Below are positions 1-64,000 of a stretch of DNA of 64,000 nucleotides, in pieces; within the stretch, counting starts at the first letter, position 1, and every line of letters begins with the position of its first letter. Origin of the DNA: an uncultured Pelagibacteraceae bacterium (lineage in GTDB: Bacteria; Pseudomonadota; Alphaproteobacteria; Pelagibacterales; Pelagibacteraceae); the NCBI GenBank assembly GCA_902519255.1, contig CABYIV010000001.1:310001-374000 (forward strand), read 5' to 3'. The notes under the pieces are model-generated. The model was not told the origin of the DNA and did not search any database. It worked only from the letters and a program-made list of their open reading frames with translations. The position numbers were made by a program, and so were the translations under genes.

Positions 1-869
1 GGATTTATGGCGAATTGAACATTTGAACCTCCTGTCTCAACACCTATTTTTCTTAAGCAAGCAATAGATGCATTTCTCATTACTTGATACTCTTTATCTG
101 TCAATGTTAATGCCGGAGCTATAGTAACAGAGTCACCAGTATGAGTTCCCATTGGATCAACATTTTCTATTGAACAGATAATTATACAATTATCATTTTT
201 ATCTCTAACGACCTCCATCTCAAATTCTTTCCAACCATCCAAACATTCTTCAACCAAAACCTGATTTTGAGGAGACTCATTCATTCCTTCTTTAACAATT
301 TTAAAAAAATCTTTTTTTGTTCTAGCAATACCTCCACCCAATCCTCCCAAAGTAAATGAAGGTCTAATAATTGCAGGTAATCCTATTTTGTTTAAACATT
401 TTTTCGCATTTGAAAATTTATTGAGAACTTCTGATTTTGGTAAATCGATACCAATATCAGACATATTTTTTCTAAATTTTTTTCTATCCTCAGCGTTCGC
501 TATTGCCTTGGAGTTAGCTCCTATAAGTTCAATTTTATGCTTTTTAAGTAAACCAATTTTCTCTGCATTAATTGCAAGATTTAATGCTGTTTGACCACCC
601 ATAGTAGGCAAAATAGCATCAGGCTTTTCTTTTTTGATGACTTCCTCTAGTATTTCTAAAGATATTGGTTCTATATAAGTCTTATCAGCAACACCAGGAT
701 CAGTCATTATAGTTGCTGGATTTGAATTGATTAATATTACTTTATACCCCTCATCCTTTAATGCTTTACACGCCTGCGTTCCTGAATAATCAAATTCACA
801 AGCTTGACCAATAATAATTGGTCCAGCACCAATGACTAAAATTTTTTTAATGTCTTTTCTTTTTGGCAT
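1..869 (-). CDS. carB: Carbamoyl-phosphate synthase large subunit (N-terminal part, runs off window)
   Basis: Reverse-strand reading from ATG at 869: [42 protein letters not shown]..., typical CarB N-terminus; directly after carA. Confidence 0.95.
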
Positions 870-2040
870 ATTTTTTTATGTCTTTAATAAAATTACTAAA
901 TAAATATTTACTATCTTGTGGTCCTGGATTTGCTTCAGGATGATACTGAACTGAGAAAACTGGTTTATTTTTTAATCTTATTCCTTCAATAGAATTGTCG
1001 AATAATGATAGATGGGTTATTTCTGTATTTTTTTTTAAACTTTTTTTTACAACTTCAAATCCATGATTTTGACTGGTAATTTCAACTCTTTTGGTAATTA
1101 AATTTTTGACTGGATGATTAGCGCCTCTATGTCCTAATTTCATCTTTTTGGTTTTTGCATCTAAAGCTAAAGCTAATATTTGATGACCCAAACATATCCC
1201 AAATAATGGAATATTTTTTTTTATTAAATTTTTTACAACTTTAACCGCATACTTTCCTGTTGCGGCAGGATCCCCAGGACCGTTTGATAAAAAAATTCCA
1301 TGAGGCTTTAAATTAAGTATATTATTTGCATTTTCTTTACAGGAAACAACTTTAACTTCACAATCAAAGTCAGAGAAATATCTAAGTATATTTTTTTTAA
1401 TTCCATAATCTATTGCAACAACCCTAAATTTTTTCTTTTTATTTTTCTCATAACCTTTAGTTTTTTTCCAAGTTTTATATCCTTTCCAAATATATGTCTT
1501 TTTAGTTGTGACCTCTTGCGCTAAATCCATTCCGCTTAAACCAGGCCATTTAATTGATTTATTTATAAGTTTATTGATATTAAATTTACCATTTTTGTTG
1601 TTTGATATTGTTCCTTTTGGAGCCCCCTTATCTCTAATAAAATTTGTTAAACTTCTTGTATCGAGACCAGTTATGCCTACTATTTTATTCCTTTTAAGCC
1701 ATTTATCTAAATTCTGAAGAGATCTATAATTAGATGGACTTGTTATTTCAGAATTAAAAATAACTCCTCTTGTCCATATTTTATCAGACTCTATGTCCTC
1801 TTTGTTAGCCCCAACGTTCCCAATGTGTGGAAATGTAAAATTTATTATCTGTCCTGCATACGATGGATCAGATATTATTTCTTGGTAACCAGTTAACGAG
1901 GTATTAAAGCATACCTCTCCAGTTGCCTCTCCTTTATATCCTAGTCCGATACCTTTAAAGACTGATTTATTTTCAAGAACTAAAATAGCTTTATTAAAAT
2001 TGGAGAGATGTGGAGTTTTGTTTTTTCGTTTTAAAGTCAA
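847..2040 (-). CDS. carA: Carbamoyl-phosphate synthase small subunit
   Basis: GATase motif [13 protein letters not shown]; CarA N-terminal domain ([25 protein letters not shown]). Overlaps carB start by 23 nt. Confidence 0.97.
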
Positions 2041-2139
2041 TTACAACTCATAAGTTAAAGGTTAATACAATAAAACGTATTTATCCGCAACAGATCTATA
2101 ATAATTTTTTAAAAATACAATTTTTTCTTTTGAACAATT

Positions 2140-2625
2140 TTGTCTATGAAGTACATTCCAGATATGACGATGAGAGATAAAATAGATAAAGATTATAAAA
2201 ATGCTTTAAAATCAAAAGATAAAAATAAGATATCAACTTATAGGTTAATTTTGTCAGGAATTAAGGACTTAGATATTAACAATAGGTCTGGTCCAAATAA
2301 AAAGGAGACAGACGATGAGGATATAAAAAAACTCTTAAAAAAAATGATCAAACAAAGGTCCGAATCAATTGAAATATATAAAAAAAATAACAGATCAGAT
2401 TTATTAGAAATTGAGCAAGGAGAGCTTAATGTTTTATCCGAATATTTGCCTAAACAATTATCCGAGGAAAATACAAAAAAAATATGTGAAGAAATTATAA
2501 AAAGCTCTGGGGCATCTTCAATTAAGGATATGGGTAAAGTGATGGGTGAATTAAAAAAAAATCATGCTGATACAGTTGATTTCTCTAAGGCAGGTCAGAT
2601 TATTAAAAATTTACTTAATGGCTAA
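2140..2625 (+). CDS. GatB/YqeY domain protein (true start probably ATG 2146 or 2164)
   Basis: YqeY-like sequence (EIEQGELNVLSEYLPKQLSEE, DMGKVMGELKK); located upstream of dnaG. Confidence 0.88.
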   Translation: MSMKYIPDMTMRDKIDKDYKNALKSKDKNKISTYRLILSGIKDLDINNRSGPNKKETDDEDIKKLLKKMIKQRSESIEIYKKNNRSDLLEIEQGELNVLSEYLPKQLSEENTKKICEEIIKSSGASSIKDMGKVMGELKKNHADTVDFSKAGQIIKNLLNG

Positions 2626-4400
2626 TGAAATACCCAAAGGAATATTTAGACGAAATTAAAAATAGATTAAAAGTTTCAACAGTTGTCTCTAAAACTGTTA
2701 AACTAAAAAAAAGAGGTAAAGAGTTTGTTGGTTTATCTCCATTTAAAACAGAGAAGACTCCATCGTTTACAGTTAATGATGAAAAAGAATTTTATCATTG
2801 TTTTAGCACAAGTGAGCACGGAAATATTTTTGACTTTGTAATGAAAACTCAAAATCTTAGATTTGGTGAAGCGGTCAAAATGCTCTCAAATCTTGCAGGA
2901 ATGCAACCTTATACATTTTCAAAACAAGATGTGGAAAGAGAGAATAAATGGAAAATATATAAATCTATAAATCAGAATTTTTCTGAATTTTATAAAAATG
3001 AGTTATTTAAAAATGAAAAATCGGTTAAAGCAAAAAATTATCTTAAAGAAAGAGGTCTGTCTGGTGTTGAGGTTAAAAATTTTAATCTTGGTTTTGTAAC
3101 AGAAGATTTAGATTATTATGAAGTTCTAAAAAAGGATTTTGATGAAGAAACTATTATAGATACAGGTCTATTTTATTTTGATGAGAAGAAAAAAAAATAT
3201 GTATCAAGATTTAGAAACAGAATTATATTTCCGATAAATAATATATCAGGAAATATTGTAGGTTTTGGTGGAAGAATTATAGATGATAATAAAAATTTAG
3301 CTAAATATATTAATTCCCCTGAAACCCCCTTTTTTAAGAAAGGATCAAATTTATATAATCTTGATAAAGCAAGAAAGTTATCAAATAAATTAGAAGATGT
3401 ATATTTAGTTGAAGGATACATGGATGTTATTGGTTTATCAAAAAATGGAATAGAAAATACTGTTGCAAACCTAGGAACCGCTTTAACAAGCAAGCAGATA
3501 CAAATTTTAAACCAATTTTATAATCATATCATTATATGCTTCGATGGCGATCAAAGCGGTTACAAAGCTGCATTAAGAGCTGCAGAAAATATTATTGATG
3601 AATTAAAACCTGATAAAAAAATTTCATTTCTTCTTTTGGAAAATAATCTAGATCCAGATAATTATGTAAATAAATTTGGTAAAGAAAAGTTTTTAGAAAT
3701 TTCAGAGCAACAATCTATACCTATACATAAGTTTATATTTAAGCATTATATCAGTTTGACAACTGAAAGCCCTAGTTCAAAAGCTATTTTCGAAAAAAAA
3801 CTTAGAGAAATTGCATCAAATATTAAAGACAGTTTTGTAAAAAAATATACTCTGGAATATTTTCTTGAAAAAATTTCAGAGTTAACTCCAAATATTAATT
3901 CGAAATTTAGAAAAAATTATATGGAATCTCCAAAATCTCTTGCAAAGACTCAAAGTTATTATAATGAAACAAAATCATTAAAATCTTTTGAAATTAAAGA
4001 ATTCTCATTTTTATATATATTACTTACAAAACCAAAATTAATTCATGAAAACTTTCACTTGATTGAAAATATAAAATTATATAGTGACGAAAATAAGCAA
4101 CTATTCTCTGAAATTCTAAAACAGTCAGAAAATTTACTTAATCTAAATGTTCAAAAATTGAATATTGATAAAAATCTTATTAATAGAGTCATGAATTATG
4201 CTTCAATTAAACATATAATTTCAAAGAATTTGAATAATGATCAAAAAATACTAGAAATTTTTACTGAAATTATTCAAGATCTTAAAAATTATGAATTAGA
4301 GCAAAGAATATCAGAGTTAGAATCAAAGTTTTCAAAGGATATGTCTGAGAGCATATTTAATGAGATAAAAGAGTTAAAAAAACAACAAAAAATCAACTAA
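2625..4400 (+). CDS. dnaG: DNA primase
   Basis: Zn-finger region GLSPFKTEKTPSFTVNDEKEFYHCF, TOPRIM VEGYMDVIGL, CFDGDQSGYKAA; followed by rpoD. Confidence 0.97.
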   Translation: MKYPKEYLDEIKNRLKVSTVVSKTVKLKKRGKEFVGLSPFKTEKTPSFTVNDEKEFYHCFSTSEHGNIFDFVMKTQNLRFGEAVKMLSNLAGMQPYTFSKQDVERENKWKIYKSINQNFSEFYKNELFKNEKSVKAKNYLKERGLSGVEVKNFNLGFVTEDLDYYEVLKKDFDEETIIDTGLFYFDEKKKKYVSRFRNRIIFPINNISGNIVGFGGRIIDDNKNLAKYINSPETPFFKKGSNLYNLDKARKLSNKLEDVYLVEGYMDVIGLSKNGIENTVANLGTALTSKQIQILNQFYNHIIICFDGDQSGYKAALRAAENIIDELKPDKKISFLLLENNLDPDNYVNKFGKEKFLEISEQQSIPIHKFIFKHYISLTTESPSSKAIFEKKLREIASNIKDSFVKKYTLEYFLEKISELTPNINSKFRKNYMESPKSLAKTQSYYNETKSLKSFEIKEFSFLYILLTKPKLIHENFHLIENIKLYSDENKQLFSEILKQSENLLNLNVQKLNIDKNLINRVMNYASIKHIISKNLNNDQKILEIFTEIIQDLKNYELEQRISELESKFSKDMSESIFNEIKELKKQQKIN

Positions 4401-4465
4401 AAATAAAAAAAATCACATAGATTTTTTCGTATTAGACATTATATAGGTCCTTCAAACTTTATATT

Positions 4466-6292
4466 GTGGAACGTATAATTACAAAATCATTTGCAAGATT
4501 GATGGGTCGAGGGATCCACCGTGGATTTATTACGCACGAGGAATTAAACAAGTCTTTAGGTAAAAGAAATCTGTCAAGTGAAAATCTAGCTCAAGCATTT
4601 ATGCATATATTAGATGAGAGTATTATTCTTGTCGAAAAAAAATCTGACTATAAAGTTTTAAGAAAAAAAGATTCATCATCCAAGGATGAAGGAAAAACTC
4701 TTGAAAAAAGTGATGACCCAATAAGAATGTATTTAAGAGAAATGGGTGGAGTAGAACTTTTATCTCGAGAAGGGGAAATTGCAATTGCAAAGAGAATTGA
4801 GGCAGGAAAAGATGTAATGCTCAATGCATTGTCACAAAGTCCTATTACAGCTCAACAATTTTTTGAGTGGGATATCAAACTTCAAAGTGATGAAATATTA
4901 GTTAGAGAAATAATTGATATTGATACAAATTACATGGATGATGATGATGGTAATAGTGGTTCTAAACAAAAAAAACAGGATGATGAAGAGAATTCAGAGA
5001 CAAATAATAATTCAGATGAAGACGAGTTTAATCCAACTCTTGCAGCCATGGAAACAGAAATTAAACCTAAAGTATTACAAACAGTTCATAATTTAACAAA
5101 AGATTATAATAAACTAATAAAGTATCAAAAGGAAAAACTAGAATGTGTTTTAAATTCAAGTAAATTTTCATCATCAAAAGAAAAAAATTACAAAAAAATT
5201 GTTGATGATATTTTGGAAAATATTAAATCACTTCAACTGTCACCTTCTGTTTTAGAGGATTTAGTTCAAAAACATTATGCTGAAAATAAAAAAATTATAT
5301 CTCTGGAGGGCACATTATTAAGGCTTGCTTTAGAGTCAAAGATTTCAAGAGATGAATTCATAAAATTTTATGTTGGAAATGAGATAAATCCAAATCTTAA
5401 AGAATTTTTAGATACGAATGATGTATGGAAAAAATTTTTTAACAAAAATAAAAACGATTTTAAAAATATAAGAGATAGGTTAATTGAAATAAGTAATAAA
5501 CTAGGCATATCTGTTACAGAGTATAAAAAGCTTGTGAGCAGAATTCAAAAAGGTGAAAAAGAATCTAGAATTGCTAAAAAAGAAATGGTGGAAGCCAACT
5601 TAAGGCTGGTTATATCTATTGCAAAAAAATATACAAACAGAGGCCTTCAATTTTTGGATTTAATTCAGGAGGGAAATATTGGTTTAATGAAGGCTGTTGA
5701 TAAGTTTGAATATAGAAGAGGTTACAAATTTTCAACATATGCGACTTGGTGGATACGTCAAGCAATAACAAGATCAATAGCTGATCAAGCAAGAACAATA
5801 AGAATACCTGTGCATATGATTGAAACAATAAACAAAATTGTTCGAACTCAAAGATTAATTCTTAGTGAGTTTGGTCGTGAAGCAACACCCGAAGAATTGG
5901 CAAAAAAACTTAGAATGCCGTTAGAAAAAGTAAGAAAAGTTTTAAAAATTTCTAAAGAACCAGTTTCTTTGGAAAAACCTGTTGGAGATGAAGAGGATAG
6001 TAGTTTAGGAGATTTCATAGAAGACACAAAAGCTCTAGCTCCTTTGGAACAAGCAATAAAATCTAATCTTAGTGAGGCTACAACAAAAATTTTATCAACC
6101 TTAACACCTAGAGAGGAAAGAGTTTTAAGAATGAGATTTGGAGTAGGAATGAACACAGATCACACTCTTGAGGAAGTAGGTCTTCAATTCTCGGTAACTA
6201 GAGAGAGAATAAGGCAAATTGAGGCCAAAGCACTCAGAAAACTTAAACATCCTAGTAGATCAAAACAGCTTAAAAGTTTCTTAGAAAGTTAG
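4466..6292 (+). CDS. rpoD: RNA polymerase sigma factor RpoD (sigma-70), GTG start
   Basis: Regions 2-4: [69 protein letters not shown]. Confidence 0.98.
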
Positions 6293-6366
6293 GGCCGTTA
6301 GCTCAATAGTAGAGTACTGCATTGACATTGCAGGGGTAGTTGGAGCGTAACCAACACGGCCCACCA
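6292..6366 (+). tRNA. tRNA-Val(GAC), CCA encoded
   Basis: Perfect 7-bp acceptor GGGCCGT/ACGGCCC, D arm GCTC-AATAGTA-GAGT, anticodon arm CTGCA-TTGACAT-TGCAG (GAC), T stem GTTGG/CCAAC, ACCA end. T-loop AGCGTAA is non-canonical. Confidence 0.88.
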
Positions 6367-6367
6367 T

Positions 6368-8344
6368 TCATTTATCGATTATTTTTTTCAAATCTTCTTT
6401 TACTTTTTTAATTAAATCTATTGATGTTTCATAATTAATGTGTGATCCGTCAAATATTAATGCAAACTTTTTTTCCGGGTGGTAAAAATTACAACGATCT
6501 GTTGGACAAAAATAATCAATAATATTAATAGAGTATATTAAATTATTGGTTTTTAAATTTTGAAACATTTTATTAATTTTCTTCAGTTTCTTTTTAACAT
6601 CAACTCTTTTGTAATCGCACAAGTTAGTATCATTTTCTGAATTAAATAAACTAGTATTCAAATTAATTGCTATATTACAGGTATTTTCGTTATGCTTTAT
6701 TGTTGGCGTATCTTCTAAAAATATAATTGTAACATTTGCAGGCAAAATTTTGAACAAAGTAGAATAATTTCTTTCTTGAGTTTTATAAAAGATATCTCCT
6801 TTTTGTCCAAGCTGCGATCTAAGATGATTGAAAGATAAAACTAAATAAATATCTGAATACTTTTTTGATAATAAAAGCAAGTTATTGAATAGTTTTTTTG
6901 TTGCCATATCTGCTGTGGCACTAAAATTTTTGTCTACACCAGTAAAAAAGGGTTTTAAAAAAGAACTGTTATTATAACTTGTTAATAATATATCCGTATC
7001 TAAATCTATATTTTTAAACAATGGTTGAAAATGCCAAGAATGTGAGTCTCCAAAAACATATATTAATTTTTTTTTATTATTGTCTAGGTAACATTTTTTT
7101 TTCTTTAAAAATTCATTATCAAAAATCGAATATATTTCATTGCAATTTTCATCAATTAATTTTTTTTCTATTAAAGTATTATGTTTAAATTTTTTTTCTA
7201 TATTAACTGAGTTATAAATTTTAGTTATTTTCTGATTATAAAAAAACAAAATATTATTTTTAAAATTTAGAAATTTTATTGATAATAGAATAAATAACAC
7301 TACAAAACTAGTAGATATAATAACTTTAATATTAATAAAATTTAAAATATTTTTTATGCTACTTGATCTTCTAACTGGATTTTCAATAAAATAATACGAA
7401 AAGGAAGATAGTATCAAAGTAAATAAAATTGAAAATAAATAGTAATCAATCTTAATAAAATATGAATTGACAAAATATATAATCAAAAAGTGCCACAAAT
7501 ATATAGAATATGAAATGTTCCCTACAAACTGGAACAATCTAGAACGTAAAATATTATTAAGTAAAAAATTACTTTCCATTTGCAAAATAAAAATAAGTCC
7601 CATTATTGTTGCAATAAAAATATTTAATGAAACAGATAAATTTAAATATATAAAAAAAACAAATATTAAAAATGCTAATGTTATTTTGAACAAACTTTTA
7701 AAAATGACTTTATTTTTTTTTAAATAAAATGCTAATGAACCAAATAAAGGCTCCCAGATTCTTGCCGATGATTGATAAAATGAATCCAAATAAAAAAAAT
7801 TACTTAAAATAAGAAAAGAAAAAATTAATACAATTAAGGAAATAATTATATAAGTTTCATTTTTGAAATTTTTGATACAGAAAATTATGAAAAACGGAAA
7901 AAATAGGTAAAATTGAAATTCAATAGACAGAGACCAAGTATGTATAAATGGATTTATATCTAAAGCGTTAAAATAATCATTTTCAATTATACTTAAATAT
8001 AAATTAGAAATTCCTAGTAACGAAAATATACCTGTATTAATAAAGGTTTTAAAATCTCCAGTAATATTAATATAGAATATTAAAATTGTTCCAAAAAAAA
8101 CAAATATAAATAAAGCGGGATATAGTCTTTGAAATCTATTTAAATAAAAACTTATAAAAGAAAAATCATTTTTTTCTTGTTTGTCATATATTAACTTTGT
8201 TATTACAAATCCAGAAATAACAAAAAATATATCTACACCGATATATCCAAAAAAAAATACATCTTGATTTAAATGAAATAAAAATACAAGAGCTACCGCT
8301 AAACCACGTAAACCATTTATTTCAAAAGAAAAATCTTTTTTCAT
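6368..8344 (-). CDS. Membrane acyltransferase (acyltransferase-3 / OafA-like) with C-terminal SGNH-like domain
   Basis: N-term FEINGLRGLAVALVFLFHLN...GYIGVDIFFVISGFVITKLI; C-term FGDSHSWHFQPLF and DGSHIN. Confidence 0.92.
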   Translation of the reverse strand: MKKDFSFEINGLRGLAVALVFLFHLNQDVFFFGYIGVDIFFVISGFVITKLIYDKQEKNDFSFISFYLNRFQRLYPALFIFVFFGTILIFYINITGDFKTFINTGIFSLLGISNLYLSIIENDYFNALDINPFIHTWSLSIEFQFYLFFPFFIIFCIKNFKNETYIIISLIVLIFSFLILSNFFYLDSFYQSSARIWEPLFGSLAFYLKKNKVIFKSLFKITLAFLIFVFFIYLNLSVSLNIFIATIMGLIFILQMESNFLLNNILRSRLFQFVGNISYSIYLWHFLIIYFVNSYFIKIDYYLFSILFTLILSSFSYYFIENPVRRSSSIKNILNFINIKVIISTSFVVLFILLSIKFLNFKNNILFFYNQKITKIYNSVNIEKKFKHNTLIEKKLIDENCNEIYSIFDNEFLKKKKCYLDNNKKKLIYVFGDSHSWHFQPLFKNIDLDTDILLTSYNNSSFLKPFFTGVDKNFSATADMATKKLFNNLLLLSKKYSDIYLVLSFNHLRSQLGQKGDIFYKTQERNYSTLFKILPANVTIIFLEDTPTIKHNENTCNIAINLNTSLFNSENDTNLCDYKRVDVKKKLKKINKMFQNLKTNNLIYSINIIDYFCPTDRCNFYHPEKKFALIFDGSHINYETSIDLIKKVKEDLKKIIDK

Positions 8345-8488
8345 ACTTGATTTTTTGAATTTTTTTATAGTAAATTCATATTAAAATTACATTTTTTAAA
8401 AACTAACTTCAAAAGATATATATAAGATCAAAATAAAACTTTCTAACTTGATAAACTTGTTAATCTTACATAAAGTGACTATTTCCAA

Positions 8489-8565
8489 GGGCCTGTAGCT
8501 CAGTTGGTTAGAGCAGTACACTCATAATGTATTGGTCCCAGGTTCGAGTCCTGGCGGGCCCACCA
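8489..8565 (+). tRNA. tRNA with CAU anticodon (tRNA-Ile2 or elongator tRNA-Met)
   Basis: Full cloverleaf GGGCCTGTAGCTCAGTTGGTTAGAGCAGTACACTCATAATGTATTGGTCCCAGGTTCGAGTCCTGGCGGGCCCACCA; anticodon CAT. Acceptor and variable loop look closer to Ile2 (lysidine type) than Met, but not settled. Confidence 0.93.
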
Positions 8566-8623
8566 TCAATCCTGATAAATTTGAAGTATTTTTCTATCAA
8601 GCATGTTATTTATTAATTGAAAT

Positions 8624-9079
8624 ATGAAACTAAGAATTAAAATAAAACCTAAGATTTCTTATTACGTTTCAATATTAGTTAGTTTTATAGTTCTAATTTA
8701 TTTTGCATATAAAGGTATTGTTGCTTATTTAATCCATAGAGAACTATATGGAGGCGGATTAGACACATTAGTTCTATTAAGGGCATCTATTTCAGGAATA
8801 ATGCTTCTTTTAATACTTTTATTTATTCAGTTTATTAAAATACCTGACTTAAAAAGTCATCGTACAATTTTAAGAGGGATATTTATAGGTTGGACAAGCG
8901 TCTTTATAATACTCATAATTGTTAATTTAAGCTCAATGTATTTTGTAATTTTAACTGGTTTAGTGTCATTTTTTTCATTATTAACTTTATTTAGTTTGGA
9001 GGATCAAATCAAAGAAGAAAAAAACACTCTTACGGAAAAAGAAATTTATCTTTTACAACAACTTGCAAAAAAAAAGTAG
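8624..9079 (+). CDS. Uncharacterised membrane protein, about four TM helices
   Basis: Intact 151-aa ORF with hydrophobic segments, ATG start; family not recognised. Confidence 0.75.
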   Translation: MKLRIKIKPKISYYVSILVSFIVLIYFAYKGIVAYLIHRELYGGGLDTLVLLRASISGIMLLLILLFIQFIKIPDLKSHRTILRGIFIGWTSVFIILIIVNLSSMYFVILTGLVSFFSLLTLFSLEDQIKEEKNTLTEKEIYLLQQLAKKK

Positions 9080-9085
9080 TCAGTT

Positions 9086-9646
9086 TTGAAAAAAATAATT
9101 TTTTTACTTTTTATTTTGTTATGTCAAAATAATAGTATATCAAAAGAGATGATATTAGATGAATTAAAAAACCCCAAATTAACAAATCAATCTCAACAAT
9201 GGAATTTAATTACGGATCAAGTGATGGGAGGTATTTCAACGGGAAAATTTATAGTTGAGAAAGTTGATGGAGTGATGTGTTATAGAATGACAGGGGATGT
9301 GTCTACAAAAAATAATGGCGGATTTATTCAAATCAGAGCAAAATTAAACCCTGAAATTAATAGTAAAGAGTATGATGGAGTATATGTAAAAATTTATGGA
9401 AATAAAAAAAAATATAACATTCATTTAAGAACAGGATTAACTTTAGCACCATGGCAGTATTATAGTTACACTTTTGAAGCAAGAAAAAATTGGATTGAAA
9501 TTAGAGCACCATTTGAACAGTTTAAAAAATCAAATTTCTATCAACCAAAAAGTATATTGGGGCAAAACATCAAATCCGTTGGTTTAGTTGCTGGTTTTGA
9601 TGATTTCAAATCAGACATTTGTTTGGGCAAAATTGGATTTTATTAA
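9086..9646 (+). CDS. CIA30 (NDUFAF1-like) domain protein, TTG start, signal peptide
   Basis: WNLITDQVMGGISTGKF ... YDGVYVKIYGNKKKYNIHLRT ... WQYYSYTFEA resembles the CIA30 fold. Confidence 0.8.
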   Translation: MKKIIFLLFILLCQNNSISKEMILDELKNPKLTNQSQQWNLITDQVMGGISTGKFIVEKVDGVMCYRMTGDVSTKNNGGFIQIRAKLNPEINSKEYDGVYVKIYGNKKKYNIHLRTGLTLAPWQYYSYTFEARKNWIEIRAPFEQFKKSNFYQPKSILGQNIKSVGLVAGFDDFKSDICLGKIGFY

Positions 9647-9647
9647 A

Positions 9648-10238
9648 TTATTTAATTAAATATTCTTCTAGTGTTTTAAATAATGCATTTATATTTCCAT
9701 CATTATTTTGTATAATTGAATTAAATTCTTCTTTTTGCGTTCTTGCCAAACTTAATCCTTCTACTATTAGATCTCTTATTAAGGGTTTATCAGGATTTTT
9801 TGTATAAATTCTCCAATCTATTTTTACTTGTGGTCTTTTCGATGTAGCCTCTAATATACTATTAACTATTGTATATTTATCATTAATCTTTTTTTGAGAT
9901 ACAACATCAATTTTTGGATTTGTATAGTCGACTAGTCTACTGGAAAAGTTTTTTAAGAAATAACTTCTAAATAGTTTTTGATACTTAGATTTTTGGTCGT
10001 CATTAATAGTTTTTCTATATTTTCCAAGGGTGTACATGCTTATTCCATCTATATCTACACTTCTTTCTGCAATAGCATTTAGTTTTATGATTTTCGACTC
10101 AACAGGATCATCGCTAGATAATATTAATGCTGCTTCATCGACAATTTCATTTATTAATGCACTTGGATCTTTTGCATGCAAATAATTATTTAAATTTAAA
10201 AGAAATAAATAAATAATTAAATATTTAATTAATTTCAT
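9648..10238 (-). CDS. mlaC: MlaC/Ttg2D-like phospholipid-binding ABC transport protein
   Basis: Signal peptide plus LGKYRKTINDDQKSKYQKLFRSYFLKNFSSRL...VDWRIYT-type Ttg2 signature; adjacent to mlaA. Confidence 0.85.
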   Translation of the reverse strand: MKLIKYLIIYLFLLNLNNYLHAKDPSALINEIVDEAALILSSDDPVESKIIKLNAIAERSVDIDGISMYTLGKYRKTINDDQKSKYQKLFRSYFLKNFSSRLVDYTNPKIDVVSQKKINDKYTIVNSILEATSKRPQVKIDWRIYTKNPDKPLIRDLIVEGLSLARTQKEEFNSIIQNNDGNINALFKTLEEYLIK

Positions 10239-10249
10239 TCAAAGATCGG

Positions 10250-11053
10250 TTATTGACTGTCTAATTCTTCCCAGTCGTCGTCACTAAGTGTTTCGGTTGT
10301 TTTATCTATATTTCTCACTTTTCTATATCTATCTTGCAAATAAAGACTTCTAACAGATGCATAAAGATCAACAGAATTATTTTCGAGACTATCAAAAGAT
10401 TCTAAATTTTTTGCTCTAAAGTCAATCCCACTTAGTAATCTTGATGCATAATAGTCTGCCTCAGAAAAATATTGTGTATCATTAACTACAGTCACGTTGT
10501 ACCACGCATCTCCTCCAATCAAATTAACAACAGATCCAAGAGAGTCTCTTATAGTAGTTGGTCCTAGTATAGGTAAAACAAAATAACAACCAGGACCAGC
10601 ACCCCAAACTCCCAATGTTTGTCCATAATCTTCTTTATCTCGTTTTTTTAAACCATAATAAGATGCGACATCGAAAATTCCAGCGATACCAAGAGTTGAA
10701 TTAATAACGAATCTTGCAGAATTTACTCCAGCATCTTTGAACTGACCTTGAAGAACATTGTTGGGGATTGTTACAACATTACCTAGATTATTTAAAGCAT
10801 TACTAGTTCCAGATCTTATAGGTTGAGGAAACATTCTATAACCTTTAGCAAGTGGTTTGAAAATCACTTTGTCTAAAGCTTGGTTGAATGCAAAAACTCC
10901 TCTATTAATTTTTTCAAAACAATCACCAACCTCCTCATATCCATTATTATTTTTATTTCCATTGACTTTTAATTTTCCGTCATCTCCAGCAATTGCTATG
11001 CTGCCATGAAATGACAATAAAATAATAATTAAAAATGAAAACAGTTTATTCAT
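10250..11053 (-). CDS. mlaA: MlaA/VacJ family lipoprotein
   Basis: EKINRGVFAFNQALDKVIFKPLAKGYR, ARFVINSTLGIAGIFDVA, DYGQTLGVWGAGPGCYFVLPILGPTTIRD. Confidence 0.95.
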   Translation of the reverse strand: MNKLFSFLIIILLSFHGSIAIAGDDGKLKVNGNKNNNGYEEVGDCFEKINRGVFAFNQALDKVIFKPLAKGYRMFPQPIRSGTSNALNNLGNVVTIPNNVLQGQFKDAGVNSARFVINSTLGIAGIFDVASYYGLKKRDKEDYGQTLGVWGAGPGCYFVLPILGPTTIRDSLGSVVNLIGGDAWYNVTVVNDTQYFSEADYYASRLLSGIDFRAKNLESFDSLENNSVDLYASVRSLYLQDRYRKVRNIDKTTETLSDDDWEELDSQ

Positions 11054-11111
11054 AGAATAGTTATATTTATAATATAATTAACATTAATATAAAGATAAAT
11101 TGTTTTAAATT

Positions 11112-11831
11112 ATGCAAAAAAATGTTGAAAAAATGTCAATAAATTACTCTCCAAATTTTGATACAAATAAAAGAAGTATCATAGAAGTAAAGTACTTAAT
11201 TTTTCATTATACAGGTATGAGATCAGAAAATGCCGCCATAAGAAGACTTACAAGTAAGAGTTCAAAAGTAAGTTGTCATTATTTTATTAAACGTAATGGA
11301 GATATCGTAAAAATTGTACCAGATTTATATATTGCTTGGCATGCCGGAATATCTTCATGGAAAAAAGATAAATCTCTTAATTCAAATTCAATAGGAATAG
11401 AGATCTCAAACCCTGGACATACTTATGGATACAAGAAATTTAGTCAAAAACAAATTACTTCAATTATTAAATTATCAAAAAATTTAAAAAAAAAATATAA
11501 AATTAAGAAAGAAAATGTTTTGGGACATTCTGATGTTGCTCCTTTAAGAAAAAAAGATCCTGGAGAAAAATTTCCATGGAAATTATTAAATAAGAAAAAA
11601 ATATGCTTATGGCATAATTTAAGTGAAAAAAATTGTAAAAAATTAAGAGGTGTAAAACTAAATGGTACTGATATTTTTTTTCAATTATTATTTAAATTTG
11701 GTTATAAAACTACAAATGATAATAATAAGAAAATTAAAATTTATAAAAATTTTCAAAGAAGATTTAGACCACAATTAATTAGCAGCATCGTTGATAAAGA
11801 GTCATATGAAATTTTAAAATCCTTGATTTAA
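11112..11831 (+). CDS. N-acetylmuramoyl-L-alanine amidase (amidase_2 / AmpD-like)
   Basis: YLIFHYTGM, SCHYFIKRNGDIVKIVPD, AWHAGIS, VLGHSDVAPLRKKDPGEKFPW. Confidence 0.92.
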   Translation: MQKNVEKMSINYSPNFDTNKRSIIEVKYLIFHYTGMRSENAAIRRLTSKSSKVSCHYFIKRNGDIVKIVPDLYIAWHAGISSWKKDKSLNSNSIGIEISNPGHTYGYKKFSQKQITSIIKLSKNLKKKYKIKKENVLGHSDVAPLRKKDPGEKFPWKLLNKKKICLWHNLSEKNCKKLRGVKLNGTDIFFQLLFKFGYKTTNDNNKKIKIYKNFQRRFRPQLISSIVDKESYEILKSLI

Positions 11832-11879
11832 TTGAGTTAAAAATTGTTGAAATTTAATATAAATAGAATAATTCTTTCT

Positions 11880-12239
11880 ATGCCAGATAAATGACTTATC
11901 GCTTTAATTTATTAAAGAGGAAAGTCCGGGCTCTACAAAGACACAGTGCCAGTTAACAGCTGGCGGGGGAGACCCCAGGGATAGTGCCACAGAAAATATA
12001 CCGCCTTATCAAGGCAAGGGTGAAAAGGTGTGGTAAGAGCACACCGGCTAAGTTGGTAACAGCTAGCGCATGGAAAACCCCACTGAGAGCAAGACTGAGT
12101 AGAGATGACATTGTTAGAAATAACTAAAAGCAGTCTTTGGCTAGTCATCAGGGTTAGTTGCTTGAGCTTTAAAGTGATTTAAAGCCTAGATAAATGATAA
12201 GTTTAAAAGACAGAACCCGGCTTATAGTTTATCTGGCAT
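11880..12239 (+). ncRNA. rnpB: RNase P RNA, bacterial class A
   Basis: Universally conserved GAGGAAAGTCCGGGCTC, ACAGAAA.TATACCGCC, and 3' AACCCGGCTTATAG; perfect 12-bp P1 helix ATGCCAGATAAA / TTTATCTGGCAT defines the ends. Confidence 0.95.
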
Positions 12240-12301
12240 TTCATTAAAATTAATTCAAATAATTATTAAATTTTTACATTAGATTTCCATAATATTAGCT
12301 A

Positions 12302-12330
12302 TTGACGCGTTGCAATAAAACCCATAATAT
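12302..12330 (+). promoter_or_regulatory. Predicted mraZ promoter: -35 TTGACG (12302-12307), 17-bp spacer, -10 TAATAT (12325-12330)
   Basis: Sigma-70-like hexamers with 17-bp spacing upstream of mraZ ATG 12364. Confidence 0.5.
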
Positions 12331-12344
12331 CCCATAAAAACCCA
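12321..12344 (-). promoter_or_regulatory. MraZ operator: three TGGG boxes with 10-bp period
   Basis: CCCA at 12321, 12331 and 12341 (reverse strand TGGGTTTTTATGGGATATTATGGG), directly upstream of mraZ. Confidence 0.75.
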
Positions 12345-12363
12345 AATTAGGATAATATGGTTT

Positions 12364-12819
12364 ATGTTTTTATCAACATACGAAAACAAATTGGACAAAA
12401 AGGGAAGGGTTTCAGTGCCTGCATCTTATAGATCATATTTATCAAACATAGGCTACAATGGAATAATTTGTTATCCATCATTTAACAATCTATGTATTGA
12501 AGCATGGCCACAAGATCGAATAGAAAAAATTTCAAATGCAATTGACTCTCTGAATCCTTTTGAGGAAAAGAAAGATTATTTCGCAACATCTATATTATCT
12601 GAAAGTACAAATTTACAATTTGACAGTGAAGGAAGAGTGCAAATAACTCCAAAATTATTAAAACATGCAAAAATCAAAAATAGCATGTTATTTGTTGGTC
12701 AAGGCAAAACATTTCAAATCTGGGAGCCAACTCTTTTTGAGAAATTTAGGGCAAACGCTAGAAAAAAATCAAATATTAACAGAGCAAGTCTTAAATGGGA
12801 AAAACAATTTAATAACTAA
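12364..12819 (+). CDS. mraZ: Transcriptional regulator MraZ
   Basis: [23 protein letters not shown]; duplicated AbrB-like half ([21 protein letters not shown]). Confidence 0.96.
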
Positions 12820-12830
12820 AAGGGGAGAAA

Positions 12831-14279
12831 ATGACAATAAACTTTAAAACACCAGATATAAAAGAACTTAAACCAAGGATTCTAGTATTAGGAGTAGGAG
12901 GAGCCGGTGGAAATGCAATTAATGGGATGATTGATGCTGGTCTTCAAGGTGTTGAGTTTATTGCAGTTAATACAGATGCTCAAGATTTAAGATTAAGTAA
13001 GGCACAAACAAAAATACAAATGGGATTAAATTTAACTAAAGGGCTTGGTGCGGGAGCAAAATTGGATATAGGACAAGCTGCTGCAGATGAATCTTTGAAT
13101 GAGATAGTAAATATTTTACAAGGTGCAAATATGGTTTTTATAACTGCTGGAATGGGAGGTGGGACTGGTACTGGATCAGCACATGTAATAGCCAGAGCGG
13201 CAAAAGAACTTAATATTTTGACAGTTGGAGTAATTACTCTTCCTTTTTTATATGAAGGTCCATCAAGAATGAGAAAGGCTCAACAAGGCTTAGAAGAACT
13301 TCGAAAACATGTTGATACTATTATAGTTGTTCCAAATCAAAATTTATTCAAAATTGCAAGTGAACAAACAACTTTTGAAGAATCTTTTGCTTTATCAAAT
13401 GATGTTTTACTTCATGGCGTTCAAAGTATAACTGATTTAATGGTTAGACCGGGGCTTATCAACTTAGATTTTGCTGATGTCGAAACTGTTATGAGTTCAA
13501 TGGGCAAAGCAATGATGGGTACGGGACAAGCTGAAGGAGAAGGTAGAGCAGTGAAAGCAGCTGAGTCTGCAATTAATAACCCATTAATTGACGATTATTC
13601 TTTAAAGGGAGCCAAAGGTCTTCTTGTAAACATTACTGGAGGCAAAGATCTGAAATTATTTGAGGTTGATGAAGCTGTTAATAAAGTTAGAGCCGAAGTC
13701 GATCCAGAGGCAGAATTAATTATAGGAGCTATAACCGATGAAAGTTTAGACGGACTAATGAGAGTTTCAATTGTTGCTACTGCATTAGATGGACAACAAC
13801 CTGAGCCTAAATCAGTAATTAATATGGTACATAGAATTCAAAATAGAAATCCAGGTTATTCTGAGTTTTCAAATAATGGATCTACTCAATCATTTCAATT
13901 TACAAATAATACCAATTCAATAATTACTAATGGCGCTAATGCTCTTAAAATTGAGGAACAAATAAAAAATGAAGAATTGAGTTCAAAAAGCATAGATAGC
14001 AACGATGTAAATGAAACATCTGGTAATTTAATAAGTGAAGCTTTAGATCAAACCGAATTAGCTGAAGCCAGCTCAGTAAACTCTGAATTTGAAAGCAATA
14101 TAGATAAGCAAGTATCTGAAAATAATGGTTTGGAGAATTTTGAGTTGAGTGATGATGATACTCCAGAGTTATTTAATTCAGATGCTAATGAGGAGTTATC
14201 AACTTCACCACAAGAGATAAACTCTGAGGAAGAAGAAGATTTAGAAATTCCAGCATTTTTGAGAAGACAAAAGAATTAA
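12831..14279 (+). CDS. ftsZ: Cell division protein FtsZ
   Basis: [35 protein letters not shown]-terminal peptide [11 protein letters not shown]. Confidence 0.99.
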
Positions 14280-14297
14280 TGGTCTTCAAAAAAATAA

Positions 14298-15290
14298 ATG
14301 AATGCCACCATAAATCTGGAAAAACATTTTCCAGTATTACTAAACGAATTAGTTAGTATTATTTCCCCTCTTTATGGTGGCACATTTATTGATTGTACTT
14401 TTGGTGCAGGGGGTTATTCGAAAAAAATTTTAGAAAATAATTCAAATAGCGTTGTAGCGCTAGATAGAGATAATTCTGTCAATAGTATAGCTAATCAATT
14501 CCACACAAAGTTTAAAAAAAGATTTAAATTTTATAACAAAAAATTTTCGGATATTGATCAAATAAAGGAAGATAATATTAGAGCAATTATTTTTGATCTG
14601 GGATATTCGTTAAATCAGATTTCTGATCTAAATAGAGGTTTATCTTTTAATAGCAAAGGTAAACTAGACATGAGAATGGGATTAAATAATTTTTCTTGTG
14701 ATGATGTAATATCAAAAATGAGCCAACAAAGTCTTTTTAAAATTTTCAAGTATTTTGGCGATGAAAAATATGCAAAACCAATATCAAAAAAAATAGTACA
14801 ATTAAGAAAAAATAAAAAAATTAAAACTGAAAATTTAGTAGAAATTATTGAAGGTGTAAAAAAAAAGAAAAGTGGAAAAAATAAATCCACTAAAGTTTTT
14901 CAAGCTCTTAGAATTTTTGTAAATAAAGAAATTACAGAGTTAATAAATGGATTAATCAATGCATATAATATTTTACCAATAGGTGGAGCAATAGCAGTTG
15001 TTACTTTTCATTCTATCGAGGATAAAATAGTAAAGTTTTTTTTTAAAGAATACTCAGAAGTGAAAAATTCTTCTAGGTATTTACCGAAAAGTATTTCAAC
15101 TAAAAAGTATTTAAATTTAACCAAAAAAAAACCATTAACTCCATCATCTAGTGAAATTAATATTAATCCTCCCTCAAGGTCAGCAAAACTTAGATTTGCA
15201 TACAAATTAGAGAATGGATGTAACTTTAAAAAATTTGTTACTAATTTTAATTACTTAACAGATATAGAAAATTTGAACTTTGATGCATAA
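14298..15290 (+). CDS. mraW: 16S rRNA m4C1402 methyltransferase
   Basis: HFPVLLNELVSIISPLYGGTFIDCTFGAGGYS, NRGLSFNSKGKLDMRM, VVTFHSIEDKIVKFFFK (RsmH/MraW). Confidence 0.97.
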   Translation: MNATINLEKHFPVLLNELVSIISPLYGGTFIDCTFGAGGYSKKILENNSNSVVALDRDNSVNSIANQFHTKFKKRFKFYNKKFSDIDQIKEDNIRAIIFDLGYSLNQISDLNRGLSFNSKGKLDMRMGLNNFSCDDVISKMSQQSLFKIFKYFGDEKYAKPISKKIVQLRKNKKIKTENLVEIIEGVKKKKSGKNKSTKVFQALRIFVNKEITELINGLINAYNILPIGGAIAVVTFHSIEDKIVKFFFKEYSEVKNSSRYLPKSISTKKYLNLTKKKPLTPSSSEININPPSRSAKLRFAYKLENGCNFKKFVTNFNYLTDIENLNFDA

Positions 15291-15555
15291 AAAAATTCTT
15301 CTATTTATCCCAATTATTATTCTTATAATTTCAACTGCTTTTACAAAAAATTCCACAAAAAAACTTGATAAACAAATCTTTGAAATTCAGGAAGATATAA
15401 GAGCTCTCAATGATATTTATGAGTTAGTTTTATTTGATTACAATTATCTTACATCACCAAATAAATTAATGGAATATTCCAAAATTTATTTTGATAAAGA
15501 ATTAAAAAAAAAAAAAATTACAGATTTAAAAATTTTTAAATTTAATAATGAATAA
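15280..15555 (+). CDS. ftsL: FtsL-like small bitopic division protein
   Basis: Position between mraW and ftsI, one N-terminal TM, then coiled-coil-like segment. Confidence 0.75.
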   Translation: MMHKKILLFIPIIILIISTAFTKNSTKKLDKQIFEIQEDIRALNDIYELVLFDYNYLTSPNKLMEYSKIYFDKELKKKKITDLKIFKFNNE

Positions 15556-17179
15556 TATTAACGAAAATTTTAAGTATGAAGCAAATAGATCAAATTTAAA
15601 AATATCTTTTGAACGTATATCATTTATTTTCTTTATCTTTTTTATAATTACAATAATTTTTACTTCTAAAACTATCTATCTAGGTTTTAAAAAAACAAAC
15701 CAAACTCAAACTGCAAAAGAAAAAGAGAAATATAGAGCATCTATCATGGATAGAAATGGAAATATTATTGCTAAAACAGTGCGCGTAACCAATTTAGGCA
15801 TAAATCCAAATCAACTAATTAACAAAGAAAAATTATTAATTTCTTTAAAATTAATATTTCCAGAGAAGAATTTTGAAAAGGAAATCAACGGAAAAAAGTT
15901 TTTTTATGTAAAAAAGAAAATATCTCCAGCAAAACTTGAAAAAATAAAATTACTGGGAGAAAAATCGTTCAAAGAGGAAGAAAATATTTCTCGTGTTTAT
16001 CCTAACGGTAATCTTTTCAGTCATATATTAGGACAGATTGATACAGATAACAATGGTGTGTCTGGTATAGAAAAATCTTTTGACTATGAATTAACAACTT
16101 CAAATAAGCCATTAAAGCTTTCTTTAGATACTGATATACAATATTTGATAAGAGAGGAATTGATAAAATTTCAAGAAATTTTTAATAGTTATGGAAGTAC
16201 AGCTATATTAATGAATGTTAATAATGGGGAGATACTTTCAATGGTTTCTCTTCCAGATTATGATTTAAATAAAAGAAAAAATATTTCTGATAAAAAATTT
16301 ATTAATAGATCAACAAAAGGTGTTTATGAGCTTGGTTCAGTTTTTAAAACATTTACACTTGCCGCTGGACTTCATCAAAATGTAATTCAAAAAAATACTC
16401 TATTTGAAAATTTACCTAAGAAAATAAAATGTGCTGGTAGATCAATTTCTGAATATGATTTAGATATTCCATCTAGTCTTACGGCAGAAGAAATATTAAT
16501 TAGATCTGGAAATATCGGTTCAATCAAAATTGCTCAAAAAGTCGGTTTAGAAAATTTTAAAGATTTTCTAGAAAATTTAGATTTATTAAATAAAATACAA
16601 TTTGATATAGAGGAAGTTGGAAATCCAATACCGTTTAAATGGGGAAAATGTAAATTAGCTACATCAGCATATGGCCATGGTATAACAACTACCCCCCTCC
16701 AACTAGCAAAAGCATATGCGATAATTGCAAACGGTGGATATAAAATAAAACCCACTCTAATTAAAAAAGTGGAAAATTTAAAAAAGGGTGATCAAATCAT
16801 AAGTGAAGAGAATTCGAAAATAATTATTCAAATATTAAGAAAAATTGTAACATCCGAACAAGGCACTGCTAATTTAGCAAATATTGATGGTCATGAAATT
16901 GCTGGAAAAACAGGAACAGCTCAAAAATCTATAAAAGGTAAATATTCTAAAAAAAAAATAAATACTTTTGCTTCAATTTTTCCAATATCTTCTCCAAAAT
17001 ATGTTTTAATTGTTTTGTTAGATGAACCAAAATTGAGTGAAACTTATATTTATGAATATAATGATGGTAAAAAAAGGAAGATAATAGGTACACCTTTTAA
17101 TACTGCTGGCTGGACTTCTGTCGAGGTTACCAAAAATATAATTGAAAAAATTGGGCCTATTTTAGCCATAAAATATTAA
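15548..17179 (+). CDS. ftsI: Peptidoglycan transpeptidase FtsI (PBP3)
   Basis: RASIMDRNGNIIAKT, YELGSVFKTFTLAAGL (SxxK), SGN at RSGNIG, EIAGKTGTAQK. Confidence 0.97.
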   Translation: MNNINENFKYEANRSNLKISFERISFIFFIFFIITIIFTSKTIYLGFKKTNQTQTAKEKEKYRASIMDRNGNIIAKTVRVTNLGINPNQLINKEKLLISLKLIFPEKNFEKEINGKKFFYVKKKISPAKLEKIKLLGEKSFKEEENISRVYPNGNLFSHILGQIDTDNNGVSGIEKSFDYELTTSNKPLKLSLDTDIQYLIREELIKFQEIFNSYGSTAILMNVNNGEILSMVSLPDYDLNKRKNISDKKFINRSTKGVYELGSVFKTFTLAAGLHQNVIQKNTLFENLPKKIKCAGRSISEYDLDIPSSLTAEEILIRSGNIGSIKIAQKVGLENFKDFLENLDLLNKIQFDIEEVGNPIPFKWGKCKLATSAYGHGITTTPLQLAKAYAIIANGGYKIKPTLIKKVENLKKGDQIISEENSKIIIQILRKIVTSEQGTANLANIDGHEIAGKTGTAQKSIKGKYSKKKINTFASIFPISSPKYVLIVLLDEPKLSETYIYEYNDGKKRKIIGTPFNTAGWTSVEVTKNIIEKIGPILAIKY

Positions 17180-17190
17180 GAAATTTCATA

Positions 17191-20019
17191 ATGATATTAA
17201 AAAGCTTTTTTAAAAATCTTAAAAAAGATTTTAATAATAAAAGTTTTAACGGATTTGAATTTAATTCAAAAAAAATAAAAAAAAATTATATATTTTTTGC
17301 AATACAGGGTAGTAAATTTAATGGAAATAATTTCATAAATGATGCCATTAAAAGAGGAGCACGAATAATTGTATCAAATAAATTTAAAACTGGAATCAAT
17401 AAAGGTGTATTATATATAAAAGTAAGCGATCCTAGATTAGCCTTATCAAGTTTTGCAAATAAATATTATAATAAAAAACCAAATAATATAATTGCTGTAA
17501 CTGGTACAAACGGTAAATCATCTATAGTCAATTTTTATTACCAGATATTAAAATTTAATAAAAAAAAAGTAGCCTCAATTGGAACCCTAGGCGTCAAATC
17601 GAATGGTGTTAGCTTAAAACTTAATAATACAACTGCTGATGCTATTACAATTAATAAAATACTTGCAAATTTAAAAAAAAAAAAAATTGAAAATGTAATT
17701 TTAGAAGCATCAAGTCATGGTCTTCATCAAAAAAGATTACATGGTATTAAATTTAGCACATCTATATTCACTAATTTAAGCAGAGATCATTTAGATTATC
17801 ACAAAAATTATAAGAATTATTTTAATTCAAAATTAATTTTATTTAATGAGTTGACAAATAAAAATGGAAATTTGATATTTGATAATGATTTTAAATATTC
17901 ACAAATCTTTAAAAAAATAGCTAAAAGAAAAAAATTAAATTTATTAAATATTGGTACATCAGATAGTCATTTAAAAATTAATTCAATTAAAATTTTAAAT
18001 AACTACCAACATATAAAGTTTACTTTTCAAAATAAGGAATATCAATTTAAAACAAGCCTAATTGGAAAAATACAAATTAAGAATTTGATGATGGCTATTG
18101 GAGCAGCGATCAAAAGTAATCTAAGAATTGACGATATTGTTAAAAAAATTAAGTATATTAAACCCGCAAAAGGAAGGCTTGAGATAATCGGAACAACTAA
18201 AGATAATTCAATTATTATTTTAGACTACGCTCATACTCCAGAGGCTCTTAAAACAAGTATAGAAAATATTAAAGAACAATTTGGTTTAAGAAAAATTAAT
18301 ATTGTATTTGGTTGTGGCGGTGAAAGAGATAAAGAAAAAAGACCAATTATGGGCAAAATTGCTAACAAACTATGTAATTATATTTATCTTACAGACGATA
18401 ATCCTAGGAGTGAAAATCCAGAAAATATCAGAGCAAGTATTAAGAAATCAATTTTACCATCTAAAATGATTGAAATACCATCAAGAAAATTAGCTATAAA
18501 AAAAGCAATTTTAAATAGTAAGTCTGATGAGATTTTAATTATTGCAGGAAAGGGACATGAAAACACTCAAGAATATATTAAGAAAAATAAATTTTCTGAC
18601 AAAGATAATATAAAAAAATCAATAATTTTAAAAAATAGAATTTTATCAAATGATTGGAAATTAAATATACTTAAAGAAATTATTAATAACAAAAAATTAG
18701 ATAGAATAAAAAATTTAAAAATTAGCACTAATTCGAAAGAACAAAATAAAGGTAAAATTTTCCTTGGAATTAAGGGGAAATCTTTTAATGGAAATGATTT
18801 TGCAGACGAAGCTCTAAAAAATGGAGCAAAATTAGCAATACTTCAAAATAACAAAAATGATAGTAAAAAAAAGATTAATGTTAAAAGTACTCTAAAATTA
18901 TTATTTAAATTTTCACAAAAGATAAGAATTTCATCTAATGCATCTCAAGTTGCAATTACAGGATCTTCAGGCAAAACCTCACTGAAAGAATTATTAGGAC
19001 AATGTCTTCAAAAAAATTATTCCACAACATTTTCAAAAAATTCATTCAATAATAAATTCGGTTTACCGATTTCATTAATAAATTTAAATAAAGATACAAC
19101 TTATGGAATATTTGAAATTGGAATGGATAAAAAGGGAGAAATAGACTTTTTATCAAAAATAATTAAACCAGACGTTGGAGTTATTACAAATATTAGTTAC
19201 GCGCACGCCAAAAATTTTAAATCTTTATTGGATATAGCTAAAGCCAAATCAGAGATTATTTTCAACATTAGAAAAAATGGTACAATTATATTGAATAAAG
19301 ATGATAATTTTTTTGATTTTTTTTCAAATTTAGCAAACAAAAATAATTTAAATATCATTTCTTTTGGCAAACATAAAAATTCTAATATTAGATTATCTAA
19401 ATTAAAAAAATCTACGAAATCTTATATCATTTATATTGATGTAGCTTCTAAAACTTTTAATTTTAAAATTAATAATAACTTATTACCTTATTTAGATAAT
19501 ATATTGGCTTCTATAGCAGTTTGTAAAAGTTTAAATATCATTGATCAAATAAAAAGTAACTTTTTTTCTAATTATAAAATACCAAGTGGTAGAGGAAATA
19601 TAAAAAAATTCACTATCGGCTCTAAAAAAGTTAATATAATAGATGAAAGTTATAACTCAAATCCATTATCTCTTAATTTCTCAATTAAGAAATTTGATAA
19701 TTTAAAAGTAAATCCAAATAAAAAATTTATGCTACTAGGTGACATGTTAGAATTAGGAAAATATACAAAAAAACTTCATATTGAAGCTGCAAAAGATATC
19801 AATAAGGCAAAGTTCAAAAAGTTGTTTGTTTATGGGAATTATATCACAGAAACATTTAACAAAATTAGAACACAAAAAAGAGGAAAAATACTTAAATCAA
19901 CTAGTGAAATTCTTAATATAATAAAAAATGATTTAAATAATGGTGATTTTTTAATGATAAAGGGCTCAAATTCTACAGGACTAAATCAAATAACCAAACA
20001 AATTGGATCAAAATCTTAA
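17191..20019 (+). CDS. murEF: MurE-MurF fusion: UDP-MurNAc-tripeptide synthetase plus tripeptide:D-Ala-D-Ala ligase
   Basis: Single 942-aa ORF with two complete Mur ligase units: VTGTNGKSSIVNFYY ... HTPEALKTSI ... DDNPRSE (MurE), then ITGSSGKTSLKELLG ... GIFEIGMDKKGEIDFLS ... DESYNSNPLSL (MurF). Confidence 0.95.
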   Translation: MILKSFFKNLKKDFNNKSFNGFEFNSKKIKKNYIFFAIQGSKFNGNNFINDAIKRGARIIVSNKFKTGINKGVLYIKVSDPRLALSSFANKYYNKKPNNIIAVTGTNGKSSIVNFYYQILKFNKKKVASIGTLGVKSNGVSLKLNNTTADAITINKILANLKKKKIENVILEASSHGLHQKRLHGIKFSTSIFTNLSRDHLDYHKNYKNYFNSKLILFNELTNKNGNLIFDNDFKYSQIFKKIAKRKKLNLLNIGTSDSHLKINSIKILNNYQHIKFTFQNKEYQFKTSLIGKIQIKNLMMAIGAAIKSNLRIDDIVKKIKYIKPAKGRLEIIGTTKDNSIIILDYAHTPEALKTSIENIKEQFGLRKINIVFGCGGERDKEKRPIMGKIANKLCNYIYLTDDNPRSENPENIRASIKKSILPSKMIEIPSRKLAIKKAILNSKSDEILIIAGKGHENTQEYIKKNKFSDKDNIKKSIILKNRILSNDWKLNILKEIINNKKLDRIKNLKISTNSKEQNKGKIFLGIKGKSFNGNDFADEALKNGAKLAILQNNKNDSKKKINVKSTLKLLFKFSQKIRISSNASQVAITGSSGKTSLKELLGQCLQKNYSTTFSKNSFNNKFGLPISLINLNKDTTYGIFEIGMDKKGEIDFLSKIIKPDVGVITNISYAHAKNFKSLLDIAKAKSEIIFNIRKNGTIILNKDDNFFDFFSNLANKNNLNIISFGKHKNSNIRLSKLKKSTKSYIIYIDVASKTFNFKINNNLLPYLDNILASIAVCKSLNIIDQIKSNFFSNYKIPSGRGNIKKFTIGSKKVNIIDESYNSNPLSLNFSIKKFDNLKVNPNKKFMLLGDMLELGKYTKKLHIEAAKDINKAKFKKLFVYGNYITETFNKIRTQKRGKILKSTSEILNIIKNDLNNGDFLMIKGSNSTGLNQITKQIGSKS

Positions 20020-21104
20020 TGTTGTTTGAACTTTTTTCAATTCTTGTAGATCAATTTAGTTTTTTGAATGTTTTTAAATATTTAACAGTAAGAACTGGTC
20101 TTTCTATGTTCACAGCTATGTTTATTGTTTTTTTAGTTGGAAACCCATTAATTAATTTTTTTTCTTCAAAACAGATTCATAATCCAATCAGAGAAGATGG
20201 ACCTAGCGACCATATAATTAGAAAAATTGGAACACCTACAATGGGAGGACTAATAATATTACTAGGTGTTTTTTCAGGAGTATTGTTATGGGGTGACTTA
20301 TCAAATCCTTACAATTGGTTTTTAATATTTATTGCAGCTTCTTTTGGATTATTGGGAGCTTATGACGATTATAAAAAAATAAAGTTAAAAAGTTCGAATG
20401 GAATTTCTTCTAAACTAAAGTTCTCTCTACAAATTATTTTAGCTTTGATTGGTATATTTATACTTTATATCACAAGTAATTCTGATCAAATAAACAATCT
20501 ATATTTTCCTTTTTTCAAAAACTTAGTAATCAATCTTGGCTGGTTTTTTATACCTTTTTATATGTTCATATTAGTTGGAGCTTCAAATGCAGTTAATTTA
20601 ACAGATGGTTTAGACGGATTAGCAACAGTTCCTGTTATGTTAGTTGCCGCTTGTTTTGCATTTATTAGTTACGTCTCTGGTAACATAATTTTTTCTGATT
20701 ATCTTCAGATCGCATATATAGAGGGTGTAGGAGAAGCTTCGATTTTTTGTGGATCAATAATCGGGGCTTGTTTAGGTTTTTTATGGTTTAATGCACCACC
20801 GGCAAAAATTTTTATGGGAGACACTGGATCTTTATCATTAGGTGGTTCACTGGGAGCGGTTGGTATAATAACTAAGCACGAAATTGTGTTAGCAATAACA
20901 GGCGGATTGTTTGTTTTAGAAGCTGTTTCTGTGATAGTTCAAGTTATTTCCTATAAATTAACAGGTAAAAGAATATTTAAAATGGCTCCAATACACCATC
21001 ATTTTGAAAAAAAAGGATGGCCAGAGTCAACTGTTGTAATTAGATTTTGGATAATTTCTATTATTCTAGCGATGATTGGATTAGCAACTTTGAAACTTAG
21101 ATAA
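20019..21104 (+). CDS. mraY: Phospho-MurNAc-pentapeptide transferase
   Basis: GTPTMGGLIIL, NLTDGLDGLAT, NAPPAKIFMGDTGSLSLGG, APIHHHFEKKGWPE. Confidence 0.98.
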   Translation: MLFELFSILVDQFSFLNVFKYLTVRTGLSMFTAMFIVFLVGNPLINFFSSKQIHNPIREDGPSDHIIRKIGTPTMGGLIILLGVFSGVLLWGDLSNPYNWFLIFIAASFGLLGAYDDYKKIKLKSSNGISSKLKFSLQIILALIGIFILYITSNSDQINNLYFPFFKNLVINLGWFFIPFYMFILVGASNAVNLTDGLDGLATVPVMLVAACFAFISYVSGNIIFSDYLQIAYIEGVGEASIFCGSIIGACLGFLWFNAPPAKIFMGDTGSLSLGGSLGAVGIITKHEIVLAITGGLFVLEAVSVIVQVISYKLTGKRIFKMAPIHHHFEKKGWPESTVVIRFWIISIILAMIGLATLKLR

Positions 21105-22393
21105 TGAAATTAAAAAATGAAACGTTAAGTAAAAATTTTTTAATTTATGGTTTTGGAAAATCTGGAATTTCATCATTAAAATATTTAAAAAAGAAAAATA
21201 GGTGTTTTATTTTCGATGATGATAAGAAAAAAATTAAAAATAAATATAAAAAATTCTTTATTTCTAAATCAAAATTATCAAATAATAATTTTGATTATAT
21301 AGTTATAAGTCCCGGTATTAATATAAATAGATGCCAGTTATCAAATTATTTAAAAAAGAACCAAAAAAAAATTATTACTGATTTTGATATTTTTTATAAA
21401 TTTAACCCTGAAGTTTTAACAATTACGATTACTGGTACGAACGGAAAGTCAACTACAAGTAAGTTGCTTTATGATATTTTAAAGAAACACCATTATGATA
21501 CTAGGCTAACTGGAAATATTGGAAATCCAATATTAGAGGAAAAAAGAGTTACAAAAAATACTATCTTTGTTATTGAGGCTTCTTCTTATCAGCTGGCTTA
21601 TAGTAAATATTTCAAATCAAAATTTTCTATAATCATTAATATTTCCCCAGATCATTTAGAAAGGCATAATACAATGAAAAATTATGTATTATCAAAATTA
21701 AAATGTGTAATAAGACAAAACGAAAATGATATAGCAATAATAACAAACACAAATTTATTGAAAGACTTATTAAGAACTAAAAATATAAAATCTAAAATAA
21801 TATACGTAAGTAAAAATAAGTATTCACATTTAAAAAATAAATTAAGTAATGATAATTTTAAAAATTCAACAAATTTTCAAAATTTAAATTTTTTATTTGA
21901 GCTATCTAAACATATGAAACTTAATTTAAAAACTGTAATAAAAACTATTAATAAATTTAAACCTTTGAAATTTAGACAGGAAGTGATCCATCAATCAAAA
22001 TATTTAAAAATAATAAACGACTCTAAGTCAACAACATTATCTTCTACTGTTCCATTTTTAGAATCTAATGAAAAAATTTTATGGATCTTGGGAGGATTAT
22101 TTAAAAAGGGTGATAAATTTAATTTAAATAAAAAGTATTTTAAAAATTTAGAAGCATATATTTATGGAAAAGATAGACAAGTTTTCCTCAAACTATTTAA
22201 AAATAAAATTAAAGTTAATCTATCAAAAGATCTGAGAAATACTCTTAAATTAATTCCAAACCTTAAGGATATACGAACAAAAGTTACAGTTTTATTTAGC
22301 CCATCGGCTGCATCATTTGATCAATACAAAAATTTTGAAGAAAGAGGTAGACAATTCAATATGTTAATTAAAAGATATTTACCAATTGAATGA
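21104..22393 (+). CDS. murD: UDP-MurNAc-alanine:D-glutamate ligase
   Basis: ITGTNGKSTTSKLLYDIL, GNIGNPI, NISPDHLERHN; position in dcw cluster. Confidence 0.95.
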   Translation: MKLKNETLSKNFLIYGFGKSGISSLKYLKKKNRCFIFDDDKKKIKNKYKKFFISKSKLSNNNFDYIVISPGININRCQLSNYLKKNQKKIITDFDIFYKFNPEVLTITITGTNGKSTTSKLLYDILKKHHYDTRLTGNIGNPILEEKRVTKNTIFVIEASSYQLAYSKYFKSKFSIIINISPDHLERHNTMKNYVLSKLKCVIRQNENDIAIITNTNLLKDLLRTKNIKSKIIYVSKNKYSHLKNKLSNDNFKNSTNFQNLNFLFELSKHMKLNLKTVIKTINKFKPLKFRQEVIHQSKYLKIINDSKSTTLSSTVPFLESNEKILWILGGLFKKGDKFNLNKKYFKNLEAYIYGKDRQVFLKLFKNKIKVNLSKDLRNTLKLIPNLKDIRTKVTVLFSPSAASFDQYKNFEERGRQFNMLIKRYLPIE

Positions 22394-23499
22394 ATAAATA
22401 TTTTGATACATTTTATGATTGGTGGAAAAACATCGATAAAACAATTTTTTTGATAATAAGTCTATTATTTTCACTAGGATTGTTCTTTTCTTTAGTTTCA
22501 ACTTCAATAATTGCATCAGATAAATTAAACACAAATTCTTACTATTTTTTTTTAAAACACTTAATTTTTGTTTTAATAGGAATATTTTTAATTTTATTTT
22601 TATCTCTACTAGATCAAAAAATTTTAATTAGGTTATCAATCGTATTATTTGTTATCACATTTATAAGTTTATTCTTAGTTCCTTTAATTGGAGTGGAGGT
22701 TAAAGGGTCAAAGAGGTGGTTAGATATTGGCTCATTACCTAGGTTTCAACCTATTGAAACTTTAAAACCTTTTTTTGTTATTGTTATTTCACTAATAATT
22801 TCATTAGAAAAAAAAAACCTTTATATAAAATATCTCTTGAGTTCAGCCATTTTGGTGCCAATTATAATTTTACTCTTATCTCAACCAGACTTAGGACAAA
22901 CATTATTAATAATCTCTGTTTGGCTCGCTATTATTTTTGTTTCAGGAATAAATTTATTACTTTTTGCAATCTCATTATTAGCTGTGAGTTCATTAACTCT
23001 ATTTTTAGTCTTTTTGGTACCAAAATTTGAATACATAAGAATAAGATTAATGTCATTTTTAGACAATTCTAGCGGCAATAATTACCAGGCTGATAAAGCA
23101 AGTGATGCAATATCCAGCGGAAGTTTTTTTGGAAAAGGAATAGGTGAAGGAACCTTAAATTCAAGAATACCAGAAGCACATACAGATTACATAATTTCTG
23201 TAATTGCAGAAGAATTTGGAGTAATTATCTTGTTAGGTATAATATTACTTTATTTAGTCTTATCTTATAGAGTTTTAAAAAAAATAAATTTTACAAAAAA
23301 TAATAATTTTAAACTTATATTAGTTGGAAGTATTTCAATAATACTATTACAAACTTTCATTCATATTGGTGTAAATATAAGAATGCTTCCTACTACAGGC
23401 ATGACTATGCCATTTATTAGTTATGGTGGTTCTTCAATAGTTGGAACATCAATTTTAACTGGAATAATATTAAATTTGACGAAGAGAAAATTAAATTAG
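22390..23499 (+). CDS. ftsW: Lipid II polymerase FtsW (SEDS)
   Basis: KGSKRWLDIGSLPRFQPIETLKP, PEAHTDYIISVIAEEFG, MTMPFISYGGSSIVGTSI. Confidence 0.97.
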   Translation: MNKYFDTFYDWWKNIDKTIFLIISLLFSLGLFFSLVSTSIIASDKLNTNSYYFFLKHLIFVLIGIFLILFLSLLDQKILIRLSIVLFVITFISLFLVPLIGVEVKGSKRWLDIGSLPRFQPIETLKPFFVIVISLIISLEKKNLYIKYLLSSAILVPIIILLLSQPDLGQTLLIISVWLAIIFVSGINLLLFAISLLAVSSLTLFLVFLVPKFEYIRIRLMSFLDNSSGNNYQADKASDAISSGSFFGKGIGEGTLNSRIPEAHTDYIISVIAEEFGVIILLGIILLYLVLSYRVLKKINFTKNNNFKLILVGSISIILLQTFIHIGVNIRMLPTTGMTMPFISYGGSSIVGTSILTGIILNLTKRKLN

Positions 23500-23500
23500 T

Positions 23501-24577
23501 ATGAAAAATATACTTATAGTAACAGGTGGTTCTGGTGGTCACGTAGTACCATCTACCTCTTTATTTGAACATTTAAAAAACAAATTTTCTGTAAAAATAG
23601 TATCTGATTTGAGAGGAAGTAAATATATAAATACTGAAAAATTTAAATATGAATTAATAGATGTACCTAATTTATTTTTAAAACCTTATTTACTTCCAAT
23701 AAATATTTTTAAATATTTTCTAAACATTTTTCAATCTATTAGATTTTTAAAAAACAATAAGACAAATATCTTGATTAGTACTGGTGGGTACATGACCTTT
23801 CCATTTTGCTTAGCAGCATTTATATTACAAAAAAAAGTTTTCTTGTTTGAGCCTAATAGTGTTTTAGGTAGATCTAACCGTTTTGCTTTAAAATTTTCAA
23901 CAAAAATAATTTGTTACGATGAAAATTTAAGAAACTTTCCAATTAAATTCAATTCTAAAAAAGTTATAGTCAAACCTATTTTAAAAAAAGAGATATATAA
24001 CTTCGAAAAAAATATAGTTAGTTTAAAAAAGGAAATAAAAAAAATTCTTATCATCGGTGGAAGTCAAGGTGCATCGTTTTTTGACGAAAATATTACTGAA
24101 TTAATTATCGAAATTTCAAAAAAACGAAATTTCGAAGTTATACAGCAAATATCAAATAAGAGTAATTTATCATCAATAAAAAATAAATATGACAAATCAA
24201 ATGTAAACTATAAATTTATTGAATTTACCAATGATATTCATGAACTTTATAATGGTATAGATCTAGCAATTACTAGAGGAGGCGCAAATACATTAAGTGA
24301 ACTTTCATTTTTAAATATACCGTTTATTTCAATACCTCTTCCGTCTGCAAGAGACAATCACCAATTTTATAATTCAGAATTTTACTATAAAAAAAATTGT
24401 TGTTGGTTAATAAATCAAAAGAAATTTGAATCTAAAAAATTTTCAAAAATGATATTTGAAATATTTAATGATTATCAAAATTACAACGAAAAATTTAAAA
24501 ATCTTAAGGAAATTACTAAAAAAAATACTTGGAATGATATAAATAATAAGATTATAGAAATTATAGATGAAAATTAA
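23501..24577 (+). CDS. murG: UDP-GlcNAc:lipid I GlcNAc transferase
   Basis: VTGGSGGHVVPSTSLFEHL, ISTGGYMTFPF, GGSQGASFFDE, AITRGGANTLSELSFLNIPFISIPLPSARDNHQ. Confidence 0.97.
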   Translation: MKNILIVTGGSGGHVVPSTSLFEHLKNKFSVKIVSDLRGSKYINTEKFKYELIDVPNLFLKPYLLPINIFKYFLNIFQSIRFLKNNKTNILISTGGYMTFPFCLAAFILQKKVFLFEPNSVLGRSNRFALKFSTKIICYDENLRNFPIKFNSKKVIVKPILKKEIYNFEKNIVSLKKEIKKILIIGGSQGASFFDENITELIIEISKKRNFEVIQQISNKSNLSSIKNKYDKSNVNYKFIEFTNDIHELYNGIDLAITRGGANTLSELSFLNIPFISIPLPSARDNHQFYNSEFYYKKNCCWLINQKKFESKKFSKMIFEIFNDYQNYNEKFKNLKEITKKNTWNDINNKIIEIIDEN

Positions 24578-25949
24578 TATCGGAAAAACTGAACTAATTC
24601 ATTTTGTTGGAATTGGTGGCATTGGTATGAGTGGCTTAGCATTAATAATGGATAGTTTAGGTTTTAAAATACAAGGAAGTGACAAATCGGATAATAAAAA
24701 TCTTAATTTACTAAGAAAAAGAAAAATTCCAATTCATTTAAATCATAATAAACAAAATATAAAAAATTGCACTGTATTAGTAGTTTCGTCAGCTATAAAA
24801 AAATCAAATCCTGAATATAGGCATGCTAAAAAATTAAACTTGCCGATATATAAAAGAGGAGAACTACTAGGTCATATAGTTTCTTTAATGAAAAATATTG
24901 TTGTGACAGGATCACATGGCAAAACAACTACAACATCAATTTTGTCAAATATTTTGAATTACGCAAAATTAGATCCCACAATAATAAATGGAGGTGTTTT
25001 GAATTCAATAGGGAGTTCGGCAAAATTAGGAAAAAGCGACTGGAGTTTAGTTGAGTCAGATGAGTCGGATGGAAGTTTTCTTCAAATACCTTTTAATTAT
25101 TCAATAATAACCAACATTGATAACGAACACTTGGATTATTACAGAACTATGAAAAATTTAAAAAATAAATTCATAGAATTTATTGATAAAACACCTTCTT
25201 TCGGAAAGGCTTTTCTGTGTTTAGATGACAAAAATGTAAAAAATATTTTACCAAAAATTAAAAATAACAATTACTATACATTTGGTTTAAATAAGAAATC
25301 AAATTTTCATATTTTCGATATAATTCAGAATAAAAATTATTCAAAATTTAATATTAGAATAAAAATACCGGGTAAAACAAAAATTATAAAAAATATTTCA
25401 ATACCATTGTTAGGTTTGCATAATATTAAAAATGCAACATCTGCATTGGCAGTAGCTTTTTCGATTGGAGTATCAGATAAAATAATTAAATTAGGTCTCA
25501 AAAACTTCAATGGAGTCCAGAGAAGATTTAATTTCTTATTTGAAATTAATAAAGTACCATTTTTCGACGATTATGCTCATCATCCAACTGAAATTTCATC
25601 GGTATTAGATGGTGTCAGCAAAGTATATAATAAAGAAGAAATAGTTTGTATTTTTCAACCACATAGAATTTCAAGAGTAAAGAATTTAAAAATCGAATTT
25701 TCTAAATGTTTTAAAAATGCAAACACAGTTTTACTTTGTCCAATTTATAAAGCTAGCGAAACTATAAAGTTAGGATTCTCATATACTTCATTTGCAAAAT
25801 TAATTGCAAAAAATTCTAAAGTTAATTTGATAATGCTTAAAAATGAAATAGATTTAAAAAAAATTACTAAAAATATTGCCTTTGGAAATAAAATTTTTAT
25901 TGCTATGGGTGCAGGATCTATAACAAATTGGGTAAGAAATCTTAATTGA
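24567..25949 (+). CDS. murC: UDP-MurNAc:L-alanine ligase
   Basis: HFVGIGGIGMSGLALIM, VTGSHGKTTTTSILSNIL, VESDESDGSFLQI, YAHHPTEISSVL. Confidence 0.98.
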   Translation: MKINIGKTELIHFVGIGGIGMSGLALIMDSLGFKIQGSDKSDNKNLNLLRKRKIPIHLNHNKQNIKNCTVLVVSSAIKKSNPEYRHAKKLNLPIYKRGELLGHIVSLMKNIVVTGSHGKTTTTSILSNILNYAKLDPTIINGGVLNSIGSSAKLGKSDWSLVESDESDGSFLQIPFNYSIITNIDNEHLDYYRTMKNLKNKFIEFIDKTPSFGKAFLCLDDKNVKNILPKIKNNNYYTFGLNKKSNFHIFDIIQNKNYSKFNIRIKIPGKTKIIKNISIPLLGLHNIKNATSALAVAFSIGVSDKIIKLGLKNFNGVQRRFNFLFEINKVPFFDDYAHHPTEISSVLDGVSKVYNKEEIVCIFQPHRISRVKNLKIEFSKCFKNANTVLLCPIYKASETIKLGFSYTSFAKLIAKNSKVNLIMLKNEIDLKKITKNIAFGNKIFIAMGAGSITNWVRNLN

Positions 25950-25950
25950 T

Positions 25951-26859
25951 ATGGAATTAAAAGATATTGAAGATTTTAAAAATAAATATAATGCAGATCT
26001 GTTTTTTAATACTGATATCAAAAAATTCAATTGGTTTAATATAGGAGGTAAATCAAAAATCTTTTTTAAACCAAAAAATCTAATAGAATTAAAAGAATTC
26101 CTTAAACTTTATAATAATAGAGGAAAAATGTTTATATTAGGAATGGGTTCAAATGTGTTATTTAAAGATAATACTTATGAAGGAGTTATAATCAAACTTA
26201 GCAACAATTTTAGTACATTATCAAAATTAAAACCAGACACAATAATAGCAGGCTCAGCTTGCCCACAAAAAAAACTTTCAGAATTTGCACTAGAAAATGG
26301 AATAAGTGGTTTTGAATTTATGTACTGTATTCCTGGTTCGGTTGGAGGGGGTCTTCAAATGAATTCTGGATGTTTTGGAACAGAATTTAAAGACAAATTA
26401 ATTTCTCTGCAATGTATTGATTCAAGGGGAAATATAAAAGTTATCCCATCTAACAAAATTAAATTTAAATATAGAAAAATAGAATTAAATGAAAATTTAA
26501 TTTTTTTAAGTGCTACTTTTAAAGGTGATTTATTAAATAAAAATAAAATAAAAAATTTGATGGAAAAATTGGCGATAAAAAAAAATAATTCTCAACCTTC
26601 AAAAATTAAGACTGGGGGTAGTACTTTTAAAAACCCAATCGATCAAACAACAAAAAAAGCTTGGGAACTCATAAAAGAATCAGTTCCAGAAAATATAAAT
26701 TTTGGAGATGCCACTATATCAAAAAAACACTCAAATTTTTTTATTAATAAAAATAACGCTTCATTTGACGAAATGAACTCTTTAATAAATTTTGTAAAAA
26801 AAAATGTTAAAGATAAAACTGGGATTAACATTAATTTAGAAATCAAAATTATAGAGTAA
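25951..26859 (+). CDS. murB: UDP-N-acetylenolpyruvoylglucosamine reductase
   Basis: FNIGGKSKIFFKPKN, LGMGSNVLFKD, GFEFMYCIPGSVGGGLQMNSGCFG, KTGGSTFKNP. Confidence 0.97.
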   Translation: MELKDIEDFKNKYNADLFFNTDIKKFNWFNIGGKSKIFFKPKNLIELKEFLKLYNNRGKMFILGMGSNVLFKDNTYEGVIIKLSNNFSTLSKLKPDTIIAGSACPQKKLSEFALENGISGFEFMYCIPGSVGGGLQMNSGCFGTEFKDKLISLQCIDSRGNIKVIPSNKIKFKYRKIELNENLIFLSATFKGDLLNKNKIKNLMEKLAIKKNNSQPSKIKTGGSTFKNPIDQTTKKAWELIKESVPENINFGDATISKKHSNFFINKNNASFDEMNSLINFVKKNVKDKTGININLEIKIIE

Positions 26860-27779
26860 TGAAAAAAATTTTAATTTTGGCGGGTGGATATTCAAAAGAA
26901 AAAGAAGTTAGTATGCAAACAGCAAAAAGCGTTTACTCTGAATTAAATAAAGATAGAAAATATAAAATTAAGGTTGTAAATCCTGATGGTAATTTTGTTA
27001 ATGTATTAAGAAACTTTAAGCCTAATATAGTATTAAATTTATTGCATGGTAGATATGGAGAAGATGGCTATATTCAAGCAATTTTAGAAACAGAAAAAGT
27101 AAAATATACCCATTCAGGTGTATTATCATCTTCTTTAGCAATAGATAAGGAGCTTTCAAAAAAAATTTTTATTAAAAATAACATTTTGACGCCTAAGTAT
27201 CTTAAATTCTCATACAGAAATAATATAAACAAGTTAAAATTGTTAAATAATTTGCAAAAAAAAATTGGCTTTCCTCTAGTTGTAAAACCTCTTAATGAAG
27301 GCTCTAGTGTAAATGTTTTTATATGTAACAAAAATAATATTTTAAAAACTCTTACAAAACTAAATGAATATGGAGAAGTTTTATTGGAAAAATATATACC
27401 TGGGAGAGAAATACAAGTTGCAATTTTAGAAAATAAAGTGCTCGGAGCTATTGAGCTTAGACCAACTAGAAAATTTTATGATTATCAAGCCAAATACAAC
27501 CCAAAAGCAAGAACGGAACATATAATTCCTGTGGAAATTTCAAAAAAAAAATATAAGGAATTAACAAAAATTGCTTTAAAAGCGCACAAAATTTTAAATT
27601 GTAGAGGAGTTACACGATCAGATTTTAGGTATTATAAAAACTCCTTTTATTTACTAGAAACTAACACACAACCAGGAATGACTTCACTTTCACTAGTGCC
27701 TGAAATAGCAAATTTTAATAACATTACTTTCAAAAATTTGATAATAAAAATTTTGGAAGATGCTTCAATCAATAAATAA
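26859..27779 (+). CDS. ddl: D-alanine--D-alanine ligase
   Basis: LAGGYSKEKEVSMQTA, LLHGRYGEDGYIQAILE, VVKPLNEGSSVNVF, GVTRSDFRYYKNSFYLLETNTQPGMTSLSLVPE. Confidence 0.97.
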   Translation: MKKILILAGGYSKEKEVSMQTAKSVYSELNKDRKYKIKVVNPDGNFVNVLRNFKPNIVLNLLHGRYGEDGYIQAILETEKVKYTHSGVLSSSLAIDKELSKKIFIKNNILTPKYLKFSYRNNINKLKLLNNLQKKIGFPLVVKPLNEGSSVNVFICNKNNILKTLTKLNEYGEVLLEKYIPGREIQVAILENKVLGAIELRPTRKFYDYQAKYNPKARTEHIIPVEISKKKYKELTKIALKAHKILNCRGVTRSDFRYYKNSFYLLETNTQPGMTSLSLVPEIANFNNITFKNLIIKILEDASINK

Positions 27780-28449
27780 AAAAAAAATATATTTTTATTT
27801 GGTTTCATTTTTATTTATATCATCAACCTTCAATAATAATTTAATAAGTAATTTGAAAAATGTTTTTAAGATTAGAGAAGTAAACGTTGAAAATGTTAAA
27901 AAAGAAATTAATGACAATATTTTATCAAATACTAGTTTTTTACTAGATGAAAATATTCTTTATATTGACAAAAAATTTCTTCTAGAAAAGTTTGATAAAC
28001 TAAAATTTATTCAAAGCATAAGTATCAAAAAAAAATACCCTTCAATTATAAATATTCAAACTAAACAAACTAATTTAATTGCGATTACTTATTTAGACCA
28101 AAAAAAATATTTTGTAGGACAAAATGGAAAATTTATAATAGCAAAACAGATTTCAAATAAAAAAAAATTACCAACTATTTTTGGAAAATTTAAACCAGAT
28201 GATTACATTTTTCTTCAAAGAGAACTTTTAAGTCATAAAATTGATTTAAATGAAATAACTAGATACTATTTTCACAAAAATAAAAGATGGGATTTATATT
28301 TTGCAAATAATATTATAATTCAGTTGCCTAATAAAAATATTTCTGAAGCGATAAATCTTTTCAAAAAATTTAAATCAAAAAACAACATAAACTCAAATAC
28401 AATTATTGATTTAAGAATTAAAAATAGATTAATTTTAAGAAATGGGTAA
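27760..28449 (+). CDS. ftsQ: FtsQ division protein (POTRA)
   Basis: Position between ddl and ftsA; FKIREVNVENVKKEI ... NILYIDKKFLLEKFDKLKFIQSISIKKKYPSIINIQTKQ typical of FtsQ POTRA. Confidence 0.9.
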   Translation: MLQSINKKKIYFYLVSFLFISSTFNNNLISNLKNVFKIREVNVENVKKEINDNILSNTSFLLDENILYIDKKFLLEKFDKLKFIQSISIKKKYPSIINIQTKQTNLIAITYLDQKKYFVGQNGKFIIAKQISNKKKLPTIFGKFKPDDYIFLQRELLSHKIDLNEITRYYFHKNKRWDLYFANNIIIQLPNKNISEAINLFKKFKSKNNINSNTIIDLRIKNRLILRNG

Positions 28450-29608
28450 AAACAGTTATTTCAATGTCATCGATCTTGGATCATCTAAAATTCGATTTGC
28501 ATCTTTTGATAATAACCTCGAAGAAAAATTTTCAGAATCAATAGAAATATATATAAACGAGAATTTACAAAGTCATTTTGAGGCAATTAATAAAATTATA
28601 AAAAAAGCTGAAAAAAAATTTTCTGATCATATCGAAGACATTGTTTTAATTCTAGACACTGCCCAATTATTTACAATAGATATATCATTAACAAAAAATT
28701 TAGATAGAAGTTCAAAAATAAATAAATTATATGAGCCTTTAATATTAGAATTAAATCAAATAATTAAATCATATTATGATAAATATTATTTATCCCAGAT
28801 AATAATTGATAAATGTATAATCGATGACGGAAAAATATTTGAAGAATTTCCTAAAGATCAATTAGTAGATAATAATTTAAAAGTTGATTTTAAATTAATA
28901 TGTTTTCCAAAATTGTTTATTAAGAAAATAAGAGATGATTTTATTAAACTTAATTTAAATATAATAAATATATTTTGTTCTTCTTATATAAAATCTCAAT
29001 CATATGTAAAAAAAATAAGTGAAAAAAAAACCACTTTTTTAGATGTTGGATTAAGAAGATCTTCAATTTTTTTTTTCGAAAATAAAAAAATTAAATTAAT
29101 CGAAACAATCCCAATAGGAGGGCAACATATCACAACAGATATCTCAAAAATTTTTAAAATCTCTGAAGTGGATGCAGAAAAATTAAAAAAATCATTTAAT
29201 AAAACTGATACAGAGTTTTCGTACAAAAATAAAACCTCAGAAGATAAGATGGTTATTTATGATATTATTAATAAAAATATTTCTGTAGATTTACTAAAAA
29301 AAGTGATTTTGTATAGAGTTCAGGAAATCATGGATTTAATCTTTAAAAAATCAAATATTAATGATCGTAAAAATACTTTAGAAGGCTCAGATTTATTCTT
29401 GATTGGCGAAGGATCAAAACTACTTAACAATAATTCTTTTTATTTGGATGATAGATTTGGTTTTAAGTCAATTAATTATTATAGCGAGACAGATGTTCAA
29501 ATCTGTAAATGTGGCCTAGAAAATCATAAGATAAACTATGAACTACCAAAAATAACTAGCAAAAAACAAGGAGTTTTCGAAAAATTTTTCAATTTTTTCG
29601 ATAAATGA
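28442..29608 (+). CDS. ftsA: Cell division protein FtsA
   Basis: NVIDLGSSKIRFASF, FLDVGLRRSSIFFFENKKIKLIETIPIGGQHITTDISK. Confidence 0.93.
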   Translation: MGKNSYFNVIDLGSSKIRFASFDNNLEEKFSESIEIYINENLQSHFEAINKIIKKAEKKFSDHIEDIVLILDTAQLFTIDISLTKNLDRSSKINKLYEPLILELNQIIKSYYDKYYLSQIIIDKCIIDDGKIFEEFPKDQLVDNNLKVDFKLICFPKLFIKKIRDDFIKLNLNIINIFCSSYIKSQSYVKKISEKKTTFLDVGLRRSSIFFFENKKIKLIETIPIGGQHITTDISKIFKISEVDAEKLKKSFNKTDTEFSYKNKTSEDKMVIYDIINKNISVDLLKKVILYRVQEIMDLIFKKSNINDRKNTLEGSDLFLIGEGSKLLNNNSFYLDDRFGFKSINYYSETDVQICKCGLENHKINYELPKITSKKQGVFEKFFNFFDK

Positions 29609-29670
29609 TGGTATTTTCTTGTAATATTTCTTGAGTATTTAATCTACACATCATTTTATATAAGCATTGT

Positions 29671-30591
29671 GTGTCAATACTTACTCAAAAAACAATTTCA
29701 AAAAAATTATCTTTTAGTGGAATAGGCATTCACTCAGGCAAAAGTGTAAAGCTAGATATTTTACCTGCAGGCCCAAATACAGGAATTATCTTTAAAAGAG
29801 TAGATCTAAAAAAAAATAATTTAATATACCCACTTTATAATAACGTTTCGGACACAAAACTTTGTACAACCATATCTAACAAACAAGGTGTAAGAGTTTC
29901 AACGATCGAACATCTTATGGGCGCTCTTTATGGTATAGGTATTGACAATGTTATAATTGAATTAGATTCAGAAGAAGTTCCAATTTTAGATGGTTCAGCA
30001 AGAATTTTTGTTGAAGGTATTAACAAAACTGGAATAGCATTTAGCGACCAGCCAATTAAAATTATTAAAATAAATAAAAATATAAGTTTAAATGATGGTG
30101 ACAAATCTATTTCTCTAGATACTTCAAATGTTACAAGTGAAATTGAATTCGAAATAAAATATAAAAATAAAATAATTAATACTCAAAAAAATAAAATTAA
30201 TATTTTTGAAGATAATTTAGAAGATATATTTAACTCTAGAACTTTTTGCCTATATGAAGACATAGAAAAATTAAAAAAATTAAACCTTGGTAACGGTGGA
30301 AGTTTAGAAAATGCAATAGTGGTTAAAAATAACGAGATATTAAATAAAGAAGGGCTAAGAAATAATCTTGAATTCGTAAATCATAAAATATTAGACTGTA
30401 TGGGCGATTTATTTTTATCTGGATACAAAATAATAGGTTCATTAAAATGCTCTCAAGGTGGCCATAATTTGACAAATAAATTGTTAAGAAAAATTTTTAG
30501 TGATAGAGAAAATTTCTCTCTTATTGAAATTAAAGGTAAACAATTACCTCATACTTTTGCAAATTATCAAAACTTAAAATCAATAGCTTAA
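29671..30591 (+). CDS. lpxC: UDP-3-O-acyl-N-acetylglucosamine deacetylase, GTG start
   Basis: QKTISKKLSFSGIGIHSGKSVKLDILPA, TIEHLMGALYGIGIDNVIIELDSEEVPILDGSA, FVNHKILDCMGDLFL. Confidence 0.97.
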   Translation: MSILTQKTISKKLSFSGIGIHSGKSVKLDILPAGPNTGIIFKRVDLKKNNLIYPLYNNVSDTKLCTTISNKQGVRVSTIEHLMGALYGIGIDNVIIELDSEEVPILDGSARIFVEGINKTGIAFSDQPIKIIKINKNISLNDGDKSISLDTSNVTSEIEFEIKYKNKIINTQKNKINIFEDNLEDIFNSRTFCLYEDIEKLKKLNLGNGGSLENAIVVKNNEILNKEGLRNNLEFVNHKILDCMGDLFLSGYKIIGSLKCSQGGHNLTNKLLRKIFSDRENFSLIEIKGKQLPHTFANYQNLKSIA

Positions 30592-30629
30592 AAATTAGAA
30601 TTTTCAAAAATATCTGTTAAAGTTATATA

Positions 30630-31466
30630 ATGTTTTTTAGATTCAATTTTTTTTTAATTATAATTTTCCTTTTTTCAATTTCATGTTCAAAAAAAGATGA
30701 ACAAGTAACTATATTGAATGAAAACAACTTAGAATTACAAATGATAGAGGTTTACAATCAAGCCATGGATGAATTTGAAAAAGGAGATGTAATTTACGCT
30801 GGAAAAAAGTTTAATGAGGCAGAATTGTTATATCCTCAATCGATTTGGGCTCCAAGAGCAGTCCTAATGGCGGCATATGGATATTTTTCCCAGGGTTACT
30901 ATAATGATGCCATAAGTAATTTAGAGCGCTTTTTAGTTAGATACAAGAAACACCCACAAACAGATTATGCATATTATCTTTTAGCTTTATCTCACTATGA
31001 TCAAATAATTGATGAAAGAAAGGATATGTATGAAATTCTACAAGCAAAAAAATATTTTGAATTAATAATTAAAAACTATTCAGATACAGAATATGCTCAA
31101 GACTCTAAATATAAACTTGAGTTAATAGTTGAAATTATGGCATCAAAAGAAATGTACTTAGCAAGATATTATGTTCAAAGAGAGAAATGGATACCTGCCA
31201 TAAATAGGTTTAAAAATGTTGTTAATGATTATGAAACAACAATTTATGTTGAGGAGGCTCTCCACAGACTTGTAGAATTGCATTATAATATTGGATTAAC
31301 ATCTGAAGCACAAAATTATGCATCAATATTAGGATATAATTACCAATCAAGCCAATGGTATGAAGAAAGTTATAAAATTTTTAACAAAGACTATAAAAAA
31401 AAGAGAAAAAAACCTGGAAATGATAAAAATGGGCCTCTTACAAAATTTAAAAATCTTTTCAAATAA
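30630..31466 (+). CDS. bamD: Outer membrane assembly lipoprotein BamD
   Basis: Lipobox FSISC, TPR-like repeats, FLVRYKKHPQTDYAYYLLALSHYDQI. Confidence 0.93.
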   Translation: MFFRFNFFLIIIFLFSISCSKKDEQVTILNENNLELQMIEVYNQAMDEFEKGDVIYAGKKFNEAELLYPQSIWAPRAVLMAAYGYFSQGYYNDAISNLERFLVRYKKHPQTDYAYYLLALSHYDQIIDERKDMYEILQAKKYFELIIKNYSDTEYAQDSKYKLELIVEIMASKEMYLARYYVQREKWIPAINRFKNVVNDYETTIYVEEALHRLVELHYNIGLTSEAQNYASILGYNYQSSQWYEESYKIFNKDYKKKRKKPGNDKNGPLTKFKNLFK

Positions 31467-31477
31467 TTTTAAAACAA

Positions 31478-33490
31478 ATGAAAAAAGATGAAATCAAAAA
31501 AGAATATAGGTCAAAAATTAAAAGTTATCTCAAACACAATCAACTTTATTACGAAAATAATAAACCCTCAATAACCGACTCAGAATATGATAAATTAAAG
31601 TCAGTAATACTTGAATTAGAAAAAAAATATAAATTTTTAAATGATGAAAATTCTCCAAGTAAATTAGTTGGATATAAACCTTCTAAATCATTTGATAAAT
31701 ACAAACATAAAATTCCAATGTTATCTTTGTCTAATGCATTTCATGAGGAAGACTTAAAAAATTTTGAAAAAAAAATTTTCAATTTTTTAAATTTAAAAAC
31801 CAAATTTGAATATAGTGTTGAACCAAAAATAGATGGAATTTCTGCATCTTTAACTTACAAGAATAATAAACTTATTCATGGAGTATCACGTGGAGATGGA
31901 AAAATTGGAGAAATTATTACCGAAAACCTAAAAACTATTAAAGATATTCCTTTAGAAATAAAATCAAATAATTTTCCAGACGAAATTGAAATAAGAGGTG
32001 AGGTATTTATAAGTAAAAAAGATTTCCTTAAAATAAAAGAAAAATTTGCAAATCCAAGAAATGCTGCATCTGGATCATTAAGGCAAAAAGATCCAAATGA
32101 GACAAAAAAAATTCCCTTAAATTTTATGGCTTATACATATGGATATACATCTAATGATGATTTTAAATATCAGTCAAATTTTTTGAGAAAGTTAAATAGT
32201 TGGGGTTTTAGAACAAATAAAGACAATAAACTTTTAAACGCAATTGATTCATTAGTAAAATTTCACAAAAATTTTGAAGAAATCAGATTTGACTTAGATT
32301 ATGACGTTGATGGATTGGTTTATAAGGTAAATGATTTAAATTTACAAAAAAGGCTTGGATTTACTTCGAATGCACCACGCTGGGCAATAGCCCATAAGTT
32401 TTCAGCTCATAGTGCAAGTACAAAAATAATTAATATCGAGATTCAAGTTGGTAGGACAGGCGCCTTAACTCCTGTTGCTAAGGTGCGACCCATCAATATT
32501 GGTGGAGTTGTAGTATCTAATGCCACATTACACAACGAGGATGAAATTAATAGAAAAGACATAAGAATTGGTGATGTTGTTAAAATTGAAAGAGCTGGAG
32601 ATGTAATTCCCCATGTGATTGAGGTTGATAAATTAAAAAGAGAAATTAACTCAAAAAAATTTAAATTCCCTTCAAAGTGCCCATCATGTGGATCAAATAC
32701 TATTAAAGAATTTAATTTTATAACAAAAAAATATGACGCAGTAAGACGATGTACTAACGAGGGGTTTGCATGTGAAAAAATTGCAATTGAGAGAATTAAA
32801 CATTTTATATCTAAAGATGCAATAAATATAGATGGTCTAGGAAAAAAAGTTGTTGAGAAATTTTGGGATTTAAAATTTATAAAACTCCCCCAAGATATCT
32901 ATAATTTGAATTACCAAAAAATTTCTTCCCTTGATGGATGGGGAATGCAATCAGTTTCAAATCTAAAATTTTCAATTGAAAATTCGAAGGAGGTTACATT
33001 GGATAAATTTATCTTTTCACTAGGAATAAGACATATCGGAATTGAAAATGCTAAAATTATTGCAGATTTTACAAAAACTATAAATAATTTTTTCAATTTA
33101 TCTAAAAATAATAAAATTAATGAACTTACGCATATTGATGGAATTGGTGAGACACAAGTTAAATCTTTAAAAAATTTCTTCCAAAATAAAGTAAACATAA
33201 AAGTTGTAGAGAAATTAATGAGTATATTAAAAGTTAAAAATAAAGAGATAAAAAAGGGAGGAAAATTTAGAAATAGATCTTTCATGTTTACTGGAAAACT
33301 ACAAAATATTAGTAGAGCTGAGGCAAAAAGCTTAATAGAAGAGAATTCAGGTAGTATTGTTAGTAGTGTTTCTAAAAAATTAGATTATTTAGTTATAGGT
33401 GAAAAACCAACTAATCGAAAAGTACAGCAAGCTAAAAACTTAGGAATTAAAATACTTTCACAAAAAGAATGGTATGATTTACTAAATTAG
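31478..33490 (+). CDS. ligA: NAD-dependent DNA ligase
   Basis: VEPKIDGISASLTY, RGDGKIGE, NPRNAASGSLRQKDP, CPSCGS Zn-finger, BRCT C-terminus. Confidence 0.98.
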   Translation: MKKDEIKKEYRSKIKSYLKHNQLYYENNKPSITDSEYDKLKSVILELEKKYKFLNDENSPSKLVGYKPSKSFDKYKHKIPMLSLSNAFHEEDLKNFEKKIFNFLNLKTKFEYSVEPKIDGISASLTYKNNKLIHGVSRGDGKIGEIITENLKTIKDIPLEIKSNNFPDEIEIRGEVFISKKDFLKIKEKFANPRNAASGSLRQKDPNETKKIPLNFMAYTYGYTSNDDFKYQSNFLRKLNSWGFRTNKDNKLLNAIDSLVKFHKNFEEIRFDLDYDVDGLVYKVNDLNLQKRLGFTSNAPRWAIAHKFSAHSASTKIINIEIQVGRTGALTPVAKVRPINIGGVVVSNATLHNEDEINRKDIRIGDVVKIERAGDVIPHVIEVDKLKREINSKKFKFPSKCPSCGSNTIKEFNFITKKYDAVRRCTNEGFACEKIAIERIKHFISKDAINIDGLGKKVVEKFWDLKFIKLPQDIYNLNYQKISSLDGWGMQSVSNLKFSIENSKEVTLDKFIFSLGIRHIGIENAKIIADFTKTINNFFNLSKNNKINELTHIDGIGETQVKSLKNFFQNKVNIKVVEKLMSILKVKNKEIKKGGKFRNRSFMFTGKLQNISRAEAKSLIEENSGSIVSSVSKKLDYLVIGEKPTNRKVQQAKNLGIKILSQKEWYDLLN

Positions 33491-35173
33491 TTTAGCGAGC
33501 CACTTTTTTTCTTTATTGTTTAAATATGGAGATAATTTCGAGTAAGTTTCTAGATGGTAATTAAAAATATAATCTTTTTCTAATTTTGTTAGAAGATTTT
33601 CATCTATCAAATCTTTCTCAAGTGGTACAAATGTTAAGTTACTGAAACAAAGATTTTTAATATTCCCATTTAAGTAAATTAAATTTTCTATTCTTATTCC
33701 AAATTTATTTTCTAAATAAAAACCTGGTTCGTTACTAATAATCATACCTCTTTGAAGTTTTACAAAATTATTTTTAGATATACTTTGCGGACCTTCATGT
33801 ACATTTAAAAAAAAACCAACACCATGCCCCGTGCCATGTTTATAGTTTAAATTAATTGAATTAAGACTTCTTCTTGCAAGTTTATCTAAATTATGACCGT
33901 TTTGAATTATATTTACTTTTGACGTAACAACAGCAATATGACCTTTTAAAACTCTCGTATAAAGCTCTTTAATTTTTTTACTTTGTTTATTAAAAGAAAT
34001 TGTTCTAGTAACATCTGTCGTGCCCCATCTGTATTGTCCACCCGAATCTAATAATAAAAGGTGTTTTTTGTTTAGTTTACGATTTGTTTTTTTATTTGAT
34101 CTATAATGAATAATTGCACCATTCGGTCCAGATCCAGCTATAGTATCAAAACTCGGGAATAAAAAACTTTTATTTTGTTTCCTGAAATTTTCTAATTTTT
34201 TCTCAATTTTAATTTCATCAAGTTTGTCGATATTAGAATTCTTAACCCAATATATAAATTTAGTAACTGCTACACCATCTTTAATATGAACATCAATCAT
34301 ATTTTTTATCTCTGTTTTATTTTTAATTGATTTTAAATCATAAATTGGATCATTCCTTTTTTTGATTACAAATTTAGAAATTATTAAATTTTCATTAAAT
34401 ACAGAACAAGTTTTATTGTCTATACAAAAAAATTTTCCTTTTAAAGAATTTAAAATTTGAAAAAATTTATCTTTTTCAAAAAAAAATATTTTCTTATTTA
34501 ATAATTTTCTTTTTATATTTTTTAATTTTTTAATATTCCCAAAAAGAAAAAGTTCATTTCTTTTGTTAAAAATAGCTTGAAAATTAGCTACAGGTGAATT
34601 TGGTAGATCTTTTCCTCTAATATTAAGCAGCCAGCAAACATTCTCATTTGAGCTAATAAATAAATTATCTATTTTTTCATTTTTAATAATTTTATTTAAT
34701 CTTTTAATTTTATTATACGAACTTTCTCCTGCAATTGAGCTTTTAATCGAGTAAACTAAATTATTTTTATTTATTATTTCGATTTTGTTTTTAATCAAAT
34801 CATAATTAATTGGAATTAGATTATTTGAACTACCAAAATATAAGTTTAATGTATCCTTTGTAAATAATTTAGGATCAAATCCGATATTGTATCTTATGTA
34901 ATTTTTTAAAATATCTTTTGGCCAAACATATGGTATTTCATGAATATTAAATCTTCTACCTGACTGTTGCTTAGCTTGTATTGTATATCTGCCATCAACA
35001 AATAAATGATTAGTTTTTTTCAAAATTAGAATAAAACCTGCTGATCCTGTAAATTTTGCAACCATATTCAGTTTATTTGTCTTTGAATATTCAGTAAAAA
35101 ATTCATCATTTTTTGGAATAATGTATCCATCAAGATTGTTTGAGATAATTAAATTTTTAATTTTATTTATCAT
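33482..35173 (-). CDS. Xaa-Pro aminopeptidase (M24, aminopeptidase P family)
   Basis: FDTIAGSGPNGAIIHYR, LLLDSGGQYRWGTTDVTRTI, GHGVGFFLNVHEGPQSI, SNEPGFYLENKFGIRIENL. Confidence 0.95.
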   Translation of the reverse strand: MINKIKNLIISNNLDGYIIPKNDEFFTEYSKTNKLNMVAKFTGSAGFILILKKTNHLFVDGRYTIQAKQQSGRRFNIHEIPYVWPKDILKNYIRYNIGFDPKLFTKDTLNLYFGSSNNLIPINYDLIKNKIEIINKNNLVYSIKSSIAGESSYNKIKRLNKIIKNEKIDNLFISSNENVCWLLNIRGKDLPNSPVANFQAIFNKRNELFLFGNIKKLKNIKRKLLNKKIFFFEKDKFFQILNSLKGKFFCIDNKTCSVFNENLIISKFVIKKRNDPIYDLKSIKNKTEIKNMIDVHIKDGVAVTKFIYWVKNSNIDKLDEIKIEKKLENFRKQNKSFLFPSFDTIAGSGPNGAIIHYRSNKKTNRKLNKKHLLLLDSGGQYRWGTTDVTRTISFNKQSKKIKELYTRVLKGHIAVVTSKVNIIQNGHNLDKLARRSLNSINLNYKHGTGHGVGFFLNVHEGPQSISKNNFVKLQRGMIISNEPGFYLENKFGIRIENLIYLNGNIKNLCFSNLTFVPLEKDLIDENLLTKLEKDYIFNYHLETYSKLSPYLNNKEKKWLAKLI

Positions 35174-37193
35174 TTAACTTTTTTTGAAACCGTAACCATC
35201 CCGGGCTTTTTATTTCGTTTTCAAATTCAATATCTTGGTTGAATTCAAAATCATTTTCTTTCTGATCTACAAAGCTATTATTTTTTTTAATAAATTCATC
35301 AGGAAGTTCATCAACAAATCTTGAAGCCATACTGTCCATCCAGTCTCCTTGGTAGAATCTATTCATTGAGAAAGAAATTTTTGCAATTTTTTTTGCTCTA
35401 GTAATCCCAACATACGCTAGTCTTCTTTCTTCCTCAAGACCACTCTCTCCTTTTTCCTCAATACTTTTTTGATGGGGGAACAAACCTTCTTCCCAGCCTG
35501 GCAAATAAACTATATTAAATTCAAGTCCCTTTGAGGCATGTAGTGTCATCAAATTAACTTTTTCGCTCTCCCAGTTTTGATCCAATGAAGTTGCTAAAGA
35601 CACATGCTCAAGAAAACTCTCTAAATTATCAAATTCCTTCATAGCACTTAACAATTCTTTAATATTCTCAAGTCTATTCTCATTTTCTAAATCTTTTTTA
35701 TTTTTTAACATTTCACTATATCCAGACTCATCCAAAACTATTTGTAAAAGCTTATTATGGTTTATTTTTTTCTTTGAATCATATCTCCATTTTTCAAGTA
35801 AGTTTAATAATGAAATTAAACCTATTTTTGTTTTAGGTTTGATTTTATTAATTTCTATCAATTTCCTTGAGGCTATTTCTAAAGAACATCCATTTTTTTT
35901 TGCAAATTCAGCAATCGTTTTAATGGTTGTATCTCCAATTGACCTTTTTGGAACATTAATTATTCTTTCAAAAGACAAATCATCCAATGGTTGATGAATA
36001 CATCGTAAATATGCTACACAATCTTTTATTTCTGTTCTCTCATAAAATTTTATACCTCCTATAATTCTATATGGAATTCCAACTTTTAAAAATCTTTCCT
36101 CAAACTCTCTAGTTTGAAATATAGCTCTAACTAATATTGCTATTTCATTTAAAGAATTATTTTTTTTAAAATTTTCAATTGTGGTACTAATTTCTGTAGC
36201 TTCATCTTTTACATTTCTAAAACAATCTAATGTTATCAACTCTCCATCTTCTTGATTAGTGTATAGTGTTTTTCCAACTCTATTTTGATTATTCTCAATC
36301 AATTTTGATGCAACATTTAAAATATTTTGAGTTGATCTATAATTCTTTTCTAATCTAATTATTTTTGTATTTTTATAGGTTTTGTCAAATTCTAAGAAAT
36401 TTTTTATTTCAGCTCCTCTCCAGCTGTATATAGATTGATCATCGTCTCCAACACAGCATATATTCATATTTGCTGAAGACAAATACTTAAGCCACTCACT
36501 TTGAATAAAATTAGTATCTTGGTATTCATCGACCAAAATATATTTAAATTTTTTAGAGTATATTAAAGCTATATCATTATAATTAGCAAAAATTTTTACA
36601 ACATGTAAAATCAAATCACTAAAATCTACAGAGTTTAAATCTATAAGTTTTTGTTGATAAATTTTATAAATATTTAAAAAGTTTTTTTCTAAAGTTTCTT
36701 TCTTTTTTAATATTACATCATCAGGATATAAGCCTTTATTTTTCCATTTATCAATTATTGCTAATATGTATTTTGGAGATATTTTTTTTATATCAATATT
36801 TTCTGCTTTACATATATTTTTTATTAATCTTACTTGGTCATCCTGGTCTATAATAGTAAAATTTGATTTTAACCTAACGGCCTCTGCATGTTTTCTTAAA
36901 ATCTTCGCACTAATTGAGTGAAAAGTTCCCAACCATGGTAATCCAGTCGCATTCTTATTAAGAAGTTTTGAGACTCTAATCTGCATTTCTTTCGCGGCTT
37001 TATTTGTAAAAGTTACAGCAAGTATTTGACTTGAAAAAGCTTTGTGAGTCTTAATAATGTGGGCAATCCTAGAGGTCAATACTTTGGTTTTCCCTGACCC
37101 AGCTCCGGCAACAATTAAAAGAGGACCTTCGAGATGTGATACGGCCTCTTGTTGCTTTTCGTTTAAATTTAATAAATAATCAGTTTTCAACAT
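35163..37193 (-). CDS. uvrD: UvrD/PcrA-type superfamily I DNA helicase
   Basis: LIVAGAGSGKTKVLTSRIAHI, ILVDEYQDTNFIQSEWL, CVGDDDQSIYSWRGAE, LMTLHASKGLEFNIVYLPGWEEGLFPH, EEERRLAYVGITRAK. Confidence 0.98.
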   Translation of the reverse strand: MLKTDYLLNLNEKQQEAVSHLEGPLLIVAGAGSGKTKVLTSRIAHIIKTHKAFSSQILAVTFTNKAAKEMQIRVSKLLNKNATGLPWLGTFHSISAKILRKHAEAVRLKSNFTIIDQDDQVRLIKNICKAENIDIKKISPKYILAIIDKWKNKGLYPDDVILKKKETLEKNFLNIYKIYQQKLIDLNSVDFSDLILHVVKIFANYNDIALIYSKKFKYILVDEYQDTNFIQSEWLKYLSSANMNICCVGDDDQSIYSWRGAEIKNFLEFDKTYKNTKIIRLEKNYRSTQNILNVASKLIENNQNRVGKTLYTNQEDGELITLDCFRNVKDEATEISTTIENFKKNNSLNEIAILVRAIFQTREFEERFLKVGIPYRIIGGIKFYERTEIKDCVAYLRCIHQPLDDLSFERIINVPKRSIGDTTIKTIAEFAKKNGCSLEIASRKLIEINKIKPKTKIGLISLLNLLEKWRYDSKKKINHNKLLQIVLDESGYSEMLKNKKDLENENRLENIKELLSAMKEFDNLESFLEHVSLATSLDQNWESEKVNLMTLHASKGLEFNIVYLPGWEEGLFPHQKSIEEKGESGLEEERRLAYVGITRAKKIAKISFSMNRFYQGDWMDSMASRFVDELPDEFIKKNNSFVDQKENDFEFNQDIEFENEIKSPGWLRFQKKLNDK

Positions 37194-37223
37194 TTTTTTT
37201 ATCGTATAAGCTTTATTATTTTA

Positions 37224-38591
37224 ATGAATAAAATTAAGCAAAATAAAATAACTTTCACCTTAATTTTAGTAGGAATTGCAATAATTTTTTCATCTTTAAC
37301 TATTTTATCTTTACCAGTTTTATTTAATTATAAAAGCAAAGTTACAATTATAGAAAATAATTTTTATAAAAATTTTAAAATTTATTTAAATTCATCAGGT
37401 AAAATCTCATATAAGCCATTTCCAAAGCCGCACTTATTACTAGAAAATGCAATAATTGATTTAAATAAATCTAAAGAAAAAAATGGATTAATCAAAACTA
37501 AAAATTTGAAAATATACATTTCTTTGAGAGACATATATTTAAGATCATTTAAAAATTTTGTTTCTACAGAAATTTCTAATACAAATATAAATTTTAAATT
37601 TGATAATATTAAAGAATTAAGAAAACATTTATATCAAAATATAAATAAACCTATAATGTTAAATGATTGTAAAATTTTTTTAAAAAATAAAAAAAATGAA
37701 GTAATTCTAATTTCTCCAATAAATAAAATTTCATATAAAATTAATAACAAGACAAAAGTTAAAAATTTTAACCTTATTGGTGAAGTTTTTGGGCTAAACT
37801 TTAATTCTGAATGGAAAAGAGACTACACAAAACCCAAAAAGACTATTCATACTATAGATATTATTTATCCAAATATTGAAATAAAGAATATATTAGAATT
37901 TGAGAAAAATAATAAATTTAAGGGACAGTCTTTAATAAATTATGGACAAGACAAATTAGAATATAATTTCCAATATAATAATCAAAAAATTAAAATATCG
38001 TCCCCAAAAAAGGAAAAAACAAACTTTAATATTGAAAGTGATATTCAATTAAGACCATTTTATTTTAATGGAAGCTTACTGATAAAAAATAAAAAAGTTG
38101 AAAAAATTATTGATAATTTTTTATCAAATCTAATTTTATATAATGAAAACTATTTAGGAAATTTAAATGGATTGTTTAAAATAAAATTCGATAAATTAAA
38201 TAATAAATTAATAAAAAAAGGAGAAATAAAACTAATTATAAATGAAAAAAAAATAAACATAAAAGAAGCAAAATTCATAATAGATAAAATTGGTTATATC
38301 AATTCAATCATAAGCTTTGAAGAAGATAAAGGTGATAAAAAATTTATAACAAAAAACCAATTAATAATTGAAAATTACATAGAATTTGCAAAGATTTTTC
38401 AAATAGGATCAAATAAGATTAAAAATATTAAAGAGGTTCGCTTTGATCTAGAAAAAGAATACGGCAAATCAGATTTTACTATTAAAAATATTAAAATTAA
38501 TAACAGTGAGAGAAATTTAAAATTAAATGATATTTTTTTGGTTAAAAATATTCAAAACCTAAGGTCTTACATTAGAGAGTTAATAAATTAA
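37224..38591 (+). CDS. AsmA-like membrane-anchored protein
   Basis: N-terminal TM then VTIIENNFYKNFKIYLNSSGKISYKPFPKPHLLLENAII; weak AsmA-family resemblance. Confidence 0.6.
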   Translation: MNKIKQNKITFTLILVGIAIIFSSLTILSLPVLFNYKSKVTIIENNFYKNFKIYLNSSGKISYKPFPKPHLLLENAIIDLNKSKEKNGLIKTKNLKIYISLRDIYLRSFKNFVSTEISNTNINFKFDNIKELRKHLYQNINKPIMLNDCKIFLKNKKNEVILISPINKISYKINNKTKVKNFNLIGEVFGLNFNSEWKRDYTKPKKTIHTIDIIYPNIEIKNILEFEKNNKFKGQSLINYGQDKLEYNFQYNNQKIKISSPKKEKTNFNIESDIQLRPFYFNGSLLIKNKKVEKIIDNFLSNLILYNENYLGNLNGLFKIKFDKLNNKLIKKGEIKLIINEKKINIKEAKFIIDKIGYINSIISFEEDKGDKKFITKNQLIIENYIEFAKIFQIGSNKIKNIKEVRFDLEKEYGKSDFTIKNIKINNSERNLKLNDIFLVKNIQNLRSYIRELIN

Positions 38592-39976
38592 CTTGGCTTT
38601 GTCATTTTTGAGGGGTTAATTAGAAAGTTATATTCATTATTATTAATTAAACCTGTTTTAATAGCCTCTTCTTTTAATTTAGTTCCATTTTTTAAAGCTC
38701 TTTTTGCGATTTTTGCTGCATTATCATAACCTATTTTTGGTGCTAATGCCGTTACAAGCATCAATGAATTATCTAAATGTTCTTTAATTTTTTGTTTATT
38801 TGCCTTAATCCCTTTTACACAATAGATGCTAAAATTTTTTGTGCTATCTGCCATGATATCTATAGATTGTAAAATGTTATAGGCAATTAAAGGTTTAAAC
38901 ACATTTAATTCAAAATGACCATGGCTACCTGCAACTGTTATTCCTGTATGATTTCCTATTACTTTTGCGCATACCATAGTAACTGCTTCACATTGAGTAG
39001 GATTAACTTTGCCTGGCATAATTGATGATCCTGGCTCATTCGCTGGCAGGATTAATTCTCCATAACCAGCTCTTGGTCCTGACCCCAAAAATCTTATATC
39101 ATTTGAAATTTTCATTAAAGCAACAGCACATGAATTTAAAGAACCAGAAAAATTTACTATCGCATCATGCGAAGCTAATTCAGAAAATTTATTAGGTGCA
39201 GGCTTAAAATTTACTTTGCAAAATTTTTTTATTTCTTTAATTATTTTTTTATCAAAATTTTTTTTTGAATTTATTCCAGTTCCAACAGCTGTCCCACCTT
39301 GTGCCAGATAATAAATATCATTTAAACAATATTTTATTCTTTGTATACTTTTCTTAACTTGTTCATAATATCCAGAAAATTCTTGACCAAGTGTTAGCGG
39401 GGTTGCATCTTGAAGGTGAGTTCTACCAATTTTAACTATATTTTTAAATTCCCTAGTCTTTTTTGCCAATGAATTCTCCAATAACTTTAAACTTGGTAAA
39501 AGTTTATTATTAGTTTCAATTGCAATTGATATATGCATTGCAGTCGGAAAAACATCATTAGTTGATTGTGATTTATTAACATGATCATTGGGATGAACGG
39601 GTTTTTTTGATCCCTTTTTACCCTTCATAATTTCTATAGCTCTATTTGCAATTACTTCATTAACATTCATATTTGTTTGCGTACCAGAACCTGTCTGCCA
39701 AACTTTTAGAGGAAAATTTTCGTTCATTTTACCGCTTATAACTTCATTTGAAGCTTTAATTATTGCTCTTGAAATTTTTGATGAGATTAATTGATCTTTT
39801 TGGTGAACTATGGCAGCACTTCGCTTGATGATTGCAATAGATCTTATAATTGATTCTGGCACATATATTTTGCCGATATTAAAAAATTTTTTTGATCTTT
39901 GAGTAGATGCGCCCCAATATTTATCATTTGGTACACTAATACCACCAATACTGTCAAACTCTTTTCTTGTTTTCAT
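38588..39976 (-). CDS. fumC: Fumarate hydratase class II
   Basis: GGISVPNDKYWGASTQRSKKFF, GSGTQTNMNVNEVIANRA, GRTHLQDATPLTLGQEFSGY, EPGSSIMPGKVNPTQCEA. Confidence 0.98.
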   Translation of the reverse strand: MKTRKEFDSIGGISVPNDKYWGASTQRSKKFFNIGKIYVPESIIRSIAIIKRSAAIVHQKDQLISSKISRAIIKASNEVISGKMNENFPLKVWQTGSGTQTNMNVNEVIANRAIEIMKGKKGSKKPVHPNDHVNKSQSTNDVFPTAMHISIAIETNNKLLPSLKLLENSLAKKTREFKNIVKIGRTHLQDATPLTLGQEFSGYYEQVKKSIQRIKYCLNDIYYLAQGGTAVGTGINSKKNFDKKIIKEIKKFCKVNFKPAPNKFSELASHDAIVNFSGSLNSCAVALMKISNDIRFLGSGPRAGYGELILPANEPGSSIMPGKVNPTQCEAVTMVCAKVIGNHTGITVAGSHGHFELNVFKPLIAYNILQSIDIMADSTKNFSIYCVKGIKANKQKIKEHLDNSLMLVTALAPKIGYDNAAKIAKRALKNGTKLKEEAIKTGLINNNEYNFLINPSKMTKPS

Positions 39977-40037
39977 TTATTTGAATAAATAACTGAATAA
40001 TTTATATACTAGTTTTTATTAATCTTACAGGAGTAAA

Positions 40038-40409
40038 ATGACAAATTTTCAAAAAGTAAAAATATTTATGGAGACTTTTGGTCAAGAAGTTAAATCAAAG
40101 CCATCTTTAAGCTCTGAAAAAATCAATGAGCTAAGATTTAATTTAATTAAAGAAGAATTAGATGAGTTTAAACAGGCATTAGAAAATAATGATCTTTTAG
40201 AAGTGGCTGATGCTTTAACAGATATTTTATATGTTACATATGGAGCAGGGCATGCATTTGGAATTAATTTAGACGCTTGTTTTAATGAAGTTCAAAATTC
40301 AAATATGAGCAAGTTAGGAAATGACGGAAAACCTATTTATAATGATCAGGGTAAAGTAATGAAAGGTCCAGACTATTATAAACCAGATTTATCTAAATTT
40401 ATTAAGTAA
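40038..40409 (+). CDS. MazG-like all-alpha nucleotide pyrophosphohydrolase
   Basis: LRFNLIKEELDEFKQALENNDLLEVADALTDILYVTYGAG (ExxE...ExxD). Confidence 0.88.
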   Translation: MTNFQKVKIFMETFGQEVKSKPSLSSEKINELRFNLIKEELDEFKQALENNDLLEVADALTDILYVTYGAGHAFGINLDACFNEVQNSNMSKLGNDGKPIYNDQGKVMKGPDYYKPDLSKFIK

Positions 40410-41307
40410 TTTGTAACCAATCAGGTTTCTTGATTTTAATTTTAGCGGAACCACAATTAAAAGTTTTTCCAAAATCTAATTTTTCATACTTAACTTTGAT
40501 AAGAGCATAGGGATAATCATCATTTATTAATACTTTTCCAATCTCATCATTCTCAACTGATATAATTTCGTTATTTAAATTACCTTCTATTACTTCAATT
40601 GGTAGAAGACGTTTGTTTAGTTTATCTTTTAACTTGATCCTTGCAGTATTTTCTTGGCCAACGTAACAACCCTTTTTAAAATCTATTGCATTTAATTCAT
40701 CAAAGTTACATTCAATACCAAAAAGTTTATTTTGAAGTTTGTCAGTATTTTTTTGTGGAATACCAATTTCATGGCTCAATTTGTAATATTCATTTTTATT
40801 TGCACTTTGAAGCCCAAGTTTTTTTAATGATAAATATAATTTTTCTAAGTTAGTCACTATTCTTGCTCCAAGCTCTACATTTCTAGGATCTAAAAAAATA
40901 CTATCCTTTCTAAATTTAATTGTGCAACCAGCATTTGAACTTGAATTTTCCATGTCCAAAAATCTTTCTTTACTAATAACTGCAATAACAAATTCATTGC
41001 TTAAATTTAAAATTTCTACTTTTGATCTAAGTTTGTATAAATTTAATTGATTAAATAAATTATCGATATTTTTTTTCTCACAATCTAAAAAATATCCAGA
41101 CTTATGTTTTAATATATTGAAGTCATGCAAATATTTTCCCTGTGGAGTAAGTAAAGCAGAATAACATGAATTTTTTTCATCTACTTTGTTAATATTATTT
41201 GTAACTATATTTTGTAGAAATTCTTTACAGTCTTCACCCGAAACATACAAAAGTCCTCTGTCCTCTAAGATATAAACATTATTTTTTTTCATGATTGATT
41301 GGTTCAA
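40402..41307 (-). CDS. ygfZ: YgfZ/GcvT-domain folate-binding protein
   Basis: Signature FKKGCYVGQENTARIK; GcvT-like N-terminus. Confidence 0.93.
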   Translation of the reverse strand: MNQSIMKKNNVYILEDRGLLYVSGEDCKEFLQNIVTNNINKVDEKNSCYSALLTPQGKYLHDFNILKHKSGYFLDCEKKNIDNLFNQLNLYKLRSKVEILNLSNEFVIAVISKERFLDMENSSSNAGCTIKFRKDSIFLDPRNVELGARIVTNLEKLYLSLKKLGLQSANKNEYYKLSHEIGIPQKNTDKLQNKLFGIECNFDELNAIDFKKGCYVGQENTARIKLKDKLNKRLLPIEVIEGNLNNEIISVENDEIGKVLINDDYPYALIKVKYEKLDFGKTFNCGSAKIKIKKPDWLQIT

Positions 41308-41335
41308 GATAATAATATAGTAACGATTTCATAAA

Positions 41336-42646
41336 ATGTTAGATCTTATTATAAAAAATGGAGAGTGTTATATCGACGGAAAAATTACTAAGACAAATAT
41401 TGGAATTCGGAATGGAAAAATATCAATAATTGGTGATTTAAATAATGAACAAAGCAAAGAAACCATTGATGCAAGCGGTTTAGTAGTTCTACCTGGTTGC
41501 ATGGATACTCAAGTTCATTTCCGTGAGCCTGGGTCAACTAATGCAGAGGACTTACATACTGGAAGTAAAGCAGCTATTGCTGGCGGTATTACGAGTGTTT
41601 TTGAGATGCCAAATACAAATCCCCCAACAGCAAATATGAAAGAATTTAATAATAAGCTAAATCTTGCAAAAAATAGGATGTATTCAAATTATGCTTTTTA
41701 TTTTGGAGCAACTCCAGATAATTCAACTGATTTAGCAAAGCTTAAAGGTTTAGATGGTTGTTGTGGCGTAAAACTTTTTGCTGGATCGTCAACTGGAAAT
41801 CTTTTGGTTGATAAAGAAGAAGATATTGAAAAGGTATTTCAAAATACTTCAAAAATAGTAGCAGTTCATTCTGAAGATGAAGAAATAATTAATTTGAGAA
41901 AAAAATTAATTGAAAAAGGTAATGTTCATACCCATCCTGTATGGAGGAATGAAGAATGTGCAATGTCATCTACAAGACGGATTGTTAGGATTGCAAAAAG
42001 ACTTAATAAAAAAGCACATATATTACACGTTACTACAAAAGAAGAGGTAGATTTCTTATCTCAAAATAAAGGTAATATAACTTTTGAAATTACTCCTCAA
42101 CATCTAACAATATATGCACCTGACTGTTATGACAAACTTGGTACTTTTGCTCAGATGAACCCTCCTCTAAGAGACAAGTCTCATTATGATAGGTTGTGGT
42201 ACGCAATTAGAAATAATTATAACGATACTATTGGTTCTGATCATGCACCCCATTTAAAAGAAAACAAATTAAAAGAATATCCACAATCACCATCTGGCAT
42301 GCCAGGTGTGCAAACATTATTACCCGTAATGCTAAATCACGTGAATGACAAAAAACTTACTTTAGATCAACTAATCAAACTTCTTTGTGAAAATCCAGTT
42401 TCAGTATTTGGTATTAAAAATAAGGGATTTATCAAAAAAGATTATGATGCAGACTTTACAATAATAGACATGAATAGAACGATTGAAATTAAAAATAAAA
42501 ATATTCATAGTAAGTGTGGATGGAGCCCATTTGATGGCTATAAATTTAAAGGTTCACCAGTTTATACAATCATAAATGGTGATATTAAAATGAAAGAAGA
42601 TGAAATTTTAGGAGATCCATCTGGAAAACCAATTCAGTTTGACTGA
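41336..42646 (+). CDS. pyrC: Dihydroorotase
   Basis: LPGCMDTQVHFREPGSTNAEDLHTGSKAAIAGGITSVFEMPNTNPP, HVTTKEE, IGSDHAPHLKENK. Confidence 0.94.
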   Translation: MLDLIIKNGECYIDGKITKTNIGIRNGKISIIGDLNNEQSKETIDASGLVVLPGCMDTQVHFREPGSTNAEDLHTGSKAAIAGGITSVFEMPNTNPPTANMKEFNNKLNLAKNRMYSNYAFYFGATPDNSTDLAKLKGLDGCCGVKLFAGSSTGNLLVDKEEDIEKVFQNTSKIVAVHSEDEEIINLRKKLIEKGNVHTHPVWRNEECAMSSTRRIVRIAKRLNKKAHILHVTTKEEVDFLSQNKGNITFEITPQHLTIYAPDCYDKLGTFAQMNPPLRDKSHYDRLWYAIRNNYNDTIGSDHAPHLKENKLKEYPQSPSGMPGVQTLLPVMLNHVNDKKLTLDQLIKLLCENPVSVFGIKNKGFIKKDYDADFTIIDMNRTIEIKNKNIHSKCGWSPFDGYKFKGSPVYTIINGDIKMKEDEILGDPSGKPIQFD

Positions 42647-42647
42647 G

Positions 42648-42980
42648 TTATATAGTTTTACTTGAATACATATTTACGAGTGTTACTCCAACTACAATAA
42701 GAAACATACCCAATATAGCTTGCCAGCTTAAGGATTGTTTAAAAAATATATAGCCCAAGATTGCAATTGTAAAAATACCAAGTCCACTCCATGTTCCATA
42801 AACAATCGCAATTGGCAATTTATCAACAACAAAAGTAAGTAAATAAAAAGCGGATAAATAAAATACAGCTAAAAACACTGTTGGTGTTACTTTTGTAAAG
42901 TTTTGAGTAACAGGAAGAAGCATTGTTCCACATACCTCACAAATAATTGCTCCTACTAAAAAAAGATATGTCTTAAGCAT
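42648..42980 (-). CDS. Small multidrug resistance (SMR/EmrE) family protein
   Basis: 110 aa, four TM; GAIICEVCGTMLLPVTQNFTK, PIAIVYGTWSGLGIFTIAILGYIFFKQSL. Confidence 0.92.
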   Translation of the reverse strand: MLKTYLFLVGAIICEVCGTMLLPVTQNFTKVTPTVFLAVFYLSAFYLLTFVVDKLPIAIVYGTWSGLGIFTIAILGYIFFKQSLSWQAILGMFLIVVGVTLVNMYSSKTI

Positions 42981-44875
42981 TATTTTAAAATACTGCTATT
43001 TATTAAGTCTTCCTTTATCTCATCAAGGATGGCAGGATCATCAATTGTTGCAGGCATTTTATATTCTTCTTTGTCAGCAATCTTTCTAATTGTTCCTCTT
43101 AGAACTTTCCCAGATCTAGTTTTTGGTAATCTTTTAACAACAATTGCTATTTTAAAAGCTGCAACGGGTCCAACTTTATCTCTAACCATTTGTACACACT
43201 CTTTTGAAATAGTCTCATTATCCTTAGAAACTCCTGCTTTTAGAGCAATTAAACCAATTGGTAATTGTCCTTTCAGCTGATCTTTTATTCCTATCACTGC
43301 ACATTCAGCAACAGACTGATGTTCAGACAAAACTTCCTCTATTGCACCAGTTGAAAGTCTATGACCTGCAACATTTATTATGTCATCTGTTCTCGACATA
43401 ATCCAAATATATCCATCATCATCAATATGCCCTGCATCATAAGTTTGGTAGTAGCCATTATAATTTGACATATAATTTTCTTTATATCTCTCATCTGCAT
43501 TCCACAAAGTTGGGAACGTACCTGGCGGTAATGGAAGTTTAACCACAATATCTCCCATTTCATTTGGTTTAGCTATTGTTTGATCGGGTTTAATTATTTT
43601 TACATCATAACCTGGGACTGCTTTGCAAGCGGATCCATATTTTGTTTCTTGCATTTCAATTCCAGTACAATTTGAACTTATAGCCCAACTTGTTTCAGTT
43701 TGCCACCAATGGTCAATTACGGGAACATGGAGTAAATTCTCAGCCCATTTAATAGTATCAGGGTCTGCTCTTTCACCTGCTAAAAATAATGACTCAAATG
43801 AACTTAAATCATATTTAGAAAAAAACTTACCTTCTGGATCTTCTTTTTTTATTGCTCTAAATGCAGTTGGCGCTGTGAATAAAGATTTAATTTTATATTC
43901 TGAGATTATTCTCCAAAATACTCCAGCATCAGGAGTACCAACAGGTTTGCCCTCAAATAAAAGAGTTGCACATCCTTTGAATAATGGAGCATAGACAATA
44001 TAGGAATGTCCTACTATCCAACCAATATCACTTGCTGACCACCATACATCATCTTGATCAATGTTATAAATATTTTTCATTGTCCATTTAAGAGCAACTA
44101 TGTGACCACCAATATCTCGAACAATCCCCTTTGGAATACCAGTGGTTCCTGAAGTATAAAGGATGTAAGCATAATCATTGGCACCCATCTCAACGCAATC
44201 TTTATCATCTGCTCCAGATAGTGCTTCATCCCAACTTATTTCTAATGGTTTATTTAATTTTACCTCGTGTCCTTTTCTTTGAAATAATATTACTTTTTCA
44301 ACTTGGTGTTTTGCTAATTTTAAAGCCCCATCTACAAGTGGTCTATATTCAACTGTTCTTCCAGGCTCAAATCCACATGATGCTGTAATTAAAATTTTAG
44401 CTTTACTATCATCAATTCTGCTAGCTAATTCATTTGAGGCAAAACCACCGAATACAACAGAGTGAATTGCTCCAATTCTCCCACATGCGAGCATAGCAAC
44501 TACTGCTTCTGGTATCATCGGCATATAAATTATCACTCGATCTCCTTTTTTAACTCCTTGCTTATCTAAAGCGCCTGCAAATTTTGAAACTTTTTCTTTT
44601 AATTCTTTGAAAGTGAACTTTGCTTTACTTTCTGTTATAGGACTGTCATAGATTAAAGCAGTTTTATCACCCCTCCCTTGATCAATGTGAAGGTCTAAGG
44701 CGTTGTAGCATGTATTTGTTACACCATCTTCAAACCATTTATAGAAAGGAGGGTTGTCTTTTTTTAAAATCTTAGTTGGTTTTTTGAACCAAAACACATC
44801 TTCAGAAACTTTTTGCCAAAATTCCTCAGGATTTTTTAGAGATTCGTCGTAAATTTCTTTATAATTTCTATTCAT
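42980..44875 (-). CDS. prpE: Propionyl-CoA synthetase (acetyl-CoA synthetase family)
   Basis: FEPGRTVEYRPLVD (PrpE-type), YILYTSGTTGIPKGIVRDIGGH, WWQTETSWAI, KTRSGKVLRGTIRKIAD. Confidence 0.94.
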   Translation of the reverse strand: MNRNYKEIYDESLKNPEEFWQKVSEDVFWFKKPTKILKKDNPPFYKWFEDGVTNTCYNALDLHIDQGRGDKTALIYDSPITESKAKFTFKELKEKVSKFAGALDKQGVKKGDRVIIYMPMIPEAVVAMLACGRIGAIHSVVFGGFASNELASRIDDSKAKILITASCGFEPGRTVEYRPLVDGALKLAKHQVEKVILFQRKGHEVKLNKPLEISWDEALSGADDKDCVEMGANDYAYILYTSGTTGIPKGIVRDIGGHIVALKWTMKNIYNIDQDDVWWSASDIGWIVGHSYIVYAPLFKGCATLLFEGKPVGTPDAGVFWRIISEYKIKSLFTAPTAFRAIKKEDPEGKFFSKYDLSSFESLFLAGERADPDTIKWAENLLHVPVIDHWWQTETSWAISSNCTGIEMQETKYGSACKAVPGYDVKIIKPDQTIAKPNEMGDIVVKLPLPPGTFPTLWNADERYKENYMSNYNGYYQTYDAGHIDDDGYIWIMSRTDDIINVAGHRLSTGAIEEVLSEHQSVAECAVIGIKDQLKGQLPIGLIALKAGVSKDNETISKECVQMVRDKVGPVAAFKIAIVVKRLPKTRSGKVLRGTIRKIADKEEYKMPATIDDPAILDEIKEDLINSSILK

Positions 44876-45020
44876 TTTGATTTGCTATTTGGTGTCATTT
44901 TTCTATTGAATTTATGCAACAGGTTGTATTTAATTTTAAAAAGTCAGTAAAATCAACACTTATAACGCGGCAAAAAGTCTTCAACAAACTAATTTAATTT
45001 GATATTAAGCCCCTAACTTT

Positions 45021-45043
45021 GGAGAAACCTTTGTGGTTTGTCC
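45021..45043 (+). repeat. Imperfect stem-loop in proteorhodopsin leader
   Basis: GGAGAAACC-TTTGT-GGTTTGTCC: 8 of 9 positions pair, 5-nt loop. Confidence 0.6.
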
Positions 45044-45044
45044 G

Positions 45045-45062
45045 TAGTTTAAATTTAAACTA
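45045..45062. repeat. 18-bp perfect palindrome TAGTTTAAATTTAAACTA
   Basis: Sequence equals its own reverse complement; 27 bp upstream of the proteorhodopsin ATG. Confidence 0.85.
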
Positions 45063-45089
45063 AAAAAAACTAACGAGAGGGAGTTTTTT

Positions 45090-45860
45090 ATGAAAAAACT
45101 TAAAATGTTTGCATTAGCAGCAGTGGCTCTATTTGGTCTTACTGGTGCAGCAAACGCAGCAACTGCTATGTTAGCTTCTGACGACTTCGTTGGGATTTCC
45201 TTTTGGGTAATCGCAATGGGTATGGCAGCAGCTACAGTATTCTTCTTCATGGAAAGAAATACTGTTGCAGCAGGCTGGAAAACTTCAGTAACAGTAGCTG
45301 GTCTTGTAACTGGTGTTGCATTCATTCACTACATGTACATGAGAGATGTATGGGTAATGACTGGAGATTCTCCAACAGTATATAGATATATTGATTGGTT
45401 AATCACTGTACCATTACAGATGATCGAGTTTTACTTAATTCTAGCAGCAGTTAAGAAAATCCCAGGAGCAATATTCTGGAGATTATTAATTGGTTCGCTT
45501 GTGATGTTAATTGGTGGATACTTAGGAGAAGCAGGTTACATCAATGCTATGCTTGGTTTCATAGTCGGTATGGCTGGATGGATCTATATCTTATATGAAG
45601 TATTCTCTGGTGAAGCTGGAAAAATTGCAGCTAAAACTGGAAACAAGCCATTAGCAACTGCATGGGGTGCTATGAGAATGATCGTAACAATCGGTTGGGC
45701 TATTTACCCATTAGGTTACATTTTTGGTTACCTAGTAGGTGGAGTAGACGCTAACTCATTGAACGTGATTTACAACTTAGCAGACTTCATCAACAAAATT
45801 GCTTTTGGTCTAGTAATCTGGTCAGCAGCAGTTTCACAAGGTGGAGCACGAGCTAGATAA
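45090..45860 (+). CDS. Proteorhodopsin (predicted blue-absorbing)
   Basis: RYIDWLITVPLQMIEFYLIL (proton acceptor D, donor E, spectral-tuning Q), Schiff-base lysine region NLADFINKIAFGLVIW, seven TM, signal peptide; strong SD GAGAGGGAG. Confidence 0.98.
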   Translation: MKKLKMFALAAVALFGLTGAANAATAMLASDDFVGISFWVIAMGMAAATVFFFMERNTVAAGWKTSVTVAGLVTGVAFIHYMYMRDVWVMTGDSPTVYRYIDWLITVPLQMIEFYLILAAVKKIPGAIFWRLLIGSLVMLIGGYLGEAGYINAMLGFIVGMAGWIYILYEVFSGEAGKIAAKTGNKPLATAWGAMRMIVTIGWAIYPLGYIFGYLVGGVDANSLNVIYNLADFINKIAFGLVIWSAAVSQGGARAR

Positions 45861-45882
45861 TTAGCTTTTAATATTAAAAAGA

Positions 45883-45918
45883 GGCGGGTATGTTAAAACC
45901 ATACCTGCCTTTTTTTTT
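45883..45918 (+). terminator. Rho-independent terminator after proteorhodopsin
   Basis: GGCGGGTATG-TTAAAAC-CATACCTGCC followed by a T-tract. Confidence 0.93.
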
Positions 45919-45949
45919 GGTCTAAAAATAGAAAATGTTAAATTTCAAA

Positions 45950-45970
45950 AATTTGCCGCAGTCGCAAATT
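45950..45970. promoter_or_regulatory. Inverted repeat upstream of ferredoxin gene, overlapping predicted -35
   Basis: AATTTGC-cgcagtc-GCAAATT (7-bp perfect arms); TTGCCG (45953-45958), 16-bp spacer, TATAAG (45975-45980). Confidence 0.5.
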
Positions 45971-45995
45971 AGTTTATAAGAATTATTTATTTAAT

Positions 45996-46319
45996 ATGGC
46001 AAAAATCAAATATATAGAATTTAATGGCACTGAACATGAGGCTGATGTTGCTAATGGTCTTAGTGTTATGGAGGGAGCTATACAAAATGATATTCCAGGC
46101 ATAGATGCGGATTGTGGAGGAGGCATGTCTTGTGCTACCTGCCATGTGTATATTAACGATGATGAATGGTTTAAAAAACTGCCTGAAAAAGAAATGGGAG
46201 AAGATGATATGTTAGATCAAGCTTTTGAACCTAAATCTAACAGCAGATTAAGTTGTCAATTAATAGTTTCAGATGATTTAGATGGTTTAACTGTACATAT
46301 GCCGGAGAAACAAGTTTAA
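45996..46319 (+). CDS. 2Fe-2S ferredoxin
   Basis: DADCGGGMSCATCHVYIND ... SRLSCQLIV (CX5CX2C...C). Confidence 0.96.
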   Translation: MAKIKYIEFNGTEHEADVANGLSVMEGAIQNDIPGIDADCGGGMSCATCHVYINDDEWFKKLPEKEMGEDDMLDQAFEPKSNSRLSCQLIVSDDLDGLTVHMPEKQV

Positions 46320-47335
46320 TGATTAAAACCGATGTAGTCATTATTGGAGCAGGACCCACAGGTTTATTCTGTGCACACCAATTAGGCATCATCGGATTAA
46401 AATGTGAAATTGTAGATAACCTAGATAAAATTGGAGGACAATGTATTGAGCTTTATCCTGATAAACCAATTTATGATATTCCTGCAGTTCCTAAATGTAC
46501 AGGAGAAGAGCTTACAAATAATTTAATTGAACAAATAAAACCGTTTAATTTTAACTTTCATTTAAGTGACAGAGTTCAAGAATTAAAAAATAAAAACAAT
46601 AAATGGTTAGTTAAAACATTAAATGGAAAAGAATTTGAAACACCCAATATTGTTATAGCAGGTGGCGTAGGTTCTTTTGAACCAAGAAAATTCCCAACTA
46701 AAAGTGCTGAAAAGTATGACGGAAAATCAGTTTTATACTCAATAAAAGACAAAACTATTTTTAAAGATAAATCAGTAGTTATTTTTGGAGGCGGAGATAG
46801 TGCACTTGATTGGGCTATAGAATTATCTAATTCATCAAAAGTAACACTTGTTCACAGAAGAGATGAGTTCAGAGGAGCTCCCGCAAGTGTTCAAAAAATA
46901 AAAGAATTAAGTGATAATAAAACTATTGATTTAATTACTAAATATTCAATCAAAGATGTTAAAGGAAATGGCTCATTAGAAAGTGTCGAAATCAAAAATG
47001 AATCAGGTGAAAGTAAAGTTATAAAAGCTGATTATGTATTAGGTTTTTTTGGATTAATAATGCAATTAGGACCAATCGCGGAGTGGGGTTTAAATTTAGA
47101 TAAAAAAACAATTCCCGTAAATACTGAGAATTTTGAAACAAATAAAAAAGGAATATTTGCAATTGGGGATATTTGTACTTATCCAGGAAAATTAAAGTTA
47201 ATACTTTCAGGTTTTCATGAAGGAGCTTTAGCTGCAAGAGGCTGCTTTAAATATGCAAGACCTGATGAAAAATATAGATTTGAATTTACAACTGCATCCA
47301 GCACTATCAAAGATAGATTGGGTGTTAAAGAATGA
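46319..47335 (+). CDS. Ferredoxin/flavodoxin-NADP reductase of thioredoxin-reductase-like type
   Basis: VVIIGAGPTGLFCAHQLG, IGGQCIELYPDKPIYDIPA, FGGGDSALDWAIEL, GIFAIGDI; no redox CxxC. Confidence 0.93.
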   Translation: MIKTDVVIIGAGPTGLFCAHQLGIIGLKCEIVDNLDKIGGQCIELYPDKPIYDIPAVPKCTGEELTNNLIEQIKPFNFNFHLSDRVQELKNKNNKWLVKTLNGKEFETPNIVIAGGVGSFEPRKFPTKSAEKYDGKSVLYSIKDKTIFKDKSVVIFGGGDSALDWAIELSNSSKVTLVHRRDEFRGAPASVQKIKELSDNKTIDLITKYSIKDVKGNGSLESVEIKNESGESKVIKADYVLGFFGLIMQLGPIAEWGLNLDKKTIPVNTENFETNKKGIFAIGDICTYPGKLKLILSGFHEGALAARGCFKYARPDEKYRFEFTTASSTIKDRLGVKE

Positions 47336-47955
47336 TTGAACTCTTTACTGCTGATACTCCTAATGGGTGGAAAATTAGCATAATGCTCGAGGAAATTGAT
47401 TTTAAATACAAACTTACAAAAGTTAATTTGAGTGGAGATCAATTTAAACCAGAATTTAAAAAAATAAGTCCCTTTAATAAAATTCCTGTAATTATAGATC
47501 ATGAGAATAATAAGACAGTATTCGAGTCTGGAGTTATACTTATGTATTTAGGTGAGAAAAGTAATAAACTATATCCTGAAGCAGATAGACTAGAGATAAA
47601 TCAGTGGTTGATGGCACAAATGGCTATTGTTGGTCCAATGATAGGCCAACATCACCAATTTCATTATTATCATAAAGGAAAAAGTGAGTGGGGTGAGGAA
47701 AGATACTTCAAAATCACTAGAAAGATTTATGAAGATCTCGAAGCTAGACTGGCTCAAAGTAAGTTTTTAGCAAACGATAAATACTCTATTGCTGATATTG
47801 CAACATGGTCATGGATTGCAAGACACAAAAGACATGATATCGGATTAAATAATTTTGAAAATCTATCTCGGTGGTTTGTTGAAATTGCTGAACGTCCAGC
47901 CGTAATCAAAGGCTTTAAAGCATTAAACAAAGATGCTGAGATTGATTTTCCTTAA
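47332..47955 (+). CDS. Glutathione S-transferase family protein
   Basis: MIELFTADTPNGWKISIMLEEI, SPFNKIPVIID, VFESGVILMYLGEK, SIADIATWSWI. Confidence 0.94.
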   Translation: MIELFTADTPNGWKISIMLEEIDFKYKLTKVNLSGDQFKPEFKKISPFNKIPVIIDHENNKTVFESGVILMYLGEKSNKLYPEADRLEINQWLMAQMAIVGPMIGQHHQFHYYHKGKSEWGEERYFKITRKIYEDLEARLAQSKFLANDKYSIADIATWSWIARHKRHDIGLNNFENLSRWFVEIAERPAVIKGFKALNKDAEIDFP

Positions 47956-48368
47956 TCGTCAGCGTAAACTTTTTCGTCTTTTTCGTGTTTTTCTTGAGCC
48001 GCAATGCAGAGAGTTGCAACTGGTCTTGCCATTAATCTTTTTATACCAATAGGCTCACCAGTTTCTTCACAAAAACCGTAAGTGCCATCCTGAATTTTTT
48101 TCAACGCGCCATCTATTTTAGAAATTAATTTGATTTGTCTATTAATAGCTCTCATCTCTACATTCTTTTCAGTATATGAACTTGCTTGATCAACTATGTC
48201 AGCTGATGCACTATTATCATCCATGGACGCTTGAAAAATTGCCTCATTATTAGATCTCTTTAAATCTTTTTTCCACTCCATTAATTTCATCTTAAAATAT
48301 GCTAAATGTTTAGCACACATGTATTTCTCTTTTTCTTTTGGAGTATAAGTTTTTGAAATTCTTACCAT
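47952..48368 (-). CDS. dksA: DksA/TraR family regulator with reduced Cys motif
   Basis: DGTYGFCEETGEPIGIKRLMARPVATLCIAAQEKHE; coiled-coil N-terminal region. Confidence 0.9.
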   Translation of the reverse strand: MVRISKTYTPKEKEKYMCAKHLAYFKMKLMEWKKDLKRSNNEAIFQASMDDNSASADIVDQASSYTEKNVEMRAINRQIKLISKIDGALKKIQDGTYGFCEETGEPIGIKRLMARPVATLCIAAQEKHEKDEKVYADD

Positions 48369-48411
48369 ACTTAGCTATTTTGAGTTGGTGAATATATTCA
48401 TGAATAAATGA

Positions 48412-49767
48412 GTGTCAAGAACGGTTTATTCATATAGATTGATGAAAATGGCCTTAAACAAAAGAAATATAAATAATATTTTTTATATTTTTGTAACGAC
48501 TCACTTAATTCTATGGACAGTTGTTCCTACTATCACAAATTCAAATTTACCTTTGGATACTATTGAAGCTTTGGCTTGGGGTAGTCATTTAGATTGGGGA
48601 TTTAATAAACATCCACCACTGAGTGCATTTTTCGCAGAAGTTTTTTTTCAAATATTTGGACCACAAGATTGGGCTTATTATTTTTTAAGTCAAATTTTTG
48701 TAGTTGTGTCTTTTTTCATTATTTTTAAACTTTCACAAGAAATTCTTAATGATGGCACTTTGAGTTTGTTGTCTGTTTTTCTTATTGAAGGGATATACTT
48801 CTATAATTTTACAACTCCAGAATTTAATGTAAATGTTTGCCAATTACCTTTTTGGTGTTTGACGGTTTATTATACTTGGAAAATATACAATAGTAAAAAA
48901 ATCGAGCTCTATGATTGCATTTTGTTAGGAGCTGCAGCAGCGTTTGGAATTCTATCTAAGTATCTTTTTATTTATTTATTAGTCGCAATAGATTTATTGT
49001 TTGCATATTTAATATTTTTTAAAAAATCAAAAAAGTTTGATTTTAAATATTTAGTTTCTTTAGAAGTATTTTTTATAATTTTAATTCCGCATATAATTTG
49101 GTTATTCAATAACGATTTTATTACCATTAAATATGGTTTTGCTCGTGCAGGTTTAGATGAAGGGCAGATAATGAATCATCTTAAATATCCATTGATATTC
49201 ACATTAAAACAAATTGGTATTTTAATACCGTTTTTAATTTTAGTCTGGCTATTAATAAAAAAAATTCCCAAAAAATTAAATTTAAAAGATGATAAACTTT
49301 TATTTTTAATATTTATAAATTTAGTCCCAATTGTTCTGGTTTTTATGACAGCGCTAATAACCGGATCAAAAATTAGAACTATGTGGATGACCCCTTTTTA
49401 CTTATTCTTTGGAACTTTGTTTATTTACCTTCTGAAAAATCAAATAAACATTAAGAAACTAAATTCCTTTTTAATAGGATTTATATTTTTATTTTTATTA
49501 TCTCCAATTTTGTATGGTTATGTCTCAATATCTCAGACTAATAAAAGGACTGATTATCCTGGAAAAGATATAGCTATAAAAGTTCAAATGGCATGGCATG
49601 AACAACATGATGAACCTATCAAATATGTGCTTGGCGATGAATGGAAAGCTGGAAATTTATCATATCACATTAATTCAAGGCCTATTTGGAAAGGCTTTGT
49701 TACAAGGCAAAAATTGAATTCATTTGAAAAATATATGTGTATTGATAAGATTTGTGTTGGATCGTAG
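48412..49767 (+). CDS. ArnT/PMT-like (GT39-type) membrane glycosyltransferase (start probably 48442)
   Basis: EALAWGSHLDWGFNKHPPLSAFFAEVFFQIFG and multiple TM helices. Confidence 0.88.
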   Translation: MSRTVYSYRLMKMALNKRNINNIFYIFVTTHLILWTVVPTITNSNLPLDTIEALAWGSHLDWGFNKHPPLSAFFAEVFFQIFGPQDWAYYFLSQIFVVVSFFIIFKLSQEILNDGTLSLLSVFLIEGIYFYNFTTPEFNVNVCQLPFWCLTVYYTWKIYNSKKIELYDCILLGAAAAFGILSKYLFIYLLVAIDLLFAYLIFFKKSKKFDFKYLVSLEVFFIILIPHIIWLFNNDFITIKYGFARAGLDEGQIMNHLKYPLIFTLKQIGILIPFLILVWLLIKKIPKKLNLKDDKLLFLIFINLVPIVLVFMTALITGSKIRTMWMTPFYLFFGTLFIYLLKNQINIKKLNSFLIGFIFLFLLSPILYGYVSISQTNKRTDYPGKDIAIKVQMAWHEQHDEPIKYVLGDEWKAGNLSYHINSRPIWKGFVTRQKLNSFEKYMCIDKICVGS

Positions 49768-49769
49768 AT

Positions 49770-49874
49770 ATGAAATTCAATAAAAACATACTATTCATCG
49801 TCTTTATTGTTGTAATAATAGAGTTGTCTGGACATGGAATTGTAGCCTCTTTGTTGAGGTTACTTGCAAGTTAA
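49770..49874 (+). CDS. Candidate 34-aa single-TM small protein
   Basis: ATG...TAA encodes MKFNKNILFIVFIVVIIELSGHGIVASLLRLLAS; fills the gap between two co-directional glycosyltransferase genes; below the ORF-track size cutoff. Confidence 0.5.
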   Translation: MKFNKNILFIVFIVVIIELSGHGIVASLLRLLAS

Positions 49875-49878
49875 ATAA

Positions 49879-50748
49879 ATGAAAATTACTATTTTAACAC
49901 CAGTTTACAATGACTGGAAATCAGCTTCAAAATTAATTGAAGAAATAAATACTATTGTAAAAGATTTAGATGCTGAATTTTCTCTTGTTATAGTTAATGA
50001 TGCATCAACTGAGGAAAAACCAACCTCTATTTACAATACAGAAAACCTATTATCTGTTGAAGTCTTGAATATTAGAAACAATCAAGGACATGGAAGATGT
50101 ATTGCAACAGGACTTAAACATATATTTCAAAATAAAGAGTTTGATTACGTAATTCCAATGGATTCAGATGGTGAAGATAGACCTGAAGAAATTAAAAGTT
50201 TTCTAGAATATATAAAATATGATGAAGGAAAACCAATTGTTGGAGAAAGAGTGAAAAGATCTGAAAACTTTATTTTTAAAATTTGTTATCATTCCCATAA
50301 AATAATCACTTACGTATTTACTGGTCACTCAATAAAATTTGGAAATTATACTTGTCTTCCAAAGTCAACTGTTGAGAAATTAATAAACGATAAATCTACT
50401 TGGTGCAGCTTTTCTGGAGCATTGGCAAAATTAGAAAAAGATAGATCATCATCTCCTTCAGAAAGAGGGACAAGATATTTTGGTCCTTCCAAGATGAGTT
50501 TTAAAAATTTGATTAAACATTCTTTAGCAATCATAGCTGTTTTTAAATCTACAGTTATTATTCGATCAATTTTATTTTATGCTATTTATTTAATCTTAAT
50601 GGCTGATTACATAAGCGTTGTTACAGCTATCCCCTTAGCTCTAATTATCGCATTTGGATTATCAGTTGTAATGATTGGTAGAAGAGAAAATTTAGAGGAA
50701 TTAAATAATTCTCTTAGCAATATTGAAAGTATTGATACGGTAAAATAA
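49879..50748 (+). CDS. Family 2 glycosyltransferase
   Basis: ILTPVYNDWKSASKLIEEI, LVIVNDAST, NQGHGRCIATGLKHI, PMDSDGEDRPEE; C-terminal TM. Confidence 0.93.
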   Translation: MKITILTPVYNDWKSASKLIEEINTIVKDLDAEFSLVIVNDASTEEKPTSIYNTENLLSVEVLNIRNNQGHGRCIATGLKHIFQNKEFDYVIPMDSDGEDRPEEIKSFLEYIKYDEGKPIVGERVKRSENFIFKICYHSHKIITYVFTGHSIKFGNYTCLPKSTVEKLINDKSTWCSFSGALAKLEKDRSSSPSERGTRYFGPSKMSFKNLIKHSLAIIAVFKSTVIIRSILFYAIYLILMADYISVVTAIPLALIIAFGLSVVMIGRRENLEELNNSLSNIESIDTVK

Positions 50749-50753
50749 TTTTT

Positions 50754-52031
50754 TTAAGCTCTGATTGTTGGTAAACAATAAAAATCAGCAGTATCTATCT
50801 TTGAGTTGTAATCCCTTTTCATGCTCCAGGACTTTCTAACCCCAGCACTTGCAAGACTTAATGTCGATCTTCCATACCTATAATTTGTATTATCAATTGA
50901 TCTCATTAATCTATTAATTCTCTCATCTTTTGCTGATGAGAATAAGTTTTCATTATTTTCAGCATCTGTTAATCCAGTTAGCATCACTCCTGCTTTTTGA
51001 TAACGATGTCCCTTCCTAAAGATTACTTTTAAGACAGATAAAGCATTTTTTACGATCTCTATACTATTGTTAGTTGCTATAGGAAAATCAACAGTTCTGG
51101 AGTTTGAATAAAAACCAAATTGTTTTTGAAAAGGACTGGTTCTAACAAATACCATAACGGCTTTTGCAACAAGATTTTCAGATCTTATTTTTTCTGATGC
51201 ATTTAAACAATAACTAGCAACAGCTTCTTCAAGTTCTTGGAATTTTTCTATTCTTTTTCCAAATGACCTTGATACTACACAGCTTTTTCTTTTTGATGCT
51301 GTTTTTTCTAAATCAATACAAGGTACACCTCTAAGCTCCATTGCAGTTCTTGAACTTAGAACATTTGAGGATTTCTTAATCCAAGTGTTTGATTTATTTT
51401 TTAATTGTTTGGCATTATAAATTCCGTTTTTTTGATAAAACTTTGTCATTTGTCTTCCGACACCCCAAACATCATTGATATTAATTTTTTCAAGAATAGG
51501 ATCAAGATTTTCTATTCCAATTAAACTTGTAACACCTGATTGTTTTTTCTTAGCTATATGATTTGCAACTTTGCTTAAAGTTTTAGTTTTAGCTATTCCT
51601 ATGCTTGTTGGAATACCAGTCCACTTTAAAACTGTTTCTCTAATTTCTCTTCCAACTTGCTCTACTTCATTATCAGAAAAATTTGATAAATCCATGAATG
51701 CTTCATCAATTGAGTAAACTTCAATATCGGAGTTAAATCTTTTCAAAGTTCTCATTACTCTTCTGGACAAATCTCCATACAAAGAATAATTCGATGAGAA
51801 TACTTGTACATCATTTTTGATAATAATATCTTTTGCTTTAAAGTATGGCTCACCCATTTTAATTCCCAAAGCTTTTGCTTCAGTGGACCGTGAAACTATA
51901 CAGCCATCATTATTAGATAAAACTACAACAGGTTTTTTTCTTATTTTTGGATTAAATAATCTTTCACAAGAGACATAGAAAGAATTGCAGTCAACCAGTG
52001 CTAATTTTTTAGTGTACTGAATGTATGACAT
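50754..52031 (-). CDS. umuC: Y-family DNA polymerase V subunit UmuC
   Basis: LALVDCNSFYVSCERLFNPKIRKKPVVVLSNNDGCIVSRS, YSIDEAFMDLS, PTSIGIAKTKTLSKVANHIAKK. Confidence 0.97.
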   Translation of the reverse strand: MSYIQYTKKLALVDCNSFYVSCERLFNPKIRKKPVVVLSNNDGCIVSRSTEAKALGIKMGEPYFKAKDIIIKNDVQVFSSNYSLYGDLSRRVMRTLKRFNSDIEVYSIDEAFMDLSNFSDNEVEQVGREIRETVLKWTGIPTSIGIAKTKTLSKVANHIAKKKQSGVTSLIGIENLDPILEKININDVWGVGRQMTKFYQKNGIYNAKQLKNKSNTWIKKSSNVLSSRTAMELRGVPCIDLEKTASKRKSCVVSRSFGKRIEKFQELEEAVASYCLNASEKIRSENLVAKAVMVFVRTSPFQKQFGFYSNSRTVDFPIATNNSIEIVKNALSVLKVIFRKGHRYQKAGVMLTGLTDAENNENLFSSAKDERINRLMRSIDNTNYRYGRSTLSLASAGVRKSWSMKRDYNSKIDTADFYCLPTIRA

Positions 52032-52404
52032 AGGTGACTACTCCCCAAATAAAAATATCTTGTTCTTCATTAATTAAAATTCGATCAGAAAATTCTTTAG
52101 ATCCTGACGTTAAAAATTGTTTATCTTTTTCTTTAACTAAAGTTTTAACAACGAGTTCATCGTGAACATTTGCTATAACAGTTGAAAAATTTTTCGGAGT
52201 TAAACTTTTGTCTACAACTAATAAATCACCATCATTTATTCCAACATCCACCATTGATTTTCCTTGAACTCTTATGATGAAAGTTGCTGGAACATTTTTG
52301 ATTAGATGTACGTTTAAATCTATATCTTCTTCTATGTAGTCAGTTGCAGGGGAAGGAAAACCAGCTCCTGCTTTATGTAAATAATAAGGTATTGTTAGCT
52401 TCAT
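52009..52404 (-). CDS. umuD: UmuD-like S24 self-cleaving protein (start re-assigned to MKLTIPYYL)
   Basis: AGFPSPATDYIEEDIDLNVHLI, GKSMVDVGINDGDLLVVD (catalytic Ser), LVVKTL (Lys). The ORF-track start at 52455 lies in the predicted -35 element. Confidence 0.93.
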   Translation of the reverse strand: MKLTIPYYLHKAGAGFPSPATDYIEEDIDLNVHLIKNVPATFIIRVQGKSMVDVGINDGDLLVVDKSLTPKNFSTVIANVHDELVVKTLVKEKDKQFLTSGSKEFSDRILINEEQDIFIWGVVTYVIHSVH

Positions 52405-52408
52405 AAGT

Positions 52409-52455
52409 GTTCTTGTTTTGTTCTTATTAGTACATGAGTTATACAAAAGTGTCAA
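52409..52455 (-). promoter_or_regulatory. umuDC promoter with LexA-type operator
   Basis: Reverse strand: TTGACA (52455-52450), 17 bp, TACTAA (52432-52427), then GAAC-AAAACAA-GAAC (52423-52409). Confidence 0.75.
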
Positions 52456-52479
52456 TTAGGTTGTATTTTGAGTCTGTAA

Positions 52480-52501
52480 GTGAATCAAAAGTGAATCAAA
52501 A
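52480..52501 (+). repeat. Two perfect tandem 11-bp repeats GTGAATCAAAA
   Basis: 52480-52490 and 52491-52501, then partial CGTGAAC; upstream of cupin gene. Confidence 0.8.
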
Positions 52502-52593
52502 CGTGAACATCCAAAACCATATTTTGTGCTATTGTGGATAACTTAAACCATTAGTAGTCTATAATCCTAATTTAATTATAAAAGGAGAAGAGT

Positions 52594-52944
52594 ATGAGTT
52601 CAATTGAAGTTAAAAGTTTTGATAATCCAGATGAAAGCAATACCAGTTTCAACAATGCTAAAATGGATATCGTAAAAGTGGGAGATCAAAGAGTAATGAG
52701 ATTAGTTTTGCAGCCAGGATGGAAATGGTCACAAGATATTAAACCAACTGTAGGTACTGATAGCTGTAAAGCAAAACATCTTGGAGTAATAGTTTCAGGA
52801 GCAGTTTGCGCTAAACATGATGATGGAACAGAATTAACATATAAAGCAGGCGATGCATATTCAATTGACCCAGGTCATGACGGCTGGGTAGTTGGTGATA
52901 AGCCAGCAGTTGTTTATGAGTTTCATGGAAAATGGGGAGAATAA
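52594..52944 (+). CDS. Cupin-domain protein
   Basis: RLVLQPGWKWSQDIKPTVGTDSCKAKHLGVIVSGAVCAKHDDGTELTYKAGDAYSIDPGHDGWVVGD. Confidence 0.88.
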   Translation: MSSIEVKSFDNPDESNTSFNNAKMDIVKVGDQRVMRLVLQPGWKWSQDIKPTVGTDSCKAKHLGVIVSGAVCAKHDDGTELTYKAGDAYSIDPGHDGWVVGDKPAVVYEFHGKWGE

Positions 52945-52947
52945 TTA

Positions 52948-53313
52948 ATGCCGAAACTAACATGTCATTGTGGATGTGTAGAAGCAGAAATTAATGTTCC
53001 AATTAATGAATTGCCAAAAATTGTAAGATGTAACTGCTCTATATGTAAAAGAAAAAATGCAACAATGGGAATGGTTAAAAATGAAGATTTTAAAGTCACT
53101 AAGGGAGAAGATAAATTAAAACTTTATCAGTACCATACAAAAGTTGCTAATCATTACTTTTGTATTGAATGTGGAATTTATACTCATCATAATCCAAGAA
53201 GTGCTCCAGCCATGACTGGATTTAATTTAGGTTGTGTAGATGAAGTTAAAGTCGACGATATAAAAGATGTTGTTTTCTTTGATGGTTTAAACCATCCACT
53301 TGACCAAAAATAA
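52948..53313 (+). CDS. GFA (glutathione-dependent formaldehyde-activating) family protein
   Basis: CHCGCVEAEINVP, RCNCSICKRKNATMGMV, HYFCIECGIYTHHNPRS. Confidence 0.92.
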   Translation: MPKLTCHCGCVEAEINVPINELPKIVRCNCSICKRKNATMGMVKNEDFKVTKGEDKLKLYQYHTKVANHYFCIECGIYTHHNPRSAPAMTGFNLGCVDEVKVDDIKDVVFFDGLNHPLDQK

Positions 53314-53319
53314 AATTAA

Positions 53320-54246
53320 ATGAATTTTGTTGAGGATTGTTTAAATAAAGTAAAAAAAGATTGCTACAAGTTTATAAAAACACAAGAAACATATTCAGAT
53401 AAATTTAAAAACAAAGACAAGATGTTAAAAGATTATCTTGTTCCAATGAGTTTTTGGATTGCAAAAAAAACAAATATAAAGAAACCTTATATAGTTGGTT
53501 TAACAGGAGGACAAGGAACTGGAAAAACTACTATAAGTTCTATCTTAATGATAATTTTAAAAAAATACTTCAAGTTAAAAGTTTTCAAAATATCAATTGA
53601 TGATATTTACAAAACTAAAAAAAATAGAATAAAGTTATCAAAGAAAGTTCATCCATTATTATTAACAAGAGGTGTGCCAGGAACCCATGATATAAATTAT
53701 ATGTCTAGCTTTATTAAAAAAGCAAATTCTAGAAAATTTAGATCAATTATATTACCCAAGTTCGATAAGGCAATTGATGACAGATTTACAAAAAAAAATT
53801 GGTACAAAGTAAACAGCAGACCAGATGTAATTATTTTTGAAGGTTGGTGCGTCGGAGCAAGACCTGAAAGCTTAAAAACATTAAAAAAAAGTGTAAATTC
53901 TATGGAAAAAAATGATGATAATAAATTAATCTGGAGAAAACACGTTAATGATCAGCTAAAAAAAGGATATAAAAAACTTTATAGTAAGCTCGATTGTTTA
54001 TTATTTTTAAGGGCAGAAAATTTTAGTTTATTACAAAAGTGGAGAGTTATTCAGGAAAAAAAACTTAAATTAAAAAATAAGAATAAAAAAACAAAACAAA
54101 AAATTATGACAAAAAAGGAAGTTTTAAACTTTATGCAAACTTACCAGAGAATTACACAGAATATGTTTAAATATGCGCCAAAATATGCATCTATAGTCAT
54201 TAAATTAAATTCTAATCATCAAATTAATTCTGTAAAGTACAACTAA
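53320..54246 (+). CDS. D-glycerate 3-kinase-like P-loop kinase
   Basis: GLTGGQGTGKTTISSIL, SIDDIYKTKKNR, TRGVPGTHDINY, LPKFDKAIDDR, IIFEGWCVGARPE. Confidence 0.85.
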   Translation: MNFVEDCLNKVKKDCYKFIKTQETYSDKFKNKDKMLKDYLVPMSFWIAKKTNIKKPYIVGLTGGQGTGKTTISSILMIILKKYFKLKVFKISIDDIYKTKKNRIKLSKKVHPLLLTRGVPGTHDINYMSSFIKKANSRKFRSIILPKFDKAIDDRFTKKNWYKVNSRPDVIIFEGWCVGARPESLKTLKKSVNSMEKNDDNKLIWRKHVNDQLKKGYKKLYSKLDCLLFLRAENFSLLQKWRVIQEKKLKLKNKNKKTKQKIMTKKEVLNFMQTYQRITQNMFKYAPKYASIVIKLNSNHQINSVKYN

Positions 54247-55538
54247 TGAAAAAAGTATTAATAATAATTGTTAGTTTTTTTTGCTTAACTGCCCAATCAT
54301 TAGCAGTAACATTATACGAAGCATTAAATGAAACTTATAACAATAATAAACAATTAAATGCTGAGAGAGAAAATATAAAAGCATCAGAAGAAGATCTAAA
54401 TATATCTAAAGCCGATTATATGCCTTCCTTGAGTTTAAGTGGGTCCAAAAGCCTTGAAGAAACAAATAAACTAACCAACCAGAGTGGAGGTGATGCAACT
54501 ATTAGCGACTCTGATCCATTCACCACATCTATCAAATTAGAACAAACCTTATTAGATTTTGGAAGAGACCTTAATCATGAAAAGAATTTAATAGGTTTGG
54601 AACTTTCAAAAGCAAGATTATTTAAAAAAGAACAAGATGTTCTTTACAGTGCTATAGAAGCTTTTACATCTGTAATTTTATCGAGAGAAAAAGTTGCGAT
54701 TAATAGACAAAATTTAAACTTACTTATTAAACAACTTGAAAATGATAAAGTAAGATTAGATAGAGGACAAATAAAAACTGCAGATTTATCACAAACTGAA
54801 TCTTCTCTTGCAGGAGCAAGCGCTCAACTAACTCAAGCAAGAAGCGAATTAATGATTAATAAATTAAATTACGAAAATATTATTGGTAAACTTTTAAATA
54901 CAAATGAATTAAAAAAGACAAACAGAGCAATTGTAGGAGTTCCAAGCGAACTTAGTACAGCAATCAATTTAGCAAGAGAGAACAATCCAGATATAATGAT
55001 TGCTAAAATAGAATTAAATCAGTCCGAAATGGATATTGCAATTGCTGAAAGTGACTTAAAACCTAGCGCATCTTTATCTTTAGAAAGATCATATGCTGAG
55101 GATTTTAGTTCAACTTATGACCAAAGAGAAAAGGATACACTTAAAGCAACAATTAGCTGGCCATTTTATTCAGGTGGAAGTAAACGTGCAAAAATAAACA
55201 AGAATACAAATCTAAAAACTAGAAAAATTTTATTATTTGAGGATGCAGTAAAAACAACTGAAAAAAATGTTGGAAGTGCATGGTCAAATCTTGAAGCATC
55301 TAAAAGTTTTTTAAATTCTGTACGATCTCAAGTTAGAGCAGCAAAAATTGCTAACGAAGGAATAGCTGCAGAGTATGAAAGAGGTTCAAGAACAACGCTA
55401 GATGTTATTCAATCAAACTCTTTGTTGTTGGCTGCAAAAATTTCCTTAGCAGAATCTGAGCGAAATAATCTTATCGCCCAATATAATGTTCTAAAAGCTA
55501 TTGGTTTATTGAATAGTGAATACCTAAAACTTAAGTAA
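54246..55538 (+). CDS. tolC: TolC-type outer membrane efflux protein
   Basis: Signal peptide, TLYEALNETYNNNKQLNAERENIKASEED, YMPSLSLSGS, duplicated OEP repeats, YERGSRTTLDVIQSNSLLLAAKISLAESERN. Confidence 0.94.
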   Translation: MKKVLIIIVSFFCLTAQSLAVTLYEALNETYNNNKQLNAERENIKASEEDLNISKADYMPSLSLSGSKSLEETNKLTNQSGGDATISDSDPFTTSIKLEQTLLDFGRDLNHEKNLIGLELSKARLFKKEQDVLYSAIEAFTSVILSREKVAINRQNLNLLIKQLENDKVRLDRGQIKTADLSQTESSLAGASAQLTQARSELMINKLNYENIIGKLLNTNELKKTNRAIVGVPSELSTAINLARENNPDIMIAKIELNQSEMDIAIAESDLKPSASLSLERSYAEDFSSTYDQREKDTLKATISWPFYSGGSKRAKINKNTNLKTRKILLFEDAVKTTEKNVGSAWSNLEASKSFLNSVRSQVRAAKIANEGIAAEYERGSRTTLDVIQSNSLLLAAKISLAESERNNLIAQYNVLKAIGLLNSEYLKLK

Positions 55539-55645
55539 TTTAAGGATTTTAAGCTATTTTGAGAAATATATTGCCAATGAGAACAAAATGTGTACATTTA
55601 AATCCATGATTCGAGTGTTAAAAAAAGCAAAAAAAGAGGCAAAAA

Positions 55646-56770
55646 ATGACTAAAAATAACCTAAAAGTGGTGAAAACCGCAAAAGATAAAGAATTGGAAA
55701 ACAAAGAGAAAAATAAAGCATTAGACGCAGCAATCAGCCAAATTACAGATAGCTTTGGAAAAGGCTCAGTAATGAAGCTTGGTGAACAAAAAGCTATGGA
55801 TGTTGAGTCTATCTCAACTGGATCTTTAAGCTTAGATCTTGCTTTAGGAATTGGTGGATTACCAAAAGGAAGAATTATTGAAATTTACGGACCAGAGTCT
55901 TCAGGAAAAACTACTTTAGCATTGCAAGTAGTTGCAGAAGCACAGAAGGCAGGTGGAATTTGTGGTTTCGTTGATGCAGAACATGCTTTAGACCCAGTGT
56001 ATGCAAAGAAATTAGGTGTAAATACTGAAGAGTTACTAATTTCTCAACCAGACACAGGTGAACAAGCTTTAGAAATTACTGATACATTAATTAAATCTGG
56101 CTCAATGTCAGTTCTTGTTGTGGACTCTGTAGCTGCATTAACGCCGAGAGCTGAAATTGAAGGCGATATGGGTGATACTCATGTTGGTTTGCAAGCTAGA
56201 TTGATGTCTCAAGCATTGAGAAAATTAACAGGCTCAATTTCACGAACTAATACAATGGTTATTTTCATTAACCAAATTAGAATGAAAATTGGTGTTATGT
56301 TTGGAAGCCCAGAAACAACATCGGGTGGAAATTCTTTAAAATTCTACTCATCAGTTAGAATGGACATTAGAAGAATTGGAGCAATCAAAGATAAAGATAA
56401 TATCGTTGGTAACACAACAAGAGTTAAAGTTGTGAAAAATAAAGTTGCTCCACCATTTAAAGTTGTTGAGTTTGACTTAATGTATGGAAAAGGAATTAGT
56501 AAAGTAGGGGAACTAATAGACCTAGGTGCCAAAGCAGATATTGTAGAGAAATCTGGAGCTTGGTACGCTTACAAAGGTGAAAAAATTGGTCAAGGTAGAG
56601 AGAATGCGAAACTTTACCTTGAACAAAATCCTAAAGCTGCTGCTGAAATTGAAATGGCAATCAGAGAAAAGGCTGGTGTGATCTCAAAAAAAATTGAAGG
56701 AAATCCACTAAGCGATGAAAAAGTAGAGGCTCAAAAAAAAGAAGAAGAAATTCCTACTAAAAAAAATTAG
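55646..56770 (+). CDS. recA: Recombinase RecA
   Basis: [65 protein letters not shown]. Confidence 0.99.
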
Positions 56771-56788
56771 CAGATAACTTTTAGTTAT

Positions 56789-56818
56789 TAAAAAGGCGCT
56801 CGAAAGGGCGCCTTTTTT
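56789..56818 (+). terminator. Rho-independent terminator after recA
   Basis: GGCGCTC-GAAA-GGGCGCC stem with GNRA tetraloop then TTTTTT. Confidence 0.95.
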
Positions 56819-56867
56819 CCCTTTAGAGGTGTAGACATCAATAGAAAAAGCTGTATTTTAACAAAAT

Positions 56868-59531
56868 ATGGCAAAAACATTAAACGAGATCAGATCAACT
56901 TTTCTAGATTATTTTGAAAAAAATGATCACAAGATAGTTGAGTCTAGCAATTTGGTTCCAAATAATGATCCAACATTAATGTTTGCAAATTCAGGCATGG
57001 TCCAGTTTAAAAATGTTTTTACTGGATTAGAAAAAAGGGATTATCAAAGAGCTACTACTTCTCAAAAATGTGTAAGAGCTGGAGGTAAACATAATGATCT
57101 TGAAAACGTTGGTTATACTCCAAGACACCATACATTTTTTGAAATGCTTGGAAATTTTTCTTTCGGAGATTACTTCAAGGAAAGGGGAATTGAACTTGCT
57201 TGGAATTTAATTACAAAAGATTTTGGATTAAATAAAGATAGATTATATGTAACAGTATTTCATGAAGACGATGAAGCTTTCAATTTTTGGAAGAAAATTG
57301 CGGGTTTTAGCGACGATAGAATTATTAGGATAGCAACTTCTGATAATTTTTGGTCAATGGGCGAAACGGGCCCTTGCGGACCTTGTTCAGAGATATTTTA
57401 TGATCATGGAGATCATTTAAAAGGTGGTTTACCCGGAACCAAAGATGAGGATGGCGATAGATATATTGAGATATGGAATTTAGTCTTCATGCAATTTGAG
57501 CAAGTTTCAAAAGATAAAAGAATTAATCTTCCAAAACCTTCTGTAGATACTGGAATGGGTTTAGAGAGAATTGCAGCATTACTTCAGGGCACACATGATA
57601 ATTATGAAACAGATCATTTTAAAAAATTAATTAGTTCGATTTCTGAATTTACAAAAGTAAAACAAGATGAAAATAATTTATCAAGCTTTAGAGTAATTGC
57701 AGATCACCTAAGAGCTAGCTCATTTCTTCTTGCAGAAGGAGTATTGCCTTCAAATGAAGGCAGAGGCTATGTTCTTAGAAGAATAATGAGAAGAGGAATG
57801 AGACATTCTCATTTGTTAGGTTCTAAAGAACCAGTCTTCAATAAAATCTTTGATACATTGAAAGATGAAATGAAAGGAAATTATCCTGAATTAGAAAGAT
57901 CAGAGACTTTAATTAAAGAAACATTAAAAATGGAAGAAGAAAAATTTTTAGTGTTACTTGATAGGGGAATTAAAATTTTGAATGATGAAATTTCAAAAAT
58001 AAAAAAAGTTTTACCAGGTGAAGTAGCGTTTAAATTATATGATACTTACGGTTTCCCGTTAGACTTAACAGAAGATATTTTGAAAAATAAATCTTTGACC
58101 GTTGATCAAAATAAATTTGATGAGCTAATGAAAAAGAGCAAAGAACTTGCAAAACAAAACTGGAAAGGTTCTGGAGATGCCTCTGAAGAAGAAATCTGGT
58201 TTGGTATAAAAGATAAAATAGGACATACAGAGTTTCTTGGGTATGAGTTTAACCAATCAGAAGGAGTGGTGTTATCGATAATTAAAAATAATAAAGAAGC
58301 ACAAAATATTTCAAAAGGTGAGGAAGGGATAATTTTTACTAATCAAACCCCTTTTTATGGAGAGTCTGGTGGACAAGTTGGAGATCAAGGAACAATAGTA
58401 TCTGGTAATTCAGTATTTGAGGTCACAGATACTCAAAAAAAACTTGGAGATCTGTTTTTACATCATGGAATTCTAAAATCTGGTGAGATTAAGATTAAAG
58501 ACTTAGTAGAAATGAAAATAGATATTGAAAGACGTAACAATCTTAAGGCTTATCATTCTGCAACTCATTTATTACACGAGTCTTTGAGAAGAACATTGGG
58601 AAAACACGTTATGCAGAAAGGATCTTTAGTTGCGCCTGATAGACTAAGATTTGATTTTAGTCATATGAAACCAATTACAGAGGATGAGCTGACAATTATT
58701 GATAAATTAGTTAATGAATACGTGCAAAACAAAACTGATGTAACTACAAGAATTATGACACCAAAAGCTGCCATTGAAAAAGGTGCTTTAGCTTTTTTTG
58801 GTGAAAAATATGGAGAAGAGGTGAGAGTAGTTTCTATGGGAGCGGAAAATAACTCTTATTTTTCAACAGAATTATGTGGTGGAACACATGTAAAAAATAC
58901 AGGTGATATTGGAAAATTTAAAACTGTTAGCCAATCCTCAATAGCTGCTGGAGTTAGAAGGGTTGAGGCTTTAAGGGACAAACAACTCGAAATATTCTTA
59001 AAAAACAAGGAAAAAATGTCAAACCTTTCTGCACAAAAGGATGAAGACAGTATTAAAGAGGTGTCTGCTCAAATTATTAAATTAGGTGGAAAACCAAATC
59101 TAGAAAATAAAGATACGAAAGGATTAATTAAAGACCTTAATAAACAATTAGAACAATTAAATGTTCAATCAGTTTTAGCTGATAAAACAAAAAACATAAT
59201 TAAAGATGAAAATATAAATGGCACTCAAGTTAGATTACAAAAAGTTCAAGATTTATCTCCAAAAGACCTAAGAAAACTTGTTGATGGTGGTAAAAAAGAA
59301 TTGGGTGAAGGAATAGTAGTAGTATTTGCAAATAAGGATGAGAAAGTTGGTCTTGCTGTAGGTGTAACAGAAAATTTAACAAATAAATACGATGCAGTTA
59401 AATTTGCAAAACTAGGATCTGAAATTATTGGTGGAAAGGGAGGTGGAGGTCGTAAAGATTTTGCACAGGCTGGAGGGCAAGACTCAAATAAAATCGACGA
59501 AGCTTTAGAAAAACTAAAAACCTTAATTTAA
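56868..59531 (+). CDS. alaS: Alanyl-tRNA synthetase
   Basis: [79 protein letters not shown]. Confidence 0.99.
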
Positions 59532-60737
59532 CTTTTGTTTTAAACTTCCATCAATTACATCTAAAAACTGGTTAGTTGTTAAATATTTTGTAGAAGGACC
59601 AATAAGTATTGCCAAATCTTTGGTCATTGATCCTGATTCAACTGAATCAACACATACTTCTTCAAGTGTTTTGGCAAATTTAATTAATTCATCATTGCTA
59701 TCTAACTTTCCTCTGTGCGCTAAACCTCTTGTCCACGCAAATATAGATGCAATTGGATTGGTTGATGTTTCTTTACCTTGCTGATGCATTCTAAAATGTC
59801 GAGTTACAGTTCCATGAGCCGCTTCTGCTTCCATTGTTCTACCATCAGGCGCTAATAGAACACTTGTCATTAAACCTAAAGAACCATAACCTTGAGCAAC
59901 AGTGTCTGACTGAACATCACCATCATAATTTTTACAAGCCCAGATATATTTACCATGCCACTTCATTGCACAAGCAACCATATCATCGATTAGCCTATGT
60001 TCATAAGTTATATTATTTTTTTCAAATTCTGATTTAAAATCTTTTTCAAAAACATTTTGAAATATATCTTTAAATCTACCATCATATTTTTTTAGTATGG
60101 TATTCTTAGTTGATAAATATACTGGCCATTCTTTAATTAGACCGTAATTGAAACATGACCTTGCAAAGTCCTCAATTGATTTATCTAAATTATACATTGA
60201 AAGAGCAATACCAGGTCCTGGGAAGTCAAATACTTCATATTTTTTTTCATCACTTCCATCTTCCGATGTCCACTTAACTTCTAATTTACCTTTTCCTGGA
60301 ACTAAAAAATCTGTAGCTCTATATTGATCACCGAAAGCATGCCTTCCAATAATTAATGGATCCGTCCAAGATGGGACAAGTTTAGGAATATTTTTACAAA
60401 TTATTGGTTCTCTAAATACTGTTCCTCCAATAATATTTCTTATTGTTCCATTTGGAGATCTCCACATTTTCTTTAATTTAAATTCTTCAACTCTGGCCTC
60501 GTCAGGAGTTATAGTAGCGCATTTGATACCTACTCCATTTTTCTTGATTGCATTAGCACAGTCGATAGTAATTTTGTCATCTGTATCATCCCTGCTTTTC
60601 ATTCCTAGATCGTAATATTCAATGCCTAAATCTAAATAAGGTAGAATTAATTTGTTTTTGATGAATTCCCAAATTACTCTTGTCATTTCATCGCCGTCTA
60701 GCTCTACAATGGGATTTTTTACCTTAATTTTGCTCAT
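59523..60737 (-). CDS. icd: NADP-dependent isocitrate dehydrogenase (start MSKIKVKNP)
   Basis: [77 protein letters not shown]. Confidence 0.97.
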
Positions 60738-60811
60738 TTTTTGATGTATCTTAATAATTGAATTTATACTTTTTATATACATATTAATCCAGAATTATCA
60801 ATTGAACGATT

Positions 60812-61459
60812 ATGATAGACAAAATTTTTCCAAAGATTCATAACGAAGGCTATAAATTTATAGTAATTTTCGTAGTAGCAACGATCATTCTATATTTCAT
60901 TCATGGTTTTTTAGGTTTCATAGGTTTGGTCTTAAGTATTTGGTGTTATTATTTTTTTAGAGATCCAGAGAGAATTCCAATAAATGATGAGAATTATTTA
61001 ACAAGTCCTGCTGACGGATTGGTTTTACAAGTTTTAGATACAAACGGACCAAAAGAATTGGGACTTGAAAATAAAAAATTTAAGAAAGTAAGTATATTTA
61101 TGAATGTATTTGACTGTCATGTGAATAGATCTCCATGTTCAGGAAAAATTGAAGAAATTTTATATAAACCAGGAAAATTTATTAATGCATCTCTTGATAA
61201 AGCTAGCGAAGACAATGAAAGAAATTATTATAAAATTAAAAATTCTCATGGAGAAGACATAATTGTGGTCCAAATAGCAGGACTGGTTGCACGGAGAATA
61301 GTAACAGATACCTCAGTTGAAGAAAATGTCGATCAAGGATCTAGAATAGGGATGATTAGATTTGGAAGTAGAGCAGATTTATATTTTGAAAACTATGAAC
61401 CATTAGTTAAAGTTAATCAAAGAGCAGTTGCTGGAGAAACATTGATAGCTAAAAGATAA
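60812..61459 (+). CDS. psd: Phosphatidylserine decarboxylase, short form
   Basis: YYFFRDPERIPI, SPADGLV, MNVFDCHVNRSPCSGKI, RFGSRADLYF (self-cleavage GS). Confidence 0.95.
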   Translation: MIDKIFPKIHNEGYKFIVIFVVATIILYFIHGFLGFIGLVLSIWCYYFFRDPERIPINDENYLTSPADGLVLQVLDTNGPKELGLENKKFKKVSIFMNVFDCHVNRSPCSGKIEEILYKPGKFINASLDKASEDNERNYYKIKNSHGEDIIVVQIAGLVARRIVTDTSVEENVDQGSRIGMIRFGSRADLYFENYEPLVKVNQRAVAGETLIAKR

Positions 61460-62257
61460 ATGGAAAATCCAAAAAAGAATATAAGATTAGTATCAAATAA
61501 AAATTCAAGAGTTATTTTGCCAAATATCATGACTTTGGTTGGAGTGTGTATTGGCTTGACTTCAATTAAGTTTGCATTTGATGGAAGATTTGAATTATCA
61601 GTTATTGCAGTTTTAATTGCTGCAATCATTGATGGTTTAGATGGAAGAATTGCAAGATTAATTAAAGCCACATCAAAAGTTGGAAAAGAATTAGACTCAT
61701 TAACAGATGTAATTAGTTTTGGAGTTGCGCCAGCATTCATAATGTATTTCTGGGCGCTAGATAATATCGGCAGATTTGGTTGGTTAATATCTTTAATATA
61801 TGTGGTTTGTGTTGCCTTAAGACTTGCAAGATTTAATGTTTCAACAGGAGGGGAACCTTCATGGAGGGATAATTTTTTTGAGGGTATTCCATCACCAGCA
61901 GGTGGAGTATTGGTATTAATGCCATTAATTTATAGTTTTAGCGAAGTTCAGTTTATAACTATTAATAAAAATATTATTGTTCCTTCTTTATTCATTGTTA
62001 TTTCTGTACTTTTGATAAGTAAAATTCCTACATATTCTTTGAAAAGAATTGTTGTTCCAAGAAGTACTTCAATATTTCTTTTATTTGGAATAATTTTATT
62101 TTTTGGTTTGTTGCTAATATATACCTTTAATACAATTATAATTTCAGGAATTATTTATTTATTAATGATTCCAGCAAGTTCAATTCATTATTTATTTTTA
62201 AAAAAACAAAATAAAGAAAAAGATGATGGCGTTGATCATCACGAAGATATTTTGTAA
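61460..62257 (+). CDS. pssA: CDP-diacylglycerol--serine O-phosphatidyltransferase
   Basis: DGLDGRIARLIKATSKVGKELDSLTDVISFGVAPAF (CDP-alcohol phosphotransferase motif). Confidence 0.95.
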   Translation: MENPKKNIRLVSNKNSRVILPNIMTLVGVCIGLTSIKFAFDGRFELSVIAVLIAAIIDGLDGRIARLIKATSKVGKELDSLTDVISFGVAPAFIMYFWALDNIGRFGWLISLIYVVCVALRLARFNVSTGGEPSWRDNFFEGIPSPAGGVLVLMPLIYSFSEVQFITINKNIIVPSLFIVISVLLISKIPTYSLKRIVVPRSTSIFLLFGIILFFGLLLIYTFNTIIISGIIYLLMIPASSIHYLFLKKQNKEKDDGVDHHEDIL

Positions 62258-63171
62258 TGAAAGAGAATGTAATTATTTCTCTAGCAGATTCTAATTACTT
62301 TGAATTGCTAAATGAATTAATAGACTCTATTAAACAATTCAATCACAGTGAAAAGGTTGCCATTTGTATACTTGATGCGGGTTTAACAGATGAACAAACC
62401 ACTCTTCTAAAAAATAAAGTAGACGAGATCAAAAAAGCTGAATGGGATATTGAGGTTCCACAATCTAAAGTTAAAGGTAAAGAGTGGTTAAAAAGTCAGG
62501 TATCAAGAGCGTTTCTTCCAAAATATTTTCCAAACTATAAAAAATACCTGTGGATCGATTGTGATGCTTGGGTTCAAGATTGGAGTTCAATAGACTTATA
62601 TTTTAAGGCTTGTGATAATGGCAAACTAGGCATTACCCAGACAATGACACCTGGATATAGAATATTAAGTAACGTTAATTGGTTGTTTGGAAAATTAGCC
62701 ATTATAAAATCTCAAAATTTTAAACATGCTATTAAATCTAAAATTGATATTAATAAAGCAAGAAAGTTAGCATTTGCTCCGCATATTAATATTGGTGTTT
62801 TCTCATTAGAAAAAGACTCTAATTGTTGGAATATTTGGCAAAAAAATTTAAAAACTACTCTTAGTCATGGCCAAATATTTGGTTCAGAGCAACTAGCAAT
62901 AAATATATGTGTATATATTGATAATGTAGATGTTGAATTTCTTCCTCATAATTGCAACTGGCTGGCTAGCAACTTACTTCCAAAGTTTGATGAAAAGAAT
63001 AAAATTTTCGTGGAACCTTTTTTACCAAATCATAAAATTGGAATTATACATTTGGCTAGTGGAATTAAAGTAAATGATAAAGATATGAGAAACGAGAAAA
63101 ATCTAGAGATAGAATTAAATACTTTGGATAATAATAAAATCTCAAAATCTTTAAGGTTCAAAACTAATTGA
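62257..63171 (+). CDS. Putative GT8-like glycosyltransferase
   Basis: YLWIDCDAWVQDWSSIDLYF (DxD-like), NIGVFSLEKDSNCWNIW, SEQLAINIC. Confidence 0.7.
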   Translation: MKENVIISLADSNYFELLNELIDSIKQFNHSEKVAICILDAGLTDEQTTLLKNKVDEIKKAEWDIEVPQSKVKGKEWLKSQVSRAFLPKYFPNYKKYLWIDCDAWVQDWSSIDLYFKACDNGKLGITQTMTPGYRILSNVNWLFGKLAIIKSQNFKHAIKSKIDINKARKLAFAPHINIGVFSLEKDSNCWNIWQKNLKTTLSHGQIFGSEQLAINICVYIDNVDVEFLPHNCNWLASNLLPKFDEKNKIFVEPFLPNHKIGIIHLASGIKVNDKDMRNEKNLEIELNTLDNNKISKSLRFKTN

Positions 63172-63779
63172 AAAAAAATAAAATCTCAAAAAATTGGATT
63201 AATAAGCAGAGAAGAGATATTTATGTTAGACAATCAAAAGTTGAAGGATATAGATCAAGAGCCGTTTATAAATTAAAGGAAATTAACGAAAAATTTAAAT
63301 TTTTAAAAAATAATATATCAGTAATAGATCTTGGAGCTGCTCCTGGAAGTTGGTCTCAATATATATCAAGTAATTTAAAATGTAATAAGCATTTAGCAAT
63401 AGATTTAAAAGAAATAGAAGAAATAAAGAATGTAAAAATTTTAAAAGGAGATTTTACGGATATTGAGCAACAAAATAAAATTAATAATTATTTTGGTGGA
63501 AAAATTGACCTAATTATTTCAGATATGGCAGTTAATACTACGGGAAATAAAAATCTAGACTCTATGGTAACTGGAGAATTAGTTTTAGAAGCTTTGGATT
63601 TCGCTACAAAAATGATGAAGCCAAATGGCTATTTTGTCTCAAAATTATTTATGGGAACTTCATTTAATGAGATAATTGCATTTTCAAAAAAAAATTTTGC
63701 AAAATTTAATGTCTATAAGCCTCCAGCAAGTAGAAAAGACTCTAAAGAAAGTTTTTTAATCTGCAAAAATTTAAGATAG
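63168..63779 (+). CDS. rlmE: 23S rRNA 2'-O-methyltransferase RlmE (FtsJ), TTG start
   Basis: [57 protein letters not shown]. Confidence 0.96.
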
Positions 63780-63816
63780 ATACTTTCATTTTTTTAAGAA
63801 TCGTTTATATAAGGAC

Positions 63817-64000
63817 ATGGATCCTATCAAAGAAGCGCTCACTTTCGATGATGTAACTTTAGCACCAAATTATTCTGAAATTTTACCTTCAGAAGTAAAG
63901 ACAGAAGTTAAATTATCAAAACACTTAAATATTTCTATACCCCTTCTAACTTCAGCAATGGATACTGTCACAGAGTCTAATATGGCTATTTCAATCGGTA
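63817..64000 (+). CDS. guaB: IMP dehydrogenase (N-terminal part, runs off window)
   Basis: [61 protein letters not shown]. Confidence 0.96.

Follow-up and report, generated by a model that had tools for sequence, protein, structure and literature searches.

The segment at 12302-12345 of the window (the whole 64,000-nucleotide stretch of Pelagibacterales, or SAR11, DNA that was analysed) is very probably the promoter-operator of the dcw operon (mraZ-ftsZ-rsmH...), at which MraZ would repress both itself and FtsZ. SAR11 genomes are small. Among marine microorganisms, SAR11 has been called the most abundant group (PMC10308909), and no account of how it sets its FtsZ levels was found in the literature searched. 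If the prediction is true, a single operator would dial FtsZ directly in SAR11. MraZ-box autoregulation is already known, as is MraZ control of an ftsZ-containing operon in mycoplasmas (PMC8475190). The present site differs in combining a relocated ftsZ, a -10 hexamer lying in the spacer between boxes, and a box strand inverted throughout the class.

Table 1. Coordinates of the promoter, the predicted operator and the neighbouring genes in the window.
Feature	Position	Strand	Remarks
rnpB (RNase P RNA)	11883–12240		between AmpD-like amidase gene and mraZ
-35 hexamer TTGACG	12302..12307	+	98-100% conservation in each TTGAC column (49 diverse genus loci)
MraZ box 1 (predicted)	12321..12324	-	TGGG; invariant in genus
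-10 hexamer TAATAT	12325..12330	+	fills box 1–box 2 spacer; in spacer in 103/110 genus loci
MraZ box 2 (predicted)	12331..12334	-	TGGG; invariant in genus
MraZ box 3 (predicted)	12341..12344	-	TGGG, just 3' of inferred start site; invariant in genus
mraZ ribosome-binding site AGGA (inferred)	12349..12352	+	from sequence; G-rich conserved column block
mraZ	12364..12819	+	151 aa, two MraZ (AbrB-like) domains; NCBIfam NF001477; Pfam PF02381
ftsZ	12831..14279	+	11 bp past mraZ stop; TIGR00065 382.6 bits
Rest of dcw cluster	14298..30591	+	without ftsZ between ftsA and lpxC

Box array and promoter upstream of mraZ

Three CCCA tetramers are found exactly 10 bp apart (Table 1), and the minus strand reads TGGGTTTTTATGGGATATTATGGG, that is, TGGG-N6-TGGG-N6-TGGG. 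The first-pass annotation had described this array exactly, and it is the single such triple in the 1.07-Mb genome, where the reversed control pattern did not occur. In the window, the triple was unique even with one mismatch allowed, the number expected from dinucleotide shuffles being 0.01. Further MraZ targets were sought genome-wide, and elsewhere just TGGG-N6-TGGG pairs were present, in counts similar to those of the reversed control. Direct TGGG-type repeats with a 10-bp period 5' of mraZ, as in an MraZ-box operator, were thus found here.

The -35 and -10 hexamers are separated by 17 bp. The intergenic region contained 7 sigma-70-like matches with 10.2 expected, and a single match alone is not significant. 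In the 49 diverse genus loci of Table 1, the TA...T positions of the -10 were 100% conserved. Both hexamers are kept in relatives, and the promoter predicted earlier from the -10 at this place holds. The earlier statement that the boxes overlap the -10 was also borne out, with the added detail that the hexamer makes up the whole 6 bp that separate box 1 from box 2. The transcription start sites used here were inferred from the sequence. Inside mraZ, a weak promoter match at 12439 was at chance level, and the 11-bp gap and the order of mraZ and ftsZ are conserved.

Gene order of the dcw cluster

The MraZ of the window scored 182.6 bits against NF001477 (cut-off 162), with PF02381 matched in two stretches. 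It also matches solved MraZ PDB chains, such as 1n0e, and homologues of solved structure make its fold clear. A DxxxR motif, which we take to be a mark of the MraZ family, was read off the translation in each domain. The cluster runs mraZ, ftsZ, rsmH, ftsL, ftsI, murEF, mraY, murD, ftsW, murG, murC, murB, ddl, ftsQ, ftsA and lpxC, in which murD, ftsW, murG, murC and murB were named from position and sequence. The usual place of ftsZ in dcw clusters is after ftsA. One copy of the gene was found in this genome, as in each of four relatives with complete or nearly complete genomes.

The claim that ftsZ directly follows mraZ was confirmed for the whole order, as the two genes were adjacent in 146/146 Pelagibacterales loci whose next gene could be scored. 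Wherever the neighbour could be scored, the gene following mraZ was rsmH in the other alphaproteobacteria (105/105), as it was in all 71 gammaproteobacteria. The mraZ–ftsZ order was shared by the two genomes sampled from family f10, which belongs to another order and is possibly HIMB59/AEGEAN-169. These 1.4-Mb genomes (L372 in G266 and L379 in G151) carry mraZ-ftsZ-rsmH, with the -10 in the box register. In a FastTree phylogeny of MraZ and RsmH from 113 loci, which rests on two genes with strong composition bias, f10 was mixed with Pelagibacterales and two other loci. The order common to SAR11 and a second small-genome family is a rare character and may bear on SAR11 placement.

Some other features of the locus were observed. 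Throughout the order, the AmpD-like amidase gene was also found, some 1.3 kb 5' of mraZ, a distance at which rnpB would fit in between. In addition, a single fused murE-murF gene encodes a 942-aa protein (17191-20019). FtsA (28442-29608) is unusually divergent, with 69 bits where the curated cut-off is 176, in contrast to the well-conserved FtsZ.

Conservation, strand and register of the boxes

Conservation of the boxes in relatives had been named beforehand as the test of the operator reading. An MraZ match was detected in 72/91 genus genomes, and exactly one triple was present in 71 of these 72; in the remaining one, the match starts at base 3 of its contig, with no upstream DNA. A loss of mraZ in the other 19 genomes was considered and rejected. 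Among the 16 that were checked, 15 had no FtsZ match either and the last had no more than a C-terminal part of FtsZ; the locus is therefore missing from these assemblies, not lost. Among 116 genus loci, the triple was present in all 115 with enough flank, and two boxes are still visible in the other (L068), which has 35 bp of upstream sequence. In the 49 loci less than 80% identical upstream, all 12 box columns were invariant (mean 2.46 bits), and the region upstream of the -35 gave 0.27 bits, in an alignment anchored on the triple from which no full-flank locus was left out.

Furthermore, box pairs with 10-bp phasing on the same strand were found in all 149 Pelagibacterales loci with upstream sequence. 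The two further loci of the 151 collected (the collections overlap somewhat) have 0 and 12 bp upstream. Five boxes are usual in the sister family f2 and 2 to 4 in other Pelagibacterales, again on the same strand. The first-pass annotation would have been refuted by boxes that are not conserved in relatives; instead, the triple was present in all 71 scorable genus genomes and box pairs throughout the order. The best sigma-70-like -10 of the genus loci starts 4 bp after the first box start (CCCA-TAATAT-CCCA) in the fraction given in Table 1. In other Pelagibacterales, 25/33 loci have it in a spacer; in 4 more it directly precedes the first full box, with the register unchanged.

The boxes were also linked to the presence of mraZ. 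Among 14 alphaproteobacterial rsmH loci without MraZ (profile search, 1 kb upstream), one of them a split rsmH (L398), the box pair was absent in 13. Three loci called MraZ-less by single-sequence search turned out to have a divergent MraZ. The boxes are thus kept with mraZ and lost with it, with one exception: L392, from a 0.8-Mb genome, retains TTGACG and three boxes, followed by a short stretch to rsmH and no detectable mraZ. This looks like a recent loss of mraZ, the short leader being its decayed remnant. Because the boxes are invariant in relatives and absent without mraZ, they are best read as an MraZ operator. The MraZ autoregulation predicted earlier, with ftsZ as the second gene, is well supported by this footprinting and by the co-presence and co-absence of boxes and mraZ.

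The class was sampled evenly, mostly with one or two genomes per family. Outside Pelagibacterales and f10, a CCCA-N6-CCCA pair occurred within 300 bp upstream of mraZ in 93/107 mraZ-bearing alphaproteobacterial genomes. Across 124 loci, a spacing of 6 was found in 108, of 16 (the next multiple) in 97, of 17 in 15, and of any other length in 0–5. The boxes were antisense to mraZ in 93/93 of these other alphaproteobacteria, 3 of which had a stray sense pair as well. In contrast, among 71 gammaproteobacterial loci, sense pairs were present in 34 and an antisense pair alone in 1 (Fisher p ~3e-30, for genomes that are not fully independent). As judged from these sequences, the operator has opposite orientations in the two classes. 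No statement of this inversion was found in the literature searched, and it may still be known. The strand flip suggests that no directed contact with RNA polymerase is needed, and a flip between two large classes constrains how MraZ, a widespread and poorly understood protein, works.

The register also differed. Unlike in SAR11, CCnATGnTATCC was found in 66/93 of the remaining alphaproteobacteria, with TTGAC 17–18 bp upstream of its TAT in 59/60 cases; this spacing indicates that the box itself seems to be the end of an extended -10. TTGAC was in the spacer register, or at most 1 base off it, in 68/74 occurrences in the same group. In gammaproteobacteria, the first box most often begins 15 bp past the start of the -10, in agreement with the downstream position published for E. 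coli and Burkholderia cenocepacia (PMC7761207). Six perfect TGGG boxes with the 10-bp period stand in a row in one alphaproteobacterial genome of 1.5 Mb (G357:C1:196032-196085, TGGGATATAA repeats).

Predicted control of FtsZ and comparison with known systems

We infer that MraZ made from the first gene would multimerise and bind the three direct TGGG boxes. As the boxes are about one helical turn apart, they all lie on one DNA face, on which the multimer would hold them. Since they bracket the -10 and extend to the start site, MraZ sitting on them should keep RNA polymerase off the promoter. In this way, MraZ would limit the synthesis of itself and, by way of the second gene, of FtsZ. FtsZ supply would then track MraZ repression, on the assumption that mraZ contains no strong private ftsZ promoter. 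With ftsZ relocated beside mraZ, the main cell-division protein is probably under the direct control of one switch. We lean, with little beyond even confidence, towards a wider reading, in which the move of ftsZ to second place and the operator woven round the -10 would give SAR11 an FtsZ feedback with one operator and one operon, and the flipped strand of the whole class would reflect an occlusion independent of orientation.

The sign of the regulation was deduced from the geometry and is not certain, because deletion of mraZ lowers dcw transcripts in Neisseria elongata and its overexpression raises them, so that dcw expression is sustained by MraZ there (PMC9395523). Hence MraZ might bind the boxes and yet activate or buffer transcription. 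This is unlikely, since boxes bracketing the -10 and covering the inferred start site are in a blocking position, the strand flip between the classes disfavours a fixed contact with RNA polymerase, and a repressor role has been ascribed to MraZ in both E. coli and Mycoplasma genitalium (PMC8475190).

The operator might instead serve another regulator with a 10-bp-phased TGGG site, with the proximity of mraZ incidental, as mraZ occurs without box pairs in 14/107 alphaproteobacterial genomes. We consider this highly improbable, as the boxes track the presence of mraZ, lie upstream of it whichever gene follows (ftsZ or rsmH), and match the known E. coli operator. An AT-rich region makes tetramers bearing G or C conspicuous, and the repeats could be a chance or compositional pattern or a feature of an RNA leader. 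The conservation data refute this, as spacer 2 and the flanks vary in the genus alignment around invariant box columns. Moreover, the triple appeared in 0/20,000 dinucleotide shuffles of the 123-bp rnpB–mraZ intergenic region, and box 1 precedes the inferred start site and so would be missing from the transcript. Repression by MraZ thus remains the preferred reading.

MraZ-box binding and autorepression have been published (Eraso et al. 2014, as summarised by PMC8475190 and PMC7761207). In E. coli Pmra (mraZ1p), mraZ is likewise preceded by three TGGG boxes with an exact 10-bp period, placed at -43, -33 and -23 relative to its start codon. However, they are on the mraZ-sense strand, as in the gammaproteobacterial layout with boxes 3' of the -10, and begin 15 bp after the -10 start, whereas the boxes here are antisense with the -10 within the array; in addition, rsmH rather than ftsZ follows mraZ in E. 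coli. The resemblance to E. coli-type repeats proposed at first therefore held for the core and the 10-bp phasing and failed for the strand relative to mraZ and the position relative to the -10. With boxes on the opposite strand and downstream of the -10 in E. coli, the SAR11 site is not an E. coli copy. MraZ repression has been reported there for the first 11 genes, mraZ to murC (PMC7761207).

In Burkholderia cenocepacia, PmraBc has 7-nt repeats with 3-nt spacers, giving the same 10-bp period, and MraZ binding to a fragment that carries them was verified by EMSA (PMC7761207). It differs from the present site in having four repeats, which are reported to follow the -10 like those of E. coli (PMC7761207), and in its gene order. 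In M. genitalium (mraZ-mraW-MG_223-ftsZ), MraZ represses the ftsZ-containing operon, and the boxes occur in that place alone genome-wide (PMC8475190). However, the box there is AAAGTG[T/G], ftsZ is the fourth gene, and the bacterium is unrelated and wall-less. The literature searched gave nothing usable on the SAR11 dcw order or on MraZ structures with DNA. The dcw leader of Rhodobacter sphaeroides (sRNA UpsM) is likewise an alphaproteobacterial mraZ promoter region, with a mapped start site (PMC5089854). A word search of that paper gave no mention of MraZ binding or repeats. The R. sphaeroides leader has 268 nt and a terminator, whereas here 123 bp lie between rnpB and mraZ.
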